63,970 nucleotides of DNA from Terriglobia bacterium (GTDB lineage Bacteria; Acidobacteriota; Terriglobia; Acidiferrales; UBA7541), in assembly GCA_020073485.1 (NCBI GenBank), contig JAIQFB010000028.1:1-63970 (forward strand), read 5' to 3'. Position 1 is the first letter of the stretch. The number at the start of each line of letters is the position of its first letter. This document shows, in pieces, positions 1-63,970 of this stretch. The notes under the pieces are model-generated. The model had not been told where the DNA came from and did not search any database. It worked only from the letters and a program-made list of their open reading frames with translations. The position numbers were made by a program, and so were the translations under genes.

Positions 1-2
1 TG

Positions 3-1664
3 CCGATCGTCACCATCGACGGGGAAACGGCGCGGGACTTCGACGACGCGGTCTACGTCCGGCGAATGGAAAATGGCCACTGGCAATTGCAGGTGCACAT
101 CGCGGACGTTTCGCACTACGTGCGGCGTGGATCGTCCCTGGATCGCGAGGCGCGGCTGCGCGGAACCTCAGTCTATTTCCCGAACCGCGCCGTGCCCATG
201 CTGCCCGAGGAATTATCGAACGGGATCTGCTCGCTCAATCCGCGGGAAGACCGCCTGGTGATGAGCGCGATCCTCGAGCTGGACGAGCACGGCGAGATCG
301 TCGCGTCGGAATTCGCGCGCGGCGTGATCCGGTCCGCCGAGCGCATGACCTACACGGCCGTGAACGCCGTGCTGCAGGGCGACGCCGTCGCGACTTCCGA
401 GTTCGCGCACCTGGCGGAACATTTCCGCGACATGCGCGAGCTGGCGCTGATCCTGAACGGCCGTCGCGCCCGCCTGGGCTCGATCGATTTCGATTTGCCC
501 GAGCCGGTAATTGAATTCGATCCGAACGGGCAAATGATCGGCGTCGTGCGCAGTGAGCGCAATATCGCGCACCGCCTGATCGAGGAATTCATGCTGACGG
601 CAAATCAGGGAGTAGCGCGCTACCTCGAGAGCCGCGGCATCGGTTCACTCCATCGTGTCCACGAAAAGCCCGACCCCAAGAAAATTCTGGAATTCGAGGC
701 CATGGCGCAAACATTTGGCTACTCGCTGGGCGTGGAAAATCTTGCCGAGCGCCGGGTGGCCGTGAAACACGGGAGCTCGCATTCGCAAAGATTCGACCGC
801 GGCGCGCGGCATGGGCGCGCCGGCCGAGGCCGCGAAAAACCAATGACCGTCTCGCTGCCGGGCACGCTCGACATCGCCATCCGCCCGGAGCATTACCAGC
901 GCCTGGCCGAAAAAATCGCGGGAAAACCCGAGGAGCGCATCATGTCGTTCCTGATGCTGCGCTCGCTGAAGCAGGCGCGCTATTCGGCCGACGCTCTGGG
1001 CCATTTCGCGCTGGCCTTTGACCAGTACACGCATTTCACTTCGCCGATTCGGCGGTATCCCGACCTCATCGTGCACCGCGTTCTAAAGTGGGCGCTGGAC
1101 CATCCGGAATCAAAGCCCGCGGCGCCGCAAGGGCCGCACTCCGGCGCGACGCCGAAAAAAGACGAATCCACGTTCGGCCCGTACCGTCGAGGCGAACTGG
1201 ACGCCATCGCTCTGGAAACGTCCGAGACCGAGCGCCGCGCCGAAACCGCGGAGCGCGAACTCATGGCCTGGAAGACCGCGCAGTTCATGGAGCAGCATCT
1301 GGGCGAGGAGTACGACGCGCTGATCATCTCCGTGCAGAAATTCGGATTCTTCGTCGAGCTGACGGAACTTTTTGTCGAAGGCATCGTGCCCATCGACCGC
1401 ATCGAGGAAATTACCGGCCAGCACGTTTTCTACCGTGAGCAGGACCACGCCATCATTAGCGGCAGCGGAGGTGGAGGCCGCGGCGCCCAGGGCCATCGCG
1501 GCGGCGCGCACGAGGGCGGCGCCGGAAAAGGTCAGAAGAAAAAATCCGGCCGCGGAACCCCGCAAGGCAATCACATCTGGAAACTCGGCGACCGCATCCG
1601 CGTGCGCGCCGAGCGCATCGACCCCATCCGACGCCGCGTGGAGTTCTCGCCGGTGCTCGAGTAG
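3..1664 (+). CDS. rnr: Ribonuclease R (5'-truncated by the window edge)
   Basis: This is the 3' portion of a processive 3'-5' exoribonuclease of the RNase II/R family. The reading frame is already open at base 3 and encodes TIDGETARDFDDA, the metal-binding signature of the RNB domain, with four aspartates corresponding to those of E. coli RNase R. The first methionine at base 66 is therefore not the true start. The rest of the RNB domain follows, then an S1 RNA-binding domain (about 1300-1660). Two low-complexity inserts are odd: a basic Ser/Arg/Gly stretch inside the RNB domain near base 770-840, and a Gly/Lys-rich stretch of about 35 residues splitting the S1 domain near base 1455-1570. The TAG stop (1662-1664) lies inside the left arm of a dispersed palindromic repeat. 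Family assignment is firm; the 5' end lies outside the window. Confidence 0.93.
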   Translation, partial: PIVTIDGETARDFDDAVYVRRMENGHWQLQVHIADVSHYVRRGSSLDREARLRGTSVYFPNRAVPMLPEELSNGICSLNPREDRLVMSAILELDEHGEIVASEFARGVIRSAERMTYTAVNAVLQGDAVATSEFAHLAEHFRDMRELALILNGRRARLGSIDFDLPEPVIEFDPNGQMIGVVRSERNIAHRLIEEFMLTANQGVARYLESRGIGSLHRVHEKPDPKKILEFEAMAQTFGYSLGVENLAERRVAVKHGSSHSQRFDRGARHGRAGRGREKPMTVSLPGTLDIAIRPEHYQRLAEKIAGKPEERIMSFLMLRSLKQARYSADALGHFALAFDQYTHFTSPIRRYPDLIVHRVLKWALDHPESKPAAPQGPHSGATPKKDESTFGPYRRGELDAIALETSETERRAETAERELMAWKTAQFMEQHLGEEYDALIISVQKFGFFVELTELFVEGIVPIDRIEEITGQHVFYREQDHAIISGSGGGGRGAQGHRGGAHEGGAGKGQKKKSGRGTPQGNHIWKLGDRIRVRAERIDPIRRRVEFSPVLE

Positions 1665-1731
1665 GACAGGCTTCAGCTTGTCGCTTTTTGGGCTGTTGCA
1701 TTGCAAACCCACGAGGCTGAACCTGTCCTAC
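1661..1731. repeat. Dispersed palindromic repeat, family A, copy 1
   Basis: The two arms are TAGGACAGGCTTCAGC and GCTGAACCTGTCCTA, separated by about 40 bases. The left arm carries the TAG stop codon of the RNase R gene. Related copies occur near 4.9, 6.5, 10.3, 23.7 and 45.0 kb. The arms in this copy are slightly degenerate. Confidence 0.8.
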
Positions 1732-1757
1732 CTGAGCGGTTCGCGTTTTCGCGATGC

Positions 1758-2075
1758 CTAATTCTTATCGAATTTCAATGCAAGTTCGAGCTGGCGGATC
1801 GCTTCATCGGTTGCCTTGAGTGCTTCCACGCGGTGGCCGCCAAAATCGTGAGCGGCCATTTCCATGTGCGCCTTCGCTCTTCGCAGCGCGCCGATGGCTT
1901 CGCGGATTTCGGGGTGGGGTTCGGGGGACGCGGCGGGTTCAGCGTTCGGCTGGGCAGCTGCGGCCGGCACCGCGGCGGATGCAGGCGTCCTGGGCGCCGC
2001 CAGGGTGGACCACGACAAGCTAAGCGCTAGCGCGAAGGCCATAATGGTGAACAGACTCAGGAATTTTATTTTCAT
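1758..2075 (-). CDS. Small secreted protein of unknown function
   Basis: A protein of about 105 residues with a clear N-terminal signal peptide (MKIKF followed by a hydrophobic stretch ending in LAA). A Pro/Ala-rich linker and a helical C-terminal part of about 50 residues (REAIGALRRAKAHMEMAAHD) follow. The start at 2075 is preferred over the in-frame ATG at 2087, because a GGAGGG ribosome binding site lies between them. The histidine- and alanine-rich helical tail resembles small exported proteins common in Acidobacteriota, but I recognise no named family. It is convergent with the RNase R gene. Confidence 0.7.
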   Translation of the reverse strand: MKIKFLSLFTIMAFALALSLSWSTLAAPRTPASAAVPAAAAQPNAEPAASPEPHPEIREAIGALRRAKAHMEMAAHDFGGHRVEALKATDEAIRQLELALKFDKN

Positions 2076-2355
2076 TGTTCCCTCCATGAGAATGATAAGT
2101 TTCGTTCAGTCTCCCGAAATAGACCGAAACGCAAGCATTCTAACGCTGACTGGCTGCGCGCCAGATTTGGAAATCTTACTGATGCCCGTAGAGTAATTCC
2201 CCGTTTCCGGGTTCCGAGCAAATTTCGAGCTTGCGTCTCACGAGAACATTCCACGTGCTCTCAGCCGCCAACTTTTCTTGACTCGAATTCGCGATTGCAA
2301 TATCGTCTCCCCAAGGTTTTAGCGGAAACTCAAATTCCGAGATCGGAGGCAAGCC

Positions 2356-2874
2356 ATGCATCGCACCATCCTTGTTTCCATTGGTTTATTCCTTGCGGCC
2401 TCGAGCCTCGCCCAAACGAAGGCGCCGTCCAAGAAGGCGGCGGCACCTGCGATGGCTACAGTCGTCCCGTCAGGTTCGGAAAAATGGGGAGACATTCCGG
2501 CGGCAGCCATGGTCGGCACTCCGTCCGTGGATATGGGCGGAAAAATACAACTTGCCGTGGTGCAAGGGAATCCCATGGCAGCGGGCCAGCCATACACGCT
2601 GCGCCTTTCTTGCACCGACGGCACGAAGATCGCCCCGCACTGGCATCCCACCACGGAAAACGTGACCGTCGTTAAGGGCACCTTTGCTATCGGCATGGGA
2701 TCGAAATGGGATTCCGCGGCGATGAAAGACCTGCCCGCGGGAAGTTTCGCTTCCGCGCCGGCCCGGATGCGTCACTTTGCAACCTGCAAAGGGGACTCGG
2801 TTGTCCAGGTTCATGGTCTCGGTCCTTTCGTGGTCAACTTCGTGGAACCTGATAAACCAAAGTCCGGAAATTAG
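2356..2874 (+). CDS. Secreted cupin-domain protein
   Basis: A 172-residue exported protein with a signal peptide of about 19 residues ending in SLAQ. A single cupin fold follows. The metal-site motif reads HWHPTTENVTVVKG, the usual arrangement of two histidines and one glutamate, and a later histidine (MRHFA) completes the likely metal ligands. The start is well supported by GGAGG six bases upstream. Cupins of this type bind a metal and often act on small organic substrates, but the substrate here cannot be inferred. The gene stands alone. Confidence 0.8.
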   Translation: MHRTILVSIGLFLAASSLAQTKAPSKKAAAPAMATVVPSGSEKWGDIPAAAMVGTPSVDMGGKIQLAVVQGNPMAAGQPYTLRLSCTDGTKIAPHWHPTTENVTVVKGTFAIGMGSKWDSAAMKDLPAGSFASAPARMRHFATCKGDSVVQVHGLGPFVVNFVEPDKPKSGN

Positions 2875-2928
2875 CGTTTTCAACAATTCATATCATTTCG
2901 TATCATTGACCGAACCCGGAGGTAACCC

Positions 2929-3306
2929 GTGGCTGCTCGCATGTGTCCGCACTGCAAGTCTGAACTAACCGCCGCGAATGTTGTGGCGTACACCAACGGC
3001 GTCGATTGCCCGAAGTGCGGCACTCGGCTGGAAGTGGCTTCCGGCTCGCGGGAGATTTCGACTCTGGTCGGACTGGCCGCCGGGGCCATCGCGTGGCGCC
3101 TGGCAAGCGGCTCCATGACAGACCTTGGCGAGGTGCTGCCGACGCTGTACGCGTTTTTGGCGTTCGGGATCGTTTCGCCGTTGGTCATGATGGTCACGGC
3201 GAATCTGCGGAACGCACCCGCGCTGCCAGTTCCTGAGCCGGCCCACGCATCTGTCGGGCACGGGGCGGCCGGCCACGACGGGGGAGACCACGGCCCGCAT
3301 CACTGA
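2929..3306 (+). CDS. Zinc-ribbon membrane protein
   Basis: A 125-residue protein that begins at a GTG codon with a strong GGAGG site six bases upstream. The first 35 residues form a zinc ribbon with two CxxC pairs (CPHC and CPKC). Two hydrophobic segments follow (about residues 45-63 and 70-92). The C-terminal tail is rich in His, Gly and Asp (GHGAAGHDGGDHGPHH) and could bind metal. The function is unknown. The layout suggests a small inner-membrane protein with a cytosolic metal-binding head. Confidence 0.7.
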   Translation: MAARMCPHCKSELTAANVVAYTNGVDCPKCGTRLEVASGSREISTLVGLAAGAIAWRLASGSMTDLGEVLPTLYAFLAFGIVSPLVMMVTANLRNAPALPVPEPAHASVGHGAAGHDGGDHGPHH

Positions 3307-3505
3307 GGCCAGGCTTGGATTATCCGTGCGCCGCCCCCTTGTAAGAGAAATTCTGGCGAGCGGTACCATATTCACCTGAAATTGGACGGTGCAGATAAAA
3401 CTCTCCTATCCCATGCATTTGCAACAGATACGAGACTTTAGTACTAATAAGACTAAGCCCAACGTACTATTGCCCGCAGACGATCCTCCCCGCCATACTG
3501 TGATT

Positions 3506-3811
3506 ATGGCACGGTATTCAGCTTTGCTAGGCCGGAGGATTGAGGTGACGTATCGCGCGGGGGATATTATCCTGCCCGCGACCGGAAACCTTGCTGCCGA
3601 CTCGGGCAAGTCCATCTTCCTTGAAGAGAGCTACAAGCAGAAGACCGGTGTAAAGACCTTCCGCTGGGAAATACCGTACCCCTGCATCGTGCAGTTGAAT
3701 GAATGCCCCGAAATTCCCAGGCCCACAGCTTCCTTGAACGAACCCCGGGAACAAGGCACCCAGTCCGCGCCAAGCGCCGCCACGCTGGAATTCAAGAAGA
3801 ATCTGGCCTAG
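3506..3811 (+). CDS. Conserved hypothetical protein
   Basis: The likely protein starts at MARYSALLGRR (base 3506). The longer open frame from 3389 has an N-terminal extension with unusual composition and no ribosome binding site. The core of about 65 residues (ADSGKSIFLEE, KTFRWEIPYPCI) looks like a compact beta-rich domain, and the C-terminal 30 residues are low complexity. No known family is recognised. The gene sits alone between the zinc-ribbon protein and a dehydrogenase gene. Confidence 0.5.
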   Translation: MARYSALLGRRIEVTYRAGDIILPATGNLAADSGKSIFLEESYKQKTGVKTFRWEIPYPCIVQLNECPEIPRPTASLNEPREQGTQSAPSAATLEFKKNLA

Positions 3812-3970
3812 TCCCTTTTTCCTCCTGATTCGGCAAATCAGCCTTTGAAAATCCAGAGGTTCTTCACGATTAAGGCCAAAGCGATTTTCAGCCAGTTTTC
3901 CAGCCAACTCCTGTAAACTTTGCGTCTTGCGATTTTTTGCGGAGATTATTTCCTCGGGAGGATTTTTTAT

Positions 3971-4840
3971 ATGAAGCCATCTGTCGGACTAATTGGATTG
4001 GGTCTGATGGGCCGCCCCATGGCGGCGAATCTATTGAAGGCGGGGCATGAGGTGACCGTGTGGAACCGCACGGCTTCACGCGCCGATGAATTGGTGTCGC
4101 AGGGCGCGAAACGTGCAGCGACGCCGCGCGAACTTGCCGCCGCGTGCGAAGTGACTCTGACGATCGTGAGCGATCCGCCGGCGCTGGAGTCGGTGCTGTG
4201 GGGCGAGCAGGGCGTGTTCTCTGGATTGCGCCGGGGCAGCGCGCTGATCGAATCGAGCACGGTCAATCCGAGCCTGGAAAAGCGCGCCGCGGCGTCCGCG
4301 GCGGCGCTGGGCGCAGACTTTCTGGAAGCTCCGGTAACCGGAGGAACCTGGGGCGCCGAAAAAGGCGAGTTGGTGTTCATGGTGGGCGGCGAAGAGGCTA
4401 CGCTGAAGCGCCTCGAACCGGTCCTGGGCGTGATGGGCAAACGCTGGTTTCACCTGGGCCCGGTGGGCGCGGGCCAGACCGTGAAACTCGCCATGAACCT
4501 GCTGCTGGACCTGGAAGTGGAAGCTCTGGCCGAAGCCCTCGCCCTGGTGACGCGCGCCGGAGTGGCCGGCGAGAAGCTTGTGGAAGTGATGCAGTCGAGC
4601 ATGGGCCGCTCCGGCGTGCTGGATGTCAAGGCGCCCAATATGCTCAAGGGCGAATACAAGCCCAGCTTTCCGCTGCGCTTGATGCACAAGGACGTGGGTC
4701 TGGCGCTCGATCTTGCCAATCAACTGGGCGTGCCGTTGCCCGCCGCCGCCGCAGCGCGCGAGGTGTTGAGCGCCGTCAAGGGAGCGACGACCGAGGACGT
4801 GGATTTTTCCGCGCTGGCGAGTTTCTGGCAGAAGAAATAA
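3971..4840 (+). CDS. NAD(P)-dependent beta-hydroxyacid dehydrogenase (HIBADH/GLYR family)
   Basis: A 289-residue member of the 3-hydroxyisobutyrate/tartronate-semialdehyde/glyoxylate reductase family. The N-terminal Rossmann motif is GLIGLGLMGRPMAANL, the substrate-binding motif is EAPVTGG, and the catalytic-lysine helix is GQTVKLAMNLLLD. The length is normal for the family. The start at 3971 follows a GGGAGGA site, and the 17 codons upstream in the longer frame lack such support. The substrate cannot be assigned from sequence alone; a glyoxylate/succinic-semialdehyde reductase role is as likely as 3-hydroxyisobutyrate. It is convergent with the next gene, with a family A repeat between them. 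Confidence 0.85.
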   Translation: MKPSVGLIGLGLMGRPMAANLLKAGHEVTVWNRTASRADELVSQGAKRAATPRELAAACEVTLTIVSDPPALESVLWGEQGVFSGLRRGSALIESSTVNPSLEKRAAASAAALGADFLEAPVTGGTWGAEKGELVFMVGGEEATLKRLEPVLGVMGKRWFHLGPVGAGQTVKLAMNLLLDLEVEALAEALALVTRAGVAGEKLVEVMQSSMGRSGVLDVKAPNMLKGEYKPSFPLRLMHKDVGLALDLANQLGVPLPAAAAAREVLSAVKGATTEDVDFSALASFWQKK

Positions 4841-4853
4841 TTCGCGGGTCTTG

Positions 4854-4931
4854 GTAGCGTAGGCTTCAGCCTGTGCGGGCTAAATTCTGCACGTGAGAGA
4901 TCTAAACCCCGCAGACTGAAGTCAATTCTAC
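4854..4931. repeat. Dispersed palindromic repeat, family A, copy 2
   Basis: A partly decayed copy with arms GTAGCGTAGGCTTCAGCCTG and CAGACTGAAGTCAATTCTAC. It lies between two convergent genes. Its right arm supplies the TAG stop codon (complement of 4928-4930) of the minus-strand dehydrogenase gene. Confidence 0.75.
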
Positions 4932-5941
4932 GGGTTCGCATCCGGCGGCAGGAAACACATCGGCAGATCGCGCGAGGTGCGCAGGCCCGCGGGCGCGTCG
5001 AGGATCGCGGGGATGCAATTCACCACCACCGATGCCGTAGCGATGTCGCCGTGCGTGCCACCGGGAATGGTGAGCGAGAGGTTTGGATTGCCGGTGATTT
5101 CGACGGTGTCGGCGGGGTCGGTTGCGCCGACGAACATCTGCAATTCCATGTAGATTTTTTCCTTGCCGCCCGCGTATCCGTGCGCGATCTGATGCACGCC
5201 GGCGACTTGTCCCGCGGCGACTTCCAGATACGGCGTCTTCACGCGTTCGCGCGCGACCACCGGCTCGATCGTCTCCGTAATTTCATCCACGGCCAGGCCC
5301 AGGGCATCGGAAACCATGGCCACCGATTCCGGCAGGCCGTGATGCTTGATGGCGCCCGCGGCCACCTGCGCGCGAAATTCCTCGACGCTCATTCCCGCGC
5401 CCACTTTTTTCTGCAGCGGCAGGCGGCGTTTCGATGCGTCAACGATGCGCACGGCGCGCGCGGATTCGATTTCTTGCGACGCAGCGCTCAGAGTGATCAG
5501 AAGCTTATCCATCACGAAACCCGGATTGATGCCCGTGCCGATCAGCGCGACGCCCCACGTCTTGGCTTCGGCGTCGAGCTGCGCCGCAAGTTCCGGATAT
5601 TTCCGGTAGGGATAGGAAAGCTCCTCGCATGTCGAGACTACGCAGGATTCGGCCGCTAGGCACGCCATCAGTTGGTCCATCACTTTCGGCAGCAGAGTGG
5701 ACGTCGAATGGATCACCACGTCGGCGGATTCGCCCAGCATAGCCGAGGCGTCGTTCGTGACCGGGACGCCCCAGGGCGCGTCAGCAGCATCGAGCAAGTC
5801 GCCAAGATCCTTCCCCGCTTTTGCCGGATCGGAATCGATAGCGCCGATGATCTCGATGGATTGCTTTTCCCGCATCAGGCGCACGATCGCTGCTCCGATC
5901 GGGCCGACGCCGTACTGGATGGCGCGAATTTTCTTTTTCAC
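4928..5941 (-). CDS. 2,4-diaminopentanoate dehydrogenase-like NAD(P)-binding protein
   Basis: A 337-residue protein with a dihydrodipicolinate-reductase-like Rossmann domain at the N terminus (QYGVGPIGAAIVRLM). The C-terminal domain matches the 2,4-diaminopentanoate dehydrogenase group (TCEELSYPYRKYPELAAQ, GTGINPGFVMDKL, ASKRRLPLQKKVGAG). Known members oxidatively deaminate diamino acids in ornithine fermentation, but many aerobic bacteria carry homologues of unknown substrate. The start is a GTG with GGAG seven bases upstream. The TAG stop lies in a palindromic repeat. No other ornithine-fermentation gene is nearby, so the substrate is open. Confidence 0.75.
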   Translation of the reverse strand: MKKKIRAIQYGVGPIGAAIVRLMREKQSIEIIGAIDSDPAKAGKDLGDLLDAADAPWGVPVTNDASAMLGESADVVIHSTSTLLPKVMDQLMACLAAESCVVSTCEELSYPYRKYPELAAQLDAEAKTWGVALIGTGINPGFVMDKLLITLSAASQEIESARAVRIVDASKRRLPLQKKVGAGMSVEEFRAQVAAGAIKHHGLPESVAMVSDALGLAVDEITETIEPVVARERVKTPYLEVAAGQVAGVHQIAHGYAGGKEKIYMELQMFVGATDPADTVEITGNPNLSLTIPGGTHGDIATASVVVNCIPAILDAPAGLRTSRDLPMCFLPPDANP

Positions 5942-6160
5942 AATGGACTCCGTCGCTGCGTGTTCATGATGGTTGCCGGCCCGCCGCGGCGAGGGCGGCG
6001 ACTTCCGCGATTGCCAATTTTGGAGCGAGTACGATAAAGCAATCGCGCGCCGCGTTCAACAGGATTCGGCGCAAATATGCCGGCGAGACCCGGGCTTACT
6101 TGTCTGCCCTCGCTTCAGGGCAGATAATATCGGGGGCGCGGAACCACGCCGGAGGTCTTC

Positions 6161-6451
6161 ATGGCAATGGCAAAGCTGTCGGAACAGGAAATCGCCGCGG
6201 GATTGCGCAACCTGCCCGGGTGGAGCGTAGTGAACGGCAACCTGCACCGCGTGTTTGAATTCAAGGATTTCTCCACGGCCTTCGGATTCATGACGCGTGT
6301 GGCCATCGCCGCCGAAAAAATGGACCATCACCCGGACTGGTCGAACTCCTGGAACAAGGTCACCGTGGACCTGTGCACGCACAGCGCCGGCGGGTTGACC
6401 AAGAATGATCTCGATTTGGCCGCCGCGATGCAGAAAATCTTCGGCGGATGA
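6161..6451 (+). CDS. phhB: 4a-hydroxytetrahydrobiopterin dehydratase (pterin carbinolamine dehydratase)
   Basis: A 96-residue protein with the family signature EKMDHHPDWSNSWNKV, whose histidines form the dehydratase site, followed by the conserved TH pair (LCTHSAGG). It recycles 4a-hydroxytetrahydropterin made by aromatic amino acid hydroxylases, and some homologues take part in molybdopterin metabolism. The length is normal. GGAGGTCTTC precedes the ATG. No phenylalanine hydroxylase gene is present in the window, so the partner enzyme is elsewhere. Confidence 0.92.
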   Translation: MAMAKLSEQEIAAGLRNLPGWSVVNGNLHRVFEFKDFSTAFGFMTRVAIAAEKMDHHPDWSNSWNKVTVDLCTHSAGGLTKNDLDLAAAMQKIFGG

Positions 6452-6474
6452 AAATCACGGTGTCAATTCATTCC

Positions 6475-6555
6475 AGGTGGCAGAGGCTTCAGCCTGTGCT
6501 CCGCGGGGTATCGCGATAAACCAAGACCGCACAGGCTGAAGCCTGTGCCACCTGG
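6475..6555. repeat. Dispersed palindromic repeat, family A, copy 3
   Basis: A near-perfect copy with outer arms CAGGTGGCAGAGGCTTCAGC and the complementary GCTGAAGCCTGTGCCACCTG. Each arm contains its own small hairpin (AGGCTTCAGCCT). It lies 23 bases after the phhB stop and does not supply a stop codon. Confidence 0.85.
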
Positions 6556-6653
6556 GTTCTCCCTCAGCGTTATCTCTCTTCCAATTTTGATAGAATGGTT
6601 AGGTTTGACGCCGCGAAGGGAAACCCTTCGCGCGAACAGGGGATGCAGCAGCA

Positions 6654-9119
6654 ATGCCGGAAGCCACGGTCCAAAAGAGTGCCGATGACGAACGCGTTTT
6701 TGAGGGCTATCGGCGCTGGGGTTATCTTGCGGCGAACCTCGATCCTCTTGGTTTTCTCACTCCTTTCAACCATCCCGAGTTGATTCTCGACGGCGCCGCG
6801 GCGGCCTCCGCGCGCAAGTTCTATTGCGGCTCGATCGGCGCGGAATTTGTGCACATCGATGACACCGCGCGCCGCCGGTGGATCGCCGAGCGCCTTGAAT
6901 CGGACGCGCCGCAGCCCGATCGCGCTTTCCTTCTCGAACGCCTGATCCGCGCCGATTTATTCGAGCAGGTATTGCAGGCGCGGTACCTGGGAAGCAAGCG
7001 ATTCTCGCTCGAAGGCGTTACGGCGCTGATTCCGCTGCTCGACCGCGTGCTGGCCGAGGCGGCGCGCGCCGGCGGCGAACAAATCATGATTGGAATGAGC
7101 CATCGCGGGCGCCTGAACGTGATGGCGCACATCGCGGGGCAGCGCGAGGCGGATATTTTCGCCGGATTCGAGGACGTGGACCCGCGCAGCGTGTTGGGCA
7201 GCGGCGACGTGAAGTACCACGTCGGCGCGACCGGACACTATCGCACGCCCGACGGGCGCAAACTCAGCGTGCATCTCGCTTCCAATCCCAGTCATCTTGA
7301 GGCCGTCGATCCCGTGGTCATCGGCCGCGCGCGGGCCAAACAGGCGCGCATCGGAGGCGCGAGCCGATTCACCAAAGTCCTTCCGATTGTCCTGCACGGC
7401 GATGCGGCGTTTGCGGGCCAGGGCGTGTGGGCCGAAACGCTCAATCTCGCCGAGTTAAAAGCCTATTCGGTCGGCGGCACAATTCATGTGATCGTCAATA
7501 ATCTGCTCGGTTTTACCACCGAGCCCACCGATCTGCATTCCTCGCGTTTTGCTTCCTCGCTGGCCAAGCGTCAGGCGGTTCCCATTTTCCATGTCAACGG
7601 GGAAGATCCGGAGGCGGTGGTGCGCACCGGGCAGATCGCGGTCGAATACCGAAACGCATTTGGAAGCGACGTGGTCATCGACCTCATCGGTTACCGGCGC
7701 CATGGCCACAGCGAAGTGGACGATCCGACCATCACGCAGCCGCGCCTCTACGCGAAAATCAAGGATCACCCGCCGCTATGGCAGATTTACGCGAAGCGGA
7801 TCGGCATGGACGCGTCGGCGAACGTCGAAGCCATCCGCAACGAACTGGAAACCGCGCACAAGGCTGCGAGCGAAATGCAGGAAAAGCCCCGCCTGCGGCG
7901 GCTTCCGGCGTACTGGTCGCCGTACAAGCGCGGCCGTTACGACAGCGCCTATGAAGTGGACACTGGCGTCGACGCCGCGCGCCTCGCCGAGGTGAGCGAC
8001 AAATTAACAAGCTATCCGGCGGACTTTGCGATTCACCCGAAAGTGAAAAAGCTTCTCGAGCAGCGCTCGGAAATGGGGCACGGAAAGCGACCCGTGGATT
8101 ACGGCATGGCCGAGGCGCTCGCGTTTGGCTCGCTGCTGCTTTCGGGCACGCCGCTGCGGTTTACCGGGCAGGATTCGCGCCGCGGCACATTCAACCAGCG
8201 CCACGCCGCGCTGGTCGATACCGTCACGGAAAAACAGTATGTGCCGCTCGAACACCTGGCTCCGAACCAGGCGCAGTGCGAAATTTTTAATTCCACGTTG
8301 TCCGAGGCCGGCGTGCTGGGTTTTGAATACGGCTACAGCCGTGACTATCCGGAAGCGCTGGTGCTGTGGGAAGCGCAGTTTGGAGATTTTGCGAACTGCG
8401 CGCAGATCATCATCGACCAGTTCATCAGCTCGGGCGAGGATAAGTGGGACCTGCCCTCCGGCGTGGTGATGCTCCTGCCGCACGGCTACGAAGGGCAGGG
8501 ACCGGAACACTCCAGCGCGCGCATCGAGCGTTATCTACAACTGGCGGCCGAGGACAATATCCAGGTTTGCCAGCCATCGAGAGCCGCACAATATTTTCAG
8601 CTCCTGCGCCGGCAGGCATTGCGGCATTGGAGAAAGCCGCTTGTTGTCTTCACGCCGAAGAGCATGTTGCGGCATCCCGACGCGTCTTCGCCCATCGAGG
8701 ATTTTGCCCGCCCGCGTTTTGAGTGGGTGGTGCCCGACCGGGAGATCGAATCCGCGCAGCGCATCCTGATTTGCAGCGGGAAGATAGGCCACGAACTACG
8801 CAACGAACGAAAACAGCGCGGCGATAAAGAAACGGCGATCCTGTTTCTGGACCAGCTGTATCCGTTTCCCAAAAACGAATTGCGCGCGGAAGTGGCGCGG
8901 CATCCGAAAGCCCGTGAAATTGTGTGGGTGCAGGAAGAGCCCGCCAACATGGGCGCGCTGTTTTATGTTTTGCCGCGCATCGAGCACTACATACAGGGAA
9001 TTCCGGTGCGTTCGGTGAAGCGCTCGGCCAGCGCCAGCCCTGCGACGGGTTCGGCGAAGGCGCACGAACTGGAGCAGAAGACGCTGATCACGCTGGCCTT
9101 TACCACGGGCCGCGACTAA
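6654..9119 (+). CDS. sucA: 2-oxoglutarate dehydrogenase E1 component (thiamine-diphosphate decarboxylase)
   Basis: An 821-residue E1o subunit that decarboxylates 2-oxoglutarate in the TCA cycle. Recognisable blocks are NLDPLGF, the FYCGSIGAEFVHI segment, the active-site histidine region MSHRGRLNVMAHI, the cofactor/metal region around GDAAFAGQGVWAETLNL, and the transketolase-like C-terminal part with FTGQDSRRGTFNQRHA. It is about 110 residues shorter than the E. coli enzyme because the N-terminal E2-binding segment is absent; the protein begins just before the NLDPLG motif. The start has only a weak ribosome binding site. No sucB or lpd gene adjoins it. Confidence 0.93.
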   Translation: MPEATVQKSADDERVFEGYRRWGYLAANLDPLGFLTPFNHPELILDGAAAASARKFYCGSIGAEFVHIDDTARRRWIAERLESDAPQPDRAFLLERLIRADLFEQVLQARYLGSKRFSLEGVTALIPLLDRVLAEAARAGGEQIMIGMSHRGRLNVMAHIAGQREADIFAGFEDVDPRSVLGSGDVKYHVGATGHYRTPDGRKLSVHLASNPSHLEAVDPVVIGRARAKQARIGGASRFTKVLPIVLHGDAAFAGQGVWAETLNLAELKAYSVGGTIHVIVNNLLGFTTEPTDLHSSRFASSLAKRQAVPIFHVNGEDPEAVVRTGQIAVEYRNAFGSDVVIDLIGYRRHGHSEVDDPTITQPRLYAKIKDHPPLWQIYAKRIGMDASANVEAIRNELETAHKAASEMQEKPRLRRLPAYWSPYKRGRYDSAYEVDTGVDAARLAEVSDKLTSYPADFAIHPKVKKLLEQRSEMGHGKRPVDYGMAEALAFGSLLLSGTPLRFTGQDSRRGTFNQRHAALVDTVTEKQYVPLEHLAPNQAQCEIFNSTLSEAGVLGFEYGYSRDYPEALVLWEAQFGDFANCAQIIIDQFISSGEDKWDLPSGVVMLLPHGYEGQGPEHSSARIERYLQLAAEDNIQVCQPSRAAQYFQLLRRQALRHWRKPLVVFTPKSMLRHPDASSPIEDFARPRFEWVVPDREIESAQRILICSGKIGHELRNERKQRGDKETAILFLDQLYPFPKNELRAEVARHPKAREIVWVQEEPANMGALFYVLPRIEHYIQGIPVRSVKRSASASPATGSAKAHELEQKTLITLAFTTGRD

Positions 9120-9159
9120 GGGATATTCCAACCGTATAAATTCCGAGGAGGCTTTGCAG

Positions 9160-10257
9160 ATGAGATTGAAACTATGGAGAGTTTTTGCACTGGCGGTGGT
9201 GAGTTGTGCTGCGGTCTCCGTTTCCGCACAACAGGATGCCGCCTGGACGTCGCCGTCCCTGAGGGAAGGCGATTATGTTACGAAGAATTTCAAGGTTTCC
9301 GACGGGCAGACGCTTCCGGAAGTCCGCCTGCATTACACGACCATCGGCGCGCCGCAGCGCGATGCGAGCGGCCACGTCACCAATGCCGTATTGATTCTCC
9401 ACGGAACCAATCGCGCCGGACGCGTGTGGCTCGCCCCCACCTTCGCCGGTGTGCTCTTCGGCCCCGGGCAATTGCTGGACGCCTCAAAATATTATCTGAT
9501 CCTTCCCGACCAGTTCGGCGCCGGCATGGGCAAGTCCTCCAAACCCAGCGACGGCTTGCGCGCCAAATTTCCGCACTACGATTATTCAGATATGGTGCGC
9601 GCCTCGCAAATCCTGTTGAAGGATGGGTTGCAGGTCGACCACCTGCACCTGTTCATCGGCGCATCGATGGGCTGCATGGAAGGTTTCATGTGGGGTGAAT
9701 CGAACCCCACCGATATGGACGCGATGCTTCTGCTTTCCTGCCTGCCCATCGAGGTCGCCAGCCGCAACCGCATGGTGCGCAAGATTATGGTTGATGACAT
9801 CCGCAACGATCCCGGATGGAACAACGGCAACTACACGCAGCAGCCCTACGGGTTGCGCGCCGCGCTCGGGCACTTGCTGGTTGTGGGAAGCGTTCCGACC
9901 TATTGGCAGAAAATCTATCCGACCGCTGCGGCGGCCGACAAATACGTGAATGAATATATCGAATCCAACATGAAGACCACGGACGCGAACGATTTCATGT
10001 ACCAGTATGATGCGTCGCGCAATTACGACGCATCAAAGGACCTCGATAAAATTCAGGCAAAGGTCCTGCTCATCAATCCGCAGGAGGATTTCTGGAACCC
10101 CGCCGAGCTCGGCATCGCGGAAAAGGAAATCAAGAAAGTGAAGAACGGGAAATTTGTGCTCCTGCCCTTTTCAGACGATTCGCGCGGGCACTATACGTTT
10201 TTCCAGGCCAAGGTCTGGCAGAGCCATTTGGCGGAATTTATGAAGACGCTGAGGTAG
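9160..10257 (+). CDS. Exported alpha/beta hydrolase of the homoserine O-acetyltransferase family
   Basis: A 365-residue protein with a signal peptide (MRLKLWRVFALAVV, ending SVSAQQ). An alpha/beta hydrolase domain of the MetX type follows. The nucleophile elbow is GASMGCMEG, and the likely acid and histidine are in INPQEDFWNP and GHYTF. Export is unusual for a true MetX enzyme, so a secreted esterase/acyltransferase is more likely than a methionine-pathway step. The start at 9160 is chosen because GAGGAGG lies eight bases upstream; the longer frame begins at a TTG two codons earlier. The TAG stop is contributed by a palindromic repeat. Confidence 0.8.
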   Translation: MRLKLWRVFALAVVSCAAVSVSAQQDAAWTSPSLREGDYVTKNFKVSDGQTLPEVRLHYTTIGAPQRDASGHVTNAVLILHGTNRAGRVWLAPTFAGVLFGPGQLLDASKYYLILPDQFGAGMGKSSKPSDGLRAKFPHYDYSDMVRASQILLKDGLQVDHLHLFIGASMGCMEGFMWGESNPTDMDAMLLLSCLPIEVASRNRMVRKIMVDDIRNDPGWNNGNYTQQPYGLRAALGHLLVVGSVPTYWQKIYPTAAAADKYVNEYIESNMKTTDANDFMYQYDASRNYDASKDLDKIQAKVLLINPQEDFWNPAELGIAEKEIKKVKNGKFVLLPFSDDSRGHYTFFQAKVWQSHLAEFMKTLR

Positions 10258-10329
10258 GGCCGGCTTCAGCCTGTCGCTTTTGACTTCTTCAATATGGAAT
10301 CCAACCCGACAGGCAGAAGCCTGTCCTAC
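10254..10329. repeat. Dispersed palindromic repeat, family A, copy 4, ending two convergent genes
   Basis: The arms are GTAGGGCCGGCTTCAGCCTG and CAGGCAGAAGCCTGTCCTAC. The left arm holds the TAG of the plus-strand hydrolase (10255-10257). The right arm holds the TAG of the minus-strand yceH gene (complement of 10326-10328). The repeat thus forms the whole space between the two coding regions. Confidence 0.85.
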
Positions 10330-10979
10330 TCAAACTGTTTGCGGAATGCCGCAAGCTGCTGCTTTAAACCCGCTACTTCTTGTTGCAGCTCGGCAACCTG
10401 AGTCTCGAGGCGAGCGATCCGGTCGCCGCCGGAAACGGTTGGAGCCGAGGCTTCCGGTTCCGGCTCAGGCTTCCAGGCCTCTACGTCTTCCGAGAGCAGC
10501 TGCGCGTAACGCGCCTCTTTCGTTCCGGGCTGCCGGGGAAGCAGCGCCGCGAGCGGCGGCTCTCGCTTCATCAGGCGCTGCAGCGTGGAGTGGACCACGC
10601 CTAAATCCTCGAATTTGTGCATGCGATCGGCGCGGCTGCGAAGTTCTCCGGGCGTCTGCGGTCCGCGCAAAAGCAGTTCGCACAACAGAGCGGTTTCATG
10701 CCGCGTAAAATTGTAAGCTTCCTGGAGCCGGTGCTCGTACTTGGTCACGCGGCTGACCATGTTGTCGGCGGGTCCCGCGAGGCCCTCTTTTTGCAATCGC
10801 TGCAGGGCTTGTTTGATGGTGTCTTCGTCGAGATTCATGAGCGGATCGCGGTTGGATTTCTGGTTGCACGCGTTGACCAGCGCGTTGAGCGAGAGCGGAT
10901 AGTACTCGGGCGTGGTGAGTTCCTTTTCAATCAGCGAGCCGAGGACTCTGGCTTCGACCGTGCTCAAGATGGGATTCAT
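10326..10979 (-). CDS. YceH family protein (DUF480)
   Basis: A 217-residue protein starting at MNPILSTVEARVLGSLIEKE, which is the conserved N terminus of the family. The frame extends upstream to 11063 but without family similarity. DUF480 proteins consist of two winged-helix domains: the first covers about residues 1-85, the second 90-165 (TRHETALLCELLLRGPQTPG). A C-terminal coiled coil (residues about 185-215) follows an acidic, Pro-rich linker. The biological role of YceH is not established; the fold implies nucleic-acid or protein binding. It lies divergent from fabV. Confidence 0.88.
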   Translation of the reverse strand: MNPILSTVEARVLGSLIEKELTTPEYYPLSLNALVNACNQKSNRDPLMNLDEDTIKQALQRLQKEGLAGPADNMVSRVTKYEHRLQEAYNFTRHETALLCELLLRGPQTPGELRSRADRMHKFEDLGVVHSTLQRLMKREPPLAALLPRQPGTKEARYAQLLSEDVEAWKPEPEPEASAPTVSGGDRIARLETQVAELQQEVAGLKQQLAAFRKQFE

Positions 10980-11087
10980 CGCCGGGAAATCATATCGTAG
11001 CGTGCCCTCGATCCCAATGGAGAGATGAGGCGGCTGCATCCAGGTAGACAAGAGAGTTCGCACGCGCTAACTTAGCTTGCCCTTAAT

Positions 11088-12284
11088 ATGTCACAACAAA
11101 TCGTCAAGCGCCGCTCGCGCGGCTTCATCTGTGTGAATGCGCATCCGGAAGGATGCCGTAAAAACGTCGAGCGCTGGATCGACGGTGTGCGCGGGAAAAT
11201 TCCCTCGGGCCAGACCGGGCCGAAGAATGTCCTGGTCATCGGCGCGTCGACCGGGTACGGGCTGGCGTCGCGCATCGCCGCCGCCTCGGGCTGCGGAGCG
11301 AAAACCCTGGGCGTGTTTTTCGAGCGGCCGCCGGAGGGCGAGAAGGTCGCCACTGCGGGTTATTACAACACCGTGGCGCTGCATGCCCTTGCCAAACAAG
11401 ACGGATTGTTCGCCGCCAGCATCAACGGCGACGCATTTTCCGACGACATCAAACGCGCATCCGCCGAGGTGCTTCGCAGCCAGATGGGTCCGGTGGACCT
11501 GGTGATTTACTCGCTGGCATCGCCGAAACGCACCGATCCGCGAACCGGCGTCGTGTATAACTCCGTTCTAAAACCGGTAGGGCAAGCGTACACCAACCGC
11601 ACCATCGAACTGGATACGGAAAAAGTGGTAAATGTCACGCTGCAGCCAGCGAATGAAGATGAGATTGCGGACACCGTTGCCGTCATGGGCGGAGACGATT
11701 GGCGCCGCTGGATGGAGATGCTGCTCGAGGAAAAATTGCTCGCGGAAGGCGCGCGCACGCTGGCCTATTCCTACATCGGTCCGGAACTCACTTGGCCCAT
11801 CTACCGCGACGGCACGATCGGGCAGGCAAAGAAAGACCTGGAACGCGCGGCGAGCGATCTCGACGCCGCACTGGCAAAAAAACTCGGCGGAAACGCCTGG
11901 GTGTCGGTGAACAAGGCGGTGGTGACGCAGGCCTCCGCGGCGATTCCGGTCGTGCCGCTGTATCTGAGCCTGCTGCCCATGATCATGAAAAAGAAAAATC
12001 TGGAGGAAGGCCCGCTGGAACAGATGCGGCGGATGTTCAGCGATTTTCTCTGTTCGGCGCAGCCCATGAAGCTCGATGCATCGCGCCGTCTGCGCCTGGA
12101 CGACCGGGAAATGCGGGCCGACGTGCAGGCCGAAGTGGCCGCGCTATGGCCGCAGGTGGGCACCGAAAATCTCCGGGCGATCACCGACTTCGCGGGCTTC
12201 CAGCGGGAATTCCGTGGATTGTTTGGCTTTGAAGTGGACGGTGTAGACTATGAGCAGCCCACGGAGACCGATCTGAAGTGGTGA
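11088..12284 (+). CDS. fabV: Trans-2-enoyl-ACP/CoA reductase FabV
   Basis: A 398-residue NADH-dependent enoyl-ACP reductase that catalyses the last step of fatty-acid elongation. It shows the FabV N terminus (GFICVNAHPEGC), the nucleotide-binding block VLVIGASTGYGLASR, and the family catalytic motif tyrosine-eight residues-lysine in YRDGTIGQAK. Length and motifs match the family throughout, so it should be active. FabV differs from FabI in the longer spacing between the catalytic Tyr and Lys and is linked with triclosan resistance. It is transcribed divergently from yceH. Confidence 0.95.
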   Translation: MSQQIVKRRSRGFICVNAHPEGCRKNVERWIDGVRGKIPSGQTGPKNVLVIGASTGYGLASRIAAASGCGAKTLGVFFERPPEGEKVATAGYYNTVALHALAKQDGLFAASINGDAFSDDIKRASAEVLRSQMGPVDLVIYSLASPKRTDPRTGVVYNSVLKPVGQAYTNRTIELDTEKVVNVTLQPANEDEIADTVAVMGGDDWRRWMEMLLEEKLLAEGARTLAYSYIGPELTWPIYRDGTIGQAKKDLERAASDLDAALAKKLGGNAWVSVNKAVVTQASAAIPVVPLYLSLLPMIMKKKNLEEGPLEQMRRMFSDFLCSAQPMKLDASRRLRLDDREMRADVQAEVAALWPQVGTENLRAITDFAGFQREFRGLFGFEVDGVDYEQPTETDLKW

Positions 12285-12340
12285 CTTCGCGCCACGGTAC
12301 GCAATGGGCGGGACCAAAAGCTTAACCGAATCCGATTCCC

Positions 12341-12979
12341 ATGCGCGCTATCGCCCTACTTTTCTTCGTCGTTTTCGGCTTGAATATTATCCCCGCGTTT
12401 GCCCCGCCCACCTGGATGGTGTTTTCCTACATTGGTTTCCGCTTTGAGCCGTCCAATATCGCCCTGCTGGCCGTGATTGGCGCCGCAGCCGCCACGCTGG
12501 GGCGATTAACGCTCTCCAAAATGGCGCGCGTCATCGTCCGGCAGCGATTCCTGTCCGAAAGCACGCGAAACAACATCGATTCGATACGGGAGTATCTCGA
12601 ACCTCGGCGTAAGTTGACGTTTGGCGTTCTCCTTTTTTATGCCTTCTCGCCCCTCCCGTCGAACTATCTCTTTATCGCCTTTGGCCTGACGACGATTGAG
12701 TTCCGCAAGATCGCGGCGCCTTTTTTTATCGGGCGTTCCATCAGCTACAGTTTCTGGGCCCTCACGGCTTCGAGCGTGGCGCGCAGGATGGATTTTGAAT
12801 CGACCGAGCCTTTCTCGTACTTCAGCCTCTATTTTGTGGCCACGCAGATCCTGCTGCTTGCGCTGATCTACATGTTCGCACGCGTGGATTGGCGCGCTTT
12901 GCTGGGGGAGAAGAAATTTCGATGGTTGGCCAAGGTTCCGGCGGATATGCGAAACCCCGCGGCTAAAGGGCCGCAATAA
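12341..12979 (+). CDS. Polytopic membrane protein, possible VTT/small-transporter type
   Basis: A 212-residue integral membrane protein with about five hydrophobic segments (residues roughly 2-20, 40-60, 90-115, 125-145 and 160-180) and a basic C-terminal tail. The GAAAATLGR turn followed by long basic loops, and a later FGVLLFYAFSPLPSNYLFIAFGL segment, recall the VTT/SNARE-associated fold, but the match is only by eye. It follows fabV by 56 bases in the same orientation and could be cotranscribed. No function is assigned. Confidence 0.6.
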   Translation: MRAIALLFFVVFGLNIIPAFAPPTWMVFSYIGFRFEPSNIALLAVIGAAAATLGRLTLSKMARVIVRQRFLSESTRNNIDSIREYLEPRRKLTFGVLLFYAFSPLPSNYLFIAFGLTTIEFRKIAAPFFIGRSISYSFWALTASSVARRMDFESTEPFSYFSLYFVATQILLLALIYMFARVDWRALLGEKKFRWLAKVPADMRNPAAKGPQ

Positions 12980-13039
12980 ATTCTTATTCAGCGGGCCGCA
13001 TGCAATCCCGCAATCCGGGCGAATATTGGCAGCGATGGC

Positions 13040-13285
13040 CTAAACTTTTTTTCTTAAAAATTCGACAATCACGTAGCCGATCAGCCCGGAAATGCAGGCG
13101 ATCACAAGGTTCGTGGCCGTGAAAATATCTTTGAAGGCAAAAGCCAAAGTCTTGGCATCAGAATTGGTCCGGGTAAATTCCCCCATCAAGAGGTTGGAAT
13201 AGAAGAGAAAGACGATGAAACCCACCTCGACCAGAGCTCTCCAGATCGGGGCCAATTTGCGGGGCGGTTTGGGATTCGACGACAT
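13040..13285 (-). CDS. Small membrane protein
   Basis: An 81-residue protein with two predicted transmembrane helices (about residues 17-35 and 55-76) and a basic C terminus (EFLRKKV). No family is recognised. It is convergent with the membrane protein gene ending at 12979. Confidence 0.6.
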   Translation of the reverse strand: MSSNPKPPRKLAPIWRALVEVGFIVFLFYSNLLMGEFTRTNSDAKTLAFAFKDIFTATNLVIACISGLIGYVIVEFLRKKV

Positions 13286-13383
13286 TCGCTAACTATAACA
13301 AGAAAATTCGAACGCGGTGTCCAATCCGGACGGAGTCTGCCCGCATGTGGATTCGAGAGGCAGAAGAACTAATCAGCGGAAAT

Positions 13384-13524
13384 TCACTCAGCCAACCGCA
13401 GCCAGGGAGACGGCCAGGATTCGGGCTGTTTCTTTCTTGCGGACTTGCGACGCTTCGCTTTCACAAGTCTTTGGCTTCTGGTGGCGGGGCGGCGTCTCAG
13501 CGAGGATGACTTCTTTGCTTTCAT
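13384..13524 (-). CDS. Possible 46-residue Lys/Arg-rich protein
   Basis: A short open frame, below the usual length cut-off, in a 400-base stretch otherwise empty of genes. It begins MKAKKSSSLRRR with GGAGG three bases before the ATG. It encodes a very basic stretch (VKAKRRKSARKK) and ends at TGA. The composition resembles small nucleic-acid-binding or ribosome-associated proteins. The unusually short ribosome-binding spacing and lack of a known family keep confidence low. The rest of 13286-13690 shows no other gene. Confidence 0.3.
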   Translation of the reverse strand: MKAKKSSSLRRRPATRSQRLVKAKRRKSARKKQPESWPSPWLRLAE

Positions 13525-13690
13525 AGGCCTCCGGAGAAGACCTTCACTTCATCGATTCACATCTGGTCAGAACGCCGCGGCCCGCGCGGAACCACCGGTT
13601 GAATTCCGCAACAAGGCCGCGGCTGAATGACCCACGCGGGTCTCGCCATGATGGCGGTCATAGCAAGACTCGGCCCCGCGTGAAACTCGA

Positions 13691-14032
13691 TTACAGAGCG
13701 ACCGCTCCGCGTTCTTGATTCCGGATCCGGATGACATCCTCCACCTTGTACAGGAAGATCTTCCCGTCGCCGATTTTGCCGGTTGCAGCGGTCGCCAGGA
13801 TCGCTTTGACGGCGGAGTCAACCAGTTCGTCGGACACAACGATTTCCAGCTTTACTTTTGGAACGAGATCGACGGTATATTCCCGGCCCTTGTAAACTTC
13901 GGTATGCCCCTTTTGCCGTCCGTGTCCGCGCACATCGCTGATGGTCATGCCGCCGATGCCCAACTCGGTCAGGACATCCTTGACCGCTTCAAACTTGGAC
14001 GGCTGAATGATCACTTCTAATTTGGTCATCAT
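13691..14032 (-). CDS. glnK: PII nitrogen regulatory protein (GlnB/GlnK)
   Basis: A 113-residue PII signal protein. It has the family blocks GMTISDVRGHGRQKGHTEVY, the T-loop tyrosine in GREYTVDLVPK, and the nucleotide-binding region TGKIGDGKIF. If translation starts at the second Met, the T-loop tyrosine is residue 51, the canonical uridylylation site; GAGGA nine bases from the first ATG makes either start possible. PII proteins bind 2-oxoglutarate, ATP and ADP, and they block Amt channels. Here the gene follows amt1 on the same strand, reversing the common glnK-amtB order. Confidence 0.93.
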   Translation of the reverse strand: MMTKLEVIIQPSKFEAVKDVLTELGIGGMTISDVRGHGRQKGHTEVYKGREYTVDLVPKVKLEIVVSDELVDSAVKAILATAATGKIGDGKIFLYKVEDVIRIRNQERGAVAL

Positions 14033-14263
14033 ATTTTCGTATCCTCATGTCTTTCGTAGCGAATTCGAATCTCAGTCTCTGCCACCGTGCCTGGAGTTCC
14101 TTTTCTTGCGCGCTCCAACTATAGCCCGCAGCCGCTGGCCCGTAAGCTGCCCTCCACCGTGCCTCCCTCTTGTACCTCGGCATTCATTCCGGGAAGATAC
14201 GCTGCAGGGAAAATAGCTTCGGGCGCCCATTCACGAAGCATCCGATCCAGGGCGCCCGGGTGT

Positions 14264-15874
14264 TCAATCGCCGTGCGCTGGTGCGGCCGCTTTGACGGGC
14301 GAGCCGACCGGTTGTTGGTGGCCAGCCAAGCCCTTGGGCGATCCCAGGGCGGTGATGACATATTCGGGGTAAGCCGAAATGCCGTGTTCGTGCAGGTCCA
14401 TCCCGTAGAGTTCGGCTTCTGCCGGCAGGCGCAGGGTTCCGGTTGCGTTGACCGCGAGCATGACGACCATCGCCACCGCAAAGGTTGCCGCCGTGATGAC
14501 AGCGCTGCCGATGATCTGGGCAATCAACACCTGCGTGCCGCCGCCGTAGAACAGGCCCTTCAGCGGTGCGCTGTTATCGGGAGCCAGCGGCCCTGTCGCG
14601 CCGAATTGCCCGGAGGCAAACAGCCCGAGAGAAATGGTGCCCCAGATTCCGCAAAAGCCGTGAACCGGGACCGCTCCGATGGGATCGTCAATTCGCAGAT
14701 ATTCCAGCAGGTCGACTCCCAAAATGACCAGGACGCCGGCGATGCCGCCAAGAATGATTGCGCCTGTCGGGGTAACCCAGTAGCAGGGGCAGGTAATTGC
14801 GACGAGGCCGGCAAGAAATCCGTTCGTCGTGTACCCCGCATCCCATTTTTTGGTCATGATGTAGCCGTAAATGATGGAGGTGAGGCCGGCCGCGCATGCA
14901 GCCAATGTGGTGTTCGTGGCTACTCGGCCGATGCCGACAAAGTCCATGGCCGAGAGCGTGCTGCCTGGGTTGAATCCGTACCACCCGAACCAGAGAATCA
15001 AGCCGCCCGAGACGGCGATGGTCAAATCATGCGGCAGCATGGGAGTGCCGCCATCGCGTTTGAAGGTGCGGCCGAGGCGTGGGCCCAGAACAATAGACCC
15101 GGCCAAGGCGATGAATCCTCCGATGGTGTGGACGACCGTGGAGCCGGCGAAGTCGTGAAAGCTCATTCCCAACCCAGGCCAAAAATGACCGTCGCTGCCC
15201 ATGTTGGCCAGCCAGCCGTCCGGTCCCCAGGCCCAGTGGCCGATGACGGGGTAAATGAAACCAGTGACGCAGATGCTGTAGAGGAGGTCGCCGACGAAGC
15301 CGGTGCGGCCGATCATCGCGCCGGAGGTGATGGTCGAGCAGGTATCGGCGAAGGCGAATTGAAAAATCCAGACGGCCAGGAACGCGACGCCCGTGGTTTC
15401 ATAAGTTGCGGGAGCGTTTTGCAGAAAGAACCAGTGGTAGCCGACGAAACCGTTGCCGTGGCTGAACATGAAGGCGAACCCGACGGCGTAGAAAAGAATC
15501 CCGCAAAGACAGGTATCCACCACGCATTCGACAAGCACGTTCACCGTCTCGCGCGACCGGCAGAAGCCCGCTTCCAGCATGGTGAACCCGACTTGCATTC
15601 CGAAGACCAGGAACGCAGCGATCAGAGTCCACGCGGTGTTTATCGGGTTGACGATGTCATTTCCCTTGAGATCGGGATCGGCCGCGTAAACATGGCTGAA
15701 GAGCAGCCCGGTCACGCAGGCCATGATCAGCAAAACAGCTCCCACGCCGATGACCTTGCCGGCAAGCATCGTCCCTCCAAACTTGCGCCATTCCGGTTTT
15801 TTAAGCCGATCGCCAAGCCTGGAAAATTTCTCCGATAACGTAAGTCGTTTTTCAAATCCACGCATGTCAGACAT
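14264..15874 (-). CDS. amt: Ammonium transporter Amt1
   Basis: A 536-residue ammonium channel of the Amt/MEP/Rh family with an N-terminal extension of about 60 residues before the first core helix. The first pore histidine lies in DFAGSTVVHTIGG and the second in VPVHGFCGIWG. The family pattern FMLEAGF-like appears as FTMLEAGFCRSRE. About eleven core transmembrane helices are predicted, and the C-terminal tail (LDLHEHG-like YGMDLHEHGISAYPEYV) is the part that usually couples to PII. AAGGAGAG precedes the ATG. The downstream PII gene and upstream ANTAR gene suggest regulation by nitrogen status. Confidence 0.95.
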   Translation of the reverse strand: MSDMRGFEKRLTLSEKFSRLGDRLKKPEWRKFGGTMLAGKVIGVGAVLLIMACVTGLLFSHVYAADPDLKGNDIVNPINTAWTLIAAFLVFGMQVGFTMLEAGFCRSRETVNVLVECVVDTCLCGILFYAVGFAFMFSHGNGFVGYHWFFLQNAPATYETTGVAFLAVWIFQFAFADTCSTITSGAMIGRTGFVGDLLYSICVTGFIYPVIGHWAWGPDGWLANMGSDGHFWPGLGMSFHDFAGSTVVHTIGGFIALAGSIVLGPRLGRTFKRDGGTPMLPHDLTIAVSGGLILWFGWYGFNPGSTLSAMDFVGIGRVATNTTLAACAAGLTSIIYGYIMTKKWDAGYTTNGFLAGLVAITCPCYWVTPTGAIILGGIAGVLVILGVDLLEYLRIDDPIGAVPVHGFCGIWGTISLGLFASGQFGATGPLAPDNSAPLKGLFYGGGTQVLIAQIIGSAVITAATFAVAMVVMLAVNATGTLRLPAEAELYGMDLHEHGISAYPEYVITALGSPKGLAGHQQPVGSPVKAAAPAHGD

Positions 15875-16036
15875 TGTTACTCTCCTTGTAATTTAGTAAG
15901 GATCTCGTTCACCAATCACCGATGCCGACGAGCCCTGCACCATTTGGAAACCGACAAGCCGGAAGATTGTCCGAGCCGCCAAAAAATCTCCCGACTGCCA
16001 ACACCATTGCGGATAAATTCAAACTGCACCGAAGAA

Positions 16037-16537
16037 TCACTTTTCTACCGCTACAGCCGAGACTTCTTCTGCCCTTAAATCCATGGCCTGGATCTGCGGC
16101 AGCATCGCCGCAAGGTTTCCGTCCTCGAGCCAGAATTGAAGGCCAAGCAATTTCGCCCGCATGGCCACGGAATGAAAATGGCGTGTGGCCAACTGCTCTC
16201 GAGCGACAGTACCGGAGATAATCAATTCGATATCCCCTTCGCTACCGGGCCGGAAGACCCGCAAAACACCGGTCTCCACGTCCGGCAGCAACCGGAATAG
16301 CAACTCCCGAATGGCGATGGCATCTTCCAGCGCCTGCATTGAAACGTGGCGCCCGCTCACGGATGGCGATAGATCCGAGTCCCAGGGGTCGGGGGGCCGC
16401 GCCATCCAGTCGCATTCGACCGTGTCGTTGTACATTTCCAAACGCAGCAGCCGCAGCGGAGCGCGCGAGAGTTCACCGAAGCGCAGCTGAATCCGCAGGC
16501 CGCGAACAAAATTTGAGATGTCCCACAGCCGCCGCAT
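16037..16537 (-). CDS. Protein of unknown function in the ammonium-transport cluster
   Basis: A 166-residue soluble protein starting at MRRLWDISNFVRGLRIQLRF. This start has AGGAG five bases upstream, whereas the longer frame from 16582 has none. It contains a Trp-rich middle part (ECDWMARPPDPWD) and an alpha/beta C-terminal half. No family is recognised. Its place between the ANTAR gene and amt1, on the same strand, suggests a role tied to ammonium transport or its control; that is inference from context only. Confidence 0.6.
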   Translation of the reverse strand: MRRLWDISNFVRGLRIQLRFGELSRAPLRLLRLEMYNDTVECDWMARPPDPWDSDLSPSVSGRHVSMQALEDAIAIRELLFRLLPDVETGVLRVFRPGSEGDIELIISGTVAREQLATRHFHSVAMRAKLLGLQFWLEDGNLAAMLPQIQAMDLRAEEVSAVAVEK

Positions 16538-16692
16538 TCCTTCTCCTATTTGCGCCGCTCTTGAAGCCATGACAGACACCAAGCCATAGACAGGGACAGA
16601 CGTCGCTGCGCATCGGGAACGAACAGACCCGGTCCAGCGCCGTTCAAGGCTTGCCTATTGGCTCGTCGTCGAGCGTTATGTAGCTATTGTTT

Positions 16693-16710
16693 GGACACGG
16701 CGTCGTGTCC
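16693..16710. other. Short hairpin in the leader upstream of the 16537 gene
   Basis: A perfect inverted repeat GGACACG-GCGT-CGTGTCC in the 345-base gap between the ANTAR gene and the unknown gene. The rest of the gap (16538-16882) shows no gene. The four-base loop does not match the six-base loop of ANTAR targets, so it is only a structural landmark. Confidence 0.35.
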
Positions 16711-16882
16711 GAGAAGAACTTAGAGTACGTCGGGGCCCGCGGTGTCGGCGCTTCACTTCGTCGTCGAAGCAAAGCATTGGAAACGACGGTGCGGTCCGTT
16801 CAATTTCCACTGCAGTCTGCAACTCATCTTGGAAACAGTCAAATTCAAACTTTAAATTGCAATCATTCGCCGCCGAATCCGG

Positions 16883-17584
16883 TTACTGCGAGCCGCGCTT
16901 CAGCTCGTCATTTAGGATGACGGACTCGGCAATCTCCTTCATGGACTTGCGCATTTGCTGGCTTTGCCGCTGCATTGTGCGGTAGGCCTCTTCTTCCGTG
17001 ATTCCCATCCCACGCTGGAGGATGCCCTTGGCGCGCTCCACCAGCTTGCGGGTTTCGAGCTGGCCGGAAAGGGCGGACTTTTCGCTTTCCAGCTTCTGCC
17101 TCTGGAGTTCATTCTGCTGAAGCTCGGTAATCTTTTTTTCCAGTTCCGCGGTGCGCTCGGCCACCCGCGCTTCCAGGTGATCGCGCGCTTCTAGCAGCGC
17201 CTCTTCGCTCTTCTTTTTCGAGGAGCTTACCCAGCTCGCTACCAGGGCGCAAACAACGAACGCCGCAAAATACGCGGTATTTGTCGCGTTGATGGCGAAG
17301 GAATGAAACGGAGGAACGAAGTAATAGTCCACGGCCAGGGTGGAAAGAAAGACCGCGAAGAGCCCGGGCCAGGTCCCGCCGAGCCACGCGCTGGTCATTA
17401 CCGCGGCGAAGAACACGAACAAAAAGGGATACGGAAACAACCGTTGAAGAAATAAGCTCGAAGCCAGGGCCGCCACGACGCACGCCGCGGCAATCCCATA
17501 GCGCTGTATCCTCGCTACCATTCGCACGCTGAACCCGCGGCTACGCTCAAGAGACGAAGGCACCGCAAAGTTTCCCAGGCTCAT
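16883..17584 (-). CDS. Membrane-anchored ANTAR-domain RNA-binding regulator (DUF4118-coiled coil-ANTAR)
   Basis: A 233-residue protein. Residues about 25-110 form a four-helix membrane domain of the DUF4118/KdpD type (YPFLFVFFAAVMTSAWLGG, then VDYYFVPPFHSF). A coiled coil follows (about 120-165, ARVAERTAELEKKITELQQN). The C-terminal 60 residues are an ANTAR domain (KLVERAKGILQRGMGITEEEAYRTM). ANTAR domains bind paired RNA hairpins and prevent transcription termination, often in nitrogen-metabolism leaders. Soluble ANTAR regulators are common; a membrane-tethered one next to ammonium channels is unusual. GGAAG six bases upstream supports the start. Confidence 0.85.
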   Translation of the reverse strand: MSLGNFAVPSSLERSRGFSVRMVARIQRYGIAAACVVAALASSLFLQRLFPYPFLFVFFAAVMTSAWLGGTWPGLFAVFLSTLAVDYYFVPPFHSFAINATNTAYFAAFVVCALVASWVSSSKKKSEEALLEARDHLEARVAERTAELEKKITELQQNELQRQKLESEKSALSGQLETRKLVERAKGILQRGMGITEEEAYRTMQRQSQQMRKSMKEIAESVILNDELKRGSQ

Positions 17585-17754
17585 AGCCGCTTCCTTTCTT
17601 TATGAATTCTTTATGTAGCTTGCAGCGGCGGCCGCGCGGGGACAACCTCAAAGAACGGATGGCTGGGATTCGAGAAGATTATTCTCTTGAGGCAAACGCA
17701 GGAACGACGCGCGCGAGGCGCTCTTTCCTGGCTGTTATTTTGAGCAATCCGAGG

Positions 17755-19095
17755 CTACCGGGGAAGGAAATCCTCGGTGTGGGTGATGATTTCCGGGTAG
17801 GCGCCGGCGCCCAGTTCGTGCAGGTCCAGGCCCTGGCGTTCGCCCTCCACCGATACCCGGTAGGGGTATATGCGGTTCAGCAGCCAGTTCAGACCGTAAG
17901 TAAGAGGTAGAACAAAGCCCAGCAAGGTCGCGACGCCAATCACCTGCGCAAGCCATTGTCCGGGGGCGCTTTCCGTCCCGATCGCGGAATGGCCCACGGC
18001 ATTCATGGCCGTGCCGGGGAACCGCGCAAACAGTCCGGCGGCAAGCAAGCCCCACAGTCCGCCGATGGCGTGGACCGAAACCGCGCCGCCCGGATCGTCC
18101 ACTTCCAATTTCAACTCCAGCCATTCGATACAGAATGTAACCACAGCCCCGGCAATCGAGCCAATCACCACGGCTTCGGCGGGAACCACGAACGCGCAGG
18201 AGGCGCTGCTGGCCACTAATCCCGCAACCCAGCCATTGGCGGTGAGAGAAGCGTCGGGCTTGCCGAAGCGAACATTCGTAATAAAAGCCGCGGTCAATGC
18301 GGCCGCCGCGCCGGCCAACACCGTATTCATCGCGATCAGCTCTGACCCGGAAGGTTCCCCGCCGGCAAATAAGATTGCGCCGGCGCAATTGAGCCCCAGC
18401 CACCCAAGCAAGGCCAGCAGGCAGCCGAACAGAATCAGGACCGCGTTGTGCCCCGGTATCGCGGGAGCCATTCCGTCCGCGGAATATTTCCCGCGCCGCG
18501 GACCAAGAATCCAGGTGATGGACAATGCGGTGAGCCCGCCCAAAACGTGAATTGTGCCGGCTCCGCCGACGTCGAGGAATCCGCGTCCCAGGCCGTAATT
18601 CGCGCCCAGTTGCGCCAGCCAGCCGCCTCCCCAAACCCAGTGCGCGAACAGTGGGTAGGTCCAGCCGGCCAGAAGGGCCGTCGAAATTCCGCTGGCGCGA
18701 AGCCGCCAGCGGTCCGCGCCGCTCCCCAGTGGAATCATGGCTGCCAGCCCCACACAGAATACTTGCAGCAGAGCGGACAAGTATGCTGGGGAACCGTCCG
18801 ACGCCAGCTTGCGGAAAAAGAATGGCTCCGCGGCAATCCAATTCCATTGCTTGCCCGACAGAGTCAAGGCGTGAAACGTGCCTCCGCTGAATCCTTCCCA
18901 TCCGAATCCAAACGCAAAATAAACCAGCCCGGCAACCGAGAGCGCGGAAAGCGATGCCATCATGATATGCGCGGCACTGTGCGAGCGGCCCAATCCGGTA
19001 TTAATCAGGGCCAATCCGGCCGCGGCCAGGGGCGTGAGAAAGATAAAGAAGAGACAGGCGACGGTGGCCAGATCGGTTAGTGCGGGCGTGTTCAT
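17755..19095 (-). CDS. Ammonium transporter Amt2 (divergent)
   Basis: A 446-residue Amt/MEP/Rh-family channel with eleven predicted membrane helices. The first pore histidine is in GGAGTIHVLGGLTALS and the second in VSVHAIGGLWGLLA. It retains the C-terminal GLDLHELGAGAYPEI segment seen in PII-responsive Amt proteins. It is clearly divergent from Amt1: shorter, without the N-terminal extension, and lacking the FTMLEAGF signature near helix 1 (it reads LALINTGLGRS). It may differ in affinity or act as a sensor. It follows a small membrane-protein gene by five bases, so the two are likely cotranscribed. Confidence 0.9.
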   Translation of the reverse strand: MNTPALTDLATVACLFFIFLTPLAAAGLALINTGLGRSHSAAHIMMASLSALSVAGLVYFAFGFGWEGFSGGTFHALTLSGKQWNWIAAEPFFFRKLASDGSPAYLSALLQVFCVGLAAMIPLGSGADRWRLRASGISTALLAGWTYPLFAHWVWGGGWLAQLGANYGLGRGFLDVGGAGTIHVLGGLTALSITWILGPRRGKYSADGMAPAIPGHNAVLILFGCLLALLGWLGLNCAGAILFAGGEPSGSELIAMNTVLAGAAAALTAAFITNVRFGKPDASLTANGWVAGLVASSASCAFVVPAEAVVIGSIAGAVVTFCIEWLELKLEVDDPGGAVSVHAIGGLWGLLAAGLFARFPGTAMNAVGHSAIGTESAPGQWLAQVIGVATLLGFVLPLTYGLNWLLNRIYPYRVSVEGERQGLDLHELGAGAYPEIITHTEDFLPR

Positions 19096-19100
19096 GAGAG

Positions 19101-19280
19101 CTACCTTTTTTCCTCTCGCGGAATCAAATGGGATCGAAAGACAAGGATCAATCCCAAGGCTTCCACGGCCACACCGGCAAAAACAAACGCGCCGCGCGCG
19201 CCCGCGGATCCCAGCAACACCACCGCGGCGAGCACGAGAAGCCAGCCGGAAACCATAAGCAGGAAACCCACAAACCTCAT
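19101..19280 (-). CDS. Small membrane protein cotranscribed with amt2
   Basis: A 59-residue protein with two transmembrane helices (residues about 4-22 and 29-48) and a charged C-terminal end (SHLIPREEKR). Its stop lies five bases before the amt2 start on the same strand, a spacing typical of translational coupling. The start at 19280 is chosen over the TTG two codons upstream. No family is recognised. A role as an accessory subunit of Amt2 is inference from position. Confidence 0.55.
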   Translation of the reverse strand: MRFVGFLLMVSGWLLVLAAVVLLGSAGARGAFVFAGVAVEALGLILVFRSHLIPREEKR

Positions 19281-19286
19281 TCGCAA

Positions 19287-19835
19287 CGCCCCTGTCCCAG
19301 GAAAGTGAATGCGCTCTGGAATTCTCGACGCTCGTTAAAATATCACAATCGTGCCCGGTTCAATGGCACCGATGTGCGCAAATCTCCGCAAACCAAACCG
19401 CTGAATCAATCCCGAATATCGAGCGAATTGAAAATAGCGTCTCATTCGCCGCCGCGGCAGGCGCGCGAGTTTCGTATGCATCCGATAAGAGATCTGAATG
19501 GATCCGGCGGGCCCAATCCAAGGATTTTGCTTTGCGGAAAAATGCCGGTCCTGCGCGCAGGGGTGTCCATCGGCGCGTAACTGTATTTTTACAAAGAACT
19601 TACCAATTATTGACGCATGCGGGCCCGACCAAGGGACAGCAAGTTTCCAAAATCCGGGGCCGGCAAGACTGTCCTGTTGCAGCGCATTGCAGGGCATCGG
19701 AATCGGTGATTTGGGTCATCGAAACGTTGCATTTTACTACTCTCCCGCACCCTTCTAGTATCACGGGCCTCGGCATAGTTCGGCTCCGTACGGCGGGTTT
19801 GTGAACGGAAGTAAAGAATAAATAAAGGAGATTTC
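19287..19835. other. 549-base intergenic region without a recognisable gene
   Basis: This lies between the divergently transcribed amt2 operon and the APC permease gene and should contain both promoters. No open frame with a ribosome binding site or family similarity was found. No sigma-54 promoter (GG-N10-GC) could be placed with confidence on either strand. Confidence 0.4.
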
Positions 19836-21632
19836 ATGGCGGAAAACACCGGCGAAGTAAAAATGACACCAACCTTAGGATTGACCGGGTTGACGATGAA
19901 CGCTATGGCGCTCATCGCTCCAGGCGCTTTCCTTTGGCTCACGTTTTATATTCAAGCGACGACCGGCGCGACGGGCCCGGCGATGTGGCTGGGCATCGTG
20001 GTCGCCTTGCTGCTCTGTCTGGCCACGGCGGTTTGTTACGCCGAACTGGCGAAGTTGTATCCGGGGACCGGCAGTTCTTACTATTTTGCCGAGCAGTCGT
20101 TCCTGAATCACGAAAAAGCCTGGAGGTACGCCCGGCTCTCGAAATTCATTGTCGGCTGGGGCTCGCACCTTTATTACTGGATTTACCCCGGAGTGATGGT
20201 CGGTGTCACGGGCATTTTCGTCGGATACGTGGTCGGCACGCTTTGGCCCAACACCATGAGTTCCTCGAACCCCGGCCCGGTGTTCATGGGCTTGGTGGCC
20301 GTGGTGTTTTCCTTCGGCGTGGCTTACATCGCGCACCGCGGGGTCAACGGCTCGACCGGCGTAAGCATCGCGATCAACGTCATTCAGATCTCCGCGCTGC
20401 TGGTGTTCTCGATCATGGCGCTGGGCTACCGGATGAACCATCCGCCCGGAAGCGTCGCTTTCCAATTCGATTCGGCCAGCGGCGAAGCGTATTCGTATGA
20501 ATTTGCCACAACCAGCCAGATGGTGAACGGAACGGCAACCGATGTAATCACCCGCGATGCCAACATGGTTCCGCAGCCCAAGCTCGACGCGAGCGGCAAG
20601 CCGGTTCCGTACCACATCGATTATCCGTATTACGATTCCAACGGTGGCTTTTTGACTCACCCCGACGCAAAATCCGTCATTGCCCCGCACAAATGGGGAT
20701 GGGTTTTCGTGCAGGCCACGGTCGCCATTTTGATCCTGGTCGGATTTGAATCGGTGACAGCCATGGGCGGTGAAGCGAAGAACGCGAAACGCGACATCCC
20801 CATCGCGGTCATCCTGTCGCTGCTCATTCAGGGGGCGTTCTGCTATCTGATTGAGTATTTCTGCGCCAGTTACTTCTTAAATAGCGGGTACACAATGCAA
20901 AGCGCGTCAGGCTCGGCGGCGCCAATCGGCGACATGATGATCATGGTCGGCGACGCCGTATTCGGCCAGGGACATGGGCGAGCTTTCATGCTGGCTGAGG
21001 CAGTAACAGTATTCCTCGCCTTGATCGGCACGACTCTGTCCTGCATCAACACCGGCGCGCGCGTCACCTATGCCATGGGCAAGGACAACGAGGTGCCGGA
21101 ACACTTCGGCATGCTGCATGCCAAGAACCTCAGCCCGCACCGAGCCATCTGGACGCTGGCCATCATTTCAGCGGTCATCGGATGCATCGGCGTAACCATG
21201 GCCTTCGGCGACGCCGGAGCTCCGCAGGATGCCACCATCCAGGCTTTGCCCCACAACATCTTCTCGAGTTTTGGGTACACCACTCACGACAAGATGGCGG
21301 CATTGCCTAACTCCTTGCTCACCGTAACCCTGGCCTCCAACTTCGGCACGTTCCTTCTCTATGGCCTGAGTTGCATCATCTGCCTGGTGGCCTACCACAA
21401 TCACCCCAACTTCAAAGTCGTGCGCCATCTCCTGATTCCCGTATTCGGATTAGTCGCGAATTTAGGATGCATGGCGTTTTACTTAATCGGGCCGTTCATG
21501 GGATATGGAACGGCCAAAGAACCACTGCTCGCCTTGGGCATCGCTCTGGTTTGGGCCATCTACGGCGGGATTTACTTCCTTCGCGCCAGCAAGGCTACAG
21601 GCCGCTCCACGCTGGTCGCCAGCCGCAGCTAA
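19836..21632 (+). CDS. APC-superfamily amino acid permease
   Basis: A 598-residue transporter with about twelve membrane helices. The first helix carries the unwound-helix pattern of the APC family (LTMNAMALIAPGAFLW), and the GTGSSYYFAEQ segment follows helix 2. Helix 6 and its neighbours include VGFESVTAMGGEAKNAKRDIP, a hallmark of amino acid permeases. An extracytoplasmic insert of about 70 residues (base 20460-20690), predicted between membrane segments, is longer than usual. AGGAGA precedes the ATG. The substrate cannot be told from sequence; the nearby nitrogen genes favour an amino acid or amine. Confidence 0.87.
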   Translation: MAENTGEVKMTPTLGLTGLTMNAMALIAPGAFLWLTFYIQATTGATGPAMWLGIVVALLLCLATAVCYAELAKLYPGTGSSYYFAEQSFLNHEKAWRYARLSKFIVGWGSHLYYWIYPGVMVGVTGIFVGYVVGTLWPNTMSSSNPGPVFMGLVAVVFSFGVAYIAHRGVNGSTGVSIAINVIQISALLVFSIMALGYRMNHPPGSVAFQFDSASGEAYSYEFATTSQMVNGTATDVITRDANMVPQPKLDASGKPVPYHIDYPYYDSNGGFLTHPDAKSVIAPHKWGWVFVQATVAILILVGFESVTAMGGEAKNAKRDIPIAVILSLLIQGAFCYLIEYFCASYFLNSGYTMQSASGSAAPIGDMMIMVGDAVFGQGHGRAFMLAEAVTVFLALIGTTLSCINTGARVTYAMGKDNEVPEHFGMLHAKNLSPHRAIWTLAIISAVIGCIGVTMAFGDAGAPQDATIQALPHNIFSSFGYTTHDKMAALPNSLLTVTLASNFGTFLLYGLSCIICLVAYHNHPNFKVVRHLLIPVFGLVANLGCMAFYLIGPFMGYGTAKEPLLALGIALVWAIYGGIYFLRASKATGRSTLVASRS

Positions 21633-21680
21633 CGCGGAAGGCAGTAGGTGGTAAGATATGGGAATAGCGCAGCTAGCTCG

Positions 21681-21716
21681 GAAATTCGGACAGGCCATCA
21701 GGCCTGTCCGAATTTC
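21681..21716. terminator. Perfect 16-bp hairpin after the permease gene
   Basis: GAAATTCGGACAGGCC, a four-base loop ATCA, and the exact complement form a 36-base hairpin 48 bases after the permease stop. It lacks a long T tract (GAATTTCTG follows). It may be a weak or bidirectional terminator, or a shortened relative of the family A repeat, with which it shares the core GGACAGGC. Confidence 0.55.
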
Positions 21717-21813
21717 TGCGTCTGGATTGGCGGTGAGCCAGTGGGAGCTCAAGGATAGTTTTCGCTCTCGAATCCCGTCGCCGCGCTCCGTTGAGGGATC
21801 GTCTCATCTTTCT

Positions 21814-22614
21814 ATGCTGGAATTAGAGTTTGCCGAGCGAACCGATGTCGGACGAGTTCGCGAACACAACGAGGATTATCATGGCCACGTTGCCCCTGCG
21901 ACTCCCGCCCGGGCGCGCACGCACGGCTGGCTGTTCGTCCTGGCCGACGGCGTAGGCGGGCACGAACAGGGAGAAGTGGCATCGCGGGCCGCCGTGGAAA
22001 GCTTGATGGACGGGTTTCAGAAAGCCCGGGACGGGGAGGCGCACGCCGCGTTGCTCCCCCGTTTGGTTCAACAGGCCAATGCGGCCGTTCTGAATGCGGC
22101 CCACGACGGCGGCAGGGCCGCGGCAGGCATGGCCACCACTCTGGTGGCTTGCGCGATTCGTTTCGACCGGGTCACCGTGGCTCACGTGGGCGATTCGCGC
22201 TGCTATCTGATCCGCAACGGCCAGGCCGTGCAGATTACGCGCGATCATACCGTTGCCAACGAACAGATTCGCCTCGGCCTGGTCTCCTCGCAGGAGGCCG
22301 GTGAAAGTTCGACCCGGCATATTCTCAGCCGCTCGCTGGGTACCGAGATGGTTGCGAACGTGGAGACCAACGATCATCAGATCTTTGCCGGGGATGTTCT
22401 TCTGTTGTGCTGCGACGGTTTGCATGGCGAGGTGAGCGCTTCGGAAATGGCCGCGCTATGCGGGCACGGGCAGGACCTGCACGCCGCGGCCGAAAAATTG
22501 GTCGCGCTTGCCAATGACCGGGGTGGCAACGATAATATCAGCGTTCAACTGGTGCGCATCCGCGACGTCGAGCGCATGGGCATGTACCGCGGACGCCCGT
22601 ATAAGCTATACTGA
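21814..22614 (+). CDS. PP2C-family serine/threonine phosphatase
   Basis: A 266-residue metal-dependent phosphatase. Motifs in order: RTDVGRVREHNEDYH at the N terminus, LADGVGGHEQGEVASR (metal-binding Asp and Gly), VGDSRCYLIRNGQAVQITRDHT, CCDGLHGEV and GGNDNISVQLVRI. All metal-binding aspartates are present, so it should be active. The start at MLELEFAERTD is preferred to the long upstream extension, which runs through the palindrome. The kinase gene lies 43 bases downstream; the two probably form a reversible phosphorylation pair. Confidence 0.93.
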   Translation: MLELEFAERTDVGRVREHNEDYHGHVAPATPARARTHGWLFVLADGVGGHEQGEVASRAAVESLMDGFQKARDGEAHAALLPRLVQQANAAVLNAAHDGGRAAAGMATTLVACAIRFDRVTVAHVGDSRCYLIRNGQAVQITRDHTVANEQIRLGLVSSQEAGESSTRHILSRSLGTEMVANVETNDHQIFAGDVLLLCCDGLHGEVSASEMAALCGHGQDLHAAAEKLVALANDRGGNDNISVQLVRIRDVERMGMYRGRPYKLY

Positions 22615-22657
22615 CGCGTCTGCTGAACCTGATCCCGTACCGTGACCCCGCTCCTCA

Positions 22658-23626
22658 ATGAGTGAACCCCATGTTGGTGACCAGCTCGACCACTACCGCA
22701 TCGATGCCCTGGCGGCTAGAAGCGGCATGGCCTCCATTTTTCGCGGCACCGATCTGAGAGACGGCCGTTCCGTCGCCATTAAGATCCCGCATCAGGAGAT
22801 GGAATCCGATCCGCTTTTATTCGACCGCTTCAACCGCGAGGAAGAAATCGGCAAGAAGCTGGATCACCCCGGCGTCGTGAAAGTGCTGACCGATGAGGAC
22901 CGTAGCCGGCGCTACATGGTTATGGAATGGGTGGATGGCCGCCTGCTCCGCCAGATCCTGAACGAGCAAAAAAAACTTCCCGTCGAGCGCGCCATTCGCA
23001 TCACCCTCGGCCTGTGCGATGCCCTTGCCTACATCCACAGCCAGGGAGTGGTGCACCGCGACCTGAAGCCCGAAAATATCATGGTTGATAAAGACGACCA
23101 TGTGAAACTCATCGATTTTGGCATTGCCGCCAACGCCGGATCGCGCCGCCTGACCTTCGCCAAATTGACCCAGGCCATGGGCACCCCCGATTATATTTCT
23201 CCCGAACAGGTGAAGGGAAAACGCGGTGACGCGCGCAGTGACGTGTATTCGCTGGGCGTGATGTTTTATGAAATGCTCACCGGGAAGGTGCCATTTACCG
23301 GCCCGAATCCGTTCGTCATCATGAACGAGCGGCTGCTGAACTATCCCATCCCGCCGCGCGAAATCGATCCGACGATTTCTCCGGAGTTGCAGGAGATTAT
23401 TTACCGCGCCCTGGAGCGCGAGCCGGCCAAGCGCTATCCGAACGCGCACGAATTCGCCTTGGACCTGGAGCATCCGGAAAAAGTGGGTGTGGCCGACCGG
23501 CTGGAACTTTCCCAGTGGCAGAAAAGGCGCTCGCCGATCGGCCGGCGAATTCTCTTTTACGTCATGCTTGCGCTCATCCCCGTCATCGTATTTGCTTTGA
23601 TGCTGTTCATTGCCCGCCACTCCTGA
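22658..23626 (+). CDS. Hanks-type serine/threonine protein kinase with a C-terminal membrane anchor
   Basis: A 322-residue kinase. It has the ATP-binding lysine in VAIKIPHQE, the catalytic loop HRDLKPENIM, the DFG motif in LIDFGIAANAG and the activation segment GTPDYISPEQ. The glycine-rich loop is poorly conserved (AARSGMASIFRG). A single transmembrane helix near the end (about residues 297-318) leaves only three or four residues outside, so it has no extracellular sensor domain and must sense something in the membrane or cytosol. It follows the PP2C gene directly. Confidence 0.93.
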   Translation: MSEPHVGDQLDHYRIDALAARSGMASIFRGTDLRDGRSVAIKIPHQEMESDPLLFDRFNREEEIGKKLDHPGVVKVLTDEDRSRRYMVMEWVDGRLLRQILNEQKKLPVERAIRITLGLCDALAYIHSQGVVHRDLKPENIMVDKDDHVKLIDFGIAANAGSRRLTFAKLTQAMGTPDYISPEQVKGKRGDARSDVYSLGVMFYEMLTGKVPFTGPNPFVIMNERLLNYPIPPREIDPTISPELQEIIYRALEREPAKRYPNAHEFALDLEHPEKVGVADRLELSQWQKRRSPIGRRILFYVMLALIPVIVFALMLFIARHS

Positions 23627-23660
23627 GCCTGAACAGCGCGCTACTATGAGAATCCCAGCA

Positions 23661-23730
23661 GGACAGGCTTCAGCCCGTCGGGTTTCCGCTCGCTGCCCCG
23701 GTGCAAACCCGACAGGCTGAAGCCTGTCCG
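23661..23730. repeat. Dispersed palindromic repeat, family A, copy 5
   Basis: The arms are GGACAGGCTTCAGCCCGTCG and GACAGGCTGAAGCCTGTCC around a 33-base spacer. It lies between the kinase gene and the homocysteine methyltransferase gene, which run in the same direction. The downstream gene's open frame reads back through it, giving a spurious N-terminal peptide (RQAEACPT). Confidence 0.85.
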
Positions 23731-23790
23731 ACCTCGATGTATACTGATTGCTTCCTTTTTTGCAGGGATCGTGGGAGTGTGTGGCCGTCC

Positions 23791-25638
23791 ATGAAAATCG
23801 AAGAGTTTGATCAGAGACTTCGCGACCGGGTGCTCATCGCCGATGGGGCCATGGGATCGCTGCTGTACGAAACCCTCGGGCCGCAGCGCTGCGTCGACGA
23901 GCTCAACGCCACGCGCGCCGAGGAAGTCTTCCGCATTCACATGTCTTATCTCGAAGCCGGCGCGCACGTCATCGAAACCAACACGTTTGGCGCCAACCGC
24001 AGCAAACTGGCCGCGTTCGGCATGGAAGACCGCGTCGTCGAATTCAATCATCGCGGCGTGAAGATCGCCCGCGAGGCCAGGGAAGCCGCCAAGCACGACG
24101 TTCTGATCGCCGGATCGATCGGCCCGCTCGGCGTGGTTCGCCAGGTCCGCGAGATTCCCGCCGAGGAGGTCCGCGAAATATTCCGCGAGCAGGCCGAAGC
24201 GCTTGAGGAACGCGGTGTGGATTTTTTTGTCCTGGAAACTTTCGGAGATTCCGGTGAACTCCTTGCGGCCATCGAAGCAATCCGCGCATTTTCCCGGCTT
24301 CCCATCGTCGCCGAACTGACCTACTCCGAGGAGGGAACTACCTTCGGGGGGACGCGCCCGCGCGACGCCTGGAAACTTTTGCAAGATAGCGGCGTGCAAG
24401 TTATTGGCGCTAACTGTTCGGTGGGGCCGCAGGACCATTTGCGGCTTCTCCAGGAATTGAGCGAAGTGGCCGACTCGTTTCCCATGAGCGCCATGCCTAA
24501 CGTGGGATTCCCGCAGCGCGTCGGGGATCGCGTGGTCTATCCGAAATCCTCGCCCGAATATTTTGACCTGTTCGCGCGCGAGGCCGTGGTCCTGGGCGCG
24601 CGCATCCTGGGCGGGTGCTGCGGCACCACGCCCGAACACATCCGCGCGATGGTCCGCGCGGTCGAGGGCAAACAACCTGTGCACGGCGCCCGCGTGGCGG
24701 CAGCGGTTGAGGCCGCACCCGAGGTTCGCCCCGTGGCGGCGAGGGAGCCGGAAAGTGCGCTGTGGCGAAAAATTCAGGAAAAGAAATTCGTGATCTCCGT
24801 GGAAATCGATCCGCCCAAGGGCACCTCGATCGATCGCGTGCTTGAGCAGGTGCGCAACGTCATGTCTTCCGGGCATGTGGACGCCATCGACGTAAACAGC
24901 GGCGCACTGGCGCGCGTGGGCATGGACGCCCTTTCGCTTTCCGGCGCGCTCGAAGCCCGCGGCATCGAAACCATTCCGCACCTCACCACGCGCGACGCGA
25001 ATCTGATCGGCTTGCAGGCCATGCTTCTGGGCGCCTGGACCGTGGGCGGCGTGCGCAACGTCCTGGCCGTCACCGGCGATCCGCCCTCGCTCGGCAGTTA
25101 TCCTGAATCGTTCGGCGTCTACGAAGTGGATTCCATCGGCCTGGTGAAGGTGATGGCTCGCCTCAATCAGGGCACCGATTGGGCGGGAAAAAATCTGGGC
25201 GGCGCGACGAATTTCACCATCGGAGTTGCCGTGAATCCCCTTGCCGAGGATCTGGACGCGGAAATCCGCAGGTTTCATGCAAAGATCGAAGCCGGAGCGC
25301 ACTTCGCCATGACCCAGCCTATTTTTGAGCCGGACCATTGGGAGCAGTTTCTGAAACGCATGGGCGGGAAGTCGCCGATCCCGATTCTCGTCGGCCTATG
25401 GCCGCTGAGCAGTTACAAGCAGGCCTTGCGACTGCACAACGAAGTGCCCGGCATCGTGATTCCGGACGCGTTGTTGAAGCAGTTGGAAATGGCCGGAGGT
25501 TCCGCGCGCGATCATGGTTTCGCGCTGGCGCGGCGCCTGCTTGATTGGGCTCGCGGAGCGCGAAGCTCGGGCATTGCAGGCGCGTACCTGATTCCCCCGT
25601 TCAAGCGGTATGAGGAAATTCTGGATTTGTTCGCGTAA
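23791..25638 (+). CDS. Bifunctional homocysteine S-methyltransferase / methylenetetrahydrofolate reductase
   Basis: A 615-residue fusion. Residues about 8-300 form a homocysteine methyltransferase barrel with the zinc cysteines C209 (GANCSVG) and C276-C277 (GGCCGTT). Residues about 325-600 form an FAD-dependent MTHFR barrel (FVISVEIDPPKG, VLAVTGDPPSLG, MTQPIFEPDHWEQF). The fusion could make 5-methyl-THF and also methylate homocysteine from a donor such as S-methylmethionine. The true start is MKIEEFD at 23791; upstream codons come from a repeat. MetH lies 3 kb away on the same strand, giving two routes to methionine. Confidence 0.93.
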   Translation: MKIEEFDQRLRDRVLIADGAMGSLLYETLGPQRCVDELNATRAEEVFRIHMSYLEAGAHVIETNTFGANRSKLAAFGMEDRVVEFNHRGVKIAREAREAAKHDVLIAGSIGPLGVVRQVREIPAEEVREIFREQAEALEERGVDFFVLETFGDSGELLAAIEAIRAFSRLPIVAELTYSEEGTTFGGTRPRDAWKLLQDSGVQVIGANCSVGPQDHLRLLQELSEVADSFPMSAMPNVGFPQRVGDRVVYPKSSPEYFDLFAREAVVLGARILGGCCGTTPEHIRAMVRAVEGKQPVHGARVAAAVEAAPEVRPVAAREPESALWRKIQEKKFVISVEIDPPKGTSIDRVLEQVRNVMSSGHVDAIDVNSGALARVGMDALSLSGALEARGIETIPHLTTRDANLIGLQAMLLGAWTVGGVRNVLAVTGDPPSLGSYPESFGVYEVDSIGLVKVMARLNQGTDWAGKNLGGATNFTIGVAVNPLAEDLDAEIRRFHAKIEAGAHFAMTQPIFEPDHWEQFLKRMGGKSPIPILVGLWPLSSYKQALRLHNEVPGIVIPDALLKQLEMAGGSARDHGFALARRLLDWARGARSSGIAGAYLIPPFKRYEEILDLFA

Positions 25639-25651
25639 TGAGAAGCGGGAA

Positions 25652-28579
25652 TTAAAACTCAAAATCCAACGAAAACTGAATCTGCCGCGCGCCGGTCCCC
25701 TCGATCGGCTGCCCATAACCCGCAGCCGGCATCAGGTTGGAGCCGAACACCGGATTGATCTGCGAAGCGTTGGCGTGATTGAACAGGTTGAAAAAATCCG
25801 CCGTCACATCCAGATGTCTGGACTCGCCGAATGGAAAATATTTCAGCAGGCGGAAATCCATCGTTGCCGCACCGCGAATCAGGATCGGATTTCTGCCGAA
25901 CCCGAGCGGCCGCGAAGAGATGGGATAGGCGTGGCTTTGATTGGAATCGAGACCGGTCAATGCGTCCACGGGCCGGCCGCTTCCTACCGTGAAAATCGGC
26001 GCCACTTCGATATGGCTGAAGACATTTTCCAGCCATCCAAGCTTTTCTCCCTTTTTTTCATCTTCATCTTCTTCGTCCCCGATGGGCAATTCCCAAAGGG
26101 CGTTGAACACAAAACCCTGCTGCTGGTGCTGTCGCGAAACAGCGCGCTCCGCCGCGAGGTTGAGCGGATTCTGCGGCTGTTCGTCGAAATCCGACGCATC
26201 GTCAAATGCCTTTGAGACGGTGTAGCTCGCGGAGAAAGCCAGCTCATCATTCATTTTCCGGTTCAGCGTGAAGGAAACGCCGTTGTAGGTGGAACTCGCG
26301 GAATTCTCGATCTGGTAGATGGCGTCAAACTGCGGGTTGACCCGCGCCGGCGAGAAAACCTCCCGGCCAATCTGCTGCGGCGTGGGATCGGGAATGCCAA
26401 GACTCGCGGCGTTGGCAGGCGTCAGGACGACCGGCGGCAGGAGATTTACGTTGCGTGTCCGGGGCAGCTTGATTCCACGAACATTCATGTAATCGGCGCG
26501 CAGCGAGAGGTTCTTGGCAAGCAGGTATTCCGCCCCGGCGCTGATTTGCTGGCTGTAGGGTGTCGCCATGCGCGGATCGGAACGAAAAATGGAAGGCGCA
26601 ATTCCCGGAGCCGGGGAAAGAAGCGGCCCGCCTTGCGCTTCCACGAACAGCGCTGCCGCCGCAGCGCCATCCCCCACCTGCTCGAAGCCTTGTAGGCCGT
26701 TTTTCTCGACGGCGCGGGCGAGGTTGGCGAGCACGTAGCGATCGAAAAATATCCCGTATCCGGCGCGCAGCACCCATTTGGGAGATGGATTCCACGCCAG
26801 GCCGGCGCGCGGGCTGAAATTATTTGTGTCCTGGTTGAATACGCCGGGCAAGCGCTCGAAATCGTAACGAATGCCGGCGTCCAACGTCACATGTGGCGCA
26901 AGCGACCAGTGATCCTGCACGAATCCGCCAAGGGTGGTCACGGAAAAATCCACGGTTGGATTGCCGAATGCCTGGCGAAACTGGCCGGGCCGCCCGGCAA
27001 GGAAATCGCTGAGCGTATTGAAGAGGTAAAGCCCTGCAAAACCGTCGGGAGCGGACGCGCGCAATCCGACACGATCCACCGTGCCGCCAGCTTTCCAAAG
27101 ATGTTTGCCCCGGGCGCGAGAATAGGTGTAACTCGCTTCGTAATGATTCTCGCGGCGGTGATTGAACCCGGCGTATGGCCGCCCGAAATCAACCAATCCG
27201 GCGATGTCGATTTCCGGGCCGGCGGCATCGCTCGTGCGAAGCACGGCGCGCCGTGTGGCTGCTTCAAAACGCAAATCGCCGACCCCGCTCGACCCGTAAA
27301 CCGTCGTCAGCGAGCCGGAAAGCACATTGTCGCTTACATAGCTGCTGCCGCGAGAGCTGACGTCGGTCAGCGCATTCGCGTGGAAGGCGTCGCCCGATTC
27401 CTGATTGTTCGTGAAGGCGTATCTCAGCATCAGTGAGGTGCTGTTCGTCAGGTGATGATCGAGCCGGCCCGCCGCTTCGGTCTCCGAGCGTGACGTTGGA
27501 AAGAAATTCGTAGTGATCTGGCGCGTCGCGAGGCCCGGAAATCCACCCACGGACAAGAACGCGTTGATAGCGGACGCCGCCTGCGGATCGATACCCGACT
27601 CGCCCTGTCCGCGGTTGTGCTCTTGCTCCACTGCGGCGTAGTAAAACGTGCGGTCCTTGATGACCGGACCGCCCAGCGCAACGCCCGCGCGAAATCTGCG
27701 GAAAGAAGGCTTCCCGGCTTCGTTCTCGAACGGGTCCCGCGCATCGAATGCGGCGTCCTGAGCAAACACGAACGTGTCACCGTGCAAGGGATTCGCCCCG
27801 GAGCGCGTAATCACGTTAATCGAACCGCCGGAAGCGCCACCCGATTCCGCCGAGAGCCCATTATTGACGACCTGAAATTCCTGCACGATTTCGGGCGAAA
27901 GCTCCGTGCGGCCCGAGCCCGTGTATTCGTCGTTGTTGTCCAAGCCGTCGATGGAAACGTTGTTGCTGCGCGCGCGAAGCCCCCCGAACGTGAATCCGCT
28001 GCCCGCAAGCGGCGTTGCGCCTCCCCCGGACGATGGTCCGGGCGAACTTGCGACTCCCGGCGAGAGGAGAACAAAATCCAGCGAATTCCGCGTGCGGACG
28101 GGAAGCTCTTCGATTCTTTCTCCGTCGACAGAGGACACAAACGAAGTCTGTTCGGGTTCGATGGCCGATGCTTCGGCTTTCACCGTGATGGATTCCGATG
28201 ACGAAGCGGGGGACAGAGCGATATCGAGGTGAAGCGTTTGGCCAAGTTCCAGTTCGATGCCGGTTTGCCGGTAGGATGCAAAGCCGGGACGTTCGACCCG
28301 CAGTTCATAGCTGCCCACCGGCAACGCGGCAAAGACGAAAATGCCCTCCGCATCCGCCGCCGCGGTACGTGTCTGGCTGGTGGAAGTATTGCGCAGAGTC
28401 ACGCTCGCCTCCGGAACCACCGCGCCGCTACTGTCGGTCACCGCCCCCGCGAGCGTCGCGCCGATTTTCGAGGACTGCGCACACGCCCCCGCCGCATTCC
28501 AGAGCAACAAAAGCGCGACGGCCAAAGCAATCCTTCCGCGACAAGTGTAAAATGTTTGGGCAGGCTGGATCATCGACAT
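25652..28579 (-). CDS. TonB-dependent receptor with N-terminal carboxypeptidase-regulatory domain (Oar-like)
   Basis: A 975-residue outer-membrane protein. It has a signal peptide (to about residue 35, ending GACAQ), a carboxypeptidase regulatory-like beta-sandwich (about 40-125, GAVTDSSGAVVPEASVTLRN), and a plug domain (about 140-250, SIDGLDNNDEYTG, GGSINVITRSG). The barrel follows, and the last residue is phenylalanine as expected for Bam-dependent insertion. Such receptors are numerous in Acidobacteriota; ligands are usually unknown, with glycans or peptides most likely. It lies on the opposite strand between two methionine genes, with no riboswitch in front, so a cobalamin role is not supported. 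Confidence 0.9.
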   Translation of the reverse strand: MSMIQPAQTFYTCRGRIALAVALLLLWNAAGACAQSSKIGATLAGAVTDSSGAVVPEASVTLRNTSTSQTRTAAADAEGIFVFAALPVGSYELRVERPGFASYRQTGIELELGQTLHLDIALSPASSSESITVKAEASAIEPEQTSFVSSVDGERIEELPVRTRNSLDFVLLSPGVASSPGPSSGGGATPLAGSGFTFGGLRARSNNVSIDGLDNNDEYTGSGRTELSPEIVQEFQVVNNGLSAESGGASGGSINVITRSGANPLHGDTFVFAQDAAFDARDPFENEAGKPSFRRFRAGVALGGPVIKDRTFYYAAVEQEHNRGQGESGIDPQAASAINAFLSVGGFPGLATRQITTNFFPTSRSETEAAGRLDHHLTNSTSLMLRYAFTNNQESGDAFHANALTDVSSRGSSYVSDNVLSGSLTTVYGSSGVGDLRFEAATRRAVLRTSDAAGPEIDIAGLVDFGRPYAGFNHRRENHYEASYTYSRARGKHLWKAGGTVDRVGLRASAPDGFAGLYLFNTLSDFLAGRPGQFRQAFGNPTVDFSVTTLGGFVQDHWSLAPHVTLDAGIRYDFERLPGVFNQDTNNFSPRAGLAWNPSPKWVLRAGYGIFFDRYVLANLARAVEKNGLQGFEQVGDGAAAAALFVEAQGGPLLSPAPGIAPSIFRSDPRMATPYSQQISAGAEYLLAKNLSLRADYMNVRGIKLPRTRNVNLLPPVVLTPANAASLGIPDPTPQQIGREVFSPARVNPQFDAIYQIENSASSTYNGVSFTLNRKMNDELAFSASYTVSKAFDDASDFDEQPQNPLNLAAERAVSRQHQQQGFVFNALWELPIGDEEDEDEKKGEKLGWLENVFSHIEVAPIFTVGSGRPVDALTGLDSNQSHAYPISSRPLGFGRNPILIRGAATMDFRLLKYFPFGESRHLDVTADFFNLFNHANASQINPVFGSNLMPAAGYGQPIEGTGARQIQFSLDFEF

Positions 28580-28740
28580 CCCCCGCTACAGGATAAACAC
28601 CGGCGCGGGAATCAGCCAGAAAAGAATACGACCTCAACGGCAAATTGCACTTTAGACACCTTGAGCGCTGTCCCGTGCGGATTGCTGCATCGAAACGCGC
28701 CCTGCCGCATCGAGTAAGGATCGACGGAGGAAGGAAAACG

Positions 28741-31700
28741 TTGGACCCCAGAGCCTCACGCATCGCCGCGCTGAAGAATCTCCTGAGGGAGAGGATCGTC
28801 ATTTTGGACGGCGCCATGGGCACGATGCTCCAGGCGCAGCGCCTGGAGGAAGCGGTGTTTCGCGGCTCGCAATTTGGGAAACACCCGAAGGACCTGCGCG
28901 GCAACTTTGACATCCTGAATGTCACACAGCCGCACATCGTGCAGGCCGTTCAGCGCGCCTATCTCGAGGCCGGCGCGGACATCATCAAGACCAACACGTT
29001 TAATTCCAACGCGATTTCCGCGCAGGACTACGGCCTGGAAAATCACATTCATGAAATGAATTTTGCGGGCGCGAAAATCGCGCGGCAAGTCGCCGACGAA
29101 TTTGAAGCGGCGCACCAAGGCGCACATCGCCTGGTCGCGGGATCGATGGGCCCGACCAATCGCACCGCGTCGATGTCGCAGGACGTCAGCAGCCCCGCCT
29201 CGCGCGGCGTCACCTTCGACCGATTGCGCGAGGTTTACTACGAACAGGCAAAGGGCCTTGTGGAAGGCGGCGCCGATCTTCTCCTGGTCGAGACGGTCTT
29301 CGACACTCTCAACGCCAAGGCCGCGCTGTTCGCCATCGACGAATATTTCCAGACCTCCGGGCAACGCGTTCCCATCATGCTGTCGGCCACCATCGTCGAT
29401 CAGAGCGGGCGCACGCTCTCCGGCCAGACAGTCGAAGCGTTCTGGATTTCCGTTTCGCACGCGGATTTGCTCAGCGTGGGCATCAACTGCGCGCTCGGCG
29501 CAAAACAGATGCGCCCATATGTCGAGGAGCTTTCGCACCTGGCGCCGATTCCCATCAGCTGCCACCCGAATGCGGGACTTCCGAATGCGTTCGGCGGATT
29601 CGACGAGACGCCCGAACGAATGGCCGCCGATTTGCGCGATTTTGCCTCGAACGGATGGCTGAACATCGCCGGCGGCTGTTGCGGCACAACGCCCGCGCAC
29701 ATTCGCGCGATCGCCGACGCCGTGCGCGGCCTTGCGCCGCACGTGCTATCCAAACCCGAGCGCTACACGCGGTTCAGCGGCCTGGAACCGCTCGTCCTGC
29801 GTCCCGATTCGCGATTCGTCAACATCGGCGAGCGCACTAATGTCACCGGCTCGCCGAAATTTTCCAAGTTGATTCTCGCCGGCCAGTACGAAGAGGCGCT
29901 GGCCGTGGCCCGCCAGCAGGTCGAAAACGGCGCTCAGATCATTGACATCAACATGGACGAAGCCATGCTCGATTCCGAGCACGCCATGACCACGTTCCTG
30001 CACCACATCGCCGCCGAGCCCGACATCGCCCGCGTACCGATCATGATCGACAGCTCGAACTGGAAAGTGATCGAAGCCGGATTGAAATGCATTCAGGGCC
30101 GCGGTATCGTCAATTCCGTCAGCCTGAAGGAAGGCGAGGAGGCGTTTCGCGAGCGCGCCCGGCTGATCCGGCGCTACGGCGCGGCCATGGTGGTCATGGC
30201 TTTTGATGAAAAGGGGCAGGCGGATACGCTCGCGCGCAAGATTGAAGTGTGCCGGCGATCATACAAGATTCTTACCGAGCAGGCAGGAGTCGCTCCGGAA
30301 GAAATTATTTTCGATCCGAACATCCTGACCGTGGCGACTGGAATCGAGGAGCACAATAATTACGCCGTCGATTTTATCGAAGCCGCCAGGCTGATCAAGG
30401 CCACGCTGCCGGGCGTGAAGGTCAGCGGCGGCGTCAGCAATATTTCCTTTTCCTTTCGCGGGCAGAATGTGGTGCGCGAGGCCATGCACTCCGCGTTCCT
30501 CTTCCGCGCGATTCAGGCGGGCCTGGACATGGCCATCGTGAACGCGGGGCAACTCGCGATCTACGAGGAAATTCCGAAGGACCTGCTGAATCTGGTCGAG
30601 GACGTTTTGCTGAACCGCCGTCCGGACGCGACCGAGCGCCTGCTGGCGTTTACAGAGACTGTTAAGGCCAAGGAAAGAGGTCCTGCCGAAGAAGATTCCT
30701 GGCGCACCGGCAGGATCGAAGAGCGCCTCGCGCACGCCCTGGTCAAGGGCGTCGCGGATTACATCGAGGAAGACACGGAAGAGGCGCGCCAAAAATACGG
30801 CAAGCCGCTCGCGGTGATCGAAGGCCCGCTGATGAGCGCGATGAACGTGGTCGGCGACCTGTTCGGGTCCGGACGGATGTTTCTGCCGCAGGTGGTCAAG
30901 AGCGCGCGGGTGATGAAAAAGGCGGTGGCTTACCTGCAGCCATACCTGGAAGCGGAAAAGCAGGCCGGCGGCGGCACGTTCGTGAAGGGCCGCATCGTGA
31001 TGGCCACGGTGAAGGGCGACGTCCACGACATCGGGAAAAATATCGTGGGCGTGGTGCTCGGCTGCAACAACTACGACGTAATCGATCTCGGCGTGATGGT
31101 GCCGGCGGAAAAGATTTTGCAGACGGCGCGGGAAACGAACGCCGACCTGATCGGCCTCAGCGGGCTGATCACGCCTTCGCTCGAGGAAATGGTGCACGTC
31201 GCGAAGGAAATGGAACGCCAGGAGTTCCGCGTGCCGCTGCTGATCGGCGGCGCCACCACCAGCCGCACGCACACGGCCGTGAAAATTGCGCCTGCATATC
31301 GCGCCGGCGTCGTGCACGTGCAGGACGCGTCGCGCGCCGTGGGCGTCATGAGCAGTCTGGTCAGCGCGGAATTGAAAAATAATTTCCTGGAGGAAAATCG
31401 CGGGGAGCAGGACCGCGCCCGGGAGAAACATTTGTCGCGCAAGGCGCAGCCGCTTCTTTCGCTGGCCGAGGCGCGAGGCAAAAAGCCGGCCTACGATTGG
31501 TCCGCCTACGTGCCGCCACGCCCGTCGTTTCTGGGCACGCGCGTTTACAATCCCGTGCCGCTCGAGGAAATCGTTCCGTACATCGACTGGACGCCATTCT
31601 TTCACGCCTGGGAGTTGCGCGGCATCTACCCGAAGATTTTCGAGCAGGAAAACGTGGGCCCCAAGGCAAAGGAATTATTCGACGACGGCCAAACACTTCT

Positions 31701-32436
31701 CGAACGCATCGTGCGCGACAAATTGCTGGAAGCGCGCGCCGTGATCGGATTTTTCCCGGCGAGCAGCGTGCAGGAAGACATCGAAGTCTACGCCGATGAA
31801 TCGCGCCACTTGCTCACCACGTTTCACACCCTGCGGCAGCAACAGGCCAGGGCCAATCAGGAACCCAGCTACGCCCTGGCCGATTTCATCGCGCCGCGAG
31901 AAAGCGGCCGCATGGATTATCTCGGCGCGTTCGCCGTCACCGCCGGGCTTCATATCGAGTCGCTGGTCGCGAAATTCGAGAAGGATAACGACGACTACAA
32001 CGCTCTGATGGCCAAGGCTCTCGCGGATCGCCTGGCGGAGGCCCTTGCTGAACTGATGCACCAGCGGGCGCGCATCGAGTGGGGCTACGGCCGGGATGAA
32101 AACCTGAGCCACGCGGATCTGATCCATGAGCGCTATCGGGGCATTCGTCCAGCGCCGGGATATCCCGCGCTGCCGGATCACACGGAAAAGCGCGCGCTGT
32201 TCGATCTGCTCTGCGCCGAAAAGAACACAGGCATCACGCTGACGGAAAATTTCGCCATGCATCCGGCCGCATCGGTGAGTGGGTTCTATTTCTCGCACCC
32301 CGAATCGAAATATTTCGCCGTGGGAAAAATTGACCGCGACCAGGTCGAAGACTACGCCCGCCGAAAGGGCCAGGACCTGCGCACCGCCGAGCGCTGGCTC
32401 AGCCCGAATCTGAATTACGATCCCGATGCGGCTTAA
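28741..32436 (+). CDS. metH: Cobalamin-dependent methionine synthase
   Basis: A 1231-residue enzyme with all four modules: homocysteine barrel (about 10-320; zinc cysteines in GINCALG and GGCCGTT), pterin barrel (about 345-605, [13 protein letters not shown]), cobalamin cap and binding domain (about 640-880) with the cobalt-ligand motif DVHDIGKN (His762), and the AdoMet reactivation domain (about 900-1231, [12 protein letters not shown]). It transfers the methyl group from 5-methyl-THF to homocysteine. The start is assigned to TTG at 28741 with GGAGGAAGG upstream; the resulting length matches E. coli MetH (1227). The complete reactivation domain means it should be self-sufficient. Confidence 0.96.
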
Positions 32437-32491
32437 TTCCGGCCGATTCCTCGCGCCCGCCTCAAATCTTCATTGCCCACGTAAAAAGAAA

Positions 32492-32523
32492 AGCCGGTGC
32501 GGTTGTGCAAACCCGCACCGGCT
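32492..32523 (-). terminator. Intrinsic terminator of the porin gene
   Basis: An 11-bp GC-rich stem (AGCCGGTGCGG with its complement) and a ten-base loop. On the minus strand it is followed by TTTCTTTTTACG. It lies 37 bases after the porin stop. It may also stop transcripts coming out of metH from the other side, though the T tract favours the minus strand. Confidence 0.85.
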
Positions 32524-32560
32524 GGATCGAGGGGCTATGCCCCTTATGTGTTGGTAGCTA

Positions 32561-34303
32561 CTATTTCCCCAGGGTCGGGGCCGATCCCGGCAGCGTATAG
32601 CGCAAGTTGAAGAACACCATGTTCAGATGCGCTACCTTGTCGGATCCCGCCGGGACAACCCACGGATTGCGGTGCACGAACGAGTATTGCCCCATGAAGT
32701 TCAGGGCCCCGTACTTTCCATCCTTCCAGATGGTCTGATTGAAGCCGACCGTTTCTTCCTGAACCGAGCGATTCTGGTTCAGGCTGGCCGCCGCTCCGGT
32801 GTATCCGTAGCCGATGGGTGTGGTTCCGTTCGCGTCGAACGTCGCATTCTTCTGGACATAAATGCCGCCGTAGTAGGCATACAGCAGCGTGTTCTTGTGC
32901 GTGTACTCGAAACCTGAAACGTCCGACCCGGTCTTGATGGGAGAAATGGCGCCGTTGGACCGCACGATCAGGTCCGGAACCTGCCCAAAGATATAGCGGC
33001 CGCCGCCGTCGCTCCAGTAATTGTTGGTCAGCACACGGAAACCCTTGAACAGTTCGACGTTCAAGTTCACGAAGGCGCCGCCGCCGGTGCTGGAGAAGGT
33101 TGTGTTGGTACTCGCAACCCAATCCTTGAACTGGCGTTCCACTCCTCCGAGTTCCAGGTGAAACTTGCTCGTTGGATCGAACGCAAGCTTCACGATCACG
33201 TCAGGAGCGACGTTGGGTGTGCCCAGGGTGGTCGTGTTGTCGTTGAATTGGGTGGCGTTCAGCGAACCGAGCGCGGCCGGGTAGGTGATCGTCCCGCCGC
33301 CTGCCGATTTCCCGACGTATTGTTCCGGACTGTCCAGAGCCACGGCGAAAGCGACTTTGCTCGTGGGCCGGTAAACGAAGCGAAGCTCCGGGATGCGTCC
33401 CCAAACCAGGCCCGCTTGGTAGTTCACGTCGATGTCTTGCGAAAAGAAGATATTTCCGGGCAGAGGGGAAATGCCGGTCCGGCCGGGAGTGATCAAGCTC
33501 CAGGTCTGGCCGCCGAGGACTTCCCACTTGTCTTTCGCGACGTCGACCCAATACAAACGCGAACGCATGGTATTGCTGTTGCTGCTGACGGAAACGTTTG
33601 CGGGATTGTTTCCCAGATAGTCCGACTCCATGTAGCCCATCACGTGAGCGCCCTTGACCATCGCGTCCACGCGGAATCCAATGCGGGAGTTCTGCATGCT
33701 TTCCCGGAATTCGCTCAGGTGATTCTGAAATGCAGTGCCGCCGTTTGGTATGCCCGCGAAGTTCGTGCCGATCCCGCTTCCGCGATCGTGGTTGCTCCAC
33801 ACGCCGGTGAAATCCATGAATCCTACCGGGGTGATGTAAGCGCTGCCGATGCGGAATTGTAGCGGCGAAACATCATCCTTTCCGTTCTGCGCCGCGGGAC
33901 TGGCTGCCGGAGCCGCGCTCACGCCCATACCCGGAGTGATGGCCGCGGCAGACGTCACGGATTCCGTTGTCATCGCCGGCGAATTGGCAACTGGAGAAGT
34001 GGCGGGTTCCGAAGACTTCACGCCGAATTTTTCCTCCAGCGCTTCCATTTTCAATTGCTCTGCCTTCAACGCCGCGCGTTGCGCTTCCAGCTCGGCCCGT
34101 TGTTCCTCCACCAGGCTGCGAAGGTCCTGCATTTCGCTTTCGATGGCCGAGGTCTCCGGCTTCACCGCCACCGGTTTGTCCGGCGCGGCGGCGCTGGTCA
34201 CCGCCGCGGGTGTTTCTTCCTTGCCAGGCTCACCGGCGTTCTTTGCCAGCAACGGCGACGCCGCTAAACCCATGCTCAACAGTACTGCTGCGAATACTCG
34301 CAT
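32561..34303 (-). CDS. Outer-membrane porin with N-terminal coiled coil
   Basis: A 580-residue exported protein. A signal peptide (MRVFAAVLLSMGLAASPLLA) is followed by a Pro/Ala/Glu-rich segment and a coiled coil (about residues 52-90, SLVEEQRAELEAQRAALK). A beta-barrel of about 430 residues follows, rich in alternating aromatic and polar strands (YITPVGFMDFTGVWSN, KWEVLGGQTWSLI). This layout resembles the DcaP-like/trimeric porins, in which the coiled coil forms a periplasmic stalk. The start at 34303 is set by GAGGAGGGAAGG just upstream of the ATG. The substrate is unknown. Confidence 0.8.
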   Translation of the reverse strand: MRVFAAVLLSMGLAASPLLAKNAGEPGKEETPAAVTSAAAPDKPVAVKPETSAIESEMQDLRSLVEEQRAELEAQRAALKAEQLKMEALEEKFGVKSSEPATSPVANSPAMTTESVTSAAAITPGMGVSAAPAASPAAQNGKDDVSPLQFRIGSAYITPVGFMDFTGVWSNHDRGSGIGTNFAGIPNGGTAFQNHLSEFRESMQNSRIGFRVDAMVKGAHVMGYMESDYLGNNPANVSVSSNSNTMRSRLYWVDVAKDKWEVLGGQTWSLITPGRTGISPLPGNIFFSQDIDVNYQAGLVWGRIPELRFVYRPTSKVAFAVALDSPEQYVGKSAGGGTITYPAALGSLNATQFNDNTTTLGTPNVAPDVIVKLAFDPTSKFHLELGGVERQFKDWVASTNTTFSSTGGGAFVNLNVELFKGFRVLTNNYWSDGGGRYIFGQVPDLIVRSNGAISPIKTGSDVSGFEYTHKNTLLYAYYGGIYVQKNATFDANGTTPIGYGYTGAAASLNQNRSVQEETVGFNQTIWKDGKYGALNFMGQYSFVHRNPWVVPAGSDKVAHLNMVFFNLRYTLPGSAPTLGK

Positions 34304-34430
34304 TCCTTCCCTCCTCGACAAGTTTTAAAACTTAACTCTGGTCGTCCCCTATTTTCCAAATGAAAGAGAGCGATTGATTCTTCCGACCCATCCGTGAGGT
34401 CGCCCTTTTGCAGTGACCCCATCCACACCC

Positions 34431-34456
34431 GGTGCAACCCTGTTTTTCGTTGCACC
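34431..34456. promoter_or_regulatory. Inverted repeat in the leader of the porin gene
   Basis: GGTGCAAC and its exact complement flank a ten-base spacer, 128 bases before the porin start. It could be an operator or an RNA hairpin. The surrounding 394 bases (34304-34697), which also hold the promoter of the divergent cupin-like gene, contain no gene. Confidence 0.35.
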
Positions 34457-34697
34457 CCCCCCACGCCCAGGCTGGCAAAACCCGTCAAGAAATACCTTCA
34501 GCAAGCAATGGGCAACACCATCTGTGCTTCACTGGGTTTGGTGACACTATCGGCGCGGGAATAACAGCCCGTGAGAGGAATGTTAATTCTATGTTACAAG
34601 AGGGAATGTAGCTTCATGGCCAACAAAACAAGCAACTTAATTCTTAGCGTTGACTCCGGCCTCGCATCCGACATAGATTGATCGCCCGAGAGAAAAA

Positions 34698-35456
34698 ATG
34701 AGACCTACAAGATGGGCTTGGCTCGTTGCGTTGCTGTTTTTGCCTGCCGGGGCGTTCGCGCAGGCTCCTGCCGTCATCACCATGGACCAGGAGCCACACC
34801 ACCATCTTTCGCTCAAGAATGACTATCTAAAAGTGTTCCGTGTGGAGGTCGTGCCGGGAGATTCCATTCGGATGCACCAGCACGACCGCGACACGATCGC
34901 CATTGCCATCGGCGATCAGATGGTCACCGTCGGATTTCCCGACAAGCCGGCCGTCCACCAAAAGAATCCCGACGGCCAGCTGAGGCTCCAGAAAACCGGC
35001 TACGTCCATTCCACCAGAGTTGATCCCGGGACCTCGTACCACACCGTGGCCGTCGAACTGCTCCAGCCGCAAGGCAATCCGCGAAACCTATGCGCTGCCG
35101 TCATGGCCGGGCAGCCCCTGAATTGCCCGGCGCCTCCGGCCGGGGCTTCTTCCGCAAAAAACGCCGACGAGCCGCAATTTCAATCCGACCAGACGCTCGT
35201 TCAACTCGTTCGCGTGATTCCCGGACAAAAAATGACCATCGGAGATTTGAAATACTTCGAATTGGTCGTTGCCTTGGACCCGGGAACTCTTTCCCCGGCA
35301 GCTGGAGGTGGAAAAGAGCAGGCGCTGCGCCCCGGCGATTTCGTCTGGTTCGTGAATGGAGGGCCGTCACGCGTATTCAGGAACAACGGCAAGAGCGATG
35401 CGCGAATTGTTAAATTCCAGTTCACGCCCATCGATCCAAACGGCAAATGGCTCTGA
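34698..35456 (+). CDS. Secreted protein with two cupin-like halves
   Basis: A 252-residue exported protein with a signal peptide ending in AFAQ. The N-terminal half has a cupin-like histidine motif (IRMHQHDRDTIAIAIGD), and a further HTVAVE histidine could be a metal ligand. The C-terminal half is cupin-like in strand pattern but lacks the histidines. Separating them is a Pro/Ala linker (APPAGASSAKN). The function is unknown. It is transcribed divergently from the porin gene. Confidence 0.7.
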   Translation: MRPTRWAWLVALLFLPAGAFAQAPAVITMDQEPHHHLSLKNDYLKVFRVEVVPGDSIRMHQHDRDTIAIAIGDQMVTVGFPDKPAVHQKNPDGQLRLQKTGYVHSTRVDPGTSYHTVAVELLQPQGNPRNLCAAVMAGQPLNCPAPPAGASSAKNADEPQFQSDQTLVQLVRVIPGQKMTIGDLKYFELVVALDPGTLSPAAGGGKEQALRPGDFVWFVNGGPSRVFRNNGKSDARIVKFQFTPIDPNGKWL

Positions 35457-35567
35457 GTTCCCCCGAGGCTCGCGGCGGCGAATGGCGCGCCTTCCAAAAA
35501 AACGGCAACCCCGGAACGTGGCGCTTCATCGAATCCCGTGCCCAAAGATTAATTCGGGAGAGAAAAC

Positions 35568-35948
35568 ATGCGATTTGCCAGGATCGTTTTTCTGGTCGCG
35601 GGGACTTACGGCGTTCTGGTCCTTACGCCTGTGTATTTCATGGAGAATGCCATTGGACAACAGATGCCGCCGCCGATTACACATCCGGAATATTTCTACG
35701 GTTTCCTCGGAGTCGGGCTTGCTTGGCAATTCTTGTTTTTGGCGCTTTCCACCGATCCCGTGAAATACCGTGCCATGATCCTGCCGTCAATCGTGGAAAA
35801 AATCAGCTTCGGAATCGCTCTCGTAATTCTCCATGCGCAGGGCCGGGTTGCGATGTCCACCCTCGGTGTCGGTTCGATCGATTGGATTTTTGCGTTCCTT
35901 TTCCTCGCGGCGTATTTGAAAACAAAGCCGGCCCGCGCCGGAGCTTGA
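35568..35948 (+). CDS. Four-helix membrane protein of unknown function
   Basis: A 126-residue integral membrane protein with about four helices (residues roughly 4-24, 43-62, 70-90 and 97-117). GGGAGAG precedes the ATG. It lies 111 bases after the cupin-like gene on the same strand. No family is recognised. Confidence 0.65.
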   Translation: MRFARIVFLVAGTYGVLVLTPVYFMENAIGQQMPPPITHPEYFYGFLGVGLAWQFLFLALSTDPVKYRAMILPSIVEKISFGIALVILHAQGRVAMSTLGVGSIDWIFAFLFLAAYLKTKPARAGA

Positions 35949-36008
35949 TTCCCTCAATCGCTACGGCGTTTCGGCCGCCGATTTTCTTGGAACGGGTTTC
36001 GTTTGCCT

Positions 36009-36830
36009 TCATGCGTGTGGCTTAATTCGGCCCGTTTGGCCCAAGATTAATCCACTCGCGGATCGGACCCCAGCCGAGAGCTCGCGGCAGCTAAGGTCCC
36101 AACAGAAAAACTCAAATACCGCTTCTCGGCGAAATCGCTGAAGATCGTAATTTCCAGCCTTGAGCACTGCGCGATGTTCCCTCCAGACGACGGCCAGCGT
36201 GCCTAGCAGGAAGAGTCTGTGCGTTGCGCTCAGGGCGTGCTGCAACAGGCCAAGCCGTGCCGCACGCACCCGCGCAAGCATCGAGGCCTGGAACTTCAGG
36301 TGGTTTGCTTCGTCCTCCAAAATGCGCGTGCAGATCATCTTGAGGATCGCTGACCCGGTGGCCGAGCGCAGCGCCCGGTAATAGGGGACGGCAATAATTT
36401 CCGCGGTCACGAGAACGGTCAACGACAGTTCCAAGCCCGCAAGCCCACGCAAACGCCGAAAAATCGTATCCACCCAATTTCTTGAGACCACCGGGATGGA
36501 TTGAGACTCCAGAAACGCGTCCAGGTACCGGCTGTGCTGTTGCTCTTCTTTGATGAACAGATCCAGCGCGTCGGCAAAATAGGGATCGTTCACCGCTCGT
36601 CCGTACTTCCGGCCGCGTTGCAGCAATCGCTGCCCCCTCGAGCCTTCACCCAGCTGAAATTGCTGGATCGATTTCGTTACAATGGACAGCTCTTTCGCCG
36701 TCAATTGAACTGAAACTCGGCGAGACACGTGCAGCGCGGTCATGCTGCGCCGCGAAAAATGGGAGAGCCACTTCCTGGATTCCGCGCAACCACCGGAATT
36801 TTCATTTGCCATGCTGTGTTTGGGAAGCAT
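36009..36830 (-). CDS. Ferritin-like di-iron protein
   Basis: A protein of about 273 residues with the ligand pattern of a ferritin-like four-helix bundle. KEEQQH gives a Glu-x-x-His, a middle helix has a lone Glu in LVTAEIIAVPYY, and EDEANH gives a second Glu-x-x-His. This is the arrangement of di-iron oxidases and rubrerythrin-like proteins. The N-terminal 50 residues are variable, so the start is uncertain: codons at 36854 (TTG), 36830, 36812 and 36743 are all open and none has a good ribosome binding site. The substrate cannot be told. Confidence 0.7.
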   Translation of the reverse strand: MLPKHSMANENSGGCAESRKWLSHFSRRSMTALHVSRRVSVQLTAKELSIVTKSIQQFQLGEGSRGQRLLQRGRKYGRAVNDPYFADALDLFIKEEQQHSRYLDAFLESQSIPVVSRNWVDTIFRRLRGLAGLELSLTVLVTAEIIAVPYYRALRSATGSAILKMICTRILEDEANHLKFQASMLARVRAARLGLLQHALSATHRLFLLGTLAVVWREHRAVLKAGNYDLQRFRREAVFEFFCWDLSCRELSAGVRSASGLILGQTGRIKPHA

Positions 36831-37058
36831 TCCATTTACCAAACCAGGGCCCAATGTTTGGTCAAGAAAACGAAGGAGATAGCGAAACGAAAACGCTCAA
36901 AACGGGCCAACCTGAATTTCCGCGGCCGGCGTTCCTATGGGGCATCTGACGCACCCGTGTCCGCCGGACAACAACGCAGACAGCCGCTTAGTGGGATTGC
37001 CTTGCAGGGGCCATCACGAATTCTTAATTCAGGCCCGTGAATGCGCCTGAAAAATTCG

Positions 37059-38558
37059 TCAGGAAATAGGAGTGGCGTGCGCTTCGATGGCTTTGGTCGC
37101 TTCGGCTATGCCGCGATCGATGGTCGGTTGCCAGTCGGCGTGCGGCACCGGCGAAGCCTGCGCCGCTTGATAGCACCGCAGGGCGTCCGCCGGCCGGCTG
37201 AGGCGCTTCAAATACATGCGCCCGGCGGCCATCTGCGCAAGCAGCCCCTGTTTTTCCGCGGGATAGGCCAGCGCCAGGGCATTGTATTCCCCAGCGGCGC
37301 GATCCACATCCGGCTGCGTTTCCAGTTGACGGCAAAGATCGAGCCATACGGACGCGCCGAGCTTCTCTCCGCCGGTGTTCTTGAAATCGTGAAAGGTCAG
37401 CAGCGCTGCCTCGGGATCGTTGGCTTTTAGTTCCAGGCCTACGATTTTTTCAAGCGCGTCGCGATGCGCGGGCAGATCGTTTTTCTTGCAATAAATATTT
37501 TGAAGCATCCGGTAGGCGTCGATGGAATCCGGTTTTTCCTGCAATACTTTTTTTAGGTTGGAGAGCGCCGCGTCCAGTTGTCCCGCTTCCATCTGCTCGC
37601 TGGCCTGGTCCAGCAACGGGTGGCTGACCCACGCGATCTTGTCCTGAATTCCTTTTTCCGCCATTTGCTCAAGCCCGGATTTCTGCACTCCCACGGCAAT
37701 CACGGCGCCAAAGACGAATCCCCCGATGTGCGCCCAATGCGCCACGCCCGAGGCCTGCCCGAATACCGTTCCATAGAAGATTTCCATCGCCAGCCAGAGC
37801 GGGAGCAGCCAGTAGGCCGCCATTTTGAACCGGTAAAAGCGGTACATCAGCAACCAGCCCATTTCGATCTTCGTCGTCGGGAAGCGGACCAGAAATGCGC
37901 CCATCAGTCCCGCGATCGCTCCCGAAGCGCCGATGGTCGGAGTGAGGCTGCCAGCGTTGGCCATGACGTGCACTTGCAGCGCCAGAATTCCGGCAACCAT
38001 GTAAAACGCGGGATAGATCAGCCGGCCCCAGGTATCTTCCAGGACCGCTCCGGCAAGCCACAAGAACCACATGTTGCCGATCAGATGCAGCCAGCCGCCG
38101 TGCAGAAAATTGGCGGTGACCAGGCTCAGCGCGGTTTGATGCGCGGGGATGAACGCGTACTTGTTCACCAGTGAAGTCTCGGATAACTCCTCATAGCGCT
38201 TGGAAAGCGCGTCCATCTCCTCTTGCATGGTCTCGGGGTGCTCGTCCGCTGCCATGCGCATCCTGGCGTCCCAGGCGTCATGCACGTCGCGGCTCGGATT
38301 TGTGGCTTCCTTCCAAAGGCTGGGATTTTTTGTCTGGACCGTGGTGATGAAATCCGCCGCCTTGCCTTCCACCTTCAGATCCGGATGCATCGCTGCCAGC
38401 AGGATCAGGTGCACGCGTGTCTCACCCAGTTCCGGCGCCTCGCGGTCCATCGTCCAGTGGGTCCCCAGGAAGATCACGACGTTGAGCGCAATGATGCCGA
38501 TCGTGATGACCGGCCAACGGCGCCCCTGCATATTTTCGTGGCGAAGCGGGATCAGCAT
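37059..38558 (-). CDS. Rhomboid-family intramembrane serine protease with TPR tail
   Basis: A 499-residue protein. Helix 1 (about 17-35) is followed by a long charged loop of about 105 residues. The rhomboid core follows: GGWLHLIGNMWFLW (helix 2, HxxxN), the catalytic serine in GASGAIAG, and the catalytic histidine in AHWAHIGGFVFG. The last 190 residues form three to four TPR-like repeats (AALSNLKKVLQEKPDSIDAYRML). GGGAGG precedes the ATG. The long first loop and TPR tail suggest protein partners on both sides of the membrane. Rhomboids cleave transmembrane segments. Confidence 0.92.
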   Translation of the reverse strand: MLIPLRHENMQGRRWPVITIGIIALNVVIFLGTHWTMDREAPELGETRVHLILLAAMHPDLKVEGKAADFITTVQTKNPSLWKEATNPSRDVHDAWDARMRMAADEHPETMQEEMDALSKRYEELSETSLVNKYAFIPAHQTALSLVTANFLHGGWLHLIGNMWFLWLAGAVLEDTWGRLIYPAFYMVAGILALQVHVMANAGSLTPTIGASGAIAGLMGAFLVRFPTTKIEMGWLLMYRFYRFKMAAYWLLPLWLAMEIFYGTVFGQASGVAHWAHIGGFVFGAVIAVGVQKSGLEQMAEKGIQDKIAWVSHPLLDQASEQMEAGQLDAALSNLKKVLQEKPDSIDAYRMLQNIYCKKNDLPAHRDALEKIVGLELKANDPEAALLTFHDFKNTGGEKLGASVWLDLCRQLETQPDVDRAAGEYNALALAYPAEKQGLLAQMAAGRMYLKRLSRPADALRCYQAAQASPVPHADWQPTIDRGIAEATKAIEAHATPIS

Positions 38559-38918
38559 GGACAGACCTCCCTCAGAGGCAGAAAATCGTGGCGTTCCGGG
38601 ATGGTTTTCCTTAGATAAGTGTAGGGGTACCCACGATGGTGAACCCCCGCAATTTATGGCGCGAATGGGAATCAGTTACAGCTTACGGTTAGGGCACGAA
38701 ACGCAGGCAAGATATCCGCTTCTGCGGGCCTGGGATTAGCTTCTAACATCAACGCACATATAGAGTTGCAGCGATCTCTGCCAAAATGGTGATCGATCCA
38801 GAAGTAGCCTGGGTCACTGGGAGAATCGGTCACAAAAAGATGGAGGTTTTGTAGAGGCCTTTCCGTCCCGTGCCTTCCGAGACGGAAAGGGCAGTTCTAG
38901 GTACCAGGAAATCGCTCC
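38559..38918. other. 360-base gap with a strong hairpin
   Basis: No gene is visible. The stretch holds a hairpin (CCTTTCCGTC, 38858-38867, paired with 38881-38890) downstream of the 2-hydroxyacid oxidase gene. It also carries a 16-base sequence at 38845-38860 whose complement recurs at 42242-42257. No T tract follows the hairpin on either strand. Confidence 0.45.
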
Positions 38919-40121
38919 TCACGCATTCAAATAATGCCTGGAAATTTCGCCAAGCGTTTTCGCCCCTGACAAGCGCATGGTGAACTCAAGTTCCCCTTTC
39001 AGATGTTCCAGGACAGTCTGCACGCCCATCCAGCCTCCGAGCGCCAGCCCGTACATGACCGGCCGTGCGATGGCCACGGCATTGGCGCCTAGCGCCAGCG
39101 CCTTGAAGACGTCCTGCCCGCGGCGTATGCCCCCGTCGATGACGATGGTGAGGCGTCCGCCCACGGCATCCACGATCCGCGGCAGCACGGTGATCGACGC
39201 CGGAGTGTCGTCGAGGTTGCGTCCGCCGTGGTTGGACACCTGAATTCCGGCGCACCCATGATCGACGGCCATCACCGCCAGTTCCGGCGACAACACGCCT
39301 TTCAGGATCACCGGCAGCCCGGTTGTCTTCTGGATGAAGGCAACGTCTTCCCACCCGAGGTCCGGCTTGAACGGGCGCGTGCCCCGGGCCCGTGGCTCGG
39401 GAAAATTTCCCTGCGGCAGCGGGTTCACAAAATGATTTCGCCGGTCGGTTTCGCGATTGCCGTTGCTGACGCCGTCAATGGTCAGGACGATGGCCAGATA
39501 CCCTGCCGCCTTGGCGCGTTGCAATAATTCCCGCGCCACGCCCGGGTCATCGGGAAAGTAAAGCTGAAACCATTTCGGCCCGGGACTGGCCTTGGCGATT
39601 TGTTCCATGGTCAATGTGGATTGCGAGGGCACTTCGAACAGCGTGCCGGCGGCGTCGGTACCCTTGGCCGTGCCCGCTTCGGCCGTGACGTGGGCCATGC
39701 CGTGCCCGCCCATGACGCTGGTGATGATGGGCATGGCGATTTTCGAGCCCAGCAGCGTGGCGGTCATGTCGGCGTCTTTGTAGCCGCTGAGATAGCGGGG
39801 CACGATCGTCAGCCGCTTGTACGCCGCTTCGTTCTCGCGCCTGGTCCATTCGTCGCCCGCCGCGCTCGAAATGTAGCCGAAGCCGCCCGCGGGGATTACT
39901 TTTTGCGCCAGGCCTTCCAGTTCGCGGAGATTGATGAGGTCGATTTTCTTGATTTCCGTGGGCGCATCGTAGCCGGGAACGGAAACGCTGGGAGAGGGCG
40001 TCTGCGGAGGCGCGGCTTCGGGCGTAGTGGGAGCAGCAGGTTGCCCCAGTAGAGGCGCGGCCGCGCCCAGCGTTGCGGCGGCAGCAGTGGCAGTCAAAAA
40101 ATCCCGGCGCTTTTGATCCAT
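38919..40121 (-). CDS. FMN-dependent 2-hydroxyacid oxidase/dehydrogenase, Tat-exported
   Basis: A 400-residue member of the L-lactate oxidase/glycolate oxidase family. It begins with a twin-arginine signal (KRRDFLTATAAAA). The FMN barrel includes the catalytic histidine and substrate arginine in SNHGGRNLDD and the flavin phosphate site (IDGGIRRGQDVFKALALGA). Most family members are cytoplasmic; export of a folded flavoprotein through Tat implies oxidation of lactate or another 2-hydroxyacid in the periplasm. AGGAGAG precedes the ATG. It follows the sugar dehydrogenase gene by 90 bases on the same strand. Confidence 0.9.
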   Translation of the reverse strand: MDQKRRDFLTATAAAATLGAAAPLLGQPAAPTTPEAAPPQTPSPSVSVPGYDAPTEIKKIDLINLRELEGLAQKVIPAGGFGYISSAAGDEWTRRENEAAYKRLTIVPRYLSGYKDADMTATLLGSKIAMPIITSVMGGHGMAHVTAEAGTAKGTDAAGTLFEVPSQSTLTMEQIAKASPGPKWFQLYFPDDPGVARELLQRAKAAGYLAIVLTIDGVSNGNRETDRRNHFVNPLPQGNFPEPRARGTRPFKPDLGWEDVAFIQKTTGLPVILKGVLSPELAVMAVDHGCAGIQVSNHGGRNLDDTPASITVLPRIVDAVGGRLTIVIDGGIRRGQDVFKALALGANAVAIARPVMYGLALGGWMGVQTVLEHLKGELEFTMRLSGAKTLGEISRHYLNA

Positions 40122-40211
40122 AAGTCTCTCCTCTTCTTCCTCTGTGGTCTCTGTGTTAGGTCTTTAACTTTTCGTCGACGGCGACGAATACAAGGAGAGT
40201 GGCCCGCCGCG

Positions 40212-42011
40212 TTAGTGCGACGCCATCTGGCTCGACGCCGGCGTCACCACCGCCATCATTTTCCGAATCATGCCGTCGCTCTTGCTCATGATATAGAGTT
40301 CGCCGTCGCCACCCATCGAAAGCCGCACATCCGCGCGGCCTCCGCCGTAGGGAACGCCGTAGGGATCGATCGTGCCCTGCAGGAACATCTTGCCGCGCCA
40401 TCCTCCGGTGGTAGCCGCCGCGCCCGGCAGCACGCCTTTGGGAGAATCCGGATTGGCGACGCCGTCCTTGTGCGCGTAGGTCTCGGCAACAATGTCATAC
40501 ATTCGGCGCTGCACCGGGTTCTGGGCCGATTGATCGAACGGGCTCTTGTACATCACCTGGATTTCGTGAATGGGCACCTGTTTTCCGCGTATGCTGCGTG
40601 AGGCGATCATCTCATTCAGATCGGTGTAAAAGATCCGCCCCGTGGTCAGGTCCGTAAATATATATTTCCCGACCATCTGCGGCATCAGCTTTCCGCGATA
40701 GACGAAGCCGCTTCCGATCGCATCGCCTTCTTGATGGCTATAGGTCGCCACCGGATAAATCGGCGCGACCGGTTTTTCCATTCCTTCCACGGTGAGCAAA
40801 TCCGTTTGCGGAAAAGGAACCTGCGGATTGACCTGGGTGCCGGTCTTGCCGCCGCCGGTGACAATCATCACTTCATTTCCTTCGCGCTCGGCGTAGCCGT
40901 AATTTCCGCCCTTGGTGACGATATCCACCTCTTCCCAGGAATGCAGCCCGATATCATTCACCAGCAGCGTGTTCGTGGCCGCATCCCAATCCATGCGGTG
41001 CGGATTGCGGAATCCGTAAGCGAAGATTTCCGGCCGCGCTCCGGCCACGGACAAAAATGGATTCGGGTCCGGCCCGGCGCCGGGGATGCGATACCTGCCG
41101 TTCTCGCTGAGTTTGTCCTTCGGGCGCAACGCCAGATTCGGAGTGATCCGAATGATCTTGCCCGGCAGCGCATTCAGCGACTGGGGAATGACATGAATTG
41201 CCCCGGGAGTCTCTCCCGACCCGCCATCGCCCAGCGAAACGTAGAGATTTCCGTAATCCGCGCTGCCAGGTTTGGCCAGTGGATTGAACACAATGTCGTC
41301 CATGGGGTGGATCAAAGTGCTGAACCCGACGCGTAGGATTTCCCGCGCCGTCCCCTCGAATGTGGAATTTTTTATGTTCGTGTCCGTCCATTCCACCAGC
41401 ACCGATTCGTTCAGGAAATCGCCCACCGGAGGCTTGGTCACCGCGGTCGGCGTGTACCCATCCAGATTCAGGCTGGGCATGTGCGCGTTGGTCGGCATGA
41501 CTGCGCCCGGCTTCGACGGGTCTTCGGAGTGCACGGTATAAAATTTGCCGTTTTTCGCGTAATTGGGATCGAAAGCAATCGCCTGGATTCCGGTGGTCAG
41601 GCGATCCGTGCTGTACCGGGGAAAAATTTCCGCAAGCGTAATGTACGGAGTGAATTTCTTCGTTGCCTTGTCCAGGATATAGAGATTGCCGTTCATCTCC
41701 GCGACGAAAAACCGCGTGGACGCCAGCGGAGCGTCGGCCGGCTCCGAACGCATGGAAACGATGCGCGCGAGCTGCCCGTGATAATCGATGGGAGGCGGGT
41801 AACGTTGACCCATCAACGCGCTCGACAGCGGCGGCGTCGCATAATCTTCGATCAAAATCGCGGTGCCATCCTTGCTGACTTCCGACTTGGCAGGATATTG
41901 CAAGGGATACTGCGCCCAAACCGCGGGCAGGCTCAATAGCAGCCCAGCTGCGAAGACAATTCCGAAATAAAAGCACGATTGCCGCCTGGCATTTCCCGGT
42001 GCGCGTCGCAT
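40212..42011 (-). CDS. PQQ-type glucose/sorbosone dehydrogenase-like protein, exported
   Basis: A 599-residue secreted protein. The start at 42011 (MRRAPGNARRQS) yields a signal peptide ending in AVWAQ and has GGGGAG nine bases upstream; the frame extends 45 codons further without support. The body is a six-bladed propeller of the soluble glucose/sorbosone dehydrogenase family (AIAFDPNYAKNGKFY, GDGGSGETPG, AYGFRNPHRMDWD, WEEVDIVTKGGNYGY). It likely oxidises a sugar or polyol with PQQ in the periplasm. Together with the Tat-exported hydroxyacid oxidase it suggests periplasmic oxidation feeding the respiratory chain. Confidence 0.82.
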   Translation of the reverse strand: MRRAPGNARRQSCFYFGIVFAAGLLLSLPAVWAQYPLQYPAKSEVSKDGTAILIEDYATPPLSSALMGQRYPPPIDYHGQLARIVSMRSEPADAPLASTRFFVAEMNGNLYILDKATKKFTPYITLAEIFPRYSTDRLTTGIQAIAFDPNYAKNGKFYTVHSEDPSKPGAVMPTNAHMPSLNLDGYTPTAVTKPPVGDFLNESVLVEWTDTNIKNSTFEGTAREILRVGFSTLIHPMDDIVFNPLAKPGSADYGNLYVSLGDGGSGETPGAIHVIPQSLNALPGKIIRITPNLALRPKDKLSENGRYRIPGAGPDPNPFLSVAGARPEIFAYGFRNPHRMDWDAATNTLLVNDIGLHSWEEVDIVTKGGNYGYAEREGNEVMIVTGGGKTGTQVNPQVPFPQTDLLTVEGMEKPVAPIYPVATYSHQEGDAIGSGFVYRGKLMPQMVGKYIFTDLTTGRIFYTDLNEMIASRSIRGKQVPIHEIQVMYKSPFDQSAQNPVQRRMYDIVAETYAHKDGVANPDSPKGVLPGAAATTGGWRGKMFLQGTIDPYGVPYGGGRADVRLSMGGDGELYIMSKSDGMIRKMMAVVTPASSQMASH

Positions 42012-42456
42012 GGTAATGGTCTCCCCGTTCCGATCATCGCGCAGCCTGGCGTCCGTCGTTGCGATACATTCCAATGACGGGCGCGCCGGATCGACGCGAA
42101 GTAAAATGGCCTGTGCGCGATGAGTATAATACGGGTCCGCCGCCAAAAATCACTGAAAGAGCACTGGCGGACGATCAACACCCCATTGGCCCAATATCAC
42201 TCGAACCGTGTCCTCGGCGTCCCGAAGAATACGGGATGCAGAGGCCTCTACAAAACCATATCGTCACCGCGCGGGCTGCTTTTGTAGCGGCCGTTCACGG
42301 TGAGCGTTCATGGTGAACCGCCCGCATTTTTTGGGCGGCCAGCTTTTTCTTTCCACACTGGTCGAGTCCAAGTCACTATCCTGTGATTCAAAAGTTTAGT
42401 ATAATAATTTTTGCTGGGCTGCATCCCGACGTCAGGGAGCGGCACCGGAGGTTGTC
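42012..42456. other. 445-base gap before panB
   Basis: No gene is seen. It holds a 16-base match (42242-42257) to the complement of 38845-38860, two small hairpins near 42293-42345, and a TATAAT hexamer at 42400-42405, 52 bases before panB, which may be its -10 element. No good -35 box could be placed. Confidence 0.4.
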
Positions 42457-43344
42457 ATGAGTGTTGTTCCTTCCCTGAGCAACGGCAAGATCACCGTGCC
42501 GGGCATCCTGCAGCGTAAGTCCGGTACTCACTCGCAAAATTCCACACCGCAAAAAATTACGTGTCTGACTGCGTATGACTATCCCACGGCGCGGCTGCTC
42601 GACGAAGCCGGCGTGGATATCCTGCTGGTAGGCGATTCGCTGGCGATGGTCGTGCTCGGCTATGAGAGCACGCTTCCGGTCACCATGGAGGAGATGCTGC
42701 ATTGCACGCGCGCGGTGCGCCGCGGCACGCGCCGCTCGCTGCTGGTGGCGGACATGCCCTATGGCAGCTATCACGACGACCCGATGCAGGCCGTGCGCAA
42801 CGGCGTGCGGTTTGTGAAGGAAGCGGGCGCGGAGGCCATCAAGCTTGAGGGCGGCGAGCGCCGCCTGGACTTGATCGCACGCTTGGTGGACGCGGAGATT
42901 CCCGTCATGGGGCACATCGGCCTCACACCGCAATCAGTCAACGCCTTCGGCGGGTTCCGCGTGCAAGGCAAAACGGAAGAAGCCGGCGAACAGATCCTGC
43001 GCGACGCCCGCGCGGTGGAAGCCGCGGGCGCTTTTTCCATCGTGCTTGAATCCATTCCCCGGGAACTTGCGGCGCGCATCACGGCCGAATTAAAAATTCC
43101 CACCATTGGTATCGGCGCGGGCCCCGATTGCGACGGCCAGGTTCTGGTGATTCACGATATGCTGGGCATGAGCTTCGGCCACCAGCCGAAATTCGCGCGG
43201 CGCTACGCCGAGGTCGGCGAACAGATTTCCCGCGCGGCGGCCGAATATTGCCGCGACGTGCAGCAGGGAAATTTTCCCTCGGACGGCGAATCGTACCATT
43301 TGAGCCCGGAGCATCGCGGCGTGCCTGTTGCGCGCCGCGGGTAG
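42457..43344 (+). CDS. panB: 3-methyl-2-oxobutanoate hydroxymethyltransferase (ketopantoate hydroxymethyltransferase)
   Basis: A 295-residue enzyme that makes ketopantoate from 2-oxoisovalerate and methylene-THF in pantothenate synthesis. It has the family blocks LTAYDYPTARLLDEAG, LVGDSLAMVVLGYEST (metal-binding Asp), IKLEGG, GHIGLTPQSVNAFGGFRVQG and TIGIGAGPDCDGQVLV. The N terminus is about 20 residues longer than in E. coli. GGAGG precedes the ATG. It leads the order panB, dinB-like, panC on the plus strand. Confidence 0.96.
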   Translation: MSVVPSLSNGKITVPGILQRKSGTHSQNSTPQKITCLTAYDYPTARLLDEAGVDILLVGDSLAMVVLGYESTLPVTMEEMLHCTRAVRRGTRRSLLVADMPYGSYHDDPMQAVRNGVRFVKEAGAEAIKLEGGERRLDLIARLVDAEIPVMGHIGLTPQSVNAFGGFRVQGKTEEAGEQILRDARAVEAAGAFSIVLESIPRELAARITAELKIPTIGIGAGPDCDGQVLVIHDMLGMSFGHQPKFARRYAEVGEQISRAAAEYCRDVQQGNFPSDGESYHLSPEHRGVPVARRG

Positions 43345-43369
43345 TGGCTGCAAAAATTGTTTTTTGCCC

Positions 43370-43449
43370 GTCATTCCGAGCGAAGCGAGGAATCCCTCCT
43401 TGGTTTGGTTCCAAAAGAAAGAGCCATTCCTCGCTTCGCTCGGAATGAC
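43370..43449. repeat. Dispersed palindromic repeat, family B, copy 1
   Basis: GTCATTCCGAGCGAAGCGAG and its complement CTCGCTTCGCTCGGAATGAC form the ends of an 80-base element with an internal spacer. It lies between panB and the dinB-like gene. A second, less perfect copy is near 56.3 kb. Confidence 0.85.
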
Positions 43450-43540
43450 GACATTCTAAGTTTTTCTGTAAGCTGGGAAGTCGCGCCCCGGAAAGCTTTG
43501 GTTCAACGCACAAAAACAAACGATTCTCGGGAGGACATCG

Positions 43541-44053
43541 ATGGTAACACCTGAACTGCTCCGTACCTTGTTCCAGTACAATCTGTGGGCCGATCTGCGC
43601 TTGCTGGACGCCTGCTCCTCGCTCACCAGCGAACAATTCACTCGCAATCTCGGATCGAGTTTCAGTTCCGTGCGCGATACCGTGGCGCACTTGTACGGCG
43701 CCGAATGGGTGTGGAATGAACGCATACAGGGCCGTTCGCCCACGGCTTTGGTTCCCGGCACAATGTTCCCGGACCTGGCCTCGGTGCGCGCGAAGCTCGA
43801 GGAGATGGACCGCTACTACATCGACTACGTTTCCAAGCTCTCGCAACAGGATCTGGACCGCGTGATCCACTACAAAAGTTTTACGGGCGACGCGTTTTCC
43901 AATCCGCTCTGGCAAACGCTGCATCAATTGACCAACCACGCGTCCTATCACCGCGGGCAAGTGACCACGATGCTGCGGCAGCTGGGCGTGAAGCCCGTTT
44001 CCACCGATTTGATTGGATATTATCGCGAACAGGCCGCGGCCGCGCGCGCCTGA
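43541..44053 (+). CDS. DinB-family putative metal-dependent hydrolase/transferase
   Basis: A 170-residue protein of the DinB/YfiT four-helix-bundle family. The metal histidines lie in VAHLYGAEWVW and in LHQLTNHASYHRGQV (two histidines). Members bind zinc or nickel and act in thiol transfer or detoxification; the reaction here is unknown. GGGAGGACATCG precedes the ATG. It separates panB from panC, an arrangement that makes cotranscription with the pantothenate genes likely but does not prove a related role. Confidence 0.85.
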   Translation: MVTPELLRTLFQYNLWADLRLLDACSSLTSEQFTRNLGSSFSSVRDTVAHLYGAEWVWNERIQGRSPTALVPGTMFPDLASVRAKLEEMDRYYIDYVSKLSQQDLDRVIHYKSFTGDAFSNPLWQTLHQLTNHASYHRGQVTTMLRQLGVKPVSTDLIGYYREQAAAARA

Positions 44054-44075
44054 CGCTCAGGACCTCACGAGTAAA

Positions 44076-44948
44076 TTGGAAATCATCCACACCATTGAAT
44101 GGATGAAACAGGTGTCCCGCCAGGCGCGCCTTGAGGGACGCGTGTCCGGCTTCGTGCCCACCATGGGTGCGCTGCATGAGGGGCACATGTCGCTGGTCCG
44201 CGCGGCCTTGGCCGAATGCCGGCCGGTGGTCGCCTCCATTTTCGTGAACCCCACGCAGTTCGGCCCCAATGAAGACTTACAGAAATATCCGCGCACGTTC
44301 AATGAGGATTGCGGGAAACTCGAAAACGCCGGCGTGGATTATCTATTCGCGCCGGAGGCCGGGGAAATCTATCCGCCCGGCTTCCGCACCTGGGTTAATG
44401 TCGAAGGCCTGTCTGAACGCCTCGAAGGCAAGTCGCGTCCCGGACATTTTCGCGGCGTCACGACCGTGGTGCTGAAACTGCTGGAAATTGTTCAGCCGCA
44501 CAAAGCGTATTTCGGGCGCAAGGACGCGCAGCAAGCTCGTATCATCCGGCAGATGGCGAGCGATCTGCACCTGGATACGGAAATTGTCGTGTGCCCCGTC
44601 GTGCGCGAAACGGACGGACTGGCGATGTCTTCGCGCAACGCGTACCTGCAGCAGGACGAGCGTCGCGCCGCGACTGTGCTCTATCGCGCGCTGGACGGCG
44701 CGCGGCAATCGATCGCGCGCGGCGAACGCGACGCGCTGCGGCTGACAGCGGCCATCCGCGAAACACTTCGCGCCGAGCCTCTGACGAATATTGATTATGT
44801 GCAGTTGGTCGATGCCAAAACGCTCGAGCCTGTGACGCGCCTACGAGGCGCGTGCCTCGCCTTGCTCGCGGTGAAAATCGGCGCGACACGCCTGATTGAC
44901 AATCTACTGATCGAGGAACGCGCTGGGGAGTTCGACACAAATCTCTGA
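44076..44948 (+). CDS. panC: Pantothenate synthetase (pantoate-beta-alanine ligase)
   Basis: A 290-residue enzyme that joins pantoate and beta-alanine using ATP. It has the signature FVPTMGALHEGHMSLV (HIGH-like nucleotide site), IFVNPTQFGPNEDL, FRGVTTVVLKLLEIVQP and the KMSKS-like MSSRNAYL. The start is assigned to TTG at 44076, giving an N terminus EIIHTIEWMKQ that aligns with the E. coli enzyme. The frame is open back to 44013, overlapping the dinB-like gene, so the start is not certain. Confidence 0.95.
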   Translation: MEIIHTIEWMKQVSRQARLEGRVSGFVPTMGALHEGHMSLVRAALAECRPVVASIFVNPTQFGPNEDLQKYPRTFNEDCGKLENAGVDYLFAPEAGEIYPPGFRTWVNVEGLSERLEGKSRPGHFRGVTTVVLKLLEIVQPHKAYFGRKDAQQARIIRQMASDLHLDTEIVVCPVVRETDGLAMSSRNAYLQQDERRAATVLYRALDGARQSIARGERDALRLTAAIRETLRAEPLTNIDYVQLVDAKTLEPVTRLRGACLALLAVKIGATRLIDNLLIEERAGEFDTNL

Positions 44949-44971
44949 GTAACGTGAAATTCCTGCGGAGT

Positions 44972-45019
44972 TAGGACAGGCTGACCGTTCGCATTCGCTC
45001 ACTGCAAGAGCCTGTCCTA
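44972..45019. repeat. Dispersed palindromic repeat, family A, copy 6 (short)
   Basis: A shortened copy in which TAGGACAGGCT and AGCCTGTCCTA remain with a 26-base spacer. The right arm supplies the TAG stop of the minus-strand peroxiredoxin gene (complement of 45017-45019). Confidence 0.8.
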
Positions 45020-45481
45020 TTGCAGCGCCTTCAGCGCTTCGACAACTTCCGCGGCGTGGCCCTTGGACTTGGCCGTCTCCCAGACTTTCTCGACCTTGCC
45101 GTCCGGCCCGATCAGCACGGTGCTGCGCACAATTCCCAAGTACGATTTTCCCAGAAAACTTTTCATGCGGCGCGCGCCGTACGCTTCGATCGCGATGAAT
45201 TCCGGATCGCTCAGCAGCGGAAAATTCAGTTTCTGCTTGGCCTTGAATTTCGCCTGCGACTCCACCGTGTCCGCGCTGCAGCCCAGGACGATGGCATTGA
45301 CCTTGTCGAGTTCCCCTTTGACTTCCCGGAATTCGATGGCTTCAATCGTGCATCCTGGAGTGCTGGCCTTGGGATAAAAATACAGCGCGACGTGCTTGCC
45401 GTGAAAATCCGCCAGTGAAACATCGCGGCCGTCGTCGCCCTTGAGGCGAAATGGCGGTGCGGGGTCTCCTACCTTCAGCAT
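45017..45481 (-). CDS. Peroxiredoxin, Bcp/PrxQ type
   Basis: A 154-residue thiol peroxidase of the AhpC/TSA superfamily. The peroxidatic cysteine lies in PKASTPGCTIEA. The resolving cysteine usually found five residues later in Bcp enzymes is missing (isoleucine instead). A further cysteine (VLGCSAD) might replace it, or the protein may act as a 1-Cys enzyme. The start at 45481 has GGAGATTTCC upstream; a 61-codon upstream extension is unsupported. It follows gatB by 23 bases on the same strand, so cotranscription is likely. Confidence 0.88.
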   Translation of the reverse strand: MLKVGDPAPPFRLKGDDGRDVSLADFHGKHVALYFYPKASTPGCTIEAIEFREVKGELDKVNAIVLGCSADTVESQAKFKAKQKLNFPLLSDPEFIAIEAYGARRMKSFLGKSYLGIVRSTVLIGPDGKVEKVWETAKSKGHAAEVVEALKALQ

Positions 45482-45504
45482 GGAAATCTCCTTTGGGTTT
45501 ACGG

Positions 45505-46944
45505 TCAGGAGAGCAATCGCTTCAGCGTGTCGTTCACGGTTTGCGGATTGGCCTGGCCGCGCGACGCGCGCATCACCTGGCCCACGAAAAACTTGAATAC
45601 GCCTTCGTTGCCGGCCCGGTATTTCGCCACGTTGTCGGGATTCTTTTCGATTACTTCGCGACACCAGCGCTCGATCTCTCCGGTGTCGCTCACCTGGCTG
45701 AACCCCTCGGCCGCGATAATTTCGGCCGCGGGCCTTCCGGTTTCAAACATGCGCGCGAACACTTTCTTGCCCGTCGCCGCGTTGATTTCACTGCTTTCGA
45801 CCTTGGCAATCAGCGCCGCAAGTTCCCCCGGGACCACGGGGCTTTCCGCGATTTCTTTCCCCGCGTCCTTCAAAAGCCGCAGCAATTCGCCCTGAATCCA
45901 GTTGGCCGCGGGTTTGGCCGCGGCGCCCGCGCCCACAACTCCCTCGAAATAGTCCGCCAGCGCGCGCGTCGTCGTGAGCACTTCGGCGTCATAGGGCGTG
46001 ATGCCGAAATCGCGCACAAACCGTTTACGCCGGGCATCGGGAAGTTCAGGCATCGCGGCGGCGATTTCGTCGCGCCACGCCGCACTCACGCGCAGCGGGA
46101 GCAAATCAGGCTCCGGAAAATAGCGGTAATCGTGCGCGAATTCCTTCGAGCGCATCGTTTCCGTGCGGCCCTCGGCCACGTTCCACAGGCGCGTCTCCTG
46201 CGCGATTGTTCCGCCGGCTTCCAGCACCGAAATTTGCCGCTCGATCTCGTATTCCAGCGCCTTCTGCAGGTAGCGGAAGGAATTCAGGTTTTTCACTTCT
46301 GCTTTGGTGCCGAATTTTTCCGCGCCGCGCCGCCGCACGCTGATGTTGGCGTCGCACCGCAGCGAGCCTTCCTCCATATTGCAGTCGCTCACCTCGGTAA
46401 ACAGCATCACCTGCTTGAGCGCGGTCAGATACGCGTGAGCTTCGGTCGGCGAGCGCAAGTCGGGTTCGGAAACGATCTCGGCCAGCGGCGTGCCCCCGCG
46501 GTTGTAGTCCACGTAACTTTTTTCAGCGGAGTCGGGAAATCCCTCATGCAGATTTTTCGCCGCGTCGTCTTCCAGATGCAGACGCGTGATCCCGATGCGC
46601 TTCACCTGGCCGTCGTGCTCGATTTCCAGCCACCCGGCCGTGGCCAGCGGCAGCTCATACATCGAAATCTGGTAGCCCTTTGGCAGGTCGGGATAGAAAT
46701 AATTTTTGCGCGCAAAGCGCGATCTTTCCTGCACGTGCAGATTCAGCGCCAGCGACGCGCGAATTCCCAGCTCCACCGCGCGCTTGTTCAGGACGGGAAG
46801 CGCGCCGGGCATGCCGAGGCACACCGGGCAAGTATTGGAATTGGGCGAATCGCCGAATTTGGTGGAGCACGCACAAAAGGCCTTGGTCGCGGTCTTCAAT
46901 TGTACGTGCACTTCCAGGCCAATCACCGGCTCGTACTTGGCCAT
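45505..46944 (-). CDS. gatB: Asp-tRNA(Asn)/Glu-tRNA(Gln) amidotransferase subunit B
   Basis: A protein of about 479 residues that converts mischarged Glu-tRNA(Gln) or Asp-tRNA(Asn). It has the family opening YEPVIGLEVHVQL, the zinc cysteines in CACSTKFGD and CPVCLGMPG, and the blocks FYPDLPKGYQISMYE and FRYLQKALEYEI. The C-terminal YqeY-like domain ends near 45510. The start at 46944 (MAKYEPVIGLE) follows the family pattern; an ATG at 46989 is also in frame. A TATAAT (complement of 47001-47006) just upstream would place the transcript start close to 46995. gatA and gatC are not in the window. Confidence 0.95.
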   Translation of the reverse strand: MAKYEPVIGLEVHVQLKTATKAFCACSTKFGDSPNSNTCPVCLGMPGALPVLNKRAVELGIRASLALNLHVQERSRFARKNYFYPDLPKGYQISMYELPLATAGWLEIEHDGQVKRIGITRLHLEDDAAKNLHEGFPDSAEKSYVDYNRGGTPLAEIVSEPDLRSPTEAHAYLTALKQVMLFTEVSDCNMEEGSLRCDANISVRRRGAEKFGTKAEVKNLNSFRYLQKALEYEIERQISVLEAGGTIAQETRLWNVAEGRTETMRSKEFAHDYRYFPEPDLLPLRVSAAWRDEIAAAMPELPDARRKRFVRDFGITPYDAEVLTTTRALADYFEGVVGAGAAAKPAANWIQGELLRLLKDAGKEIAESPVVPGELAALIAKVESSEINAATGKKVFARMFETGRPAAEIIAAEGFSQVSDTGEIERWCREVIEKNPDNVAKYRAGNEGVFKFFVGQVMRASRGQANPQTVNDTLKRLLS

Positions 46945-47264
46945 GATTTCCGGTGAGACGCTTATCTCGTTCTGTGCCAGCTTCGCCATGGGAGTGGCAG
47001 ATTATATCACCCGAGGCGCTCGCCGTGCAGAGGCCGTGGCGTTCGGCCCGCCGGGCCGCATTAGCTCCTTGTTGTCATACATTTAGGGCCTCAGTTGTCC
47101 GTCAGGGCAACTTTGTGGCTTGCCCAGAGAGAAATTTCACCAAATCCTGTGTTCAATGATATGAATAGGGCCGTGCCCGGGTAAACCACCGCCCGGGAAA
47201 AACTGCCGCTTGATTTGCATGGGGTGAAAATCACGGATCAAGCGCCTGCATGGAGGGGCAGATC

Positions 47265-48449
47265 ATGCGAATGCTCATGAAATCTCGAAATCTCGTTCTG
47301 CTGTTTATTCTTTTCCTCGTTCCAACCGCGTCGTTTGCGCAAGTTGCTGTTTCGATTCGAGTCGGGCCGCCGGCTTTGCCGGTTTACGCGCAGCCGCCGT
47401 GTCCGGGCGACGGGTATCTCTGGACTCCCGGCTACTGGGCGTATGGCGCCTCTGATTACTACTGGGTTCCGGGCGTGTGGGTGATGCCGCCGCGAGCGGG
47501 TTTGCTGTGGACGCCGGGCTACTGGGGCTTCGCGGGCGGGCTTTACGGCTGGCACGCGGGCTACTGGGGCCCGCACGTCGGATTCTACGGAGGCATTAAT
47601 TACGGATTCGGATATGGCGGCGTGGGCTTCTGGGGCGGGCGCTGGGCGGGCGAACGTTTCGAGTACAACACTGCTGTCGTCAACGTGAACCGGACCGTTG
47701 TCCGGAACGTATATGAGGATCGCACCGTCATCAACAATACGACGGTCAATAACAATCATTATAGTTTCAACGGCGAGGGCGGATCGACAGCCCGGGCGAC
47801 CGCGGGCGAACAAGCGGCCGAACACGAAAATCATTTCCAGCCGACGTCCAATCAAATGTCACACGAGCATGACGCCGGCCAGGATCACAGCCAATTTGCG
47901 TCCGAAAACCACGGGCACCCCGGCACCATGGCCATGGACTCGGTCAACGGGCGCCGCTACAACCAGCAGGGCCGCATCGCCAACGGCATTTCCTCCGGGC
48001 AAATGACCGCCGGCGAAACCAAAAATATTGAGGGGCGCGAAGCGAATTTGAACCACGAAATTCACAATGATCGCGCCGCCAACGGCGGCACGCTGACGCC
48101 GCAGGAGCGTCGCCAGGTGAACGGCCAGCAGAACAACCTGAGCCGCTCAATCTACAACGACAAGCACAACGGCAACACGGCGCAATACGGCAACAACGAA
48201 GTGGGCGCGCGCCGCGACATGCAGCAGCAACGCATCGCCAACGGCGTCTCTAGCGGGCAAATGTCACCTTCCGAGGCGGCGAAGGCCGAAGGGCGCGAGC
48301 AGAATATCAATCGCCACGTCGCGGCCGATCGCCAAGCCAAGGGCGGAAAACTCACGCCGCAGGAAAAGCAGAACATCAACCGAAGGCAGAACGGCGCCAG
48401 CCGCCAGATTCACGAAGAAAAGCACAACGGCAAGACCGCACCGCGCTAA
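47265..48449 (+). CDS. YXWGXW-repeat secreted protein with duplicated C-terminal module
   Basis: A 394-residue exported protein. A signal peptide (ending SFAQ) is followed by three YXWGXW-type repeats (YLWTPGYWAY, YYWVPGVWVM, LLWTPGYWGF) and a Gly/Tyr/Trp-rich segment. An Asn-rich stretch comes next, then two copies of a 66-residue module (bases 47973-48170 and 48231-48428; both begin RIANG and share LTPQE and a final KHN). The modules are helical, Gln/Asn-rich and charged. GGAGGGG six bases before the ATG fixes the start. YXWGXW proteins are abundant in Acidobacteriota and of unknown function. Confidence 0.85.
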   Translation: MRMLMKSRNLVLLFILFLVPTASFAQVAVSIRVGPPALPVYAQPPCPGDGYLWTPGYWAYGASDYYWVPGVWVMPPRAGLLWTPGYWGFAGGLYGWHAGYWGPHVGFYGGINYGFGYGGVGFWGGRWAGERFEYNTAVVNVNRTVVRNVYEDRTVINNTTVNNNHYSFNGEGGSTARATAGEQAAEHENHFQPTSNQMSHEHDAGQDHSQFASENHGHPGTMAMDSVNGRRYNQQGRIANGISSGQMTAGETKNIEGREANLNHEIHNDRAANGGTLTPQERRQVNGQQNNLSRSIYNDKHNGNTAQYGNNEVGARRDMQQQRIANGVSSGQMSPSEAAKAEGREQNINRHVAADRQAKGGKLTPQEKQNINRRQNGASRQIHEEKHNGKTAPR

Positions 48450-48560
48450 ATGCGGGGTGCGGTTTCGTGGGCCGCGCAGAATTTGGATATTTTACAATTG
48501 CGGCTATTTGCGGTTGTGAATTGGATGAATGCCGAGTTGAACAGGTGATGTCGCAAGTAT

Positions 48561-48585
48561 AGGGGCACGGCACTTCCGTGCCCCT
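48561..48585. terminator. Strong hairpin, probable terminator
   Basis: A ten-base stem AGGGGCACGG with its exact complement around a five-base loop (CACTT). GCCATTTTT follows on the plus strand. It lies between the convergent YXWGXW and btuB-like genes and could end the first. It may also belong to a dispersed repeat family. Confidence 0.6.
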
Positions 48586-48622
48586 GCCATTTTTCGCGCC
48601 GAAACTTTCCACTACGAATGCT

Positions 48623-50785
48623 TCACTCAGCCCGCGTCGTGTACTTCACGCCGATGCGAAACTCCCGCCCTAGCGCGGGATACCCGTACGCGTCCTGGTA
48701 TTGTTTGTCGGCAAGATTCATTATGCGCCCGTAAACGCTGAAGCCGTGGGGCATGTGGTAGGAAACCGCCAGATCGAACCGCGCGTACCCGGGATTTATG
48801 ATTTGCCCCGGGTAGTTGTAGTCAAATCGCTCGCCGGTGAAATATCCGCTGAGGTTCCAGTTCATCCCCAGGAAGTTGGCATTCAGCATGGCATTTCCGG
48901 AATTCACGGGCCGGCGCAGCAGTCTGCTGCCGGGAAGGTAATTGGGATCCAGATTGACGGGATCGGTGGGCGCGGAGAGCGTGCGCGTGGAATCGTACGT
49001 GTAATTCGCGCTGGCGCTCAGCCAGTGCGTGACGCGCGCTTCGCTGGAAAAGTTCGCGCCGCGGGCGCGCGCCAGGTTGGTATTGAAGAATGTGCCGCAA
49101 AAAGTCACCGGGTCCGATTGAAAGCTGATGATGTCCCGGAAGCGGCTGTCGAAATAATCCACCGTCACACGCAAGCGGTCGGATGCGAGCTTTTGCTCGA
49201 TGCCCGCGTGCACCGTCCGGCTTCGTTCCGGAGATAGATTGGGATTCCCCGTGAAACAAGGATCGGTGCCGAAAGTTTGGTCGAACCTGGGTTCCACGAT
49301 TCCCTGTCCGTAGGAAGCGCGCAGGCGTGTGTCGCCAAACGCGCCGCTGGCGATTCGCAAAGCATACGACGCGCCCGCACGTGGAACCACGCGGGTTCCG
49401 AAATCGGCGTTGTCGTCCGCACGCACGCCCGCGCTGAGTGTCAGCCGGGAAACCGGCTGCCAGCGCGCGTCGAGAAACCCCGCCTGGTTATTCCGCCGCG
49501 CGTGAAATCCGATGTAGCTGATAAATCCGTTTTCCACTTCGTATTCGTAACCGGCGGTGATTCCGAATCCTTTGACAAGATAGCTGGATTGCCCCGCAAA
49601 TCGGGAGCGGTTGTACTGATAGAGCGTATCGCCGAACGAGCCGTGATTGAGCTCGCGAAAGTAAAACTCCGTGCCGTTCAATTGGGAATGCCAGTGGGGC
49701 CCGGTGGTGAACTCAGTATGGAGGCTGGCAGTGAAATTGTGCAGGCCAATGCTGTCGGTAGGGCTGGCGGGCTGTAACAGCGTCTGGCCGGGGGTGCCGG
49801 CGGCGCTGACGTTGTCGCGCAGGGAAAGGCTTGCCCTCGCGGATTCCGAAAACCGCCAGCCGAAATTCCCGGAGAGGGTGCGGTCGCGAAAAGCGTCGTT
49901 CACGCCTTGTCCCGCCGTTTCCAGGTCGGAAACACCCGAGGAATAATCGAATCGGCCGAGCAAACCCGAGAGCTCGGCGCCGCCGCGGCCGCTGGCGAAA
50001 TTGCCGCCGTCGGCGAATGCGGTGAATTCCGGAATGCGCGATGTTCCGCGGCGCGTGAAGATTTGAATTACGCCGTCCATGGCGTCCGAACCGTACAACG
50101 CGCTTTCCGCGCCGTGAACGATTTCGATCTTGTCGATATTATCCGGCGTGAAGTCGGAAAAATCGATGAAGCCGCCAGGCGTATTGAGGGGCGCGCCGTC
50201 GACCAGCACTTTCGTGTAATTCGAGTTGCCGCCATCGAGAAACAACGACGCCGAGCCGCCCTCCGGCCCCGTGCGTCCGAGGCTGAACCCGGGAAGCGTG
50301 GCCAGCAAATCGGGAAGCGACGTTGCTACGCGCTGCTCGATCTGTTCGCGCGTAAGAATCGTGGCAGGCGCGGGAGAAGACTCCGCATCGAGCGGCAGCG
50401 TTTGCGCCGTGACCACCACTTTCGAGGAAAGCGGCTCGAGCGCCAGGCGGACTTGCAGGTCGCGCGCTTCTCCCGCGGCGATCGAGATTTCCTCGTCGAA
50501 CCGCGAAAATGAATCGTGCGAGATCGTAATGCGATAATGGCCCGCGGGAAGTGTGAGTGTAAACACGCCATCGCTCGCGGAAACGCCGCGAATCGCTTCG
50601 CCGGAAGGCGGAATCGATTCGGCGCTGATCTGCGCCCCGGCAATCACCGCGCCGCGCGGATCGGACACGGCGCATGTAAGTTTTCCAGTGGATTGATTTT
50701 GAGCGGCGGCGAACTGCGCGAACAAGAACAGACATGCGGAAACAAAGAAACTACGGAGGAATAAGACACGAACCGAAAAGCGCAT
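48623..50785 (-). CDS. btuB: TonB-dependent vitamin B12 receptor (BtuB-like) with regulatory-like domain
   Basis: A 720-residue outer-membrane receptor. It has a signal peptide (ending FAAAQ) and a carboxypeptidase-regulatory-like domain (about 35-120). The plug domain follows (about 130-235, TILTREQIEQRVATSLPDLLATLPGF, VDGAPLNTPG, IEIVHGAESALYGSDAMDGVIQI). The 22-strand barrel ends at the C terminus (REFRIGVKYTTRAE). The plug motifs match BtuB and other small-ligand receptors better than Oar proteins. A cobalamin riboswitch directly upstream and the adjacent btuFCD genes make B12 or a corrinoid the likely ligand. Confidence 0.88.
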   Translation of the reverse strand: MRFSVRVLFLRSFFVSACLFLFAQFAAAQNQSTGKLTCAVSDPRGAVIAGAQISAESIPPSGEAIRGVSASDGVFTLTLPAGHYRITISHDSFSRFDEEISIAAGEARDLQVRLALEPLSSKVVVTAQTLPLDAESSPAPATILTREQIEQRVATSLPDLLATLPGFSLGRTGPEGGSASLFLDGGNSNYTKVLVDGAPLNTPGGFIDFSDFTPDNIDKIEIVHGAESALYGSDAMDGVIQIFTRRGTSRIPEFTAFADGGNFASGRGGAELSGLLGRFDYSSGVSDLETAGQGVNDAFRDRTLSGNFGWRFSESARASLSLRDNVSAAGTPGQTLLQPASPTDSIGLHNFTASLHTEFTTGPHWHSQLNGTEFYFRELNHGSFGDTLYQYNRSRFAGQSSYLVKGFGITAGYEYEVENGFISYIGFHARRNNQAGFLDARWQPVSRLTLSAGVRADDNADFGTRVVPRAGASYALRIASGAFGDTRLRASYGQGIVEPRFDQTFGTDPCFTGNPNLSPERSRTVHAGIEQKLASDRLRVTVDYFDSRFRDIISFQSDPVTFCGTFFNTNLARARGANFSSEARVTHWLSASANYTYDSTRTLSAPTDPVNLDPNYLPGSRLLRRPVNSGNAMLNANFLGMNWNLSGYFTGERFDYNYPGQIINPGYARFDLAVSYHMPHGFSVYGRIMNLADKQYQDAYGYPALGREFRIGVKYTTRAE

Positions 50786-50867
50786 GTGGAGCCTCCTCTC
50801 CCGACTCGCGCGGGAGGCAAAGGTTGTCCGCGTGTCCGGGATCGTTTCCGGCTTTCGCGGTTGCAGG

Positions 50868-51008
50868 CTCCGTCGGTCTCCTGGCTCGGCGGCAATGCGC
50901 CGCGCGGCCTTCCCGCCCCGAGCGATCGGGACAGTGGCACACGCGGAATTTCTTCCGCCTTACAGTCGCGCGGCGGCGACGGGTTTGCACCGTCTTCCCG
51001 GCACGGAG
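50868..51008 (-). promoter_or_regulatory. Cobalamin riboswitch controlling btuB
   Basis: On the minus strand the order is a six-base closing stem (CTCCGT with ACGGAG), CGGGAAGACGGTGCAAACC, the B12 box GCCACTG (complement of 50932-50938), GGGAAGGC, and GAGCCAGGAGACC (complement of 50875-50887). Downstream, GCCTCC (complement of 50813-50818) can pair with the ribosome binding site GGAGGC (complement of 50791-50796), six bases before the btuB ATG. A competing stem CTCCCG/CGGGAG uses part of the same bases. This points to translational control. Confidence 0.93.
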
Positions 51009-51119
51009 TCTGCGGTGATGGTGGCGGATCAGCGGCGTTTCCGTTTGGCGGAGACGCAGCGGTTCCGGGTGAACGAACTCACGGTGCGCCCGTGTAAGCG
51101 CGCCGCATAACAAATAGTT

Positions 51120-51998
51120 TTACGTCGCGTCCTCGCCGCGCCGCGCGCGCACATTCACGCGCGGCCTTCCCGCCGGGCCCACTTCGACGTCCAGCGGCGC
51201 TTCAAAGACTTGCTCCAACAAATCCCGTTGGTACACGGCTGCGGGCGTCCCCACGCGCAGGCACCGGCCGTGCTGCAGCAGCACCACCTGGTCGGCAAAC
51301 TCCGCGGCCAGGGCGAGTTCGTGCGTGACGACCACCACGGCGTAGCGATTTTCCTGCGCCAGTTGCCGCAGCCGTTCCAACAATTCCACTTGCGCGCCGA
51401 TATCCAGGTGCAGCGTGGGCTCGTCCAGTAGGATCAGCCGCGGCTGTTGCGCCAGCGCGCGCGCCAGAATCACCCGCTGTTTTTCTCCGCCGGAAAGTTC
51501 TCCGATCGTGCGCCCCGCAAGGTGATCGGCGCCGACCTGCGCCAAGGCGTTGTGCGCGATCCCAATATCTTCCTTGTTTGCGAACCGCAACGCGCGCCCG
51601 TAGGGATAACGGCCCTGCAAAACAAAGTCCCCGGCCAGCGCCGGATACACCATGGGACTTTCCTGATGCACCACGGCGATACGCTGCGCCCGCGTGCGCA
51701 CATCAAGCCGGCTGGTTTCCTCGCCATCGAGTTCCACGCGCCCGGAAAGCGGCGCAATCGTTCCGGAAATCAGCCGCAGCAGCGTGGATTTTCCGCTGGC
51801 ATTGGGGCCCAGAATGGCCACCAGTTCGCGTTCATGCGCCTGAAAGCTGGTTGCGGTGAGAGTGAACGTTGGCGCGGCATCCGCGCCCGGCGAGTACGCG
51901 TAGCTGGCCTGCTCGACGTTGAGCCGCTCGGCGCGAGCGCCTCTTGGCGAAGTCTCGCGCCCGCCAAGCGCATGCGTCGATGTATCGGAAGCGCTCAC
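51120..51998 (-). CDS. btuD: Cobalamin ABC transporter ATP-binding protein
   Basis: A 292-residue ATPase of the FecE/BtuD family. It has Walker A GPNASGKST, the Q loop VVHQES, signature LSGGEKQR, Walker B LILLDEP and the switch histidine VVVVTHE. The GTG start overlaps the btuC TGA stop by four bases (GTGA), with AGAGGA upstream, implying translational coupling. A C-terminal extension of about 35 residues (EAPLDVEVGPAGRPRVN) follows the fold. Being in the btuFCD operon behind a cobalamin riboswitch makes B12 the expected cargo. Confidence 0.94.
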   Translation of the reverse strand: MSASDTSTHALGGRETSPRGARAERLNVEQASYAYSPGADAAPTFTLTATSFQAHERELVAILGPNASGKSTLLRLISGTIAPLSGRVELDGEETSRLDVRTRAQRIAVVHQESPMVYPALAGDFVLQGRYPYGRALRFANKEDIGIAHNALAQVGADHLAGRTIGELSGGEKQRVILARALAQQPRLILLDEPTLHLDIGAQVELLERLRQLAQENRYAVVVVTHELALAAEFADQVVLLQHGRCLRVGTPAAVYQRDLLEQVFEAPLDVEVGPAGRPRVNVRARRGEDAT

Positions 51999-53014
51999 CG
52001 CATTCCTCTCCGCAGCAGATAAATAAATACCGGCGCGCCCGCCATGGCCGTCATCGCGCCCACGGGCAATTCCGTCGGCGCGACCACCGTGCGCGCTAGC
52101 GTATCGGCCAGCACGATGGCGATGGCTCCGCCCAGCGCCGACGCCGGAATCAGAACGCGATAGTCCGAACCAAACAGCAGGCGCATCGCGTGCGGCACCA
52201 GCAATCCAACGTAGCCAATCGCTCCGCTCGCGGAAACGGCCAGCGCCGTCAGCAGCGATGCGGAAACGTATACCACCAGTTTCACGCGCGTAGCGTCCAC
52301 GCCCAGGTGAATGGCCTCGCGTTCCCCGGTCAGCAATAAATTCAAATCGGCGGACGTCGAGTAGATCGCGCCGATTCCAACGAGCAATCCCATGGTGAAT
52401 ATCCACCGCAGCCCCGGCGGCACCGGCGTCGAAAGATCACCCATCAGCCAGAAAACCATCCCGCGCAGATCGCGTCCGGCCAGCGTGGTCATCAGAAACA
52501 TGATGATCGCCGAAAGAAACGATGCCGAGATCACCCCGCCAAGCAGCAGCGTCGTGCTGTCGAGCTCTCCTCCGCGGCGCCCCAGAAAATAAACGGCGGC
52601 AATGGTCGCCATCGCTCCCAGGAACGCTCCCAGCGGAGTAACGAACGGAAGTTGCGGCGCGAAAATCAGGGCCAGGATCGAGCCCAGCGCCGCCCCGCTG
52701 GAAACGCCCAGCACGAACGGATCGGCCAGCGGATTGCGCAACAGCGCCTGAAAACTTGCGCCGGAAACCGACAGCGCAGCTCCCACCAAAATGCCGAGCA
52801 GGATGCGCGGTAGCCGCAGATCGAAAACAATCAGCCGGTATTCGGTGGGCAGTTGATCGCTGCGCCCGATGGCTACACGCCCCAGATTCCAGACCAGGTC
52901 GGTGACGGAAATAGGCACCGCGCCCAGCTTGAGCGCGAGCACAACGCAAGCCAGCAGCACGGCGGCGAGCCCACCGCAAATCCACAGCAATCGCCGCACG
53001 GTCAGCGGGCGCAT
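51995..53014 (-). CDS. btuC: Cobalamin ABC transporter permease
   Basis: A 339-residue FecCD-family permease with about ten membrane helices. Typical blocks are GALLSVSGASFQALLRNPLADP-like (here AALSVSGASFQALL), GVSSGAALG and IGYVGLLVPHAMRLLFGSDYR near the C-terminal end. The start at 53014 has AGGAGG seven bases upstream and overlaps the btuF stop by 13 bases. The long open frame upstream is antisense/shadow sequence within btuF. It forms the membrane channel with BtuD. Confidence 0.95.
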   Translation of the reverse strand: MRPLTVRRLLWICGGLAAVLLACVVLALKLGAVPISVTDLVWNLGRVAIGRSDQLPTEYRLIVFDLRLPRILLGILVGAALSVSGASFQALLRNPLADPFVLGVSSGAALGSILALIFAPQLPFVTPLGAFLGAMATIAAVYFLGRRGGELDSTTLLLGGVISASFLSAIIMFLMTTLAGRDLRGMVFWLMGDLSTPVPPGLRWIFTMGLLVGIGAIYSTSADLNLLLTGEREAIHLGVDATRVKLVVYVSASLLTALAVSASGAIGYVGLLVPHAMRLLFGSDYRVLIPASALGGAIAIVLADTLARTVVAPTELPVGAMTAMAGAPVFIYLLRRGMR

Positions 53015-54057
53015 GCGCAAGCCTCCTTGATGGCCGGTTGCGTATAGGCGGAAGGCGCGTTGAGCGCCGCGAACGCCTCCGGATGGAGCCCTCGCGCGAG
53101 CTGCTCGATGACGTCCACGATGCGCGGCACCGGGCGAATAATGGCTTCGCTGACGAAAACGATTTTCCCTTGATGTATCGCATCCAGGTCCCGCCAGCCG
53201 GGGCGGGAACTCAGCGCTTCGATTTCCCCAGGCGTGTCTCCGGCGTGCTCGCTCACGAACACGAGAAATTCCGGCTGCAAGTGGATGATCTCTTCCAGGC
53301 TGATGCGCGGCCACTCGGTATCGGTTTCCACCACGGATCGCGCTCCGGCGTGGCGCAGCGCATCCGCGACGAATGTACCCCGGCCGATCGAGCTCAGCGG
53401 GTCGGTCCACACCACGAAGAGCGCGCGGCGCGGCGCGGCGCCCGCCAGGCGGCGATCCAGATCGGCAAGCCGTGCGCGAAGATTTTCGGCCAGCGCCGCC
53501 GCTGATTTCTCCGCCCCCAGCACGCTGCCGATGCGCTCAACCGACGCGATCATCTCGTCCAAGGAATGCGGATCGGTGACGTACACCGGCAATCCCAGAC
53601 GAACCAGCGCGTCCACGGTTTCGCGCCGATTGATGGAAGTAGCGAGGATCAGGTCTGGATGCAGCTTCACGATCTCTTCCAGATTCGGATTCACTGGCCC
53701 GCCTACGTGAGGCTTTTGCGCGGCCTCCGGCGGATAATCGCAAAAGTCCGTGTCGCCGGCCAGGTGATTCTCCTGCTTCAAGGCGAATACGATTTCCGTC
53801 AGATTGGGAGCCAGCGAAACGATGCGATTCACTTGCGGCGGAACATTCACGCGCCGCCCGGTTTCATCCGTGAACGCGCGCGTGTCCGAACGAGTCGACA
53901 AAGGCTCACCCTGCGCCTCGCTCGCACGCGCCGGTACGAAGCCGCCCGAGATCAGCACGCAAACCATCACGATCCCCGCGGAAATAGACGCGATGCCACG
54001 CCTCCAGAAATCCGTGCGCGTGTCCGTGATCGAGTCCGCCATGATTTTCAATTTCAC
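53002..54057 (-). CDS. btuF: Cobalamin-binding periplasmic protein
   Basis: A 351-residue substrate-binding protein of the BtuF/FhuD family. A membrane signal segment (about residues 20-45) precedes the two-lobed domain: RIVSLAPNLTEIVFALKQ, TDFCDYPPEAAQKPHVGGPVNP, PDLILATSINR and DPLSSIGRGTFVADAL. The start is probably the GTG at 54057 with GGAAG eight bases upstream; an ATG at 54042 is also possible. The frame runs further upstream into the riboswitch terminator, which is not coding. It delivers corrinoid to BtuCD and is the first gene of the operon. Confidence 0.92.
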   Translation of the reverse strand: MKLKIMADSITDTRTDFWRRGIASISAGIVMVCVLISGGFVPARASEAQGEPLSTRSDTRAFTDETGRRVNVPPQVNRIVSLAPNLTEIVFALKQENHLAGDTDFCDYPPEAAQKPHVGGPVNPNLEEIVKLHPDLILATSINRRETVDALVRLGLPVYVTDPHSLDEMIASVERIGSVLGAEKSAAALAENLRARLADLDRRLAGAAPRRALFVVWTDPLSSIGRGTFVADALRHAGARSVVETDTEWPRISLEEIIHLQPEFLVFVSEHAGDTPGEIEALSSRPGWRDLDAIHQGKIVFVSEAIIRPVPRIVDVIEQLARGLHPEAFAALNAPSAYTQPAIKEACACAR

Positions 54058-54075
54058 TTTTCCGTCTTCCTTCAA

Positions 54076-54102
54076 TAAAAAAGCCCCACGAGAAAGTGGG
54101 GC
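54076..54102 (-). terminator. Riboswitch-controlled terminator before btuF
   Basis: On the minus strand GCCCCAC, a six-base loop and GTGGGGC are followed by TTTTTTATT. The hairpin lies between the cobalamin aptamer and the btuF start, which is the expected place for a transcription-terminating expression platform. Confidence 0.9.
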
Positions 54103-54103
54103 A

Positions 54104-54240
54104 CATAGCCGCACCCTTTCTCGCGAAGAGTGCCGGCAGCGACGGTTTGGGAGGGTATCCTGACTTACGGCGTTTCGCCGATCACAGTGGCGGGACCGTG
54201 GCCGATTCTAACGGCCTTCCCCACTTCCCAGACCTTCAAG
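54104..54240 (-). promoter_or_regulatory. Cobalamin riboswitch controlling btuFCD
   Basis: On the minus strand the conserved order is present: GGGAAGTGGGGAAGGCCG, GAATCGGCCACGG, the B12 box CCGCCACTG (complement of 54185-54193) and GTCAGGATACC (complement of 54154-54164). An intrinsic terminator follows directly. With cobalamin bound, the terminator should form and switch the importer off. The outer ends of the aptamer are approximate. Confidence 0.93.
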
Positions 54241-54342
54241 ATTGTCGAACGGCAGTCTAAGTCGCGCGGCTCGCGGTGTCAACACGGGGTGCGCGCGAGT
54301 GGCAGGCTTGCCACAACTCTGAATTTTGGGACATTCGCGCCG

Positions 54343-55650
54343 CTACGGCTTTATGGGGCTAATCGAATCCCGACCGGCCAGCCAGGTCCCGATTCCCAAG
54401 ACGGCCCCGCCAGCTGAAAGCGAAACTACAACGGGTATCAGGACGCCATTCTTATGGCCGGCAATTTGGGCCGGAGAATCCGGCACGTCCGTCAGGTTCT
54501 TGGCTGCCTCGATATCCCGGGGTGTGGCTGCGGACGGCCCTTCCAACGCTCCGGCCTTTGACACTACAAGTTTCATGCCCGCGGAAACGGTGGTTGCTTG
54601 CCCGCCGACGGACCCGGTAAAGCGCACCGCGCCGTCGAAGACGATCAATTCGGTGGAATCGCCCGTGACCAAAAGTGAGAAGTCCGTGCCTACCAGTCCG
54701 GCGATTCCCGCGGGTGTGCGGATTTCAAATTTTGCCCCCGGCCGCGTGAGCTTCATGATTTGCCCGCGCATCCTTCCCACGGCCAGGTCCAGCGAAGTTT
54801 GCTGTCCCTGCGCGTGGTGCTGCAGCACGCGCAGCGAGGTGTTCGATCCCAGATTCAACACCGAGCCATCGGTGAGCGCGATCCTCGCGCGGCCCGTTGC
54901 GCCGCTGCGCAGGTCGTCATTCCAGTACACCGGGTCGGAAAGCGAAGCCGTCAACTCCTGCGAGGCGCGGTCGATTTGCACTTGCGGCAGCAGGCGCGAA
55001 ACCTGGCCCGCTGCCGGATTCGCGGAGCTCTGCCCTGCGGCAGTTTCCTCCGTCGCATCCAGAGTAGCCATTTCTCCCGCGTGCAGCTCATACGCCGATG
55101 CGTTTCCCAGGGCCGTGACGTCCGCCACCCCGGAGGTGGCGGCAATTTGCGCGCGCTTCCCGGCCACGCGAATCTCCGCCGAACCCGGCGCGCCTTGGAG
55201 CGCGCCAATGTTCACGCGGAAAAAAGGGCCCCAGACGCCGAACGGGTTCCCATCGCTTTCGCGAATCTGCACGCGCCCGTTTCGCACCAGCACGCCTTCG
55301 GATTCGACGACCAGTTCGGTCCGGGCGTCGGCCAGCATCCGGCTTGCTCCAAATTGCAGGGCCGCCGCGGAAGCCTCGCCCACCGTAATAACGTCTCCAG
55401 GGAAAAGCGCCGCGCCCGTAGCTATCGGCGCCCCGTTCAATTCCACGTTCGCTCCGCTGACGGCTGCGGCCGTGGCGCGAGGGGCATCGGCGGGTGTCGC
55501 GCCGAACACAATCGGGGTGGGGACAATTCCAGCGGCAAAAATTCCGGCAAGCAGGAGAGAAAACGAAAAAATCGGGCGCCGGCGGGGCGACCCTGCCCGG
55601 CCATTCTTCACTGAGGTGTCACAAGCGTGCAGCGGAAGAATCGCTTTCAT
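54343..55650 (-). CDS. FecR-domain protein without a partner sigma factor
   Basis: A 435-residue protein. An N-terminal membrane/signal segment (about 25-50) precedes two FecR-like units: the first about 65-160 (ALFPGDVITVGEASAAALQFG), the second about 235-345 (DDLRSGATGRARIALTDGSV, FEIRTPAGIAGLVGTDFSL). A C-terminal hydrophobic helix (about 405-425) follows. Classical FecR relays a TonB-receptor signal to an ECF sigma factor, but no sigma gene is nearby. In Acidobacteriota such proteins often stand alone and may work in the envelope instead. GGAGG precedes the ATG at 55650. Confidence 0.82.
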   Translation of the reverse strand: MKAILPLHACDTSVKNGRAGSPRRRPIFSFSLLLAGIFAAGIVPTPIVFGATPADAPRATAAAVSGANVELNGAPIATGAALFPGDVITVGEASAAALQFGASRMLADARTELVVESEGVLVRNGRVQIRESDGNPFGVWGPFFRVNIGALQGAPGSAEIRVAGKRAQIAATSGVADVTALGNASAYELHAGEMATLDATEETAAGQSSANPAAGQVSRLLPQVQIDRASQELTASLSDPVYWNDDLRSGATGRARIALTDGSVLNLGSNTSLRVLQHHAQGQQTSLDLAVGRMRGQIMKLTRPGAKFEIRTPAGIAGLVGTDFSLLVTGDSTELIVFDGAVRFTGSVGGQATTVSAGMKLVVSKAGALEGPSAATPRDIEAAKNLTDVPDSPAQIAGHKNGVLIPVVVSLSAGGAVLGIGTWLAGRDSISPIKP

Positions 55651-55866
55651 GGGCAACCTCCTAAGCCAAGGAAGTCAAATTCGCTACCGGACGTTTGTTC
55701 ATGCGCGCTGTACGAACAGTGCGCCGAAATAAATCACGGGGTCAGCGTGGAGCCCGCCGAAAACCGATTTTCCGCGCGGGCCTCAAGGGTGAGCCGGGGT
55801 TGCCCGAAACTGCACAGGAGACGCGCACGCCAGCGCATCGTATAAGCCCCGGAGTATAATTTCAAC

Positions 55867-56268
55867 ATGAAAGGACTCGTCAGTTTGTTGATTGTTGCCG
55901 CAATCGGCATGGGCTTTTACATGTATACGCTGAAGCAGGCCGCTCCCGGCCCGGGAATGGTGGCCACGCAAGCCATCAGCCTGACCGGCGTGCAGATGGA
56001 CCTGAACGCCATCGCGCAGGCCGAGCGCATGTACTTTACGCAGAACGGCTCCTACGCCGACCTTCCCACGCTGGTCTCGAACGGCACGATGAACATCACG
56101 CGCACCGACCGAGACGGCTACACCTATTCGGTCGAAACCACCGGCAACGGCTTCACCGTTACCGCGCGCTACACCGCGCCGCCAATTGAGGTGCCCAAGG
56201 GTGTCACCCCGCCGCGCTTCCCGGTCATTACCATCGATCAAACGATGCAAATCCATCAGAGCGATTAA
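55867..56268 (+). CDS. Type IV pilin-like exported protein
   Basis: A 133-residue protein with an N-terminal hydrophobic helix (residues 3-20), an Ala/Gly-rich linker, then QMDLNAIAQAERMYFTQNGSYADL. This helix-then-Tyr pattern is found in pilins and pseudopilins after the spine. The rest is a small beta-domain (DGYTYSVETTGNGFTVTA). It lacks the prepilin G/FTLIE cleavage motif, so it is pilin-like in fold only. A TATAAT hexamer lies a few bases upstream of the start. Confidence 0.65.
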   Translation: MKGLVSLLIVAAIGMGFYMYTLKQAAPGPGMVATQAISLTGVQMDLNAIAQAERMYFTQNGSYADLPTLVSNGTMNITRTDRDGYTYSVETTGNGFTVTARYTAPPIEVPKGVTPPRFPVITIDQTMQIHQSD

Positions 56269-56310
56269 GTTTTTGGTGGCACCCGGGTTTGTGCAAGAAA
56301 TAAGGACGTT

Positions 56311-56398
56311 GTCATTCCGAACCCGCTCCTGCGGGTGAGGAATCCCTCTTTTCTTGGATCTAAACAGAAGAGAGATTCCTCACTCCGTTCGGAATGAC
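56311..56398. repeat. Dispersed palindromic repeat, family B, copy 2
   Basis: Begins GTCATTCCGAACCCGCTCCT and ends CCGTTCGGAATGAC. It shares ends and the GAGGAATCCCTC / GATTCCTC inner parts with the copy near 43.4 kb. It lies between the convergent pilin-like and tautomerase genes. Confidence 0.8.
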
Positions 56399-56449
56399 GA
56401 ACAAAACAACTTCTTCGTAGCCTGCGTTGCCCGCGCCGGCAAGCTTGCA

Positions 56450-56647
56450 TTACGTTTTCTTGATTTTATCTGCCACCAGGACTCCGCCCGACGCAAAATT
56501 CGTGTGCGGAACATCCACGAACACGATGTGGGTCGATTCGGGCTTGGCTCCCGCTTCTTCCGCCAGAATTTGTGTGATCCGCTCGACCACTTTGCGTTTC
56601 TGCTCGACCGTGCGCCCTTCGAGCCAGGAAATATGCACATCCGGCAT
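56450..56647 (-). CDS. 4-oxalocrotonate tautomerase family protein
   Basis: A 65-residue protein with the N-terminal proline after Met (MPDVHISWLEGRT), the catalytic base of the family. The helix EQKRKVVERITQILAEE and the strand THIVFVDVPHTNFASGG follow. It is a subunit of a small hexamer; many members have unknown keto-enol substrates. GGAGG precedes the ATG. It is convergent with the pilin-like gene, across a repeat. Confidence 0.9.
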   Translation of the reverse strand: MPDVHISWLEGRTVEQKRKVVERITQILAEEAGAKPESTHIVFVDVPHTNFASGGVLVADKIKKT

Positions 56648-56757
56648 TTCGTTATCCTCCAGGAAATTTGCTGCACGAGTTTAGCGCGTAACGGCGGGCA
56701 GGCAAACAGCGGTGAAGCTGGCGCGCGCAATCCTGCGGAGGCGCGTTGTTCGCGATT

Positions 56758-59604
56758 CTACTGAACCGTCAGCGATACGATTTGCGTCTGGCTCACGCTG
56801 GCGCTGCTGCCGTTTGGCGAAGCCGGCGCGCTCGCCGTAATCGTGACCTGGTACGTCTTGGCGGTATTCTGCGCGGGCGCTCCCGATCCTGTCCCGCCGC
56901 ACCCCGCCATCACCATCATTACCAGTAAGACCCCGGCCAGCGAGAATTGCAGGCGGAGCCGGAATCTATTCCCCACATGGAAGATGAACAATCCAGCGGC
57001 ATAGACCGCAACGAGCCACAAACCGTTCAGCGGAGCGATTCGATGCGCGTCCCTGTTTTTCCCGCCGATGTGTAAGGCCCCCGCCTGAGCCCCCGTGATC
57101 GTCAGCGTCGTCGACACGGCGCTCGAATTTGGAGTAATCGTCGAAGGGTTGAATGTGCAGACGCCCGAGGAAGCCGGCGAGAAGGAACACGCGAAGCTGA
57201 CCTGGCTGGTGTAGGAACCCGTCGGCGTCACGCTCAAGCTGTAGGCCACCGATTGGCCGCTGGAGATGGTTTTGCCGGTTGGGGCATTTGCCGCCAGCGC
57301 GAACGTGGCCGCATTCACCGTCACCGTCAGCGCGGGCGATGTGCTCGTGGTGTTCGATGAATCGCCGCCGTACACAGCGGTGATGGAGTGCTGCCCCAGG
57401 GTCGTCAGAGTGGAGATGGTAAGGCTGGCGTGGCCCGATCCGTTCAACACTCCTGTGCCCAGCTGCGTTGCTCCATCGAAGAATGTCACCGTGCCCGTCG
57501 GCTCGTTCGCTCCGCTGGTGGTCACGGCCGATGCCAGCGTCACCAAGGCGCCCGAAGCAAACGGATTCAAATTGGATGTGACCGTTGCTGCCGTTGCGGC
57601 TGTCGTACTCCAGTTCGCCAGCAGGTTGGCGGCGTTGATCGAGCCGAGGCCGGTCGCTTCGTCGTAACCGGCGCCGACCGAATAGCCGCTCAAGCCACCC
57701 GTTAGTCCCGAAGGACTGGGAGTGCTGTTGTTGCACATGCTGGGAGTCGTGATTGCGCAGGAGGCGACGCCGCTCGATGCCGCGGTAATGTCATGAAACA
57801 CGTTTTTGCCGGGCGCGGCGGCAAGCCTGTAGAGATTCGCGTTGAGCTCCCCCTGGGGCGAACCCATCTTCTGATTCAGCAACGCAGTCACGCCGGCCAT
57901 GCTCGGCGCGGACATGGAAGTGCCTGCAAAGACGCCGAGGAAGAAACTGTTGCCGACAGGCCCGCAAGCTCCGAGCGCCGCCAGGCATCCGAAATAGCCG
58001 TCATGCACGGAACCGCTGAACGAGACGTCCGGTGTATAGCGTCCCTGTGTGCCGGGCACTCCGGTCCCAGTTTGCCAGGACGGTGTGGGGATAAAGGCGC
58101 TGACTCCGCCCCCTGTGCCCGCGACTTGGACTTGGTTGCTGTTGTTGAGCGGCTCGTTCCATGCCCCCTCGGGGATATAGCTGAGAGCGGATGCATTGGT
58201 GCCGGACGTGTTTGTCGACGACCAATACTGCCCGGGAAGGACGGTATCGGCAAATTCCGTGCCGCCCACGCAGGTCACGTGGCTTGAGGAGCAGAGGAAA
58301 TTGGGGCTAAGAATTTGCGAAGCCGGAGGAGTGGTGAAGTGCGCGTCACACCCAGCCGCTCCCGAATCTCCGGAGGAAACAAAAACCGAGATGCCTTCCG
58401 CGGCGGCGGCGCTGAACAGCGCGTCGAAGAAATTGACTCCTGCCTGGCCGTTGGTGGCCTCGCATCCGCCAAAGCTGAGGCTCATGATGTGCGCAAAAAC
58501 CGGGGTGGTATCCACAACGTATTGCGTGGTGATGTCCAGGCCGCTGGCTCCGGATTTGTTGCCGCTGGCCACCAGGTCGATAGTCGCGCCGGGAGCGATG
58601 CTTCCAGCTCGGTCAACGTCTCCGGTCGCCTCGGACTGGCCCGGCGAGGGGTTGGCTGTTGCGGTGGTCTGCGGAGGGCCGGGATCGACGCCGTTCGGGG
58701 GAATGATCGTCGTCGGCGCCTTCTGGGCCAGGCCCGAGAGCGCCTGGAAATTGAGGATGTCCTGGTCGTATACGCGCGCGATTCCGATGATGGCAATCGT
58801 TTGGCCCGTGCCATTGATGTTCCCCACATTGACGTTATAGATGATCGCGAAGTCGGCGGGAAAAATGTAATGGTTGCCGCTGCCCGTCGAGAAATCGGGC
58901 GTAACGTCGCGCCCCGGGTCCGCGGCCAGGCTGCGCGTTGGAACCTGGACGATGCCGGCATTGCTCCCGGGATGGACGGCGAGCGTCGCGAGGCCGCTCA
59001 CGGATTTGATGACACCCGCGAGCGCCACAGGTACTTGCGGTTCGGCGGTGATGGACATGCGCTGCTCGCCGTCCACAAGGAAATAGTGCAGTTCAGCGGC
59101 GAAGGCTCCCGCAACGTCCGCGGCCGCGCCGCTGAAGCGGATGATCATGCGGTTGTTGGCAACCGACTCCACGCGCAGATTTTGCGATTGCAGCCAATTC
59201 GCGACCGCGTCAATGTCCTGCTGGGACGCCCCAAAACGCTCGCCCACTTCCACGGGTGTGAGCCAATGGTGAAAGTTTGGGGATGCCTGGTCCTGCTGCT
59301 CGGCAAGAAATTGCTCGAACGCCTGCTGCTGTTCTGGTGTGCGGGAAAGGACAATGGAGAGTTGCTCCAGCGCAAGGCCTGCAGGAACGGCGCCCATATC
59401 ATTTTGAACCGAGGCCCAGGCCGGGTGGTGTCCGGCAAGTGGGCGGCGATCGGCGGAGTTAACCGGTCTGACGACAAGATCCCTGGTCTGCGCACGCCCC
59501 GATGGGCAGAAGAGAAACGCCGTTGCCAACAGGCAAAGCGTCGAGAATAGGATGGGATGGCACCGGGGCGCGGCACCGCGTCCGGATCTTTCGGTGGAAA
59601 GCAC
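56758..59604 (-). CDS. S53-family serine-carboxyl protease (sedolisin/kumamolisin type) with Ig-like domain and membrane segment
   Basis: A 948-residue secreted protease. A signal peptide (about 18-39) is followed by an activation propeptide (about 45-200, SPNFHHWLTPVEVGERFG). The peptidase domain spans about 250-620: the Glu/Asp pair lies in GQSEATGDVDRAGSI, the oxyanion Asp in VSSGDSGAAGC, and the nucleophile in GTSMSAPSMAG. Ig-like domains follow (about 630-850), then hydrophobic stretches and a Cys/Gly-rich tail. The GTG start has GGAGG six bases upstream. It should cleave proteins at acidic pH outside the cell. Acidobacteriota carry many such enzymes. Confidence 0.93.
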   Translation of the reverse strand: MLSTERSGRGAAPRCHPILFSTLCLLATAFLFCPSGRAQTRDLVVRPVNSADRRPLAGHHPAWASVQNDMGAVPAGLALEQLSIVLSRTPEQQQAFEQFLAEQQDQASPNFHHWLTPVEVGERFGASQQDIDAVANWLQSQNLRVESVANNRMIIRFSGAAADVAGAFAAELHYFLVDGEQRMSITAEPQVPVALAGVIKSVSGLATLAVHPGSNAGIVQVPTRSLAADPGRDVTPDFSTGSGNHYIFPADFAIIYNVNVGNINGTGQTIAIIGIARVYDQDILNFQALSGLAQKAPTTIIPPNGVDPGPPQTTATANPSPGQSEATGDVDRAGSIAPGATIDLVASGNKSGASGLDITTQYVVDTTPVFAHIMSLSFGGCEATNGQAGVNFFDALFSAAAAEGISVFVSSGDSGAAGCDAHFTTPPASQILSPNFLCSSSHVTCVGGTEFADTVLPGQYWSSTNTSGTNASALSYIPEGAWNEPLNNSNQVQVAGTGGGVSAFIPTPSWQTGTGVPGTQGRYTPDVSFSGSVHDGYFGCLAALGACGPVGNSFFLGVFAGTSMSAPSMAGVTALLNQKMGSPQGELNANLYRLAAAPGKNVFHDITAASSGVASCAITTPSMCNNSTPSPSGLTGGLSGYSVGAGYDEATGLGSINAANLLANWSTTAATAATVTSNLNPFASGALVTLASAVTTSGANEPTGTVTFFDGATQLGTGVLNGSGHASLTISTLTTLGQHSITAVYGGDSSNTTSTSPALTVTVNAATFALAANAPTGKTISSGQSVAYSLSVTPTGSYTSQVSFACSFSPASSGVCTFNPSTITPNSSAVSTTLTITGAQAGALHIGGKNRDAHRIAPLNGLWLVAVYAAGLFIFHVGNRFRLRLQFSLAGVLLVMMVMAGCGGTGSGAPAQNTAKTYQVTITASAPASPNGSSASVSQTQIVSLTVQ

Positions 59605-60075
59605 GCATGTCCTCCGGGGAATTTTGGCCCATTCCCCCCGCCAAACTCATCGAACTACGCTGTAATTCGCCGGGCCACGGCAGCGGTTCCCCCTTGAGAG
59701 CCTGATCGACTACTTACGCGATTTCAAGCCTGTCCGGAGAATCGCTGTGAATGAGTAACTCTGAACGGAAGGGTAAGCGGATCATCGGCGGCAATTACCC
59801 CGTCCCTTCCGGGTGTATCCAGGCAAGCATGTTGCCGACGAGGCCCAGGCAAAGATATTACTCTGGCTGGGGATTTGAAAGAGTACTGGCAAAACGGTCC
59901 AGTATCGTAGCCCATTCATTACAAGTGACTTAATGTCTTACGGGTGTCTGCTAGAAGGCCGCAGTCGTGCCCTTAGAGTAAGTAATTACTTCGCACCCCT
60001 TGCCTTGGACGTCGTTTCGTCTCCCGCCCCGGTTGGGTAACCTTAGTAGTACCAAGGATAGAAAAGGAGCAAATC
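59605..60075. other. 471-base gap before the OmpA-family gene
   Basis: No gene is seen. The stretch near 59800-59890 is rich in short inverted segments (CCCGTCCCTTCCGGG, then AGGCAAGCATGTTGCC) and looks structured as RNA. I cannot match it to a known riboswitch class, and tRNA features are absent. AAGGAG sits just before the next start. Confidence 0.35.
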
Positions 60076-61629
60076 ATGCCCTCTCAACCCAACCAACGGC
60101 CCTCTTGCGCTCTGTTGCCACGCCCAAATAAATCCGCTTTGCTCTGCGCCGCCCTGCTGTGCGGATTCACTCTGGGCGCCTTGAATGCGCGCGGGCAGGC
60201 CTCTATCACCACCGCTACGGGCGTGTCCCGCACGGCCAAGGCAGTCACCTACCGCCGCGGGGGCGTGGCGAAAGTGTCCCTACAGGGCACCAGCCTGATG
60301 ACCGGGGCGGTCGGCGAAGCCAAAGTCGAGAACAAAGGGAATCGCGTAGAAATTGAGGCGAATTTTCAGGGCATGGTGCCGGCCACGAAGTTTGGATTTG
60401 AGTTCCTGACCTACGCCCTCTGGGCGGTTTCTCCGCAAGGCCGTGCCGTAAACCTCGGAGAAGTGCAGGTCAAGAACGGGAGCGCGCAGGTTCAAGCCAT
60501 CACGGACATGCAAACCTTCGGGCTGGTGGTGACCGCCGAACCATATTTCGCGGTCTCGCAGCCGGGCGATGAAGTGGTCCTAGAAAACGCGGACGTTGCC
60601 GGCGGCCAGACCATTGGCGCCACCTATGAACTGGTCCCGCACGGCGTGTATTCTTCCTCGAACACGAAAATTGAGAATCTGATTTTCGGGATTGACCGCA
60701 AGACGCCCATCGAACTATTCCAGGCGCGCAATGCCGTGCGCATCGCCAAGAATGCGAATGCCGAAAAATATGCCGGCACCGCGATCGCCAAAGCCGACCA
60801 ACAATTGCAGCAGGCGGAGGATGCCTACACCCGCAAAAGCGACAAAAAAATCGTGATCTCCATGGCGCGTGACGCCGTGCAGACCGCCGAAGAGTCTCGC
60901 GTCATCTCCGTGAAGCAGAAAGCCGATGAGGACGCGCAGGCGCAGGCCGAAGCGGATCGCCGCGCCGCCGAGGAACGCACCGCGAAAGCGCGCGCCGAAG
61001 CCGAAGCGCAAGCCACTCTCCGGCTGCAAGCCGAACAGGCCCGCCAGCAGGCCGAAGCCGCCAAGGCCGACGCCGAACGCATGAAGGAACAGGCCATGCA
61101 GGCCGCGGCCGAAGCGGCCAAGGCCAAGGAAGATGCCGAGCGCGCACGCGCGGCCGCCGTTGCCGAGCAGCAAGCGGCTCTGGCGCAGAAACAGGCGGCC
61201 GAATCCGAAGCGGAAAAAGCTCGGCAGGCCGCGGCAAGAGCCGAGGCGGAAAAGGCCGACATGCGCGCGCAGCTCCTGGCGCAACTGAATTCCATCCTGC
61301 AAACCAACGATTCCGCGCGCGGACTGATCGTGAATATGTCCGACGTGCTGTTCGACACCGGCAGCTTCACGTTGAAGCCCGGTGCGCGGGAAAAGCTGGC
61401 GAAGGTCTCGGGAATCTTGCTGGCGCATCCCGGCCTCACCATGCAGATCGAAGGGCACACGGACAGCGTGGGCACCGACAGTTTCAACGTGCGGCTATCG
61501 GAACAGCGCGCCGACGCGGTTCGCGATTTCCTGGGGGAGCAGGGCGTTTCGCTGGATTCGGTCACCGCCCAGGGATTCGGCAAAGCCGAACCCGTGGCGC
61601 CACGTCCAGCAGTTGCATGCCGGGCTTGA
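60076..61629 (+). pseudogene. OmpA-family peptidoglycan-binding protein with coiled coil, 3' end cut
   Basis: A 517-residue frame. A signal peptide (to about residue 42) is followed by an N-terminal beta domain (about 45-195), an Ala/Glu/Lys-rich coiled coil (about 230-410), and an OmpA C-terminal domain (about 415-511, DVLFDTGSFTLKPGAREKL, IEGHTDSVGTDSFN, RADAVRDFLGEQGV). The domain should continue with a peptidoglycan-binding Arg block (NRRVE). After KAEPVA the frame instead runs into antisense sequence of another gene and stops after ten codons. So the end is truncated by the junction near 61594-61603, although most of the protein could still be made. AAGGAG precedes the ATG. Confidence 0.85.
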
Positions 61630-61798
61630 GACCGTGACGCTTCTGGGTCCATCGGCGGTAAAAGGCGCCGCTGTGAAAGAAACCCCAGTCCACCACGGCG
61701 TCGTAATACTTCGCCCCATTGTCGAAGAGCTGCCGGACGAAGGCCGGCTTGTCCGCCGAACTGGCATAGCGGGCGGTGATGGGCGGATGGAGAATCAT
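61598..61798 (-). pseudogene. 5' fragment of a class I SAM-dependent methyltransferase (UbiE-like)
   Basis: The frame from 61798 reads MILHPPITARYASSADK, then AFVRQLFDNGAKYYDAVVDW and GLKPGMQLLDVA, the N terminus and start of motif I of a UbiE/demethylmenaquinone-type methyltransferase. The expected TGTG continuation is missing: sequence from about 61597 downwards is antisense to the OmpA gene. The remaining 67 codons cannot form a methyltransferase. The loss coincides exactly with the OmpA truncation. Confidence 0.75.
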
Positions 61799-61946
61799 GC
61801 CGTCAGGTGTTGACGCGGAGGAAGGAGACGCCGCGCCGAGAGAAGAGAGGAACGCCGCGAACGAGCGCAGGCCAAGAGAAAAAATGGTCGGCGGTCATGG
61901 GGTGCAATGAGCAGCAACGATGCACCATAGTCCCACTGTGAGCAAA

Positions 61947-62645
61947 TCAGCCCTGGAGGGTGGCCGCCGCCCTTCGCCGGGCCGTCCGTTTGCGCAACAG
62001 CTGCAGCGCCGCGACGGAAACCACCAGGATGCCGAGGGCGGCGAAGGCCAACCGTCCGCTGCCGGTGGCGATCGCCTCGCCGCCGCACACGAGCGCAACA
62101 ATATAGCCGGCCATGACTGAGGTGGAGACGACCAGGTAGGGCACCAGGGGCACGCGAATCAGTCCCAGCAAATAGCTCTGCACCCAGAAAGGCGGACCAA
62201 AGGTCAGGCGCACGATCAAGGTAATCTGCCACGCACCGTCCGCCGTGCCATCCGGCAGGCGAATTTCAAAGTATGTCAGCAGCCGGCTCACGAGCGGGCG
62301 CAGGGCCCGGTTCGCCAGCCAGTAAGTCAGCAGAAGATTGACCACCACGGCCGTCAATGACCACAGGATCACCCAGCCGGCTCCCAAGGTCGGCCCGAAC
62401 ACCGGACCGGCGGCCAGGGTGAACGCAAGCAACGGGAACCCCACGGCCGGCAGCAGGGCCATCGCCACAAAGAAGACCTCCGGGCCCGCTTCCCGCAAAC
62501 CCAAGACTGCGGCGTCAGCCGCTTCCATCAGTCCCGTCTTCAGTACCACGAAAACCAGCCCAGCGATCAAAGCGGCGAGACTGGCGGCCAGCAGGAGGCG
62601 CCGTTTCGTCCAGCGACGGTGAGATGGATGAGGGACGGGTCCCAT
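61947..62645 (-). CDS. VTT-domain (DedA/SNARE-associated) membrane protein
   Basis: A 232-residue integral membrane protein starting at MGPVPHPSHRRW (62645), with five to six helices. It shows the VTT fold hallmark of a re-entrant segment (ALLPAVGFPLLAFTLAAGPVFG) and a later RLTFGPPFWVQSYLLGL segment. The C terminus is basic. Members of the family include DedA and TVP38-type proteins, linked to lipid and ion homeostasis. It is divergent from the lipid A deacylase gene. The N-terminal extension to 62723 is not supported. Confidence 0.8.
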   Translation of the reverse strand: MGPVPHPSHRRWTKRRLLLAASLAALIAGLVFVVLKTGLMEAADAAVLGLREAGPEVFFVAMALLPAVGFPLLAFTLAAGPVFGPTLGAGWVILWSLTAVVVNLLLTYWLANRALRPLVSRLLTYFEIRLPDGTADGAWQITLIVRLTFGPPFWVQSYLLGLIRVPLVPYLVVSTSVMAGYIVALVCGGEAIATGSGRLAFAALGILVVSVAALQLLRKRTARRRAAATLQG

Positions 62646-62919
62646 TGGGACCCCAGTATGCTGTCCGGCATTCGCCCACGTCAAAGTAAGATCACAACCG
62701 CGCCGCCATGGGCTCTCCGCCATGACGACAAGCTCATTCCAATCGTTTCGAGACTATGCGACAGATCAGTTGCGGGAACAGCCTTACGCCGTTTCTTCAA
62801 TGCTCAGACCGACCGGCCACCCGATCGCACGCTCGATTGACGCCCGCCGGCCGGCACCCAGGCTTCGCGCCTGCCCGCGAACCTTCCGACTCTCTCCGCC
62901 CCGCCCGCCGCTCTCCCTC

Positions 62920-63510
62920 ATGCACCACTTTGTCAAGATCGCCCTGCTGGGCTCCATTCTGAGTATCGCCACTTTCGCGGCTGAGCCCACGCCGGGACGC
63001 CCCTGGGAATCGGGCGCCCTGAATGTTGAAACGGGAGTGCTCTGGGAAATCGGCAGCGGCACGCCCTTCGCCTACCGGCTGGTGCCAACGCAGTTCGCGT
63101 GGCGATCCGCGGAATTTCTGGGGCATACTTTTTCGAACGGATCCCGGATTGTGATCCGCCACCGGGTTGCCTTGATCGGCACCTGGATCCAGAACGGACC
63201 TGAATCTCATTACGTGGGCGTCTCGGGTTCGCCGTCCCTCGAATGGTGGGACCGAACCGCAACCTGGTCGTTGTTCACCGGATCCGGCGGTGGCTTCGGA
63301 TGGATCGATTCCCGCGGAATCAAAGGCGGTCAGGGTGAGGACTTCACGCTAAACTGGTTCATCCGGGGCGGGATCGAGCATGTCACTGCCAAGAACCTCC
63401 GGTGGAGCGCGGGCATAATGTACCAGCACATGTCGAACGGAGGACAGACCAAACCCAATCCGGGGATCGACGCGCTGGGCTTTACGCTTGGCTATTCCTG
63501 TGCCTACTGA
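62920..63510 (+). CDS. Acyloxyacyl hydrolase / PagL-like outer-membrane lipid A deacylase
   Basis: A 196-residue exported beta-barrel protein. A signal peptide (MHHFVKIALLGSILSIATFA) is followed by a barrel with alternating aromatic residues (GVLWEIGSGTPFAYRL, PSLEWWDRTATWSLF, GGGFGWID). The near-terminal YQHMSNGG matches the His-x-Ser active-site motif of PagL, and the last residues LGYSCAY end the barrel. It would remove an acyl chain from lipid A. The start at 62920 is set by the signal peptide; the 66 upstream codons are unlike coding sequence. Confidence 0.8.
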   Translation: MHHFVKIALLGSILSIATFAAEPTPGRPWESGALNVETGVLWEIGSGTPFAYRLVPTQFAWRSAEFLGHTFSNGSRIVIRHRVALIGTWIQNGPESHYVGVSGSPSLEWWDRTATWSLFTGSGGGFGWIDSRGIKGGQGEDFTLNWFIRGGIEHVTAKNLRWSAGIMYQHMSNGGQTKPNPGIDALGFTLGYSCAY

Positions 63511-63579
63511 GCTGAGGCAATACGGACTCATGCAGTTGAAGCGGCAGGCCGAATTATGCCCGACAATAAGCCGCAGCAT

Positions 63580-63598
63580 GTCGGGGGTGAACCCCGAC
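63580..63598. terminator. Hairpin after the lipid A deacylase gene
   Basis: GTCGGGG and CCCCGAC flank a five-base loop, 70 bases after the gene stop. There is no T tract, so it may be a repeat element or a factor-dependent terminator. Confidence 0.4.
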
Positions 63599-63686
63599 TT
63601 ACAAATACTGCACGCCATCGGACAGAACCAAACTGACACACGACCGCGGGCTTGAGCAGGGGGAAGCAAGGGAACACAGTCGCAGC

Positions 63687-63970
63687 GTGTGGCTCCTGGT
63701 CATCGTCAATCTGGCCGGCAAGATGGCGGCCATCCTCGTGGGATGGACGGCGCCCGCCGCAACCCTGGCGCTGTGGTTTGTACCCGACGCGTTGCTGGCC
63801 TATCACGTGTTCGCACCCCATGCGCGGGGATTGGTGCGCATGCACCGGCGCTTCACGACCGCGCGGCGGGAGGTATGGCTGACCATTGACGACGGCCCCG
63901 ACCCGGAAGACACCCCGCGCATTCTCGAGCTGCTGGCGGCACACGGGGCGCGCGCGACGTTTTTTGTGAT
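63687..63970 (+). CDS. Polysaccharide deacetylase (NodB-type), 5' part only
   Basis: The frame from a GTG at 63687 encodes two membrane helices (about residues 2-20 and 24-40), a basic linker, then VWLTIDDGPDPEDTP, the first metal-binding motif (TxDDGP) of the NodB domain, and GARATFFV at the window end. Members remove N- or O-acetyl groups from chitin-like or peptidoglycan chains. The N-terminal membrane anchor places it in the cell envelope. The 3' end is outside the window and the start is uncertain. Confidence 0.82.
   Translation, partial: MWLLVIVNLAGKMAAILVGWTAPAATLALWFVPDALLAYHVFAPHARGLVRMHRRFTTARREVWLTIDDGPDPEDTPRILELLAAHGARATFFV

Follow-up and report, generated by a model that had tools for sequence, protein, structure and literature searches.

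The closest described counterparts of the system reported here are the antitermination systems of EutV, NasR and AmiR, in which an ANTAR domain is paired with tandem small hairpins, each with a six-base loop closed by a C:G pair and bearing a G at loop base 4 (G4), and in which nitrogen genes lie downstream. In EutV, Tyr164 stacks on G4 in the sole base-specific contact, the A at loop base 1 is uncontacted, and Met172 is essential for RNA binding, although it is not known to define the family (PMC8934654). According to the account of Ramesh 2012 (PMC3369931), changing the A at loop base 1 lowers induction in the EutV system, and in other bacteria hexaloop RNAs of the ANTAR type also precede genes for PII and ammonium transporters. 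The same account predicts that amt and PII genes are under ANTAR control, and the system described below is a variant of this known type of switch. No published account of it in the Acidobacteriota was found among titles and abstract openings; Acidobacteria hits may already figure in the supplementary tables of PMC3369931. If our reading is true, ANTAR-mediated RNA control reaches the Acidobacteriota, a common soil phylum, and is linked there to ammonium uptake.

The island genes and the conserved module

The window, a stretch of 63,970 nucleotides from a Terriglobia bacterium that was analysed as a whole, contains six minus-strand open reading frames in exactly the order that an earlier note on this DNA had given:

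19101..19286, minus strand: small membrane protein (smallTM), 61 aa; no family above the curated cut-off; adjoins Amt2 in loci L150-L153
17755..19095, minus strand: Amt2, 446 aa, a divergent member of the ammonium-channel family; PF00909 255 bits, NCBIfam amt 256 bits against a cut-off of 343
16883..17584, minus strand: DUF4118-ANTAR fusion, 233 aa, with KdpD-type membrane domain, coiled coil and predicted RNA-binding ANTAR domain; PF13493 69 bits, PF03861 66 bits, both above cut-off
16037..16582 (likely ATG start at 16537), minus strand: unknown protein unk181; no Pfam, NCBIfam or PHROGs match
14264..15874, minus strand: Amt1 ammonium channel, 536 aa; PF00909 373 bits, TIGR00836 above cut-off
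13691..14032, minus strand: PII signalling protein, 113 aa; PF00543 108 bits

By their coordinates, the genes are separated by 5, 170, 300 (345 to the likely unk181 ATG), 162 and 231 bases, and the reading of the island as a locus for nitrogen uptake that includes an ANTAR regulator is supported. Sigma-54 promoters were rejected for the window, where sites with up to two mismatches numbered 22 against 33 expected by chance; a sigma-70 scan of positions 13000-20000 returned a single site, on the plus strand, against 2.5 expected.

In other genomes the recurrent order is ANTAR, leader, unk181 and Amt, often with PII. As judged from gene order and predicted elements, the conserved unit differs from the six genes of the earlier note: it comprises the ANTAR gene, a promoter with a structured leader, unk181, Amt and often PII. 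The gene order on which the note's proposal hung is thus conserved in its ANTAR-leader-Amt half and not in its Amt2 half. Amt1 is followed by PII on one strand in the window and likewise in L081, L082, L083, L084, L086, L087, L089, L103 and other loci. This arrangement is shared with AmtB-GlnK, for which block of the channel by PII at high ammonium is established, but the window differs in having unk181 and an ANTAR leader upstream of the channel.

The presence of the leader (at least 44 bits) and that of the ANTAR system agree in 23 of 24 unk181 loci, the exception being L082, whose assembly also contains L084, a locus with ANTAR. When 101 genomes were compared, the 12 with at least 37 bits to R1, our model of the leader motif, all fell within the 13 with at least 149.9 bits to the DUF4118-ANTAR protein, both cut-offs having been chosen after a gap in the scores was seen; in the thirteenth, G037, the ANTAR gene is truncated by the contig end. 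Within this set of genomes, strong matches to the leader are found only alongside this ANTAR system. Leaders without an adjoining ANTAR gene are those of L082 and G040:C98, and two R1 matches are doubtful (G037:C107 and G084:C207, overlapping opposite-strand ORFs).

The earlier note had further envisaged that flux through one channel could be sensed and passed to the expression of the other; in such a model, the membrane ANTAR protein would relay flux through Amt2 to the expression of Amt1, making the two channels one circuit. The divergence of Amt2 from other Amt proteins and the unbroken line smallTM-Amt2-ANTAR would suit such a circuit, but this line was seen only in three genomes of one genus (that of the window, G002 and G005), and in G005 the second channel is of the Amt3 type, without PII. 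Orthologues of Amt2 with at least 63% identity occur in 14 of 61 genomes searched: three lie beside ANTAR, one at a contig end (G004), and 10 on contigs without ANTAR among the matches listed. Five genomes (G001, G020, G030, G069 and G077) have the orthologue but not this ANTAR system. In G001, which belongs to the same genus as the window genome, smallTM-Amt2 is followed directly by the downstream gene, and the following is missing at the orthologous locus:

13304..17754, minus strand: cassette of 4.45 kb, comprising ANTAR, promoter and leader, unk181, Amt1 and PII

Correspondingly, blastn homology between the window and L150 ends with the stop codon of Amt2 (17755) and picks up again at 13303, and the leader-ANTAR-Amt module is kept where no Amt2 adjoins. 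Amt2 is incidental, a separate neighbouring gene outside the core module; since it lies away from ANTAR in 10 of 14 cases and is present without the cassette in G001, a coupling in which one channel feeds the other is very improbable. L089, another two-channel island, has Amt1 and Amt3 with a separate leader before each, an arrangement more in keeping with one ANTAR protein controlling both in parallel than with flux sensing.

The unk181 proteins (24 loci, alignments A1 and A3) form a soluble-looking, Amt-linked family, for which AlphaFold2 gave a confident model (pLDDT 86.1). Foldseek returned no confident structural relative (best E 0.026), VIA-align reached only the level of a common arrangement (Z at most 7.7, 2.8 Å over 96-99 residues), and a sequence-profile search of the PDB gave a best E of 0.23; we claim no fold relative, the Foldseek and VIA-align scores being too low. 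Cation diffusion facilitators, by their cytosolic domains, account for many of the VIA-align rows.

The leader RNA and its hairpins

Several leaders of the island, of about 160-345 bases, had been noted as long enough for terminator/antiterminator structures. A hairpin scan of the gaps yielded pairs between ANTAR and unk181 and none in any other gap, and the sole full R1 match in the window, accompanied by a 17.5-bit antisense echo of the same site, lies there as well, so that one leader alone carries the motif:

16814..16842, minus strand: promoter-like element TTGACT-N17-CAGACT, with AAAGTTTGAAT just before it; conserved in the 12-leader alignment and refound by pattern, with a putative promoter function
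16652..16776, minus strand: leader RNA motif, R1, 96 bits
16749..16776, minus strand: hairpin P1, loop GACGAC
16693..16710, minus strand: hairpin P2, GGACAC-GACGCC-GTGTCC
16661..16674, minus strand: hairpin P3, GCTC-GACGAC-GAGC

All three hairpins emerge from the 12-leader alignment, the hairpin scan and pairing statistics, and the leader would measure about 270 bases if the promoter-like element starts it. An Rfam scan of the window at gathering thresholds found no match inside the island, and a permissive Rfam 15 scan of 16530-16890 gave a single match of 9.8 bits against a gathering score of 42 (E 4.9).

Our alignment A2 contains 23 leaders: 12 collected by gene order, L057 and L061 by the promoter pattern, and nine by a scan requiring G4, on account of which loop counts of the 12 gene-order leaders are reported separately. 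The latter were cropped at the promoter-like element; in L088, where automatic placement put this anchor within the ANTAR region, the last TTTGACT served in its stead. The two L089 leaders (55.8 and 44.1 bits against R1) were excluded, their P1 having no six-base loop closed by C:G. Such loops are present at P1 in 23/23 leaders, at P2 in 22/23 and at P3 in 18/23, and within them G occupies base 4 in 23/23, 22/22 and 16/18 cases (12/12, 11/11 and 6/8 in the gene-order leaders). A at base 1, in contrast, is found in only 1/23, 2/22 and 2/18. The conserved hairpins with six-base A..G loops that the earlier note had anticipated are hence borne out, in one leader, as to the hairpins and the G, whereas the A is nearly absent. 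The remaining loop positions are variable, except base 5 of P2 (12 gene-order leaders).

Over the 23 leaders, 88.8% of the stem cells are paired, as against 81.2% in shuffled and 36-47% in slid alignments, and cells changed on both sides, indicative of compensation, number 40 against 13.1 in shuffles (0/500). RNAalifold recovered P1 and P2 unprompted. The P1-P2 linker is 33-42 bases long in most leaders, 25 in L082 and 7-10 in L081 (by eye), L088 and L098; that between P2 and P3, where P3 is found, is 10-19, and the linker of canonical dual-hexaloop RNAs is about 2-25. The leader thus departs from those of EutV, NasR and AmiR in the rarity of A at base 1, in having three hairpins and in the mostly longer P1-P2 spacing. 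As that A is nearly absent, we describe the leader as a variant working like the ANTAR-target family and not as a canonical member. These observations call the rule of A at base 1 into question, and a strict search based on it would overlook this class.

The inverted repeats lie close to a conserved promoter-like element, and relatives encode a FixJ-like regulator; the repeats might accordingly work at the DNA level, as palindromic operators bound by a dimeric protein such as this regulator, instead of as RNA hairpins. We consider this unlikely. The P1, P2 and P3 stems are unlike one another and covary, while all share a C:G closing pair and a G placed asymmetrically in the loop; the hairpins lie downstream of the promoter-like element, in the same orientation relative to the downstream gene in all 23 leaders; and the window genome keeps all three hairpins yet has no close homologue of the FixJ-like regulator (best-scoring match 33%).

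The switching step

The known leaders possess an overlapping terminator, and terminator/antiterminator switching had been suggested for this island too; such switching is not demonstrated, as no terminator clearly overlaps the hairpins and no intrinsic terminator was found in the window leader. A downstream helix competing with the P3 arm is unsupported as a general rule (combined z -0.13 over 18 leaders). It is quite possible, if short of probable, that the leader binds ANTAR and acts on translation, on the stability of the RNA or on access for Rho, and not through an intrinsic terminator, a branch of the ANTAR-operon explanation preferred below and compatible with it; translation is named as one level of ANTAR-RNA control in the account of PMC8164766. 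On the other side, terminator-like sites are commoner in the leaders (19/25) than in mononucleotide shuffles (53/125). The consensus fold of the window, L083 and L093, three sequences from the window's genus, also places the P3 arm in a helix with a stretch far from it, though L083 is the only one of the three to differ clearly from its shuffles (z -3.79, against -1.01 for the window and -0.68 for L093). In the window, moreover, 123 bases separate the end of P3 from the likely unk181 start.

The membrane-fused ANTAR protein and the proposed mechanism

The ANTAR domain of the fusion scores 65.7 bits against PF03861 (curated cut-off 27.3), and structure-chain matches include the ANTAR chains 1s8n, 6wsh and 4akk. 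Its membrane domain resembles that of KdpD in belonging to DUF4118 (PF13493) and in a weak match to the KdpD chain 2ksf (E=0.017), but unlike KdpD the protein has no kinase core. In relatives (L085, L088 and L098) the same leader, with Amt downstream, is accompanied by a separate DUF4118 kinase, a FixJ-like response regulator and a GAF-ANTAR protein, which together form a chain. The membrane part of the fusion matches the same-cassette kinases of relatives at 52-71%, other DUF4118 matches in its own genome being 26-27% identical, and its C-terminus matches the relatives' GAF-ANTAR proteins. At the level of predicted domains, these comparisons show a membrane domain of the kinase type fused directly to an ANTAR domain, in the place of the receiver or NIT domain of EutV, NasR and AmiR. 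The relay of relatives has a separate kinase and regulator and presumably a phosphate step, whereas the window has one fused protein. In a DUF4118 tree the fusions require two changes; a single origin is not rejected (p-AU 0.086), nor is it shown.

Mapping of residue numbers, itself inferred, aligns Tyr201 of the fusion with EutV Tyr164, and the places of EutV Arg168, Met172, Asn173 and Arg177 read Gln, Gln, Gln and Ser. The Met172 'plug' place is Gln209, and Gln or Arg stands there in the 38 Acidobacteriota ANTAR rows listed.

We regard the module as probably an ANTAR-controlled ammonium-uptake operon, with a predicted hairpin leader ahead of unk181, Amt1 and PII. Several observations speak against this explanation: 1) A at base 1 is nearly absent, though its change cuts induction by EutV (in the account of PMC3369931); 2) the usual P1-P2 spacing exceeds known linkers; 3) no terminator clearly overlaps the hairpins; 4) P3 is irregular, lacking C:G closure in 5/23 leaders and, among the remaining 18, G4 in two; 5) four EutV places are replaced as above; 6) the L082 and G040:C98 leaders have no ANTAR beside them. 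Under the operon explanation, the membrane domain would act through the coiled coil to change the ANTAR dimer, dispensing with a phosphate relay, and the ANTAR domain would bind the leader loops successively through G4. Binding might then alter message read-through or translation, raising Amt1 and PII under nitrogen shortage, and PII would block the channel once ammonium is plentiful.

More tentatively, the system may constitute a lineage-specific class of ANTAR switch, with a triple loop array bearing G4 without A at base 1, a membrane-embedded RNA-binding antiterminator derived from a collapsed kinase-regulator-ANTAR relay, and phosphorylation-free control of the nascent leader at the membrane. 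The relatives offer a natural gradation, on the same leader, from a phosphorelay to a putative RNA regulator made of a single membrane-bound protein, by virtue of which the question of how a sensor drives an ANTAR domain becomes testable by comparison. Possible intermediates observed in relatives are a kinase with a receiver-GAF-ANTAR protein and a DUF4118-GAF-ANTAR protein.

Gene order of the module and the place of Amt2

The six genes of the window, which is contig C34 of a draft genome of 5.05 Mb (G000), encode smallTM, Amt2, a DUF4118-ANTAR protein, unk181, Amt1 and PII, and open reading frames and family matches confirmed that all lie on one strand, the minus strand. The conservation of gene order proposed in the earlier note held in part: tblastn of the window proteins against the loci of relatives recovered a recurrent succession of ANTAR gene, gap, unk181 and Amt, while the Amt2 part was not kept. 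A scan with the unk181 alignment of one genome per species across 84,980 species yielded 24 loci, 23 labelled Acidobacteriota or its subgroups and one (L099) a MAG labelled Deltaproteobacteria; the family is rare, being found in 1 of 396 genomes of an even phylum sample, namely the window's own. Downstream of the gap two forms occur, unk181-Amt1-PII and unk181-TM145-Amt3, the latter with another channel type and with a protein that has no Pfam or PHROGs match:

L056:4982-5416, TM145, unknown membrane-type protein of 145 aa; nine loci have it between unk181 and Amt3

Variants of this order include L104, with TM145 and Amt3 upstream of unk181 instead, and L061, in which the leader (the structured RNA of the gap) precedes Amt1, no unk181 being found in between. 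Locus L089 carries one kinase-regulator-ANTAR set, a leader, Amt1, PII, a second leader, unk181, TM145 and Amt3, the P1 hairpin of these leaders not having the usual hexaloop:

L089:5724-5810, leader before Amt1-PII
L089:8484-8573, leader before unk181-TM145-Amt3

In L091, L094, L097 and L102 (the records of the last two without a MAG label) unk181 lies downstream of Amt1 and PII; response-regulator matches are nearby, three of these loci have a kinase match there as well, and an ANTAR match was found in none. In L093 an additional small ORF of membrane type (about 110 aa, from about 8691) lies between the hairpins and unk181, and L088, L095 and L098 contain stretches similar to it by eye.

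The earlier note suggested that flux through one channel could be fed to expression of the other, a reading that gene order does not support. With Amt2 as query, Amt-family matches at E 1e-60 were found in 22 of 61 genomes, 14 of which have an Amt2 orthologue of at least 63% identity. This orthologue adjoins the ANTAR gene in G000, G002 and G005, lies at a contig end in G004 (also a member of the window's genus), and in the other ten (G001, G008, G011, G020, G023, G030, G032, G069, G077, G084) is on a contig without a listed ANTAR match; G001, G020, G030, G069 and G077 are without a 149.9-bit match to the ANTAR system. In G001, of the same genus, smallTM-Amt2 is followed directly by the gene lying beyond PII in the window: homology breaks off at 17755, where Amt2 has its stop codon, and restarts at 13303, so a 4.45-kb cassette (ANTAR, leader, unk181, Amt1, PII) was either inserted in the window lineage or lost in G001. 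Insertion is favoured by L151, from another family, which has APC-smallTM-Amt2 and no cassette in the 1.5 kb downstream. As judged from these arrangements, Amt2 is separate from the ANTAR module. Its neighbour is

19836-21632, plus strand, divergent amino-acid permease, adjoining smallTM-Amt2 in G001, G002, G005 and G077

and this permease is also seen before the leader in G004 (L082). Amt2 itself (17755-19095) has Leu-Asn-Cys-Ala-Gly where the aligned chain 8qj3 has Phe-Asn-Gly-Gly-Ser, so that its pore may be altered.

The leader RNA and its probable regulator

The ANTAR-unk181 gap was taken from 12 loci with an ANTAR match at most 1,600 bases upstream, and the gaps were aligned after cropping on a common promoter-like element, AAAGTTTGAATTTGACT-N17-CANACT, downstream of which lie three hairpins, P1, P2 and P3. 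In 12/12 the P1 hairpin has a C:G-closed six-base loop whose base 4 is G; the same G occurs in 11/11 C:G-closed six-base loops of P2 (L066 has a seven-base loop) and in 6/8 of P3. Base 5 of P2 is likewise constant among the 12, and not in the larger set. Adding 11 leaders gives G4 in 23/23 (P1), 22/22 (P2) and 16/18 (P3), counts in which nine of the 11 were found by a scan requiring G4, so the added leaders bear on stems and spacing, not on the loops. All other loop positions vary in the 23. Of the predicted A..G hexaloop, the size and G4 are borne out, and A at base 1 is nearly absent. Compensatory change supports the structure: both sides had changed in 40 cells, where shuffles averaged 13.1 (0/500 as high), counts inflated by related rows, and 88.8% of cells are paired against 36-47% in slid structures. 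RNAalifold, unprompted, proposed P1 and P2, and not P3.

A covariance model of the leader, R1, was run over 33 sources and found a leader of at least 44 bits in 16/24 unk181 loci; an ANTAR system is seen in 15/24 stretches, and the two agree in 23/24. The exception, L082, has a leader without ANTAR, which is present in L084 of the same assembly. Some ANTAR-less stretches are short, L100 having 4.4 kb upstream, and the contig of L090 ends after DUF4118 and GAF parts. At E 0.01, R1 matched 13 of 101 relatives, 12 at 37 bits or more, and all 12 are among the 13 genomes scoring at least 149.9 bits with the window DUF4118-ANTAR protein, the next genome scoring 86.7 (both cut-offs were chosen after the gap between the scores was seen). 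In G037, the thirteenth, a contig end lies at the ANTAR gene, and the R1 match, at 24.3 bits, is doubtful. Most of the leaders in these genomes had also gone into building R1. At E 0.001, R1 matched 14/399 genomes of an even class sample, one overlapping the first set. A match outside the seed, G040:C98, lies immediately before unk181-TM145-Amt3, with no ANTAR within the 13.5-kb stretch. Several leaders of genus g7 are flanked by a DUF4118-ANTAR gene on one side and a gene encoding about 300 aa on the other; a large membrane gene comes next, contig permitting, and in L056 (the only copy tested) this is an amino-acid permease by Pfam. On sequence evidence, the leader occurs together with the regulator.

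The fusion protein and its proposed action

The third gene encodes a fusion of DUF4118 (by Pfam, a membrane domain family also in KdpD), a coiled coil read by eye, and an ANTAR domain. A hydropathy scan gives it three strong membrane stretches; KdpD has four. Relatives encode a relay of separate proteins: L066 has a DUF4118 kinase, a FixJ-like regulator and a GAF-ANTAR protein (Pfam), and L067 a kinase and a protein reading by alignment as receiver-GAF-ANTAR; L056 has a DUF4118-GAF-ANTAR protein (Pfam). In the alignment of the window form, DUF4118-ANTAR, the first part matches the kinases as far as the coiled coil, and the last part matches the relatives' GAF-ANTAR proteins. In the window's own genome, searched with DUF4118 and response regulator as queries, identity is 26-27% for the remaining DUF4118 matches and 33% for the response-regulator match of best score. 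A DUF4118 tree places kinase rows at its base, three of them set as outgroup, and leaves the number of fusion events undecided.

The ANTAR domain probably binds the leader loops with a relaxed need for A1. Published work (PMC3369931, PMC7496416, PMC8164766, PMC8934654) describes six-base loops with A1 and G4 in EutV and NasR RNAs and a C:G closing pair likewise recovered in NasR selection; in the EutV structure (PMC8934654) G4 alone makes a base-specific contact, and A1 makes no specific contact. The window leader retains the C:G pair and G4 of these RNAs, and the Tyr stacking on G4 in EutV is conserved (Tyr201 in the window by alignment), whereas EutV Met172 is replaced by Gln in the window, the 38 ANTAR rows listed have either Gln or Arg there, and the residues at Arg168, Asn173 and Arg177 differ. 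The ANTAR domain could act on termination, Rho or translation; terminator tests on the leaders were weak or negative. The membrane domain may sense a signal. Searches in other bacteria had already turned up ANTAR RNAs upstream of PII and ammonium-transporter genes (PMC3369931), so this kind of system is known; novelty, so far as literature searches show, lies in the lineage, the class of loop, the array of three hairpins, the fusion to a membrane domain in place of a relay, and the unk181 family.

Other matches and riboswitches

R1 gave further matches. L154:9612-9732 (G658) scores 66 bits behind an ANTAR gene, its P1 and P2 looking intact and P3 not, in a 19-kb stretch that gave neither an Amt nor an unk181 match. 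The 37-bit match L132:1595-1718 (G004) is followed after 153 bases by an ORF that, by eye, resembles a TonB-dependent outer-membrane protein. A weak second match in the window's genome, G000:C31:79028-79116 (L135:7029-7117; 24.4 bits, E 0.005), lies about 60 bases before a TonB protein ORF and overlaps an opposite-strand 82-aa ORF; scoring no better than matches judged doubtful, it is a candidate second target only. An Rfam scan of the window gave:

50854-51023, minus strand, cobalamin riboswitch
54133-54246, minus strand, cobalamin riboswitch
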